Part shown: positions 1 to 37,101 of the stretch, piece after piece
Layout of the letters: each line of letters opens with the position of its first letter
Numbering within the stretch: the stretch's first letter is position 1
From: Candidatus Nitrosopumilus sp.
GTDB taxonomy: Archaea; Thermoproteota; Nitrososphaeria; Nitrososphaerales; Nitrosopumilaceae
Direction of reading: 5' to 3'
DNA length: 37,101 bases
NCBI GenBank assembly: GCA_028377625.1
Contig: JAONKT010000005.1
Location: forward strand, 1-37,101
Made by a program: the position numbers and the translations under genes
The notes under the pieces: model-generated
What the model was told of the DNA's origin: nothing
Database searches by the model: none
What the model saw: the letters and a program-made list of their open reading frames with translations, nothing else

Positions 1-46
1 TTCAGATTTAATCATTTATAGTGTAATTAAAATGAAGAAATAACTC

Positions 47-1099
47 ATGAGTGCAAAACGTGATTATTATGAAGTTTTAGGAGTGACAAAAACTTCTTCT
101 CCAGATGAAATAAAGAATCAATATCGAAAATTAGCATTAAAATTCCATCCGGATCGTAATCAATCTGCAGATGCTGGAGAGCATTTCAAAGAAATTTCTG
201 AAGCTTATGCTGTTCTTTCAGATTCAGAAAAAAAGCAAACCTATGATCAACATGGACATGAAGGAGTAGATGGTAGATACAGTAATGATGACATCTTTGG
301 TCGTGGCGGTGGCGGTGGTTTTAATGATATTTTTGAATCCATTTTTGGTCGTGGCGGTGGCGGTTTTACTCAACAACAACGTGGTTCTGATCTTCTTTAC
401 CAAACAACAGTAACATTAGAAGATGTGTTACATGGCAAAAAAATGGAAATTAATTTACAAAAACAAATCAAATGTGATAATTGTCAGGGTTCTGGTTGTA
501 AACCTGGTACTAATAAAAAAACATGTACAACATGTAATGGTCAGGGAGAAGTAAGACAAACTCGTAATATGGGATTTGCTTCATTTGTAACTGCTGCCCC
601 ATGTCCTACTTGTAGAGGTCAAGGTTCAATGATAGAAACTCCATGTAAAAATTGTAAAGGCCAAGGTAGAGTTAAAGGAAATAAAAAAGTTGATTTTGAA
701 ATCCCACCTGGAATAGATTCAGGTGATTATATTGTTTCTAATGAGGGGAATGAAATTCCTGATGGAATAAATGGTGATTTAGTAATACGAGTTAAAGTAC
801 AACCTCATAGACATTTTAATAGAGATGGAAAAGATATTTTTTATGATCAAGATATTTCTATGATTGAGGCGGCATTAGGTTGTGAAATTACTGTCCCTAC
901 GCTTCAAGGAGATGAAAAAATTAAAGTTCAATCTGGTAGTCAACCAAATACAATAATAAAACTAAAAGGAAAAGGAGTTTCTCATATTAATTCAAGAGGA
1001 ACCGGAGATCAATATGTTCGAATGGTAGTAAATATTCCTAAAAAACTTAGTAAACATCAAAAAAATCTCTTAGATGAATTTCAAAAAACTTCTGATTAG
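47..1099 (+). CDS. dnaJ: Chaperone protein DnaJ
   Basis: J-domain with HPD (KFHPDRN), Gly/Phe-rich region, four CxxCxGxG-type zinc repeats (CDNCQGSG, CTTCNGQG, CPTCRGQG, CKNCKGQG), C-terminal substrate domain. Confidence 0.97.
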   Translation: MSAKRDYYEVLGVTKTSSPDEIKNQYRKLALKFHPDRNQSADAGEHFKEISEAYAVLSDSEKKQTYDQHGHEGVDGRYSNDDIFGRGGGGGFNDIFESIFGRGGGGFTQQQRGSDLLYQTTVTLEDVLHGKKMEINLQKQIKCDNCQGSGCKPGTNKKTCTTCNGQGEVRQTRNMGFASFVTAAPCPTCRGQGSMIETPCKNCKGQGRVKGNKKVDFEIPPGIDSGDYIVSNEGNEIPDGINGDLVIRVKVQPHRHFNRDGKDIFYDQDISMIEAALGCEITVPTLQGDEKIKVQSGSQPNTIIKLKGKGVSHINSRGTGDQYVRMVVNIPKKLSKHQKNLLDEFQKTSD

Positions 1100-1108
1100 T
1101 TGATAATA

Positions 1109-1648
1109 ATGAAAATTGCATTAGATGTTGATGGAGTTCTTGCAGATGTTATTGTTTCTTGGATAAATTATAGTAATTCAATTAGACCGCATATTTCTAA
1201 AAATCAAGTTACTGATTGGGAATTTTGGAAAAAATTTGATATTGATCCTTTTGATTTTTATTCAGAATTAAGCTCTTGTTGGAAAAACTGGAAATCTATT
1301 CCTACTACACAAGCAAACTTATCAGATATTACAAAAAATCTTTCAGCTCTTGGTCAAATTGATATTGTAACTGCTAGAGAACATTCAACTAATTCTTTTG
1401 TAAAAAATTGGCTAAACTATTATAATATTTCATATGATAATTATGTATCAGTAATAGATGGTCCAATGAAAGCTGATTTAGATTATGATATATTTATTGA
1501 TGATTCACCTTTGAATACAATAAAATTCCTTGAAAATAATAAAAAAGTAATTTTATACTCACAACCTTGGAATCAACACATTTCAAATCATAATTTATCT
1601 AGAATTTCTAATCTTTCTGAAGCAATTGAAAAAATCAAATCATACTAA
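1109..1648 (+). CDS. HAD-like 5'(3')-deoxyribonucleotidase-type hydrolase
   Basis: N-terminal DVDGVLAD motif and IDDSPLN motif typical of the HAD 5'-nucleotidase (NT5C-like) group; ATG at 1109 preferred over the TTG at 1100. Confidence 0.7.
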   Translation: MKIALDVDGVLADVIVSWINYSNSIRPHISKNQVTDWEFWKKFDIDPFDFYSELSSCWKNWKSIPTTQANLSDITKNLSALGQIDIVTAREHSTNSFVKNWLNYYNISYDNYVSVIDGPMKADLDYDIFIDDSPLNTIKFLENNKKVILYSQPWNQHISNHNLSRISNLSEAIEKIKSY

Positions 1649-1809
1649 TCTTTTACAAATTTTCTAATGGTTATTTCATGTCCATTTCTAACATGAGTAA
1701 CATGACTTGTTTTCATCAACTCTGCAATTTTATCTTCACTGAAAAATTTTATGTTATACCTACCAATTATTTTTTTACAACTTGTACAATAAATTTCTCT
1801 AAATTCCAT
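1645..1809 (-). CDS. Small CxxC protein (54 aa) MEFREIYCTSCKKIIGRYNIKFFSEDKIAELMKTSHVTHVRNGHEITIRKFVKD
   Basis: Uncalled in ORF track; uninterrupted ATG-to-TAG frame on minus strand, CTSC motif plus two downstream His, stop overlaps the stop of the upstream convergent gene by 4 bp. Confidence 0.6.
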   Translation of the reverse strand: MEFREIYCTSCKKIIGRYNIKFFSEDKIAELMKTSHVTHVRNGHEITIRKFVKD

Positions 1810-2075
1810 TTTATCACTTAATTATTTGATATACTTTTTTCTTGTATAATAAAGAACTTATGTTAGAATTTTAAATTCACGATACAATAATTGTTTTTGT
1901 TTTTAATCCACTTTATGAATTCGAGGGAATGCTTTCTAATTTAATAACAGGTTTCGACCAAATCACGCTGAATTAATGTCCAATAATTCAGTTATTTACT
2001 ATTAAAATTAACTACAAAAATTCTAAAATATTGATTTTCCTAAAGAATCATTAATGAAAAACAATTATAAAATTT

Positions 2076-2996
2076 ATGACCTGTGATAGATGTGAAAATC
2101 AGGAAGCATATACAAGAAAATACTCTGGTGAAAAGCTCTGCTCTCAATGTTTTTCAAAATCTATTGTAAAAAAAACTGCTAAAACTATTTCAAAATATAA
2201 AATGATTAAGAATAATGAATTAGTTGCAGTTGCTGTATCAGGTGGAAAAGATTCATTAGCATTACTCAAAGTTATTCATGAAATGTCACTAACACATAAT
2301 TTTAGAATTAAAGTAATAACAATTGATGAGGGAATTCCAGGATATAGAAATGAAGCATTAGAAATTGTTAAAAATGTTTGTAGTCAACTTAATGTGGATT
2401 ACAAAATATTTTCTTACAAAAATCTATTTGAATTAACACTTGATGAAGCATTAGATTTACGAGAAAATGAAAAAACATCTTCATGTTCAATGTGTGGAAC
2501 ATTTAGAAGACGTGCAATGGATTATGCTGCAAAAGATATTGGAGCAGATGTAATTGCAACAGGTCATAATTTAGATGATACCTTGCAAACTTTTGTGATA
2601 AATATGCTTTCAGGTGATACAACAAAAGTGGGTTGGATGAATCCAGACACATCAGCTAATTCTTTAAGAAAAATAAAACCTTTTTGTGAAATATATGAAT
2701 CTGAAATTGTATTTTATGCATTTACAAATAATATGCCATTTCAATCTGAACCATGTCCTCACATGAATGAAGGAATAAGAACAGATATTCGTGAATTTTT
2801 AAATTCATTAGAAAATCAACGTAGTGGAATTAAAAATAATTTGTATCAATCAATCATCAAAGTTTCTGAAGTGATGAAAAATTCTAGTTCAACCAATAAA
2901 GAAAAAATGAATTGTGAAAAATGTGGAAGTGAATGTACAGGCAATATATGCTCAGTTTGTACCTTGGTTTTAAAATTAAAATCAAATCAAACCTAA
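2076..2996 (+). CDS. tRNA 2-thiolation protein, TtuA/Ncs6/TtcA family (PP-loop ATPase)
   Basis: PP-loop SGGKDSLALL, CSMCGTFRR and GHNLDDTLQTF motifs, N- and C-terminal CxxC zinc fingers. Confidence 0.88.
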   Translation: MTCDRCENQEAYTRKYSGEKLCSQCFSKSIVKKTAKTISKYKMIKNNELVAVAVSGGKDSLALLKVIHEMSLTHNFRIKVITIDEGIPGYRNEALEIVKNVCSQLNVDYKIFSYKNLFELTLDEALDLRENEKTSSCSMCGTFRRRAMDYAAKDIGADVIATGHNLDDTLQTFVINMLSGDTTKVGWMNPDTSANSLRKIKPFCEIYESEIVFYAFTNNMPFQSEPCPHMNEGIRTDIREFLNSLENQRSGIKNNLYQSIIKVSEVMKNSSSTNKEKMNCEKCGSECTGNICSVCTLVLKLKSNQT

Positions 2997-2999
2997 TGC

Positions 3000-3007
3000 A
3001 AATATAA
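3000..3007 (+). promoter_or_regulatory. Putative archaeal TATA box for SRP RNA
   Basis: AAATATAA about 25 nt upstream of the predicted RNA 5' end. Confidence 0.45.
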
Positions 3008-3027
3008 CATACCATCCTAGAAAAAAT

Positions 3028-3343
3028 GGTAGTAGGTAGGATTGGGGTGCTAGCCGTGCCCTATTCTGAAACCGGCTATATGCAGAGATCAGTAACTGTT
3101 GGGTAAATCTCTAGATGGGTAATTCCCGCTTGGTGTGCGGAAATGAAATCACGCCGAGGCGGGTGGTTGCAGGACTAGAAATATTCGAAGGAATAACTTC
3201 TAAGACCGAACTATCGAAAGGGATGAGGTCCGGGAGGGAGCAATCCTAAGGTGGAGCATCCACGCTTCCTCGTCTACGTGGCGGATCTTGTACGCCTTGA
3301 AATGGGGCTATTCGTCTAGACTGGAACCAGCGGATCTACTACC
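3028..3343 (+). ncRNA. Signal recognition particle RNA (archaeal 7S RNA)
   Basis: GC-rich island in AT-rich DNA; Alu-domain-like GTGCTAGCCGTGCCC...GAAACCGGCTATATGC; helix 8-like GAGGTCCGGGAGGGAGCAATCCTAAGG; termini GGTAGTAG (3028-3035) and CTACTACC (3336-3343) are exactly complementary. Confidence 0.93.
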
Positions 3344-3373
3344 TTTATAATTAAAATTAAATTTGCATGGGTT

Positions 3374-3706
3374 ATGGAAGGAATAATTTCATTTGGAAAT
3401 AAAAGAAATTATGATGATTTTAAGAAACAAATTCCAATAACAGTATTACCACTTTTTGATTCAATAAGAGAATTCTGTTTTAAATTAGGTGAAAATGTAT
3501 TAGAAGATGTTAGAATGCACAGGGTAGTTTTTTGTAAATCAATGACATTTAGATGGTTTCTTGATGTTCAACCAGAAAAAGATGGTGTTATCATTAAAAT
3601 TCAAAAGAGTAGAAAAGATCCAATTGAAACTATTCAAATTAAAAAAGATCAACAAATTTCAGAATTTACTGAATTATTCAAAACTGCATATGAAAATATT
3701 CACTAG
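3374..3706 (+). CDS. Conserved hypothetical protein, possibly DUF5655-like
   Basis: Continuous ORF starting just after SRP RNA; weak resemblance to DUF5655-type 'transport protein' C-terminal domains. Confidence 0.6.
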   Translation: MEGIISFGNKRNYDDFKKQIPITVLPLFDSIREFCFKLGENVLEDVRMHRVVFCKSMTFRWFLDVQPEKDGVIIKIQKSRKDPIETIQIKKDQQISEFTELFKTAYENIH

Positions 3707-3981
3707 TATAAGACATCAAACTTTGTAAATTTATTATTAAATTCTTCATTGTGAATTTCAACATTTTCAACTATTGCATTTGCAGGACCAGTATGAGCCC
3801 ATGTAATAATTTTAGAAATATTTTCTTCAGTACCTTCTAAAATACATTCAACACGACCATCATGGAGATTTTTTACCCATCCGAAAATATTATTTTGTAT
3901 GGATTTAGCTTTTAAACTCTGACGGAAAAAAACTCCTTGTACTCTACCCGTTACAAAAAGTCTCACACACTCATTAGACAT
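3703..3981 (-). CDS. acyP: Acylphosphatase
   Basis: VRLFVTGRVQGVFFRQS and GWVKNLHDGRVECILEG motifs. Confidence 0.96.
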   Translation of the reverse strand: MSNECVRLFVTGRVQGVFFRQSLKAKSIQNNIFGWVKNLHDGRVECILEGTEENISKIITWAHTGPANAIVENVEIHNEEFNNKFTKFDVLY

Positions 3982-4031
3982 TGATATAAAATTTAAGAAA
4001 CTTGTTAATCAATTTTAGGTTTAAAGAAAAA

Positions 4032-4766
4032 CTATCTTCTTTCTTTAATTCTAGCTCTACCAGTTTTTCTAGCAGCAATACTTCCAACTTTTGCTCCAGG
4101 AGGTGCATCTCTAGAAACAGTAGAACTTTGTCCAACGTGTTGGTGACGACCACCACCGTGTGGGTGAACATATGCTGCTTGTGCAACACCTCTGACAATT
4201 GGATATTTTTTTCCTTTAGCTTTAAAACTACGCCATTTGTTACCGGCACTCATAAAATGACGTTCGGTGGCTCCACCACCTGAAAGAGTACCAATCATAG
4301 CTCTATTTTTTGGATTAAGAGTTGCAAATTTACCTGAAGGAAGTTTAATTGTAACCCCATCATCACCATGTGAGAAAATAGTTGCATCTGTTCCTGCTGA
4401 TTTTACTATGGCACCACCGTCTCCAAAATGCCTTTCAATATTACAAACAATAGTACCATCAGGGATATTCTGAACACTAATCACATTTCCTTTTTCAATT
4501 TTTGATTTTAAGCCAAATTCTAATGATTCACCTACTTTAGTTCCAAGAACTGCTGGAATGAAGGATACAGAACCATCCTCAAATCTAACCTTAGATAGCG
4601 GTGCCTCTCTTCCACGCTCATGAACTAAATCTATAATTTCACCAGTATGATTTTCTGCTAGTGGAAAACGTGGATAAGTAGCAGTTTTTCCTACTTTGCC
4701 TGTAGAAGTTGATCTAAATTGATTGCCTCCACGGCCTCGTCTACGTACTAATGGTCTTTTACCCAA
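4032..4766 (-). CDS. rpl2: Ribosomal protein uL2 (L2)
   Basis: GKRPLVRRRGRGGNQFRS N-terminus, HPHGGGRHQHVG and PPGAKVGSIAARKTGR C-terminus; TTG start at 4766 gives the expected N-terminus; the track's 4835 start adds a 23-aa non-homologous-looking extension. Confidence 0.96.
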   Translation of the reverse strand: MGKRPLVRRRGRGGNQFRSTSTGKVGKTATYPRFPLAENHTGEIIDLVHERGREAPLSKVRFEDGSVSFIPAVLGTKVGESLEFGLKSKIEKGNVISVQNIPDGTIVCNIERHFGDGGAIVKSAGTDATIFSHGDDGVTIKLPSGKFATLNPKNRAMIGTLSGGGATERHFMSAGNKWRSFKAKGKKYPIVRGVAQAAYVHPHGGGRHQHVGQSSTVSRDAPPGAKVGSIAARKTGRARIKERR

Positions 4767-4870
4767 GTTGATCGTTTCCAACTGAAAAGAGAATTTTAAG
4801 CTTTGGTATGGAGCAAAACATGAAAGAATTACCACAAAGGTATAAAAATTAGATTAGAAGTTCTTTGTAT

Positions 4871-7072
4871 ATGAGTCAAAATGCACTTTCTCTCAAAGTC
4901 CTTGAAGCATATACAAGAGATGTTGGACGAGGAGTGGCAAGAATTGATTATGATTCAATGGATACTCTAAATGCATCAACAGGTGATGTAATTGAAATTA
5001 AAGGTAAAAGAAGAACAGTTGCAAAATGTCTTCCTCTATATCCATCTGATGAAGGTAAAGGAATTATTAGAATTGATGGACTTGGTAGAAATAATTCAGG
5101 AATAGCAATTGGTGATACAATTTCGGTTAGAAAAATTAAAGCAGTTGCTGCTGAAAAAGTAGTAGTTGCACCATTAGAAGCAATTCCTCCAATAGATGAA
5201 AGATATCTTGCAGATGCTTTAGAAAGTGTTCCATTAATCAAAGGTGATAATGTAATGGTACCATACTTTGGTGGACGTTTAACATTCCAAGTAATTGGTG
5301 TAACACCAGCAGCTGATGCAGTTTTGATTACACAAAAAACAGTTTTCCATATTGCAGAGAAAGGTGAAACATTACGTGGCGTTCCTCAAGTCACTTATGA
5401 AGACATTGGCGGTATACATAATGAAATTAAAAAAGTTCGAGAGATGATTGAACTTCCATTAAGACATCCGGAAATTTTTGAAAAATTGGGTATTGAAGCT
5501 CCAAAAGGAGTTTTACTTTATGGTCCACCAGGTACTGGTAAAACATTACTTGCAAAAGCAGTAGCAAATGAAAGTCAAGCACATTTCATTAGTATATCTG
5601 GTCCAGAAATAATGAGTAAGTTTTATGGAGAAAGTGAAGCTAGATTAAGAGAAATTTTCAAAGAGGCAAGAGAAAAAGCACCTTCAATAATTTTTGTAGA
5701 TGAAATAGACTCAATTGCACCAAAGAGAGAAGAAGTTACAGGAGAAGTAGAACGTAGAGTAGTATCACAGATGTTATCATTAATGGATGGATTAGAAGGT
5801 AGAGGAAAAGTAATTGTAATTGCAGCAACAAATAGACCAAATGCAATTGATCCTGCACTTAGAAGACCAGGAAGATTTGATAGAGAAATTGAGATTAAAG
5901 TTCCAGATAAAAAAGGAAGAAAAGACATTCTTGCAATTCATAGTAGAAATATGCCTTTAGCAGCAGATGATCAAGAATTACCAGTAGATATTGATAAAAT
6001 TGCATCAGTTAGTCATGGATATGTTGGTGCAGATTTAGAATATCTTTGTAAAGAAGCAGCAATGAAGTGTTTGAGAAGATTATTGCCAGAACTTAATTTG
6101 GAAGAAGAAAAACTTCCACCTGAAACTTTAGATAAATTAATTGTCAATCATGATGATTTTACAAAAGCATTGATTGAAGTAACTCCATCTGGAATGAGAG
6201 AAGTATTCATTGAAAATCCAGATATTAAATGGGAAGAAGTAGGAGGTTTAGAAGATGTTAAACGAGAATTACAAGAAGCTGTAGAATGGCCAATGAAATA
6301 TCCAGGATTATATGATAAACTAGGACATAGTATGCCAAGAGGTATATTACTTCATGGTCCAAGTGGAACTGGTAAAACATTACTTGCAAAAGCAGTAGCA
6401 ACACAAAGCGAAGCAAATTTCATTTCAGTAAGAGGACCTGAACTATTATCAAAATGGGTAGGTGAATCAGAAAGAGGTATCAGAGAAATTTTCAAAAGAG
6501 CAAGACAATCATCTCCTTGTGTAGTGTTCTTTGATGAAATAGATTCAATTGCACCAATTAGAGGAGCAGGTGGAGAAACTGCAGTTACTGAAAGAGTTGT
6601 CAGTCAATTATTAACAGAATTAGATGGTATGGAAAATATGCATGGAGTTATAGTTTTAGCTGCAACAAATAGAGCAGATATGATTGATCCAGCATTATTG
6701 AGACCAGGAAGATTTGACAAAATTATTCAAATTCCACTTCCAGATAAAGAAAGTAGAAAGAGTATTTTGAAAATTAATGCAGAAAAAATACCAACAATCA
6801 CAGAAGAAAATGATCCAAAACATATTGACTTTGAAAAACTTTCAGAGATAACCGATGGACTTAGTGGTGCAGATACAGCATCAATTGCAAATACTGCAGT
6901 ATCATTAGTAATTCATGAATTCTTAGATTCACATCCAGATGTGAAAGATATTGAGAAAGCCAGTATTGATGCTAAAGTAAGTATGAAGCATTTTGAAGAA
7001 GCTGTAAAGAAAGTAAGAGAACAAAAAGACCTAAAGTTAGGCGAAAAACTAGTAGCTTCCTATTACAGGTAG
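4871..7072 (+). CDS. Cdc48/p97-type AAA+ ATPase (VAT-like, two AAA domains)
   Basis: Cdc48 N-domain; two Walker A motifs ([16 protein letters not shown]) and two Walker B DEIDSIAP motifs; SRH regions; C-terminal ...SYYR. Confidence 0.96.
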
Positions 7073-7104
7073 TTTTAATAAAATAGTAAATCTAATTCTC
7101 ATAA

Positions 7105-8394
7105 ATGTCAGAATATACAGGATATCATGGAAATTCATTAGAATTTCTTAAGATAAATAAAATTTTGGTAGGAGACTCTGTAAAAATTTTGGCTGACATA
7201 ACATATTCAGGAATAATAATGCCAAGATATGAACACAGTGATGATAAACATATTGTTTTAAAATTAAAAAGTGGATACAATATAGGTCTAGAAATTAATA
7301 AGATTGAAAAAATTGAGAAAAAACCAACAATAAAAAAATTTATTGAAAAAAATCAAGAAATTAAAAAAAACACTAACTTACCAAATATTTTATTATTATC
7401 AACTGGAGGTACAATTGCAAGTAAAATTGATTATAGAACAGGTGCAGTTACACCGGTATTAACAGCTGAAGAATTAAATTCATCAGTTCCAGAACTTGCT
7501 AAAATTGCAAACATTGACACAAAAGTACTGTTTTCAGAATATTCTGAAAATATTATGCCTGAACATTGGTTAAAAATTGCTGAGACAATAAAAGAATACA
7601 GTAAATCCAATTATGCTGGAATAATTATTGCTCATGGAACAGACACCATGCATTATACATCATCATATCTTTCTTTTTCATTAGCAGGTTTTCCAATACC
7701 TGTAGCATTAGTTGGATCACAAAGATCATCAGATCGTGCATCATCAGATGCAGCATTAAATCTTATTGCAGCAACAAAATTTCTTATTGAATCTAAAACA
7801 AATGGAATTTACGTAGCAATGCATCAAGATGAAAATGATGAAACAATTGCATGTCATATTGGTACACGTGTAAGAAAAAATCATACTAGTAGAAGAGGAG
7901 CATTTCAAACAGTAGGTAGTGAACCCGCATTTTTGATTGTAAATAATGAAATTCATAAAAATATGAAAAGTAATTTTTTTACAACTGATGACTTTATTCC
8001 AAAAATAAAAATTAATGAAAAAGTTGCTCTAGTGAAATACCATCCAGGATATAATCCAGATTCATTAAAAAATATTATCGATTTAGGATATAAAGCAATA
8101 ATTTTTGAAGGTACGGGCTTGGGACATATTGGAAAAAATATGTATCCAGTAGTAAAAATTGCAAATGAAAAAGGAATTTTCATGGGTATGACTTCACAAT
8201 GCATTGATGGTAGAGTAAGAATGACAGTTTATGAGAGTGGTAGAGATCTATTAAATTTAGGAATAACTCCACTTGAAAATATGATTCCAGAAATTGCACT
8301 AGTTAAAGCAATGTGGGTAACAGGAAATACTGAAAAATATGATGAAATTAAAGAAAATATGCTTAATCAAATTGCATCAGAATTTACAACATGA
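7105..8394 (+). CDS. gatD: Glu-tRNA(Gln) amidotransferase subunit D
   Basis: L-asparaginase-like LSTGGTIASKIDYRTGAV and AHGTDTMHYTSSYLSF motifs with N-terminal GatD domain; followed immediately by gatE. Confidence 0.95.
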   Translation: MSEYTGYHGNSLEFLKINKILVGDSVKILADITYSGIIMPRYEHSDDKHIVLKLKSGYNIGLEINKIEKIEKKPTIKKFIEKNQEIKKNTNLPNILLLSTGGTIASKIDYRTGAVTPVLTAEELNSSVPELAKIANIDTKVLFSEYSENIMPEHWLKIAETIKEYSKSNYAGIIIAHGTDTMHYTSSYLSFSLAGFPIPVALVGSQRSSDRASSDAALNLIAATKFLIESKTNGIYVAMHQDENDETIACHIGTRVRKNHTSRRGAFQTVGSEPAFLIVNNEIHKNMKSNFFTTDDFIPKIKINEKVALVKYHPGYNPDSLKNIIDLGYKAIIFEGTGLGHIGKNMYPVVKIANEKGIFMGMTSQCIDGRVRMTVYESGRDLLNLGITPLENMIPEIALVKAMWVTGNTEKYDEIKENMLNQIASEFTT

Positions 8395-8406
8395 TTGGAG
8401 ACTAAA

Positions 8407-10314
8407 ATGGAAAAATTTTCAATTAAAGATGCAGGTGTTAAAGTAGGCTTAGAAATCCATCAACAGCTTGAAACTAATAAGAAATTATTTTGTAATTGTG
8501 CTCCTGTTGAATTAGATAATTATTCAATTAAATTTCAACGAAAATTAAGAGCTTCTAAAAGTGAATTAGGGGAATTTGATCCTGCTGCATTATTTGAAAG
8601 TACAAAATCAAAAACTATAATGTATTATGCAAATGAAGAAAATAGTTGTTTAGTTGAACAAGATGAAGAACCACCTCACGAATTAGATGAAGATGCAAGA
8701 AAGATTGCATTAGTTATTGCTGCTGCCCTAAAGTCAAATATTTTTAGTGAAATTTATCCTATGAGAAAAACTGTAATTGATGGTTCCAATACAACTGGAT
8801 TTCAACGTACAATGTTAATTTCACAAGGTGGATTTTATAATGTTGGAGAAACAAAAATTGGAATACAATCAATTTGTTTAGAAGAAGATGCAGCAAAAAT
8901 TTTAGGAGAGGAAGGTAGTGTTAGAAAATTTGGATTAGAACGTTTAGGTGTACCGCTAGTTGAAATTGCAACAGATCCTTTCGAAGTAGATTCAGCAGAA
9001 ATTAAAGAAATTGCATTATCTTTAGGACGAATTTTGAGAAGTACAAAAAAAGTAAAACGAGGATTGGGATCAATTCGACAAGATGTTAATGTATCAATTA
9101 AAGATGGAAATGGAGTTGTAATTGAAGTTAAGGGAGTACAACAACTAGATCAATTAGAAAAAGTTGTAGAATATGAAGCAAAAAGACAACATGGACTATT
9201 AAAAATTTCAAAAAAAATACAAGAAAATAATTGGTTATTTAATGATCAAAATAAAAAAGATATTACCGAATTATTTACAAAATGTAATTCAAAAATTATT
9301 CAAAATGCATTAAAGAAAAATCAGAAAATAATAGCAGTTTCCTTTAAAAACATGGCAGGAATATTTGGATATTCTCCTTATGAGGGAATTAGGCTGGGGA
9401 AAGAAGTAGCTGAATTAGTAAGATTTTTTGGAATTGGTGGAGTATTTCATTCAGATGAATTACCAAACTATGGTATTGAAGAATCAGATATAGAAGAATT
9501 AAAGAAATTTTTACAAAGTAATGAAAATGATGCATTTTTAATTTTAGCATCTCCTGAAGAAAAAATTCACATAGTGATTGATCAAATTATTTTAAGAATA
9601 GAACATATCAAAAATCATGGTATCCCAATTGATACAAGATTAGCTACTCAATCTGGTGAAACAAAATTTCTTAGACCAAGACCAGGGGCTGCACGAATGT
9701 ATCCAGAAACAGATATTCCTCTAATAATAATTGGTAAAGATGACTTAATAGATGCAGAAAAAAATATTCCAAAACTATGGGATGAGTCAATTAAAGAAAT
9801 AGAAACTAAGTATAAAATAAATTCACAACTTGCAGAACAAATTTTTGATTCTAAATATATTGAATTATTTGAAAATATAGTTGAAAAAATTAAAACAAAT
9901 CCAACATTTGTTGCATCCATTCTTTGTTCAACAATTACAAATTTAGAAAGAAAAGGATTGGATTCAAATTTATTAAAAAATGAAAATATTTTCAAATTAT
10001 TTGAATTATTAGAAAGAGGCGAAATTGCAAAAGAATCAATTGAGATAATATTTGAAAACATAATGTCAAAAAAATCAAAAAGTGTAGAAGAAGCTATGAA
10101 AAACACTTCAATTGAATCCATTAATGAAGGAGATTTAGATAAAATTATCAAAGATATAGTAGATAAAAATCAAGAAATTATTAAAAATCAAAAAGAGAGA
10201 GCAATGGGACCATTGATGGGTATTGCAATGAAAGAATTAAGAGGCAAAGTTTCAGGTGAAATAATTAACAAACTTCTTTTACAAAATATTAAAAAAGAAT
10301 TAGAAAATAATTAA
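8407..10314 (+). CDS. gatE: Glu-tRNA(Gln) amidotransferase subunit E
   Basis: VGLEIHQQLETNKKLFCNC, GFQRTMLISQGG, GSIRQDVNVSI motifs of GatB/E; ATG 8407 follows the gatD stop. Confidence 0.95.
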   Translation: MEKFSIKDAGVKVGLEIHQQLETNKKLFCNCAPVELDNYSIKFQRKLRASKSELGEFDPAALFESTKSKTIMYYANEENSCLVEQDEEPPHELDEDARKIALVIAAALKSNIFSEIYPMRKTVIDGSNTTGFQRTMLISQGGFYNVGETKIGIQSICLEEDAAKILGEEGSVRKFGLERLGVPLVEIATDPFEVDSAEIKEIALSLGRILRSTKKVKRGLGSIRQDVNVSIKDGNGVVIEVKGVQQLDQLEKVVEYEAKRQHGLLKISKKIQENNWLFNDQNKKDITELFTKCNSKIIQNALKKNQKIIAVSFKNMAGIFGYSPYEGIRLGKEVAELVRFFGIGGVFHSDELPNYGIEESDIEELKKFLQSNENDAFLILASPEEKIHIVIDQIILRIEHIKNHGIPIDTRLATQSGETKFLRPRPGAARMYPETDIPLIIIGKDDLIDAEKNIPKLWDESIKEIETKYKINSQLAEQIFDSKYIELFENIVEKIKTNPTFVASILCSTITNLERKGLDSNLLKNENIFKLFELLERGEIAKESIEIIFENIMSKKSKSVEEAMKNTSIESINEGDLDKIIKDIVDKNQEIIKNQKERAMGPLMGIAMKELRGKVSGEIINKLLLQNIKKELENN

Positions 10315-10333
10315 TTAAAGCATAGATTATTTT

Positions 10334-11530
10334 CTAGATTGTAAACCATCCAGATTTTACATATGATAAAGCGATATTGAGACCAAATAGAATAAACGTA
10401 AATGCGTAAATTGCCCACATTATAGTTTTAACTGCTTTATCTGAAAATCTTTTATCGATAATAATATGAATAAATTTTCCACCATCTAAGATTGGTAATG
10501 GCAGCATGTTGATTATGCCTATAAAAAATGAAATCATCCATAACCATAACAAGAACATTGAAACAGTTGGATCATTCCATTCGATGAAATTCATTACAGG
10601 TGTATATGCAAATGAATTATCTCGCATAATTCCAATTAATCCTCTTTCAGGATCATCTGGTGCTGGCATTACTGTTAATCCAAAGTCTAATGGTTGACCA
10701 TCTCTAAGTACAGATACAGTAGCTACATCACCTGGACTTAAACTAGGAAAATCTGCTGGACTAATAATCGGTATACCGTTAATTGAAGTGATTATATCAT
10801 TTGCAAGTAACCCTGCTTGTTCAGCACCCGAATTTTCTATAATTGAAAGTATCAAAACACCTTCAGGTAATTCATAAAATATACTCAATAATGGCTCAGG
10901 CACTACCATTGCAAAAAATGGATTTGTTAATAGTATGACACCTAACACTAATGCAAATAATACATTTGAAGTTGCACCTGCTCCAATTACTCTTAGTTTT
11001 GAAATCTTTTTAGCTTTTTCAAATTCTTCTTCATCTGGTTCTACAAATCCTGCAAACATTGCGATAAAAATTGCAAAACCACCTGTTTTTATTTTAATTT
11101 TTTCAAGTGCAGCTACAATTCCATGTCCACCTTCATGCATTACAAGTACGATTGGAATTGAAAGTAAAAAGTACGTAATAGCTGGTGCTGAAGTTAAAGT
11201 AATTCCTGGAATTAGTACAGTTAATTCATTAAATTCTGATTGTGCAACAAAAAAGTTTGAAACATTATTTAGTAAAAACCAAAATGCAAAACCCATCATG
11301 ATAAAACCTGCAACTACACTAACATTTGCAAATACTGATACTGCCGCTTTTGTTCTTCCAAGAACTCGAATTAAAACATCATTGACACTTTTATTTTTGT
11401 AAACTAGGCTGTACGGTTTAATTTCAACACCATATTTTTCTAATTTTAGAGCTTTTGCGGTTATGAAAATAGCTACCCAAGCCATTAAGACGTAGATTAT
11501 CGCATTTTCAGTAATAAAATCAAGTTCCAA
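10334..11530 (-). CDS. Site-2-protease-type membrane metalloprotease (M50) with PDZ domain
   Basis: HEGGH zinc motif, LPLPILDGGKF motif, PDZ-like segment (ENSGAEQAGLLANDIITSINGIPI), multiple TM segments; start uncertain (track 11635 overlaps divergent cutA; TTG 11530 plausible). Confidence 0.88.
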   Translation of the reverse strand: MELDFITENAIIYVLMAWVAIFITAKALKLEKYGVEIKPYSLVYKNKSVNDVLIRVLGRTKAAVSVFANVSVVAGFIMMGFAFWFLLNNVSNFFVAQSEFNELTVLIPGITLTSAPAITYFLLSIPIVLVMHEGGHGIVAALEKIKIKTGGFAIFIAMFAGFVEPDEEEFEKAKKISKLRVIGAGATSNVLFALVLGVILLTNPFFAMVVPEPLLSIFYELPEGVLILSIIENSGAEQAGLLANDIITSINGIPIISPADFPSLSPGDVATVSVLRDGQPLDFGLTVMPAPDDPERGLIGIMRDNSFAYTPVMNFIEWNDPTVSMFLLWLWMISFFIGIINMLPLPILDGGKFIHIIIDKRFSDKAVKTIMWAIYAFTFILFGLNIALSYVKSGWFTI

Positions 11531-11573
11531 ACTAATTGCTAATTTTTTAAAGTAGAGCCATTTATCGGTTACT

Positions 11574-11885
11574 ATGAAACCTGTCTTGATTATCTCTACA
11601 TATCCTAACAAAAAATCTATTTTAAAAATCGCCAATCAACTTGTCAAAACTAAGATAATAGGTTGTGTCAATATTTCAAAAATTGATTCAATTTATTCAT
11701 GGAATGGCAAAATTCAAAATTTACCAGAATATATTGCAATATTCAAAACTGTATCTAAAAATAAAACTAAACTCAAAAAAATAATTGCAGAAACTCATCC
11801 ATATGATGTTCCAGAAATAGCAGAAATTGATATTACTTCAATAAATAAATCATATTTGAATTGGTTAATTGAATCAACCAACTAA
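11574..11885 (+). CDS. cutA: Divalent-cation tolerance protein CutA
   Basis: ISTYPNKKSILKIANQLVKTKIIGCVNI and Y.W.GKIQ...E....KT, ETHPYDVPEI signatures. Confidence 0.95.
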   Translation: MKPVLIISTYPNKKSILKIANQLVKTKIIGCVNISKIDSIYSWNGKIQNLPEYIAIFKTVSKNKTKLKKIIAETHPYDVPEIAEIDITSINKSYLNWLIESTN

Positions 11886-12925
11886 GTTTCTAGAGAATAT
11901 CGTAATAGAGAAACTATTCCACCAAGACCTGTAACTCTTAGTCCAATATCTGTAGATGAATCAACACTGTAAATTTTAACTCCTTTATTTTCAACATCAT
12001 TTAAAAAATTCATTATTTCTTGCTCATTATTGTCTTGAATTATTTTATCTGAAAATACTATTGATTCCACTGCACCCAATTGATTTGCATTCAAAGTTTC
12101 ACTATAACCCATTGTAAATTTTTTACTTTTTTTATTTGCAAGAATCATTATTTCATCAATTATTGCTGCAGCTTTTGATAATTTACTATCCGACATTATT
12201 TCATGCATTGTCTGAGATTTTGTAAATGTGTAAATCCCATCTTCTCCACCTGAATCAATCCCGTCAACAACTTGAATTTTATATTTTTGTGATTTTTGTA
12301 AGTGATTTGAAAATCTTTTTTTTGTTTCACCAGGACCAAAAATTACTATCATGTCACCCTCTTTGAAAATAGAAGTTATTGCTTGATGTACATGCTCAAA
12401 AAATTTTTCAATATTAAAACTAGTTTTGTACCTCTTTCCACCAGATCCTGAATAAATATTTGGCATAAATTCTAAATGGGTTCCTCTTAATCTCGCAATT
12501 CCACAATCTGCAGTATCAATTGCAATTAAAACAAAGCTTACTTGATTATTACTTGATTTCAAAAGTTTCTTTTCAACTGGTAACCATTTTTTCTTTGAAA
12601 TTGTTATTCCATCATTGAGTTGTAAAATAAATGAATGGTGTGAACCATGTGGTACTGATTCATTACTTGATTCAGAAATTATTCCACCAATTCTTAATTT
12701 ATCTAAAACTTCATCTAGTGAAATTTTTTCTACTGTTAATGCAATTCTAATTTTAATTCTTTCTCCTTTATCTGGTCTTGAATATTCTTTATCTTGTTTT
12801 AACACTCTTGTTGTATCCCCAATTACTTTGTCATTTTCTTTAATTATACGTCGTAAATTCAATAAATCTTCTGAGTCTTCTGGAATAACTGAAATTAAAT
12901 TTTCATCTATTGTCTTTGTAATCAT
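11882..12925 (-). CDS. pelA: mRNA surveillance protein pelota (Dom34/PelA)
   Basis: N-terminal pelota domain, GPGETKKRF motif, eRF1-like C-terminal domain (GLGGIVSLLRY). Confidence 0.95.
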   Translation of the reverse strand: MITKTIDENLISVIPEDSEDLLNLRRIIKENDKVIGDTTRVLKQDKEYSRPDKGERIKIRIALTVEKISLDEVLDKLRIGGIISESSNESVPHGSHHSFILQLNDGITISKKKWLPVEKKLLKSSNNQVSFVLIAIDTADCGIARLRGTHLEFMPNIYSGSGGKRYKTSFNIEKFFEHVHQAITSIFKEGDMIVIFGPGETKKRFSNHLQKSQKYKIQVVDGIDSGGEDGIYTFTKSQTMHEIMSDSKLSKAAAIIDEIMILANKKSKKFTMGYSETLNANQLGAVESIVFSDKIIQDNNEQEIMNFLNDVENKGVKIYSVDSSTDIGLRVTGLGGIVSLLRYSLET

Positions 12926-12957
12926 GATATTGTTATAATTTACAAAAAGTAAAGTGT

Positions 12958-13374
12958 TTACTTTGTTGTTTCAGTAGTTTTTTCTTCTTGTGCTTTTTTC
13001 TTTAGATAATTTTCAACCCAATCCAAAGTAAGAACTCCGGATTCTGCTAAGTTTGTTAAAGAATTTGGAGAAGCTTCACCTGTTACTTTACCTTCCATTC
13101 TTCTTATTTGACGCCATTTTAGAGATGTGTTTCCACTTTTTGAATTATAAATAATTCCAAGAACATCTCTTGCGTTCATAAATGTAATATCTCTAATTTT
13201 TTTCAAAGTTACTTTATCTGCAGCTTCGACGTATATTGCACCCAAATTATCTTCTCTTTCTGCAAATACTTCTGCATCTTCCAAATAACTTCTTGGAGCG
13301 TATGATTTGCAAGTACTAGAGATGATAAATCTTCTAAAACTTTCTAATGTTGCTGGAGTGCTAATTGTGACCAT
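12958..13374 (-). CDS. Conserved hypothetical protein
   Basis: 138-aa continuous ORF with ordinary composition and no recognised family motif. Confidence 0.65.
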   Translation of the reverse strand: MVTISTPATLESFRRFIISSTCKSYAPRSYLEDAEVFAEREDNLGAIYVEAADKVTLKKIRDITFMNARDVLGIIYNSKSGNTSLKWRQIRRMEGKVTGEASPNSLTNLAESGVLTLDWVENYLKKKAQEEKTTETTK

Positions 13375-13449
13375 TTTGCTTGACTAACTATTCGCCATTT
13401 ATCAAGCTTCTTGAAAGACTCAATAGTATAATCTTTAAAATTTGGCTTG

Positions 13450-13508
13450 CAGGCTGTGATGATCCCTATCCTTCTGACTAATGATGAGGATCTTGAGTTC
13501 TGAGCCTG
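13450..13508 (+). ncRNA. C/D-box sRNA (2'-O-methylation guide)
   Basis: Terminal stem CAGGC (13450-13454)/GCCTG (13504-13508); box C GTGATGA 13456-13462; D' CTGA 13474-13477; C' ATGATGA 13481-13487; D CTGA 13500-13503; guide spacers 11 and 12 nt. Confidence 0.93.
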
Positions 13509-13545
13509 TCTTATGATTTTAATGCTTGATCTATATTGTTATGAT

Positions 13546-13965
13546 ATGAAATTCTTAACTGAGTACCTCAGTTTTCGTATTAAAAAACGTCGAGGATTTG
13601 TTAACATTACTCCTGATATTTCAAAATTAGTTTTAAAAAGTGAAATTCAGGAAGGTCTATGTCTTGTTAATGCAATGCATATCACTGCAAGTGTTTTCAT
13701 TAATGATAATGAAAGTGGATTGCATCATGATTATGAAAAATGGTTAGAAGAATTAGCACCACATGAACCAATTGAACAATATGAACATAATAATACCGGT
13801 GAAGATAATGCAGATGCTCATTTAAAGAGACAAATTATGGGAAGAGAAGTTGTCGTTGCAATTACAAATGGACAATTAGATTTTGGTCCATGGGAACAAA
13901 TCTTCTATGGTGAATTTGATGGTAAAAGATCAAAAAGAGTTTTAGTTAAAATTATTGGAGAATAA
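13546..13965 (+). CDS. YjbQ/UPF0047 family protein
   Basis: ITPDISKLV...[27 protein letters not shown]...[52 protein letters not shown] is diagnostic of UPF0047; ATG at 13546 preferred. Confidence 0.95.
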
Positions 13966-13969
13966 TATT

Positions 13970-14134
13970 TTATCCGAAATCTGCATCACGTTTTTGACTT
14001 TGTGATTCATTCTTTCTTGCAGCATCTCTAAATGCATCATCATGATTTTGAGGTCCGTGCTCACATTTTACACATGCAATTTTAAAACCATCTTCATTTT
14101 TAACATAAGTTTCGCATCCACAAAAACATGCCAT
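13970..14134 (-). CDS. Small Cys-rich zinc-ribbon-like protein (54 aa) MACFCGCETYVKNEDGFKIACVKCEHGPQNHDDAFRDAARKNESQSQKRDADFG
   Basis: Uncalled in ORF track; continuous ATG-TAA frame; CxCxC plus CVKC; upstream of the dtxR-like gene it is transcribed away from the same strand block. Confidence 0.72.
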   Translation of the reverse strand: MACFCGCETYVKNEDGFKIACVKCEHGPQNHDDAFRDAARKNESQSQKRDADFG

Positions 14135-14148
14135 GACTATTGTAATTT

Positions 14149-14625
14149 TTAATCTGATATATCTTTTGGGATATCTTTAATTTTTTTACAGCATTCGCCC
14201 ATTGGAATATCATGGTTATGTGGACTTTTTCTCGGATGACCTAACATTGTACATAATGCATCAGTAAATTGTTTATTCATATGATGTTCAATTCCACATA
14301 CCATTTCTTCATCAATTTCTACTTTTAATGCGCTATCCATTAGAACTTCTAATAATCTACTATTTCTCAACATACTAGCACCAATTTTTTCTCCTTCCTC
14401 TGTAAGATTTACACCTGCTTTGTTATACTCCACAAGATTTTTACCATTTAATTTTTTTAGCATTTGAACAACACTTGGTTGTCTAATATTGAGAATTTTT
14501 GCAATTGTACTAATTTTAACATCATCGCCTCTTTCCCTTATGTGCCAAATTGCTTTAAGATACATTTCAACATGTTCTGCTTCTGCAGTTCCAACAAATA
14601 GTTTTTCTTCCTTGCGTATATCCAT
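14149..14625 (-). CDS. DtxR/MntR family metal-dependent transcriptional regulator
   Basis: HTH region VKISTIAKILNIRQPSVVQMLKKLNGKNLVEY...LTEEGEKIG plus dimerisation/metal region CGIEHHMN, HPRKSPHNHDIP. Confidence 0.92.
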   Translation of the reverse strand: MDIRKEEKLFVGTAEAEHVEMYLKAIWHIRERGDDVKISTIAKILNIRQPSVVQMLKKLNGKNLVEYNKAGVNLTEEGEKIGASMLRNSRLLEVLMDSALKVEIDEEMVCGIEHHMNKQFTDALCTMLGHPRKSPHNHDIPMGECCKKIKDIPKDISD

Positions 14626-14627
14626 GA

Positions 14628-15395
14628 CTATACCTTCTTTGAATCTTTTAATAAATATTCAAAATACTGACGTGCAAATCCTGCCAAACCTATATGATCT
14701 GCCCAAATTGCAATAATCTCTGAAGAATTTTCACCTGCAATTTCTGGACCTAGTAAAATTACAACATATCTTTTATCAGAAATTATTCCTCCTCCAAACA
14801 AACCTTTTTTGATTTTCACATCTGCAACTCTTTTAATTGCAGTTACTGATTCTTTATTTATTTTATCTGATGTAAGGATTGTAATTTTAACTCCTTTATC
14901 ATGCAATGCTCTTAATTTTGGTAATGCTTGCTTAACTAATTCTATACCAGCTTCTGGTAATGTGATCATTACTTCATCTCTACAACTATCTACCATTTCT
15001 AAAATTTTGGCAGTGATATTGACTGCTCCTGAAAGTACCCATATGTCTGGTCTTTCACTTGTTCCACTTTTTTCGTATAGTGGAACTAATTCATTTAAAA
15101 TAATATTTTGATTTTGTAAAAAATCACTTTCCATTTTTTGTTTTGTACTTTCTACTCCAGTAGATGGTGACTTTGCAAAATATTTTGTTGGTCTTGAATC
15201 ATCTGAGCCAATCCATCCTTTATCTTCTAATGAACCTAATACCTCATAGATTTTTGAGTATGGTACACCTGATTTTTGACTAAGATCAGATGCTGTCATT
15301 TCCCCTGATTTTAGTAATGCTGAAAATGTTTTGATTTCATAACTAGTAAGCCCAATTTTTTCTAGAGATTTTTTCGTCTTATCTGTAATGCTCAT
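14628..15395 (-). CDS. TrmB family transcriptional regulator
   Basis: GLTSYEIKTFSALLKSGEMTASDLSQKSGVPYSKIYEVLGSLEDKGWI N-terminal TrmB HTH with C-terminal effector-like domain; ATG 15395 plausible start. Confidence 0.92.
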   Translation of the reverse strand: MSITDKTKKSLEKIGLTSYEIKTFSALLKSGEMTASDLSQKSGVPYSKIYEVLGSLEDKGWIGSDDSRPTKYFAKSPSTGVESTKQKMESDFLQNQNIILNELVPLYEKSGTSERPDIWVLSGAVNITAKILEMVDSCRDEVMITLPEAGIELVKQALPKLRALHDKGVKITILTSDKINKESVTAIKRVADVKIKKGLFGGGIISDKRYVVILLGPEIAGENSSEIIAIWADHIGLAGFARQYFEYLLKDSKKV

Positions 15396-15475
15396 GCGAT
15401 CTAGTCGATCAGTTTTGATATTTAAACCCGTCACGCCTGTTTCCTAAATTCCACACGGGGGCAAGTATGTAACAG

Positions 15476-15483
15476 ATTATATA
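15476..15483 (+). promoter_or_regulatory. Putative TATA box of the radical SAM gene, within dyad AACAG-N8-CTGTT
   Basis: ATTATATA about 30 nt upstream of ATG 15512, consistent with a leaderless transcript; flanked by inverted arms 15471-15475 and 15484-15488. Confidence 0.5.
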
Positions 15484-15511
15484 CTGTTTTTTGAAAACTG
15501 ATAATACAGTC

Positions 15512-17176
15512 ATGGCACTAATTCAAATTTCCAATCAATCAAGTAAAAATTTAGGCAAAAAATCTACTATCAGATTTACTCAAAGTATCTGTCCTGACTG
15601 TAACATGATTTTAGACGCTGAAGTATTTGAAAGAGATAGTCAAGTTTTCATGTCAAAAGTTTGTCCAACTCACGGTGAATGTGAGGAATTATACTTTGGT
15701 TCTTACGAAATGTACAAAAAATTCAGTACTTACTGGATGGATGGCAAAGGCGCACATTCTCCAAATGTAATGATTGACAAATGTTCTTGTCCAAATAACT
15801 GTGGTTTATGTTCAAACCACTTATCTCACAGTGGATTAGCAAACATGATTGTAACTAATAGATGTGATTTAACATGTTGGTATTGTTTCTTTTATGTAAA
15901 GAAAGGCCTTGAAGGCGCTTACATGTATGAACCAGACCATACTCAAGTTAGAGGTATGATGAAAACTCTAAGAGCAGAAAGACCAATTCCAGGAAACTCT
16001 ATGCAAATTACTGGTGGTGAACCAATGCTCAGAGAAGATATTGCTGATGTTATTCAAATTATGAAAGAAGAAGGTGTTGACCATATTCAAATGAACACTA
16101 ATGGTATTAGACATGCAATGGATCCAGAAGCAGCAAGAGAAGTAAGACTTGCTGGATGTAATAACTTGTATCTTTCTTTTGATGGTGTAACTGCAAGAAC
16201 AAATCCTAAAAATCACTGGGAAATTCCATATGCTCTTGACAGTTGTAGAAAAACAGGTACTACTGTAGTATTTGTTCCAACCGTAATCAAATCAATTAAT
16301 GATCATGAATTAGGCGGAATTATCAGATATGCACAAAAGAACATGGATGTAGTTCATGCTGTTAACTTCCAACCAGTATCATTAACCGGAAGAATGGGTA
16401 AATCTGAACGTGAAAAATATAGAATTACAGTTCCTGACTGTGTTCAAAGAATTGAAGAACAAACAGATGGTCAAGTAACTGTTGACGATTGGTTCCCAGT
16501 TCCAAGTTGTATGCCATTAACTAATGTAATTGAAGCATTCTCAAGTAAACCAAAATACGAATTATCTATTCACTTTGCTTGTGGTGCAGGAACATACATC
16601 TTTGAAGATGCAGATACAAAGAAATTTGTTCCGTTAACTAAATTCTGTGATATACAAGGAATGTTAGAACTGTTTGAAGATAAATCCGAAGAAATTCGTT
16701 CTGGTAAAAACAAATACTTTACAATGCTCGAAGTTGTTAGAAAACTAAAAGGTTTTGTTGATACTAAAAAACAACCAGCAGGATTAGATTTAGCCAAAAT
16801 GTTTGGTAATATTCTTATGAAGAGATCATTTGATTCAGTTGGTTCATGGCACGTCAAAGGATTATTCCTTGGTATGATGCACTTCCAAGACAAATACAAT
16901 GAAGATTTAGAAAGATTACAAAGATGTGATATCCATTATGTTACCCCAGATCTTAGAATAGTTCCATTCTGTGCATTCAATGTAATTCCAGAATGGTACA
17001 GAGACAGAATTCAAAAGAAATATTCTATCACTGTAGAAGAATGGGAAGAGCGTGAAGGTGTAAAACTTGAAGATGGTCTATACAGAGGTCTAATGAGACG
17101 TGGAGCAGGTGATGAACTTGCCGCTGGCTGTGCAAAGAGTCAGATGTTCCATGATGCATCTCAAGCAACAATGTAA
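15512..17176 (+). CDS. Radical SAM protein of the MJ0619 family, candidate tetraether lipid (GDGT) synthase Tes
   Basis: Rubredoxin-like N-terminus CPDC...CPTHG, auxiliary-cluster motif CSCPNNCGLCSNH, radical SAM CDLTCWYC, ITGGEPMLRED. Confidence 0.75.
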   Translation: MALIQISNQSSKNLGKKSTIRFTQSICPDCNMILDAEVFERDSQVFMSKVCPTHGECEELYFGSYEMYKKFSTYWMDGKGAHSPNVMIDKCSCPNNCGLCSNHLSHSGLANMIVTNRCDLTCWYCFFYVKKGLEGAYMYEPDHTQVRGMMKTLRAERPIPGNSMQITGGEPMLREDIADVIQIMKEEGVDHIQMNTNGIRHAMDPEAAREVRLAGCNNLYLSFDGVTARTNPKNHWEIPYALDSCRKTGTTVVFVPTVIKSINDHELGGIIRYAQKNMDVVHAVNFQPVSLTGRMGKSEREKYRITVPDCVQRIEEQTDGQVTVDDWFPVPSCMPLTNVIEAFSSKPKYELSIHFACGAGTYIFEDADTKKFVPLTKFCDIQGMLELFEDKSEEIRSGKNKYFTMLEVVRKLKGFVDTKKQPAGLDLAKMFGNILMKRSFDSVGSWHVKGLFLGMMHFQDKYNEDLERLQRCDIHYVTPDLRIVPFCAFNVIPEWYRDRIQKKYSITVEEWEEREGVKLEDGLYRGLMRRGAGDELAAGCAKSQMFHDASQATM

Positions 17177-17248
17177 AACTGATTTTTTACAATAAGTTAT
17201 ACCTTATTTTAAAAGAGTATTACTAGTTCTAATTGTGGGACTGATTTA

Positions 17249-19474
17249 ATGATCATAGAGAATCAATTATTCAAAATTGGCAATTTTAATTTCAAATTAC
17301 ATCATCTATTAGTAATTGGAATATTGATTTTATCGTTTTCAATATCCCTCATGCTTCGTTCACAAGTTCTAGATTATGGAACTGAATTATATGAATTTGA
17401 TCCATTCTTTAATTTTCGTGCAACAGAATTCCTTGTAAATAATGGTCTTTTGGAATATTTTGATTGGCATGATGTGTTAAGTTGGTATCCCAATGGACGA
17501 GATATTTCAGCAACATCACAAACCATGTTGCATTTAACTGCAGCAACAACATATCAAATTTTTGCTGGTCAAATGGAGTTGTACAATTTCACAATTTTAT
17601 TTCCTGGTATAATCGGAGCTTTAACTGCTATCATAATTTTTGCACTTGTTAGAGTAGTGGGTGGAACTACAGCTGGATTAATTGCATCTTTGCTTTTTGC
17701 AATATCTGCACCAATCCTAGTAAGAGGATTTATGGGATGGTTCAAATCTGAACCTTTAGGATTATTTTATGGTCTACTTGGATTATATTTATTTTTAAGT
17801 GGCATTAAATCTGATAATAAAAAAATTTCAATTTCTAAATTAATTGGAGGTGGAATTTTTCTAGCATTTGGTCTTGCATCATGGGGAGGAACACAATTTT
17901 TTATAATTCCTATTGGAATATTCATTTTAATTCTTCCATTTCTTCGAAAGGATTTCAGATTTTTAATTTGGAGTATTCCTGTATTTGTTACTTCATTACT
18001 ACTAACTACAGCAGTTTTTGAGAGGCCTGGTATGGAATTTGTATTGGGAATAGGAGGATTCTGTTTAATTATACCTACAATATTTTTAGTTATTTGTTCA
18101 TTTATTCAAAAATTCAATAATTCTAAAAATCAAACTCGAAATTATTTAATTTTGTTGGTAGGTATAATCTTGATTAGTTCATCTATATTGATAATTAATA
18201 TAGAAAATCATTTTTTACCTTCTCCAAGCTTTCGTTATCTAAATGCAATAAACCCATTTTTAACAACGACCAATCCATTAGTTGATTCAGTTTCTGAACA
18301 TGCAACAACAACAATTCATGAGTCCTTTTTTATGCATTCTATATTGATGATTTTTGCAGGTTTAGGAGCTTGGATAATTTTTAACAAATTAAAATCTAAA
18401 CCATCTCAAATTTTCCCAAAACATTTGGTAGCATTTTGGATAATTTTTAACAAATTAAAATCTAAACCATCTGAAGATTTTCCAAGAGATTTGATGATAT
18501 TTACACTAATTCTAGGTTTAACAGGAGTCTATGTTGGTTCGGCATTTGTTAGATTAGAATTATTTACATCAATATCTGTGATATTTTTATCTTCAATTGG
18601 ACTATCTATAATTACAAAAGAAGTTTTTAACTACAAAAAACAATTACATTCAATTCAAAATAATATCATTAAAGTTTCTTACGTGGGAGGAATTTTGATT
18701 CTAATGATTCTTCCACTGATATTTCCTGCCTCAAACTGGGTTTCAATATTAGATACACCTGCTACAATTCTAAATGGAGGATCTGGATATAAAGTAGTAA
18801 CAAATGATTGGAAAGAATCTTTAGAATGGATTAAACTAAACACTCCACCTGATTCTGTAATTTTATCTTGGTGGGATTATGGATATTGGATTACTACAGT
18901 ATCTGAAAGAACTACAGTTGTAGATAATGCAACAATAGACTCAAAACAAATTCAGAAAGTTGCCAAAATACTTGTTAGCTCTCCTGATGAAGCATGGAAT
19001 ATGCTTCAAGAAACAGGTAGTGATTATGTAGTGATATTTGTTGCTGGACAAAAATTCCAAACTACTGATGAAAATTTATTGTATTTACTTGAGGGTGGAG
19101 GAGATGAATCAAAAAAAATGTGGTTTATGAAAATAGCAGGTGTACCAATTGAAAAATATCTTCATTCTGACGGTTTTAGTGGAACAGATTATTTTTGGAA
19201 TGAAACTCTCTTAGGTAAAATGATTCCTTTTTCTTTAGTTGCATATACACATCCTAACAATCAAATTTTTCCAACATATGTACCAGGATTTATTGGAATT
19301 TATACAAATGACATTAAATATCCTGAGGATGGCAATGGTCCATTAAAATTAGTTTATGCATCATCTTCATTTACTGAACAAAAACCTGGAGTGATGATTG
19401 GTGTTTTTGTTTATGAAGTTAATAAAAATTATATTTCATCTCAAAATTTATCTGATTCAAAAACTTTTGAATAA
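17249..19474 (+). CDS. aglB: Archaeal oligosaccharyltransferase AglB/STT3
   Basis: Multi-TM N-terminal half with EFDPFFNFRATEFL, catalytic SWWDYGYWI motif, C-terminal globular domain. Confidence 0.95.
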   Translation: MIIENQLFKIGNFNFKLHHLLVIGILILSFSISLMLRSQVLDYGTELYEFDPFFNFRATEFLVNNGLLEYFDWHDVLSWYPNGRDISATSQTMLHLTAATTYQIFAGQMELYNFTILFPGIIGALTAIIIFALVRVVGGTTAGLIASLLFAISAPILVRGFMGWFKSEPLGLFYGLLGLYLFLSGIKSDNKKISISKLIGGGIFLAFGLASWGGTQFFIIPIGIFILILPFLRKDFRFLIWSIPVFVTSLLLTTAVFERPGMEFVLGIGGFCLIIPTIFLVICSFIQKFNNSKNQTRNYLILLVGIILISSSILIINIENHFLPSPSFRYLNAINPFLTTTNPLVDSVSEHATTTIHESFFMHSILMIFAGLGAWIIFNKLKSKPSQIFPKHLVAFWIIFNKLKSKPSEDFPRDLMIFTLILGLTGVYVGSAFVRLELFTSISVIFLSSIGLSIITKEVFNYKKQLHSIQNNIIKVSYVGGILILMILPLIFPASNWVSILDTPATILNGGSGYKVVTNDWKESLEWIKLNTPPDSVILSWWDYGYWITTVSERTTVVDNATIDSKQIQKVAKILVSSPDEAWNMLQETGSDYVVIFVAGQKFQTTDENLLYLLEGGGDESKKMWFMKIAGVPIEKYLHSDGFSGTDYFWNETLLGKMIPFSLVAYTHPNNQIFPTYVPGFIGIYTNDIKYPEDGNGPLKLVYASSSFTEQKPGVMIGVFVYEVNKNYISSQNLSDSKTFE
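18371..18502 (+). repeat. In-frame tandem duplication of a 66-bp unit within aglB
   Basis: TGGATAATTTTTAACAAATTAAAATCTAAACCATCT occurs exactly at 18371-18406 and 18437-18472; the remaining 30 bp of each unit match at 20/30. Confidence 0.95.
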
Positions 19475-20278
19475 TTGCTTTGGATTATTTATAATATCTT
19501 TCCACGAATATTTTAAATTTTTTTTACAATGATCACGAATTTTTTTGTTATACCGAATACTGTGATTTGAAAAGAAACCTAATGTAAACATGAAACCCTT
19601 ATGGATTCCATTCTTTTTTGTTATTGTTAAACCTCTACCAATTCCATAAAATGAAGTATATCCTAAAGCCTTGTAGGAAAAACCCATATGATAAAATTTT
19701 TTTATACTATAATTTTTTCCAGTTGGTCTCTGAGTTTTAGTTGTGATTGGATATACTGATACTTTCATACCTTCTGATTGTATTTTAAATAAAGCGTAAG
19801 TTTCATAACCCCAATTTGACTCATATTTCCATTCTATACACTCCATAGCTTTTTTTGTAAAAATTCTTCCTGAACCCCTTGGCGATACTGTAATTTCATT
19901 TTCTATAATCCCCGATGCCATATCGACATCATCTTTTTCCATATTTTTGATAATTTCTTCAATATAATTTTCAGGTAAAATATGATCAGCACCCAAAATC
20001 ATGAAATAAGAATTATCTTTATTAAAAAAATTCATACCAAATGAGAATAAAATTCCTAATTCTCCACTAATTACCCAGTTTTTATGTTCATATGGAAAAT
20101 TTATCACTTTTGCTCCATAAGAAATTGCAATTTTTTCTGTTTTATCTTTTGAATTATCATTTACAACAATTATGGAATTAGCTTTAATTGTTTGATTGGT
20201 AATACCTTCTAATGTTTTTTTAATATTTTCTTCTTCGTCCCTTGCAGGAATTAACACATCATAATTTATTTTGTCCAT
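19457..20278 (-). CDS. Family 2 glycosyltransferase
   Basis: IPARDEEENIKKTLEGITNQT...IVVNDNSKDKTEKIA, GADHILPENYIEEI motifs (GT-A fold). Confidence 0.92.
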   Translation of the reverse strand: MDKINYDVLIPARDEEENIKKTLEGITNQTIKANSIIVVNDNSKDKTEKIAISYGAKVINFPYEHKNWVISGELGILFSFGMNFFNKDNSYFMILGADHILPENYIEEIIKNMEKDDVDMASGIIENEITVSPRGSGRIFTKKAMECIEWKYESNWGYETYALFKIQSEGMKVSVYPITTKTQRPTGKNYSIKKFYHMGFSYKALGYTSFYGIGRGLTITKKNGIHKGFMFTLGFFSNHSIRYNKKIRDHCKKNLKYSWKDIINNPKQLFKSF

Positions 20279-20612
20279 TTTCCATCTTTTCTAATTCTTT
20301 TATCCATGCTTCAGTTTCTGATGTTTTATTTTGTTGTGATTCTAGCATTAATCTTATTGATTTGATTAAACTTGTTTGTTTACTAAAATTCATGTTAAAA
20401 TCAGTTGACTGTTGTTTATTATGAAAAATATTTCCAATTATCATAAGAATTGAAATTAAAATTATTGCAAAAATTGGAATGTATACATAAATCGGAATTA
20501 CATCTTTTATTGTTGTCAATGAATATGAGATAATTAGAAAATTTATCATTGATAACACTGGAAAAATAACAGATTGACCTAATCGCATTTTATGATATAG
20601 TTGTTTTAACAT
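20259..20612 (-). CDS. Small membrane protein, hypothetical
   Basis: 117 aa, two hydrophobic segments, charged C-terminal tail; overlaps glycosyltransferase start by 20 bp. Confidence 0.65.
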   Translation of the reverse strand: MLKQLYHKMRLGQSVIFPVLSMINFLIISYSLTTIKDVIPIYVYIPIFAIILISILMIIGNIFHNKQQSTDFNMNFSKQTSLIKSIRLMLESQQNKTSETEAWIKELEKMENGQNKL

Positions 20613-20820
20613 TTTTTCTCCTAGTAATCTATTCTAAATTTATCAATAAAACTATTGTTTGAATTATATGCCTATTTTTGATTTAAATTGACTTTTTTTG
20701 GCTAAATTTCTATATTCAGAGGCTTTATTGATAAATACTTGAAATTATTATTTTCATGAAATAATTGTTAAATTTTTTAATAATTAATTATTTTAAATAT
20801 GGAAGAAATTTTTTTGTTGT

Positions 20821-21879
20821 ATGGATGGAAATATTGCCATTGATTCTTCACTAAGAACTGTAGAGTGGAAAAATAATAAAGTGATAATGATTGAACAAAC
20901 AAAGCTTCCAAATGAATTAGTTTTTGTGGAATATGATGATTTTAATCAAGTTGCAAATGCTATCAAAACTTTGATAGTTAGAGGTGCTCCTGCAATCGGA
21001 GTATCTGGCGCATTTGGATTAGGGTTAGCTGCTTTACAAAGTAAGGCAACTTCAAAAGCAGAATTATTATCTGATTTAGAAGATGCAAGAAAAATTCTCT
21101 TTGCAACAAGACCAACTGCTGTAAATCTGGGTTGGGGATTAGAAAAAATTATGAACGTTGCTAAGACTGGAGAAACTGCTGAAAAAATTAGAGAAATAGT
21201 AATCTCTACTGCTAAAAAAATGGCAGATGAAGATATTGAAATTAACAAGGCTATGGGAAAAAATGGTTCAGTTCTTTTTGATGATAATGATACAATTATG
21301 ACTCATTGTAATGCAGGTGCATTAGCTACTGTAGCATATGGAACTGCACTAGGTGTAATTAGAGCAACCAGAGAAAGTGGAAAAAATGTTAAAGTAATTG
21401 CCACTGAAACAAGACCAATTCAACAAGGTTCTAGATTAACAGCTTTTGAATTAAAACATGATGGATTTGATGTTAGTTTAGTTCCTGACACTGCAGTTGG
21501 ATATTCCATGGCAAATGGATTAGTTAACAAAGTTGTAGTAGGTGCTGATAGAATTGTAAAAACTGGTCACGTTTTTAATAAAATTGGAACTTACCAAGTA
21601 GCAACAATGGCAAAACAACATGGAATTCCGTTTTATGTTGCAGCACCATTATCTACAATTGACATGCAAACAAAATCTGATGATGTAATTATTGAAATGC
21701 GAAAAGGATCTGAAGTTACAGGCATTGGTAACAACAAAACTGCACCTGATGATATTGGTGTAATCAACCCTGCCTTTGATATGACTCCTCCTGAATTAAT
21801 TGCAGGAATAATTACTGAAAAAGGCGTGGCTACAGCCCCTTATGAAGAATCTATTGCAAAATTATTCCAAGCTAATTAA
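20821..21879 (+). CDS. mtnA: S-methyl-5-thioribose-1-phosphate isomerase (aIF-2B-like family)
   Basis: RGAPAIGVSGAFGL, TRPTAVNLGWGL, MTHCNAGALATVAYGTALGV, ETRPIQQGSRLTAFEL, VGADRI motifs. Confidence 0.92.
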   Translation: MDGNIAIDSSLRTVEWKNNKVIMIEQTKLPNELVFVEYDDFNQVANAIKTLIVRGAPAIGVSGAFGLGLAALQSKATSKAELLSDLEDARKILFATRPTAVNLGWGLEKIMNVAKTGETAEKIREIVISTAKKMADEDIEINKAMGKNGSVLFDDNDTIMTHCNAGALATVAYGTALGVIRATRESGKNVKVIATETRPIQQGSRLTAFELKHDGFDVSLVPDTAVGYSMANGLVNKVVVGADRIVKTGHVFNKIGTYQVATMAKQHGIPFYVAAPLSTIDMQTKSDDVIIEMRKGSEVTGIGNNKTAPDDIGVINPAFDMTPPELIAGIITEKGVATAPYEESIAKLFQAN

Positions 21880-21918
21880 TACAAAGTTTTTATTGTTTTT
21901 CAAACTGCTGTATAAAAT

Positions 21919-22560
21919 ATGAGTACAGTTACTTCCCAAGCAATTGAGGAATCTTTGAAACAATGTATGGATCCTGAAGTTCCTCTTAATATTGTGGAAA
22001 TGGGATTAATCTATGGAATTGATGTTAAAGAAAATAATGACGTTGATATTAAAATGACAATGACAACTCAAGGTTGTCCTTTACATGAAACTTTAGTTGC
22101 TGATGCAACAAGATTTGCAAAAAAAGTTCCTGGGGTAAATAATGTCAATATTGAAATTGTATGGGAACCAGTTTGGACAATGGATAAAATGACTGAAGAA
22201 GGAAAACTCAAAATTAAAGAAATGGGAGCTGCTGGAGTAAATACTCCTGCTCCAATTAATTATGAAACTGCATTACCTCAAGGAGTTGGAAAATTAGTAC
22301 AACAAGAAGATGGTTCTATGGTTTTAGCTAATGAACATGATCAAGGATTTATGGTAAATCAAGCTATTGTTGATTTCTGGAAATCTTGTAATGGTCAACG
22401 TAAAGTGACAGATCTTGTAGAAGTATTTGCTAATCAAACAGGATTACAAAGAAATCAAGTTGAAAAAGAAGTAATGCAATTATTGCAACAACTTCGTGAT
22501 GGTGGATTAATTGCAATTGCAGGTCAACCAGACGTACCAAATGTTGAATTTAAGAAATAA
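21919..22560 (+). CDS. MIP18/DUF59 (PaaD/SufT-like) protein fused to C-terminal PqqD-like domain
   Basis: N-terminus CMDPEVPLNIVEMGLIYGIDV...MTTQGCPLHETLVAD is DUF59; C-terminus DGSMVLANEHDQGFMVNQAIVDFWKSCNGQRKVTDLVEVFANQTGLQRNQVEKEVMQLLQQLRDGGLI resembles PqqD. Confidence 0.85.
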   Translation: MSTVTSQAIEESLKQCMDPEVPLNIVEMGLIYGIDVKENNDVDIKMTMTTQGCPLHETLVADATRFAKKVPGVNNVNIEIVWEPVWTMDKMTEEGKLKIKEMGAAGVNTPAPINYETALPQGVGKLVQQEDGSMVLANEHDQGFMVNQAIVDFWKSCNGQRKVTDLVEVFANQTGLQRNQVEKEVMQLLQQLRDGGLIAIAGQPDVPNVEFKK

Positions 22561-22563
22561 TTT

Positions 22564-23211
22564 TTAAAAAATATAATTAGAATTTGCACCATCAAAATTA
22601 ATTGTAACGCCTGATAGATATTTTATTTTATTTTGAATTATTGCTTTTACAAAACTTCCAATCTCTTCAGGCTCTCCTAATCTTTTCATTGGTAATGTTT
22701 TTTCAAATTCTTGAATATTTTCTATTAATTCTTTAGTTCTATCCGTATTGACAGGACCTGGTGCAATATTGATGCAACTAATATTATTTTGAGCATACTC
22801 TTTACTTAAAACTTTGAAAACTTCTGCAAATGCTGCACGATATGCTGAAGAAATAATTAATTTTGCATTTGGTTCTTTAATCACATTTGAACTAATTAGA
22901 AAAATATATCCATTTTCATTAATTTTTATTTTTTGTAAAATAGTACAAAATCCTAAAAATAATTGATTGTGGTATTTTCTCCAATCCTCTTCAGTAATAG
23001 TTGAAAATGGTTTTGGTTCAGGACCTCCAGTATTTAGAATTAAAATATCTGTTTCAGTATGTATTTCTAAAAATTTTTTTACACTGTCTAAATTTGATGT
23101 ATCAATATCTTTTTTGGATGCAGCAAATACATCGATCTCTATTGATTTTAATGAATTTGAAATAGCTTTACCTATTCCACGTGAACCTCCTAAAACGATC
23201 GCTTTAGTCAT
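22564..23211 (-). CDS. Short-chain dehydrogenase/reductase (SDR) family protein
   Basis: GGSRGIGKAI cofactor motif, LNTGGPEPKPF, YRAAF in place of classical YxxxK, PGPVNTDRT. Confidence 0.88.
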   Translation of the reverse strand: MTKAIVLGGSRGIGKAISNSLKSIEIDVFAASKKDIDTSNLDSVKKFLEIHTETDILILNTGGPEPKPFSTITEEDWRKYHNQLFLGFCTILQKIKINENGYIFLISSNVIKEPNAKLIISSAYRAAFAEVFKVLSKEYAQNNISCINIAPGPVNTDRTKELIENIQEFEKTLPMKRLGEPEEIGSFVKAIIQNKIKYLSGVTINFDGANSNYIF

Positions 23212-23257
23212 ATTATTATGGAAAATTAGTCATAATTAAATTTCATTATATTCAAAA

Positions 23258-23413
23258 TTAAAATTTTGAAGCTTTAGAAAAAGTTGGTATGTGCTTTTCA
23301 TCTTTATTTTTAAATAATATGTAATGTTTTTTACATAAATTTCTATTTTCTTTAAAGCTAATTTTTACAGTTTGTATTGCCTTTTCTTTACATTCTGAAA
23401 TACTGCATTGCAA
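23258..23413 (-). CDS. Small Cys/His protein (51 aa) MQCSISECKEKAIQTVKISFKENRNLCKKHYILFKNKDEKHIPTFSKASKF
   Basis: Uncalled in ORF track; TTG start; C-x4-C...CxxH zinc-binding-like pattern in an otherwise unexplained intergenic. Confidence 0.5.
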   Translation of the reverse strand: MQCSISECKEKAIQTVKISFKENRNLCKKHYILFKNKDEKHIPTFSKASKF

Positions 23414-23504
23414 TATAGTAAATAATTCATTTTTCTTAATAAAACTTTGAAATTATACAATTACCCTTCCTAACTTTTTTATCATTGTAAATTATTGCAC
23501 AATT

Positions 23505-23714
23505 ATGGAAGATGATGAAAAAGGGAAAGAATTTTTAAAATTAATTGATGATCAAAATACTGTTCAGTGGAATATTGTTGCAAAATTATCTTCTTTAATT
23601 AAATCTGAATGGAATTCTACAGAATTAAAAAGTGAAATTGAGACTTTAGTAAATGATCATTATAAAATAACTAAAGATCTTAACAGTTTAGATAACAATA
23701 ACAGTATTTTATAA
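23505..23714 (+). CDS. Hypothetical protein (69 aa)
   Basis: Short charged helical ORF; stop overlaps the convergent ctaB stop by 6 bp (TTATAA). Confidence 0.55.
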   Translation: MEDDEKGKEFLKLIDDQNTVQWNIVAKLSSLIKSEWNSTELKSEIETLVNDHYKITKDLNSLDNNNSIL

Positions 23715-24638
23715 TCCGGAATCTACCATTAATGCAATAAATAAGACTGCTAAATAGGGACTAGAAAATTTAAACAATGTCCATGCGGCTGTTTCCATAG
23801 GTTTTATTGTAACCCAAACTGATAATCCTAACATTAATGCACCTGATGCAATTGCAGTCCACAAATATACATCACCTACCATGTTTTCACCGTTTTCAGT
23901 TGTAATGAAAAATGGTGCAATTGAAAATAATACCATTACAACAGTAGATAATGCAATAGCTCTTGCTGATGTTTTCTCAGATTGTACTGCAGTTAACATT
24001 GGAACATTTACTTTATTGTAATCTTCTTTGAAATGTAATGTTAACGCCCAAATGTGCATTGGAATCCAAATAAACACTAATCCTGCCATTGCAAGACCCA
24101 TTGTCCATAAATCTGACATACTTACTGCAACCCATCCAATCATAGGTGGCGAACCTCCGCATAGTCCTCCTAAAATAATATTAGTTCTAGAATTTCGTTT
24201 TAGTACATATGAATAAACAATGATATTGTTTACTAATGCAAATGCAATGAAAATTGTTGCCCATATTCCTTGCTCAAATGTTGTAGTAAATGAAATTGCA
24301 AAAGCCAACACCAATGATATACCTGCTAATGCTAATCCAAAATTTCTTGCTTTAACTGCAGGGTAAATTCTCTTTGATGGAAGAGGTCTATCTTTTGTTC
24401 TTTCCATGATAGCATCAATATCTCTATCGTGATAGTTTGTCAAAGTATTAGCTGCTGCAGAACCTGATGCTACTGAAAATAACATCAATGCCCAAGTTTC
24501 AATTGAAATTGGAATATTGTAAATATTTGATGCTGTTAGTGCGGCTCCAAATGCAGTAAATACAAGTAAATACCAAATTTTTGGTTTTGTTAATTCATAA
24601 TAAACTGCTACCCTTGAACTAGCTGTTTGTTTTTGCAA
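23709..24638 (-). CDS. ctaB: Protoheme IX farnesyltransferase (heme O synthase)
   Basis: UbiA family NTLTNYHDRDIDAIMERTKDRPLPS motif, LGGLCGGSPPMIGW, multiple TM segments. Confidence 0.95.
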   Translation of the reverse strand: MQKQTASSRVAVYYELTKPKIWYLLVFTAFGAALTASNIYNIPISIETWALMLFSVASGSAAANTLTNYHDRDIDAIMERTKDRPLPSKRIYPAVKARNFGLALAGISLVLAFAISFTTTFEQGIWATIFIAFALVNNIIVYSYVLKRNSRTNIILGGLCGGSPPMIGWVAVSMSDLWTMGLAMAGLVFIWIPMHIWALTLHFKEDYNKVNVPMLTAVQSEKTSARAIALSTVVMVLFSIAPFFITTENGENMVGDVYLWTAIASGALMLGLSVWVTIKPMETAAWTLFKFSSPYLAVLFIALMVDSGL

Positions 24639-24640
24639 TA

Positions 24641-25108
24641 TTAGTCACCACTATTTGATGGCATATATGGCATTGCTTTAGTTCGTGATTTCATTTCAAT
24701 AAATGACTCTGATGACTGAATACCTTCAACTCTACCTATCTTTTCTGAAACCATTTTGTGCATTTGATCCAATGATCTTGAATACATTGTGACTAGTATG
24801 TCAAACCTACCTGTAACTTCTGCAACTTCTCTCACTCCATCAATACTGAATAATTGTTCAATTACATTATCTCTTTGTTTTGTATCTATGTTGATTCCTG
24901 TTAATGCTTTAACTTCGTATCCAAGTTCAGCATCATTGACATCTATTGTAAAACGTTGAATTAATTTTCTTTTTACTAATCTTTTGATTCTTGAATAAAC
25001 TACTGATGAATTTACATCTATTTTTTTTGATAATCGTGGAACTGAAATTGAAGCATCATTAGATAATTCTGATAAAATCTGTAAATCTAAATCATCAACT
25101 TTTACCAT
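24641..25108 (-). CDS. Lrp/AsnC family transcriptional regulator
   Basis: N-terminal DLDLQILSELSNDASISVPRLSKKIDVNSSVVYSRIKRL HTH and RAM-like C-terminus. Confidence 0.92.
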   Translation of the reverse strand: MVKVDDLDLQILSELSNDASISVPRLSKKIDVNSSVVYSRIKRLVKRKLIQRFTIDVNDAELGYEVKALTGINIDTKQRDNVIEQLFSIDGVREVAEVTGRFDILVTMYSRSLDQMHKMVSEKIGRVEGIQSSESFIEMKSRTKAMPYMPSNSGD

Positions 25109-25178
25109 CTAAAACACCTAAACCGATGTGGATTTCTGGTTCTTATAAAGTTATTATTGTAAAAATTACAATTAATTT

Positions 25179-26255
25179 CTAAATTTTACCTTTTTTGTAT
25201 AACATTTCTGCTAAAAGAACAGCTCCTTTTGCAGAACCCATTTTTTTATTATGTGAAAATAACATGTACTTCAAACCATTATCAAATAACTCTTCTTTTT
25301 CAACTCTTCCAATTGTCGTTGTCATTCCATCACCCACTGTTCTTTCCATTCTGGGTTGTGGTCTGGTTGGATCTTCATGAAATGCATAGTAATCTTTGGG
25401 AGCAGAAGGTAATCCAATTACTGAACTGTCTTTATTACTTTGATTGTAAGTTTCTTTTGCCATTTCTGGATTAATTTCTTTTGTAGTTTCTACAAAAACT
25501 GATTCAGTATGACCATCAATTACTGGAACTCTGGTACAAGTACAACTGATTTTGATATCTGCATCTTCAATTTTTCCATTGATTAGTTTACCCAAAATTT
25601 TTCTTGTTTCTAGTCTTACTTTTCCTTCTTCTTTTGGAATATATGGAATGATATTATCTGTAATTCCCATTGCAGAAACACCTGATTTACCTCCACCCGA
25701 AATTGCTTGCATTGAAGTCATCATGACTTTTTTTGCACCATATTGCTCAAGTAATGGTTTTAGTGTAATTGCTAAACCTGTAGTTGTACAGTTTGGTAGC
25801 GGTGCTACAAATCCTTTCCAGTTACGGTTTTTCTTTTGAATTTCTAATAATTCTGTTTGTTCATCATTTATTCCTGGAATAAGTATTGGAACATCGTCTT
25901 CATATCTATATGCAGAACTAGTTGACACTACAGGTAGTTCTGCTGCCATTTTAGTTTCAATGTCTATAGCAGCTTGTGATTCTACTGCTGAAAATACTAA
26001 GTCTAATTGTGATGTGTCAAGATCATCAACTTTCTTGACTACCATTGATTTGATATATTCTGGAATTTCGCCACCAACATCCCACATGATGATGCCTCCA
26101 TCATTTCTAATGGCTTCTAGATAATTTTTACCTGCAGAGCGTTCTGAAGCTGCAATTTGAGTTACCTCAAACCATGGGTGATTATTCAATGATTGGACAA
26201 ATTCTTGACCTACAGAACCTGTAACCCCAATTATTGCAACTTTTTTCTTCTCCAT
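25179..26255 (-). CDS. asd: Aspartate-semialdehyde dehydrogenase
   Basis: GVTGSVGQEFVQ, PLPNCTTTGLAITLKPL active-site Cys, QAISGGGKSG, TRVPVIDGHTESV motifs. Confidence 0.95.
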   Translation of the reverse strand: MEKKKVAIIGVTGSVGQEFVQSLNNHPWFEVTQIAASERSAGKNYLEAIRNDGGIIMWDVGGEIPEYIKSMVVKKVDDLDTSQLDLVFSAVESQAAIDIETKMAAELPVVSTSSAYRYEDDVPILIPGINDEQTELLEIQKKNRNWKGFVAPLPNCTTTGLAITLKPLLEQYGAKKVMMTSMQAISGGGKSGVSAMGITDNIIPYIPKEEGKVRLETRKILGKLINGKIEDADIKISCTCTRVPVIDGHTESVFVETTKEINPEMAKETYNQSNKDSSVIGLPSAPKDYYAFHEDPTRPQPRMERTVGDGMTTTIGRVEKEELFDNGLKYMLFSHNKKMGSAKGAVLLAEMLYKKGKI

Positions 26256-26337
26256 AATGAGAATTTAGATCGGTTTCAATTAATAATCGTTTTCAGATTA
26301 CCAAAACATACTAAATTAGCCAATTCTATTTTGAACT

Positions 26338-27420
26338 GTGAAAATAAACACAAAATCATCCATTCGTAAGCATTCTCCTGTAATTCATGGAGGAAAAATT
26401 CCTTCAAAAAATAGCGATCACAAAATTATTGATTTTAGTTCAAATATTACTCCTTTAGGAATTCCTAATTCTGTAAAATCAATCATTAAAAAAAATTTAG
26501 ATAACGTCAAATTTTATCCTGATCCACATTCTGACACTGTAGTTTCAAGTTTAGAAAAATATACTCATTTATCAAAATCAAATATTATTGTTGGAAATGG
26601 TGCAATAGAAATTCTTTATAATTTCTGTTTTGCATTATTATCGAAAACAACTAAAGTGTTAATTCATGTACCAACATTTCAAGAATATGAAACTGCAGTA
26701 AAACTAAGTAATTGTAAAATTTCTTATTTTAATTCATTGAATTTATCAAAAAATATTGATTTGTTTATTTCAAAAATTCCAAAAAATGGATGTATTTTTC
26801 TTTGTAATCCTAATAATCCTACAGGTGAATTATTATCTAAAAAAGAATTATTATCTGTAATAATTACAGCAAAAAAATTAAAAACCATTGTGTTTATTGA
26901 TGAATGTTTTATTGAATTAGTACCAAAATCTAATGAATCTGTTCTATCTTATGTAAAAAAATATGATAATCTTTTTATTTTAAGATCTCTAACAAAATCA
27001 TTTGGATTACCTGGATTAAGAATAGGATATGGATGTGGTTCTAAAGAAATAATTAAAATTTTACAAAAAATAAAAATTCCATGGAGTGTAAATTCATTGG
27101 CACAGGATGCAGCAAATGTTGTAATTAAAAATGTGTCTCATATTAAAAAATCTAATTTCATAATTAAAAAAGAGTTAAAATATTTAGAAAATGCAATTTC
27201 TATTTTAAATGGATTTGAATGTATTTCTTCATCTACTAATTTCATTTTAATTAAAACAAAATATGATTCTACAAAATTACAAACAAAATTATTAAAAAGT
27301 AAAATTTTAATTCGTGACTGTAAAAATTTTAGAGGTTTAGATAATCATTATGTTAGAATTGCAGTAAAATCTCACAAAGATAATGTAAAATTAGTAGCAG
27401 CATTGGAGAAAATCAAATGA
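26338..27420 (+). CDS. Class I/II PLP aminotransferase, probable L-threonine-O-3-phosphate decarboxylase (CobD-like)
   Basis: FSSNITPLGIP, CNPNNPTGELLS, SLTKSFGLPGLRIGYG (PLP Lys); first gene of a cobalamin operon; GTG start. Confidence 0.85.
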   Translation: MKINTKSSIRKHSPVIHGGKIPSKNSDHKIIDFSSNITPLGIPNSVKSIIKKNLDNVKFYPDPHSDTVVSSLEKYTHLSKSNIIVGNGAIEILYNFCFALLSKTTKVLIHVPTFQEYETAVKLSNCKISYFNSLNLSKNIDLFISKIPKNGCIFLCNPNNPTGELLSKKELLSVIITAKKLKTIVFIDECFIELVPKSNESVLSYVKKYDNLFILRSLTKSFGLPGLRIGYGCGSKEIIKILQKIKIPWSVNSLAQDAANVVIKNVSHIKKSNFIIKKELKYLENAISILNGFECISSSTNFILIKTKYDSTKLQTKLLKSKILIRDCKNFRGLDNHYVRIAVKSHKDNVKLVAALEKIK

Positions 27421-28256
27421 AATCTTTAATGATTCAGGGAACTTCCTCTGGTGCTGGTAAAACAACATTAGTTGCAGCCTTATGTAGAATTTTTTCAGAC
27501 AAAGGCTACAGTGTTGCTCCTTTTAAATCTCAAAATATGTCTAATTTTGCTTATAGTACGCCTGATTTTGAAATTTCTCGTGCTCAAGCAATTCAAGCTT
27601 TTGGTGCACGTTGTAACATAACTTCTGATTTGAATCCTATTTTATTAAAACCAGTTGGAAATTATTCTAGTATTGTTTACTTGAATGGAAAACGCTTCAA
27701 AAAAATGCATGCTCAAGAGTACTACGAAAAATTTGTAAATACTCAAGGTATGAAAATAGCCACAAAATCATTACAGACTTTACAGAAAAATTTTGATTTG
27801 GTAATTCTAGAAGGTGCAGGTTCTCCTGCAGAAATTAATTTACAAAAGTATGATATTGCAAATATGAAAATTGCTAAAAAAGCAAATGCACATGTATTAC
27901 TTGTAACTGATATTGATAAAGGAGGATCTTTTGCAAGTTTAGTTGGAACAATGAATTTAATTGATAAAAAATATCAAAAGCTTGTAAAAGGATTTGTTTT
28001 TAATAAATTTCGTGGCGATCTTACTGTATTGAAACCTGGATTTAAAAAATTAAAAAATATTACAAAAATTCCAACAATTGGAACTATCCCATTAATGACA
28101 TTAAATTTACCTGAAGAAGATTCTCTTAATGCAAAACCTAAAGATATTACTTTTAATAAAAAAAATATTTCTAAAATTAATAATGAATTAAATAAATTAT
28201 CAAAAATTGTTAAATCAAATATAGATATTAATACAATTGAGAAAATATTACAATGA
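27417..28256 (+). CDS. Cobyric acid synthase CobQ/CbiP-like, N-terminal ATP-binding domain only
   Basis: GTSSGAGKTTLVAALCRIF, PFKSQNMSNF, EGAGSPAEINL, TDIDKGGSFAS, GFVFNKFRGD, LPEEDSL; ends at 279 aa with no GATase domain. Confidence 0.85.
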   Translation: MKSLMIQGTSSGAGKTTLVAALCRIFSDKGYSVAPFKSQNMSNFAYSTPDFEISRAQAIQAFGARCNITSDLNPILLKPVGNYSSIVYLNGKRFKKMHAQEYYEKFVNTQGMKIATKSLQTLQKNFDLVILEGAGSPAEINLQKYDIANMKIAKKANAHVLLVTDIDKGGSFASLVGTMNLIDKKYQKLVKGFVFNKFRGDLTVLKPGFKKLKNITKIPTIGTIPLMTLNLPEEDSLNAKPKDITFNKKNISKINNELNKLSKIVKSNIDINTIEKILQ

Positions 28257-29224
28257 TTCTTGAATCTATTTTTATTATTGGTTTTGCAATTTTAATTGAT
28301 TTAATATTTGGAGATCCAAAAAATCGTTATCATCCAACAGCTTGGATAGGAATATTAATTGCAAAATTTACTCCTCCTGCAAAACATCATAACCCAATAT
28401 TTGAAAAAATTAATGGGATTTTAATTATAATAATTATTTCTGGTATTGTTATTTCATTATTGTCTGGTCTTAATATTGGAATTTCTTTAATTTCTATTGA
28501 TTATATTTCATTAATTGTCTCTGTATTAATTGGAGCCTTATTGCTTAAGACAACTATAGCTATTCGTGGAATGGAAAAACATGCAACTAGTGTATTGGAA
28601 TCATTGGAAAGTAATAATCTTGATTTGGCCAGAAATTATCTATCTATGATTGTTAAACGAAATACTACTAATTTAGACAAAAATCATGTACTTTCAGGCG
28701 TACTAGAAAGCATCAGTGAAAATACTGTTGATGGTATAACTGGTCCAATGTTTTATTATGCTTTTTTTGGGTTATGGGGAGCTTTTGTTTATCGAATAAT
28801 CAATACAGCAGATTCAATGATTGGGTACAAAAATGATTTTTTTAAAAATTTAGGATGGTTTACTGCTATCAGTGACACAATCTTAAATTATATTCCATCT
28901 AGGCTTACAGGATTGATAATGATTGTTTCAGCAGCTATTTTACAAAATAATTGGAGAAATTCTTACAAAGTGATGATGAGGGATGGTAACACAACTGAAA
29001 GTCCTAATGCTGGATACCCGATGGCAGCATTAGCCGGAGCTTTAGAAACTAAATTTGAAAAAATAAATCATTACAAATTAGGTGATGGTGAGATTACACT
29101 CACAAAATATCATGTTTATTCTGCAATTAAGATTATGAAATTAACATCAATTCTTTTCTTTGGACTTGTTACAGTTCCAATTATTCTAATTTTATCTATG
29201 ATTGGATGGTGGCTCTATGTTTAA
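28253..29224 (+). CDS. cbiB: Adenosylcobinamide-phosphate synthase CbiB
   Basis: LIFGDPKNRYHPTAWIG, VSENT-like SISENTVDGITGPMFY, RINTADSMIGYK, MRDGNTTESPNAGYPMAALAGAL motifs. Confidence 0.95.
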   Translation: MILESIFIIGFAILIDLIFGDPKNRYHPTAWIGILIAKFTPPAKHHNPIFEKINGILIIIIISGIVISLLSGLNIGISLISIDYISLIVSVLIGALLLKTTIAIRGMEKHATSVLESLESNNLDLARNYLSMIVKRNTTNLDKNHVLSGVLESISENTVDGITGPMFYYAFFGLWGAFVYRIINTADSMIGYKNDFFKNLGWFTAISDTILNYIPSRLTGLIMIVSAAILQNNWRNSYKVMMRDGNTTESPNAGYPMAALAGALETKFEKINHYKLGDGEITLTKYHVYSAIKIMKLTSILFFGLVTVPIILILSMIGWWLYV

Positions 29225-29942
29225 ACAAATTGGTTCAATTTTTTCTTTTTTAACAATTTTACCAACATCAAATTCTACATTAGATGATATTGCAAAATAC
29301 ATGTATCTATTTCCTATTGTTGGAATCTTCATTGGAATTTTAGTAGGTTCATTTGGTTTTGGTTTATCATTTCTTTTAGATCCAATTCTAGTTAGTTTTC
29401 TTGTAGTTACATCAATTGTAATAATAACTGGAATTCATCATGCAGATGGTTTAGCTGATTTTGCTGATGGTCTTATGGTGAAAGGTAGTAAAGAAAAAAA
29501 ACTTAATGCAATGAAGGATCTTTCTACAGGTTCTGCAGGAGTAGTTGCAATTGTTTTATATTTGATTGGCTTGGTTGTCACAATTTCACTTACGAATGGA
29601 TTTGATTTGTTTAAGGCAATTTTGATTAGTGAAATTTTAGCAAAATTTTCAATGGTTCTATTGGCAAGTTTAGGAAACTCAGCATCAATAGGCTCAAACT
29701 CTCCTTTTATGAAAATTATGAAAGATAGGAAAAAACTAATGGTGGCTTTTGTAATTATGATAATTCCTGTTGCTTTAGTTGCTGAAACTACTGGGTTAGT
29801 CATGTTAGTTGTAACTTTTCTTGTAACATTGATAATTTTGGCAATATCTAACCGTAGTTTTGGCGGAGTTACTGGAGATGTTCTAGGAACAACTAATGAA
29901 TTAACTCGCCTGTCATCTTTGATGGTGTTTGTGTCATTATGA
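29202..29942 (+). CDS. cobS: Adenosylcobinamide-GDP ribazoletransferase (cobalamin synthase)
   Basis: HHADGLADFADGLM motif, hydrophobic, GGVTGDVLGTTNEL. Confidence 0.95.
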   Translation: MDGGSMFKQIGSIFSFLTILPTSNSTLDDIAKYMYLFPIVGIFIGILVGSFGFGLSFLLDPILVSFLVVTSIVIITGIHHADGLADFADGLMVKGSKEKKLNAMKDLSTGSAGVVAIVLYLIGLVVTISLTNGFDLFKAILISEILAKFSMVLLASLGNSASIGSNSPFMKIMKDRKKLMVAFVIMIIPVALVAETTGLVMLVVTFLVTLIILAISNRSFGGVTGDVLGTTNELTRLSSLMVFVSL

Positions 29943-30523
29943 TTGGTTTGATAATGGCAGGTGGTAAAGGTACACGTATGAATTTAGAAAATGAAAAATT
30001 ATTACTTAAATATAAAAAACCAATCATCTTTCATGTATTTGATTCTTTAAAAAATTCTAATTGTTTTTCAAAAATTTTAGCATTAACTAGTTCAAATTCT
30101 CCAAACACAAGAACATTATTACAAAAAAATAATATTGAAATTTTTGATACTACTGGAATTGGATATGTTGAAGATTTAACTTTGCTACTTCAATCTACAA
30201 ATGATTCGGTGTTAGTTACTTCAGGTGATTTACCGTTATTGGATGCAGAAATTATACAAAAAATTGTTAAAAATTATGAACCGGAAAAAATTTGGACAAG
30301 TATACTTGTTACTAATCAGTTTTTAACTAAACTAGGATTAGAATCTGATTACTTTGTAACTCATAATAATCAAAAATGTAATTATACTGGAATTTCTTTA
30401 ATTAATGCAAATAAAATTAATTCATCTAAAAATTTGGATGAAAATTATATTATAATTGATGATAAGCGAATTGCATTTAATTTAAACACAAAACAGGATT
30501 ATGAATTACTCAGCACTACCTGA
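29939..30523 (+). CDS. cobY: Adenosylcobinamide-phosphate guanylyltransferase CobY-like NTP transferase
   Basis: LIMAGGKGTRMNLENEKLLLKYKKPI nucleotidyltransferase motif; operon context. Confidence 0.88.
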   Translation: MIGLIMAGGKGTRMNLENEKLLLKYKKPIIFHVFDSLKNSNCFSKILALTSSNSPNTRTLLQKNNIEIFDTTGIGYVEDLTLLLQSTNDSVLVTSGDLPLLDAEIIQKIVKNYEPEKIWTSILVTNQFLTKLGLESDYFVTHNNQKCNYTGISLINANKINSSKNLDENYIIIDDKRIAFNLNTKQDYELLSTT

Positions 30524-30703
30524 AACTTTACCGTTTATTTTAGCTTTAGAACCTGTTGGTTCTGAAATTGTATTGCCACAAGAATTGCATGCAATAATTG
30601 TAGATGCATGAGAATATATTATTTGTAATTCACCACATTCTTCACAATTAACTTTTTGAAACTTACTTGATGGTTTTGGAACTTCGATGTGATCTTTCTT
30701 CAT
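30506..30703 (-). CDS. rps27e: Ribosomal protein eS27 (S27e)
   Basis: VNCEECGELQIIYSHASTIIACNSCGNTISEPTGSKAKI zinc ribbon. Confidence 0.95.
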   Translation of the reverse strand: MKKDHIEVPKPSSKFQKVNCEECGELQIIYSHASTIIACNSCGNTISEPTGSKAKINGKVSGSAE

Positions 30704-30981
30704 GCTGCTACCAACTCAAATTTCTTAATTCTAACCCCTGTTTTATTGTATTTCTTTTTACAGACAGTACATGTCATAATAGGAGTAACTTTCTTAGTAA
30801 CTTTAGCTGGTTTTGCAAGTTTTGGGAATTTTTGTCCACCATAACCTTTCTTACGTTCAGCGTGACGGCGTTCACCTCTAGCAGAACCACGTCTCTTTCC
30901 AGCCTTGTAAATGGAGACCTTTTGGTCAGTATGTGTTTTACATTTTGCACAATACTTTCTGATCACCTTTGGAATGTTCAT
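30700..30981 (-). CDS. rpl44e: Ribosomal protein eL42 (L44e)
   Basis: YCAKCKTHTDQKVSIYKAGKRRGSARGERRHAERKKGYGGQKFP and CTVCKKKYNKTGVRIKKFEL. Confidence 0.96.
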   Translation of the reverse strand: MNIPKVIRKYCAKCKTHTDQKVSIYKAGKRRGSARGERRHAERKKGYGGQKFPKLAKPAKVTKKVTPIMTCTVCKKKYNKTGVRIKKFELVAA

Positions 30982-31050
30982 ATCAACAAAACCTCTTCAT
31001 CCGTAATTTAAGCATTGAACCTATAATAGTCATAAATTTCATTTATTATT

Positions 31051-32814
31051 ATGAATTCAAGCCTAGCTGATTCAATCGGTTCTTTAAATTCGGTAGCACT
31101 TGGTGATAAAAAAGCTAATCTTGTCTTAACAAATTGTAAATTATTATCAGTCTATACTAGAGAAATTATTCCAAAAAGTCAGATCGCAATAATTGACGAT
31201 CGTATTGCATATGTTGGTCCTGATGCAACACACACAATTGGACCAAAAACAAAAGTGATTGATATTCATGATAAATTTGTCAGTCCAGGATTTGCAGATC
31301 CTCATTTACACATTGATCAATTTGTGTTGCCATCGGAATTTGCAAAACAAGCACTTCTTTGTGGTGTAACTTCACTTTTTTCAGATCCAATTGATATTGT
31401 TAGTGTAGCAGGTTACAAGGGTTTTCAAGAATTTCTCAAGCTAGGAGAAAATTTACCCATTAGAATATTTCAAGCAGTTCCTGGAGGACTCCCTGTTGAT
31501 GCAAAATTTAGTAATAGTAAATCATTAAGTTCATTTCAAGAAAAAAATGCAATAAAACATCCACATGTAATTGGAATGGGTGAAGTTTTTTCATGGACTA
31601 AAGTAATTTTACGTGAACCTAAAACAATGAAATCTCTTTCAACAATGTTAGAATGTGATTGCATAATTAATGGACATACTGCAGGTGCAAGTGATAAGAA
31701 ACTTAATGCATATGTTTCATCTGGTATACTTTCATGTCATGAACCAATTAATTTTGATCAAGTATTGGAAAGATTACGTTTAGGAATGTGGATAATGATT
31801 AGAGAAGGTTCTATACGTCGTGATTTAAAAGAAATTATTCCACGTATACTATCACATGGAACATATCTTGATAGGTTAATGTTTTGTTCTGATGGTCTTG
31901 ATCCGTTAGATATTTCTAAATTTGGTCATATTGATTATTGTATACGTGAATCCATTAAACTTGGTTTAGAACCTATTGATGCAGTTACAATGGCATCTAA
32001 AAATAATTTTGATTATTATAATATGGATAAAGATCTTGGTGGCATTGCACCTGGAAAATTAGCTGATATCTTAGTTTTTGATAATTTAAAATCATTTAAA
32101 CCAAAACATGTTTTTGTTGGTGGAAAACTTGTTGTTTCTAATGGCTCTTTTGTAGCTCGTATTAGAAAAAATATTATTTCTCCATGGATTAAAAAAACTG
32201 TTAAATTAAAAAAATTCTCTAAAAATGATTTTCAAATTAAATCTAAAAAAGATCATGTAATAGCAAATACAATTTTTATGCAAAATGAAATAATTACTAA
32301 ATTGGGAACATCGGAACTTATTCCTAAGGATGGTAATGTTTCTGCATCAATTGATAATGATATTTGGAAAATTGCAGCATTTGATAGAATTCATGGAACA
32401 AATCAACATTCTATTGGATTTCTTCAAAATTTTGGTGCTGATATAGGAGCATTTGCTTCAACTTGGAGTTTTCATGAAAATGATTTGATTGTACTTGGTT
32501 CCAATGATTCTGATATGGTAATAGCATCAAACCATTTAATTAAAAATCAAGGTGGGTTAGTCGTAGTTAAGTCTGGGAAAATTCTTGCCTCATTACCTCT
32601 ACAATTTGGTGGAATTGTTTCAACTGATTCTTTTGAGACTGTTTCATCTAATTTTGAGAAGATCAATAATTCTATCGTAGATTTGGGGTGTAAATTTACT
32701 AGACCGCACTTGATCCCTCTATTCTTACCTTTTCTAGCCCTACCTTCTATTCGAATTCTTGCTGGCGGAATTATTGATGTAAAAAAAAGATCTTACATTT
32801 CACCCATCAATTAG
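31051..32814 (+). CDS. Adenine deaminase-like amidohydrolase (divergent)
   Basis: Ade-like architecture: SPGFADPHLHID, IKHPHVIGMGEVFSW, INGHTAGASDKKLNAYVSSGILSCHEP, MFCSDGLDP, MASKNNFDYYNMDKDLGGIAPGKLADILVF. Confidence 0.85.
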   Translation: MNSSLADSIGSLNSVALGDKKANLVLTNCKLLSVYTREIIPKSQIAIIDDRIAYVGPDATHTIGPKTKVIDIHDKFVSPGFADPHLHIDQFVLPSEFAKQALLCGVTSLFSDPIDIVSVAGYKGFQEFLKLGENLPIRIFQAVPGGLPVDAKFSNSKSLSSFQEKNAIKHPHVIGMGEVFSWTKVILREPKTMKSLSTMLECDCIINGHTAGASDKKLNAYVSSGILSCHEPINFDQVLERLRLGMWIMIREGSIRRDLKEIIPRILSHGTYLDRLMFCSDGLDPLDISKFGHIDYCIRESIKLGLEPIDAVTMASKNNFDYYNMDKDLGGIAPGKLADILVFDNLKSFKPKHVFVGGKLVVSNGSFVARIRKNIISPWIKKTVKLKKFSKNDFQIKSKKDHVIANTIFMQNEIITKLGTSELIPKDGNVSASIDNDIWKIAAFDRIHGTNQHSIGFLQNFGADIGAFASTWSFHENDLIVLGSNDSDMVIASNHLIKNQGGLVVVKSGKILASLPLQFGGIVSTDSFETVSSNFEKINNSIVDLGCKFTRPHLIPLFLPFLALPSIRILAGGIIDVKKRSYISPIN

Positions 32815-32858
32815 GCAATGTTAAAAAGGGGGATTTTAAGAATTGAAAATGAATCTAA

Positions 32859-34484
32859 ATGGCATCAATTCAACAAGGACCAAACGGACCTGTATTAGTT
32901 CTCAAAGAGAGTGCTTTACAACAAAAAGGCAAAGATGCACAACAAAATAATATTGCTGCAGCAAAATTAGTTGCAGAATTAGTTAAAAGTAGTTTAGGTC
33001 CACGTGGTCTGGATAAAATGTTAGTAGATTCCTTAGGCGACGTTACAATTACAAATGATGGTGCAACTATTCTTAAAGAAATTGATGTTCAACACCCAGC
33101 AGCAAAAATGATCGTTGAGATTTCTAAAACTGTAGATAATGAAGTAGGTGATGGAACAACTTCTTCTGTTGTTTTTGGTGGCGCATTATTAGCAAGAGCA
33201 GAAGACCTTTTGAAAAAAGACGTTCATTCTTCAACAATTATTGAAGGTTTTCAAGCAGCATCTGAAAAAGTTCTTGAAATTTACTCACAATTATCTAAAA
33301 AAATTCAACCTGATGATAAAGCATCACTTCTTAAAATTGCCTCAACAAGCATGCAATCAAAATTAATTTCTGAAGATAGTAGTAGTTTGTCAAAAATTGT
33401 AGTTGACGCAATTCTTAGTATTGCAACAAAAAAAGGAGATCAATATTTTGTTGATTTAGAAAACATTAAAGTTGAAAAAAAGCCAGGCGGCTCAATTGAA
33501 GATACACAAATTGTAAAAGGTATTGTTTTAGATAAAGAAATTGTTCATAGTGGAATGCCTACTAGAATTGAAAAAGCAAATATTGCATTAATTAATTCCG
33601 CATTAGAAATTGAAAAAACAGAAATGAGTGCAGAAATTAGAATTACTGACCCTACTCAAATGCAAATGTTTTTGGAAGAAGAAAATAGAATGCTAAAAAC
33701 AATGGTTGAAAAATTACATGATGTTGGCGCTAATGTTTTGATTTGTCAAAAAGGAATTGATGACATTGCACAACATTATCTTTCAAAACATGGAATTATG
33801 GCAATTCGTCGTGTTAAAGAAAGTGATATGATAAAACTTGCTAAAGCTACTGACGGTCGTGTAATTAGTAACTTAGATGATTTATCTGAAAAAGATCTTG
33901 GTTCTGCAGATTTGGCTCACCAAAAGAAAGTTGAATCTGATAAATGGGTATTCATTGAAGGTTGTAAACAGCCACAATCTGTTACACTATTAATTCGTGG
34001 AGGAACCCAAAGAGTAATTGATGAGGTTGATCGTTCTATTCATGATTCATTAATGGTTGTAAAAGATGTAATTGAAAAACCAGAAATTGTTGCTGGTGGC
34101 GGTGCCCCAGAAGCATTTGCAGCATCTCAACTCAAAGACTGGGCAGATAACTTCAGTGGAAGAGAACAACTTGCAATTAAAAAATATGCTGAAGCTTTAG
34201 AGATTATACCATTAACAATTTCTGAAAATGCTGGAATGGATCCAATTGATACAATGGCTACTTTAAGATCAAAACAAAACCAAGGTCAAAAATGGACTGG
34301 AATTGATGCAAAAAATACAAAAATTGCTGATATGATGGCAATTAACGTTGTAGAGCCAATTGTAGTTAAAGAACAAATAATTAAATCTGCAACAGAAGCA
34401 GCATGCATGATTCTTAGAATTGATGATGTCATTGCAATATCTGGTGGTCCAGGTGGCGGTGGCGGTATGCCTCCGATGGGATAA
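32859..34484 (+). CDS. Thermosome subunit (group II chaperonin)
   Basis: [54 protein letters not shown]-terminal [13 protein letters not shown]. Confidence 0.97.
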
Positions 34485-34523
34485 ATTTAGTTAAAACTTA
34501 ATCATAACAGGTATCATAAATTA

Positions 34524-35393
34524 TTGTTGTACAAAATCGGTGTAGATTTAGGTGGTACTAAAACAGAAATTATTGTTCTTGATGAAAATCTAAATATTTT
34601 AGAAAGAAAAAGAGTACCTACTCCTCAAAATGATTATAATGAAATTATACATACAATTGAAACTTTAGTTTCAGATGTATCTGAAAATATCTCTGATTTC
34701 TCTTTAGGAATTTGTTGTCCTGGTGCAATTTCAAAACAAACTGGATTAATTAAAAATAGTAATACCCAATGTTTAATTGGTAAATCTTTAAAAAAAGATT
34801 TAGAAAATAAAATCCAAAAAAATATTTCTATTGAAAATGATGCAAATTGTTTTGCTTTGTCTGAATCTAAAATTGGTGCTGGAGTTAATTTTAACTTAAT
34901 TTTTGGTGTTATTATGGGAACTGGAGTCGGTGGAGGAATTGTAATTAATGATGTTCTTCATTCTGGTAGAACTAATATTGCTGGTGAATGGGGACATCAC
35001 ACTTTACATCAAAATGGTAATTCTTGTTATTGTGGTAAATCTGGTTGTGTTGAGACGTACATTAGTGGACCTTCTTTAGAAAAACGCTGGAGTCAATTAA
35101 CTGGATTCACTCAATCTATGCCTGAAATTATTCGTAATTTTGATAACAATATCGGTAGACAATGGAAAGAAGAATTCTTGGAAAATTTTGGTTATGGTAT
35201 TGCAAATGTAATTGATATTTTAGATCCTGATGCAATAATTCTTGGAGGTGGGTTATCTAATATTGATTTTTTATACACTGAAGGTGTAAACTCAATTTAT
35301 TCAAAAGTATTCTCAGATATTGTTGAAACTCCTATATTAAAAAATAAACTTGGTGATTCTTCAGGAGTATTTGGAGCTGCACTTTTAGATTAA
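34524..35393 (+). CDS. ROK family sugar kinase/glucokinase-like
   Basis: IGVDLGGTKTEIIVLDEN, ENDANCFALSESKIGAG, GTGVGGGIV, GEWGHHTL...CYCGKSGCVETYISG ROK zinc motif; TTG start. Confidence 0.92.
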   Translation: MLYKIGVDLGGTKTEIIVLDENLNILERKRVPTPQNDYNEIIHTIETLVSDVSENISDFSLGICCPGAISKQTGLIKNSNTQCLIGKSLKKDLENKIQKNISIENDANCFALSESKIGAGVNFNLIFGVIMGTGVGGGIVINDVLHSGRTNIAGEWGHHTLHQNGNSCYCGKSGCVETYISGPSLEKRWSQLTGFTQSMPEIIRNFDNNIGRQWKEEFLENFGYGIANVIDILDPDAIILGGGLSNIDFLYTEGVNSIYSKVFSDIVETPILKNKLGDSSGVFGAALLD

Positions 35394-35662
35394 TTTTTTG
35401 GACATCCTTCCATTTTGATAATAAAATAACCATTTGTCATTATCTCAATTTCAATATCCTCTGAAACAGATTCTGAATGACAAAATTTACATTCTTCTGT
35501 AGTCACCACTGCATTATTTTCTCCAATTGATTTTAACCATTCTTTTGCAAAAGAAATTGCAGCTAATGAATCATTTTTGTCTGTAATTACATCAAAATGT
35601 ATTGTATGACCATCATTTGCTTTTACATAAGTGTCAAAAACATGAAAGGTCATATTTGTCAC
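35390..35662 (-). CDS. DUF2024-like protein
   Basis: FHVFDTYVKANDGHTIHFDVITDKND N-terminus; CKFCHSE motif. Confidence 0.8.
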   Translation of the reverse strand: MTNMTFHVFDTYVKANDGHTIHFDVITDKNDSLAAISFAKEWLKSIGENNAVVTTEECKFCHSESVSEDIEIEIMTNGYFIIKMEGCPKN

Positions 35663-36021
35663 AAATTTTTTGCATATACATCTCTAATTTCAAGAGTTTT
35701 ATCTACAATTTCATTTACATTTGCATCTAATTCTGTGGTTATCAAAATTAAACCTGCTCCGCCAATTGGTACTGTTATTCTATAGATTTTTTCATATTTT
35801 GCTAATGCAAAAACTGGAACACCAATTTTATCTGCAGTTTTTTTCCTTGTTGACCATCTGTAGATTGCTTGTGATAATGATGTTTCAGTTTCTTCTCTAG
35901 TTAAGTGAGATGTGACCCCTGGTCTTATTTTATCATGTAGCTCACCATAATCGTAAACTGCTGCATATCTAATTTTTTCATTACATGCTAATATTTCATC
36001 ACAGATTTTTTCATAACTCAT
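35659..36021 (-). CDS. Conserved hypothetical protein, possibly the DUF6659 family
   Basis: 120-aa continuous ORF resembling a thaumarchaeal protein type (IRYAAVYDYGELHDKIRPG). Confidence 0.65.
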   Translation of the reverse strand: MSYEKICDEILACNEKIRYAAVYDYGELHDKIRPGVTSHLTREETETSLSQAIYRWSTRKKTADKIGVPVFALAKYEKIYRITVPIGGAGLILITTELDANVNEIVDKTLEIRDVYAKNL

Positions 36022-36030
36022 AATTTTTCA

Positions 36031-37101
36031 CTACTGTGGCTCAATGGTTGCTGGTGGTTTACTGGAAATTGTATATGTTACCCAAGTTACATCCTCAATT
36101 TCATTAGTAATTCTATTACTCATTTTTTCTAATACTCCATGTGGCAGTCTAGTCCAATCAGCAGTCATTGCGTCAATAGAATCTACAACTCTAATCATAA
36201 CTATGTTTCCATATTTTCTCTCATCTCCTACCACGCCTACTGCCTTATCATCGCCTACAGCTGCATATGCTTGCCACACTTTGGTATAAAATCCGGATTC
36301 CATTAATTCTTCTTCAACAATTTTACTTGCTACTTTTGAAATCTCTAATTTTACTGGAGTAATTTCTCCAATTATTCTAACTGATAACCCTGGACCTGGA
36401 AATGGATGTCTCATGAAAAGGTTTTCAGGAACACCTAAAATTTTAGCAATTTCTCTAACTTCGTCCTTGTAAAGTTCTCTAAGTGGTTCTAAAATTTCTA
36501 ATTTCAACCAATCTGGTAATCCTCCTACATTGTGATGAGATTTTATTACATCTGCTGGACCTTTTGAAACTCCACTTTCAATTACATCTGGATATAAGGT
36601 TCCTTGAGCTAACCATTTGAATGGACCTTCTTTTTCAGCAAAATTAGTAAAAACATGAACAAATTCTTCACCAACAATTTTTCTTTTATGTTCTGGATCT
36701 TCTACACCCTTTAATTTTTCAAGAAACTGTTGACCTGCATTAATTGATGTAAAATTAACTTTAAAATTTTCTTTAAACATTTCCTCTACTTCTTTTTCTT
36801 CATTTAATCGTAACAAACCATTATCCACAAATACACATTTCAATCTATTTCCAATTGCTTTATCAATTAGTAATGCTACTACAGTAGAATCTATTCCACC
36901 ACTAACACCACACAATACATTTCCTTCGATTTTAGAAATTTTTTCTACTGCTGTCTCAATAAAACCTTTCATTGTCCAATCTTGTTTTGCACCACATACT
37001 TTTAGAACAAAATTTTTGAGAATTTCTGTACCCTGTTCAGTGTGGACAACTTCGGGATGAAATTGAATTCCATAAACTCCTTTTTCTTCTGATGCAATTG
37101 C
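36031..37101 (-). CDS. guaA: GMP synthase (glutamine-hydrolysing), partial at window edge
   Basis: ATP-PPase [37 protein letters not shown]-terminal PPATIEPQ? (typical PPATIEWE); frame stays open to window end giving ...[42 protein letters not shown] of the GATase domain. Confidence 0.95.

Follow-up and report, generated by a model that had tools for sequence, protein, structure and literature searches.

The window, meaning the whole stretch of 37,101 nucleotides analysed here, comes from a Candidatus Nitrosopumilus assembly of 733 kb that is estimated to be 59% complete. It harbours a gene encoding a single protein in which an N-terminal DUF59 (MIP18) domain is joined to a C-terminal PqqD-like, or RRE-like, domain. 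The gene is preceded on the same strand by mtnA, with a TATA-like box in the gap between the two, and a radical-SAM gene is located further upstream (Table 1).

Table 1. Features of the fusion locus, and stand-alone DUF59 genes at loci of other ammonia oxidisers.
Feature	Position	Strand	Basis or remark
Tetraether lipid synthase Tes (radical SAM)	15512..17176	+	NF045702, 690 bits, cut-off 450
mtnA, methylthioribose-1-phosphate isomerase; conserved upstream neighbour	20821..21879	+	PF01008; TIGR00512 386 bits, above cut-off
TATA-like box TTTTTATT, 24 nt before fusion ATG	21887..21894	+	Conserved between mtnA and the fusion throughout the family
DUF59-PqqD fusion protein, 213 aa, ATG start	21919..22560	+	ORF, Pfam, homologues
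DUF59/PF01883 (FeS_assembly_P) domain, residues 7-78	21937..22152	+	Pfam, conservation, 3lno fold match
Linker, residues 93-124; only the tail is less conserved	22195..22290	+	Conservation
PqqD/RRE domain (PF05402), residues 135-198	22321..22512	+	Pfam, AF2, Foldseek
Strand β3 'GFMVN', residues 143-147; in RREs the leader peptide is held at this edge	22345..22359	+	AF2, conservation
Stand-alone DUF59 genes	L220:9720-10064, L222:8917-9273, L223:8876-9232, L217:12795-13118, L218:16930-17373		

Both domain assignments, which had been proposed in a sequence-only reading of this DNA, are confirmed. The first domain matches Pfam PF01883 with 64.3 bits against a cut-off of 23.5. The second matches PF05402 over profile positions 4-67 of 67 with 38.1 bits (E 2e-9, cut-off 23.4), a score that becomes 39.8 bits when the C-terminal part is searched alone; one fusion of family f59 falls just under this cut-off (23.2 versus 23.4 bits). 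In the fusions of ammonia oxidisers the DUF59 half carries a signature, CMDPE (residues 16-20), MTMTT (46-50) and GCPLH with Cys53, that is invariant or nearly so, DPE and Cys53 showing no variation. When searched against NCBIfam, the fusion reached no SufT, PaaD or PqqD-subfamily equivalog at that model's own cut-off, including TIGR02945 for the SUF-associated SufT (103.5 versus 143.4 bits) and TIGR03859 for the PqqD of PQQ biosynthesis (16.4 bits, or 18.0 for the C-terminal half alone, against a cut-off of 46). The protein therefore belongs to both superfamilies and to no named functional subfamily. As full-length fusions at 30-97% identity recur in many other genomes, it is not an assembly artefact.

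An AlphaFold2 model was built on an alignment of 21 rows and has a mean pLDDT of 81 and a pTM of 0.47, the latter too low for the arrangement of the two domains relative to each other to be relied upon. Three predicted strands (residues 125-128, 134-137 and 143-146) are followed by three predicted helices (148-156, 163-174 and 178-194), so that residues 125-194 of the model show the βββ-ααα winged-helix order which, in the 2025 RRE-Finder update, defines an RRE (PMC12710340). Foldseek searches of the PDB match the first half to the DUF59 structure 3lno (E 3e-9, TM on target 0.84) and the second half to PqqD (5sxy, probability 1.00, TM on target 0.69) and to the leader-bound RREs TbiB1 (5v1v, 0.71) and lasso B1 (6jx3, 0.70). 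At the sequence level, too, a profile of the fusion family matches lasso and PqqD chains in the PDB (9x90_B, E 5.8e-5). According to the same update, RREs hold their peptide in a cleft between α3 and β3 (PMC12710340). In the model β3 is formed by GFMVN, the five most conserved residues of the PqqD half in ammonia-oxidiser fusions, and these residues line up with the equivalent TbiB1 strand. This hints at a peptide-binding role for the β3/α3 cleft of the fusion; a shuffle control produced an equally conserved run of five residues at some point in the domain in 20% of cases, which leaves the cleft argument no more than suggestive.

A search of 398 genomes from the phylum located full-length fusions in f1, f2 and f3, which are families of the window's order, and a more distant form of 30-34% identity in family f59; outside these four families the matches listed comprise the DUF59 half only. 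A sample of 150 genomes of the class gave carriers in 80/90 genomes of f1 (four of the 80 fusions being cut by contig ends), 5/5 of f2, 15/15 of f3 and the single genome of f67, a family grouped with the ammonia oxidisers on the strength of its tree position. The fusion is thus present in about 101 of the 111 sampled genomes of the four ammonia-oxidiser families; about 10% of the sampled f1 genomes are without it. In the same sample it was not found in family f4 (0/2 genomes), and the other matching families have DUF59 alone. Named loci among the matches listed belong to Nitrosopumilus, Nitrosopumilaceae, Cenarchaeum and Nitrososphaerales, together with archaeon 13_1_40CM_2_52_13, which is close to f59. 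The archaeal amoA gene is present in f1, f2 and f3 and absent from f4 and f59; because f59 nevertheless has the fusion, the protein cannot serve as an ammonia-oxidation marker.

A phylogeny of the DUF59 half places the ammonia-oxidiser fusions together in one clade (97/91), within which the branching follows the families. The f59 sequences fall outside it, although a single origin was not rejected when all fusions were constrained to one clade (p-AU 0.31). The simplest reading of these sequences is that the fusion was probably acquired once, anciently, in ammonia-oxidising archaea and inherited vertically, the f59 form perhaps reflecting a transfer or a second fusion event. The DUF59 relatives on 22 IMG/VR viral contigs (L195-L216) match query residues 1-99 only, the PqqD half occurring on none of them, and the plasmid matches listed are partial, low-identity hits of the DUF59/PaaD type. 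A PqqD-half profile gave no match in 194 Thermoplasmatota genomes in a search run without a positive control. An archaeal mtnA-fusion pair is also carried by a contig labelled Nitrospina sp. SP265 (L074, PBKP01000031.1), probably an archaeal contig that was misbinned.

Ammonia oxidisers possess three distinct DUF59 proteins, namely an Mrp/ApbC-like protein of ~370 residues, a stand-alone protein of ~115 residues and the fusion. Retention of the separate stand-alone form implies that the fusion has a job which plain DUF59 does not cover. At all five ammonia-oxidiser loci examined, the stand-alone gene is convergent to the sdh genes and lies beside that for the Fe-S subunit, which suggests a dedicated client.

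The sequence-only reading had cast the fusion as an Fe-S delivery adaptor for a radical SAM enzyme or another client, and had named the radical SAM protein of the window as a candidate partner. That protein is rejected in this role; it is the lipid enzyme Tes, and its gene was near the fusion, within the fetched stretch, at only three of 47 other loci (L034, L075 and L076). Nor does the radical-SAM part of the adaptor idea find support elsewhere. A maturase of the RiPP type was sought as a SPASM protein in the genome and as a radical-SAM neighbour of the fusion. SPASM radical-SAM proteins, the class usually served by PqqD proteins, score above cut-off in five of 16 fusion-bearing genomes and were not found above it in the other 11, so pairing of the fusion with this class is rejected. 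Radical-SAM genes number 13-23 per genome in ammonia oxidisers overall, and 13-17 in f1 genomes with the fusion versus 13-18 in those without; the loss of the fusion is accompanied by no loss of radical-SAM genes in this family, from which it follows that it is not a general requirement for radical-SAM proteins. No conserved neighbour with a radical-SAM motif was found at the fusion loci, and no short, precursor-like intergenic ORF within 4 kb of the fusion is common to the families, on which ground a RiPP locus with its own precursor is rejected. In a search of 29 genomes, the fusion holds the only PqqD domain above cut-off in all f1 and f59 carriers, an additional stand-alone copy of 92-106 residues occurring in f2 genomes and in one f3 genome. 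With usually a sole PqqD domain and no conserved small ORF nearby, a RiPP role is unlikely. Stand-alone PqqD-like proteins of 92-94 residues are encoded in a Nitrosocaldaceae and a Nitrososphaeraceae genome (L217:4992-5270 and L218:5895-6179); the fused-domain profile gives them 55 and 42 bits, and they look like paralogues and have no apparent radical-SAM neighbour.

The one conserved neighbour of the fusion is mtnA, which immediately precedes it in the same orientation in 41 of 52 loci and in 41 of the 44 ammonia-oxidiser loci outside one genus. The 11 loci without it in this position comprise four from the Nitrosocaldaceae genus g14, four from f59 and its relative, and three others, i.e. 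an f1 genome in which mtnA has been relocated (L043/G311) and two loci with inserts of ~0.8-1 kb; the pair is adjacent in the other Nitrosocaldaceae genus (G461). Because mtnA is the sole immediate neighbour common to f1 and f3 loci, its retention does not reflect a mere lack of rearrangement, and it favours clients or partners of the fusion in SAM-linked metabolism. The gap between the genes spans about 30-46 bp in nearly all f1 loci and 58-110 bp in f3, and in f1 it contains a conserved box, TTTTTATT or TATTTATT, ~24 nt 5' of the fusion ATG. This box suggests that the fusion has its own, probably leaderless promoter and that the two genes are probably not one transcript; despite the strong adjacency, an mtnA-fusion operon is therefore rejected. 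Among the ammonia oxidisers without the fusion that were tested, mtnA is absent in seven, represented by a distant homologue only in G180, and cut by a contig end in two. The seven lacking both genes, G203, G394, G441, G454, G473 and G459 (1.2-1.3 Mb) and G440 (1.6 Mb), have mostly small genomes, and it is possible that the pair was lost jointly and repeatedly in reduced lineages, a pattern that could arise from physical linkage alone. Conversely, mtnA is found without the fusion in f4 and in other classes. In one genome (G455:C6:84784-85830), mtnA appears to be split into three overlapping reading frames next to a fusion gene that is itself intact, through either a sequencing error or pseudogene formation.

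Of the earlier adaptor proposal, Fe-S targeting is the part that stands, as the best idea available. SufT proteins function as factors of Fe-S maturation (PMC4982691). In eukaryotes, the CIA targeting complex, of which the DUF59 protein CIA2 is a member, picks its clients through a C-terminal tripeptide (PMC10623007). By analogy with these systems, the fusion may be a single-chain Fe-S targeting factor, a proposal that we advance tentatively and at somewhat less than an even chance. Its DUF59 half would, like SufT and CIA2, handle Fe-S clusters and help to hand them from the assembly machinery to an apo-protein, whilst its RRE half would grip a short peptide strand on that client through the β3/α3 cleft, in the way that PqqD holds a leader peptide. 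The ligand of the RRE half would then be an Fe-S client protein. Against this model, no client is indicated and the sole conserved neighbour, mtnA, does not encode an Fe-S enzyme. The wider form of the proposal, in which an RRE fold, co-opted for a purpose other than peptide natural products, reads a short targeting signal on Fe-S clients and so serves as a one-chain counterpart of the CIA targeting complex, is improbable as it stands.

The neighbouring gene offers another explanation, in which MtnA and the fusion constitute a module that keeps S-adenosylmethionine chemistry going. MtnA would recycle methylthioadenosine and perhaps also the 5'-deoxyadenosine that radical-SAM enzymes leave behind, and the fusion would maintain or repair the Fe-S clusters of those enzymes or bind MtnA itself. 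The persistence of the pair across f1, f3 and one Nitrosocaldaceae genus, the joint absences with only a distant mtnA homologue in G180, and the many radical-SAM genes of ammonia oxidisers are in its favour, as is the finding that Methanocaldococcus MtnA acts in methionine salvage as well as in the 5'-deoxyadenosine pathway (PMC6302742). However, the TATA-like box makes separate transcripts probable, linked genes vanish together through assembly gaps or single deletions, the pair is unlinked in g14, f4 and other classes have mtnA but no fusion, and radical-SAM numbers are undiminished where both genes are missing, so that the module is a rather unlikely reading. A smaller probability still attaches to the idea, again drawn from analogy, that the fusion is a client-recognition or scaffold subunit for one specific archaeal Fe-S enzyme, whose tail the RRE half would bind; the sdh-linked stand-alone protein suggests separate clients for the individual DUF59 proteins and the fusion was inherited vertically as one clade, but its conserved neighbours include no Fe-S enzyme and it is also carried by f59, which has no ammonia monooxygenase.

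The remaining explanations concern the PqqD half. A role in presenting a ribosomally made peptide to a maturase, radical-SAM or otherwise, with the DUF59 half supplying clusters, would agree with the PF05402 match, the RRE fold and the minority of carriers that have SPASM proteins; yet most carriers have none above cut-off, neither a shared small ORF nor a radical-SAM gene accompanies the fusion, and its near-universal vertical inheritance is unlike that of RiPP clusters, which together make such a pathway very improbable. It is doubtful, too, that the domain has a purely structural or dimerising function, or that it offers a winged-helix interaction surface with no part in peptide binding. 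Winged-helix folds do serve many purposes, and this domain has diverged from RiPP RREs without reaching any NCBIfam equivalog cut-off, but its best structural matches are RREs and its most conserved element is β3, the peptide-holding edge.

In bacteria, a PqqD-type domain normally holds precursor peptides for antibiotic-like products. Its wide conservation here without peptide-product genes suggests that a peptide-gripper was reused to pick proteins that require Fe-S clusters. To our knowledge, client choice by Fe-S assembly factors is largely open in Bacteria and Archaea. If the targeting proposal is true, a peptide-reading domain joined to DUF59 makes this choice directly testable, and RRE domains should not automatically be read as RiPP markers. 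If it is wrong, the fusion is still a conserved protein, so far unassigned, in a group that matters to the nitrogen cycle, with a clear set of roles that it does not have.

The architecture itself is not new, and the possibility, allowed for in the sequence-only reading, that it is a long-described universal form of its family is partly borne out. DUF59-PqqD was catalogued in 2016 as SufT architecture S8 (n=2) in a survey of 1669 genomes available to October 2011 (Mashruwala et al., PMC4982691), with an identical domain order, DUF59 followed by a C-terminal PqqD. Judging by the survey date, our guess is that its two sequences were those of Nitrosopumilus maritimus and Cenarchaeum symbiosum. 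They were left unnamed and without analysis, whereas the present work addresses the extent of the fusion, its neighbour, promoter and fold, and its lack of RiPP context. Fusions of an RRE with the same DUF59 family (PF01883) are also mentioned in the 2025 RRE-Finder update, where they are flagged as unprecedented in RiPPs, the passages concerned naming neither organisms nor a function (PMC12710340); for the archaeal lineage considered here, a RiPP context is disfavoured. A literature search, partly judged from titles and abstracts, found no description of the fusion in Nitrosopumilus or Thaumarchaeota. As far as the literature searched shows, the distribution, the mtnA neighbour, the promoter and the negative tests of RiPP and radical-SAM pairing are new.

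With PqqD, TbiB1 and the lasso-peptide B1 proteins the fusion shares its fold and the position of the β3/α3 cleft, but it is joined to DUF59 and has no precursor peptide or maturase nearby. It has in common with SufT, e.g. S. aureus SufT and M. tuberculosis Rv1466, the DUF59 fold and the conserved cysteine of the GCP motif, its closest relatives of solved structure being TM0487, 3lno and Rv1466; in contrast to the fusion, SufT is without a PqqD domain, and ammonia oxidisers keep a separate stand-alone DUF59 protein besides the fusion. CIA2/MIP18 is likewise a DUF59-type subunit, acting in a complex whose clients are recognised through a short peptide. However, whilst the CIA system needs a multi-protein targeting complex and a C-terminal tripeptide, a fused RRE would suffice here.
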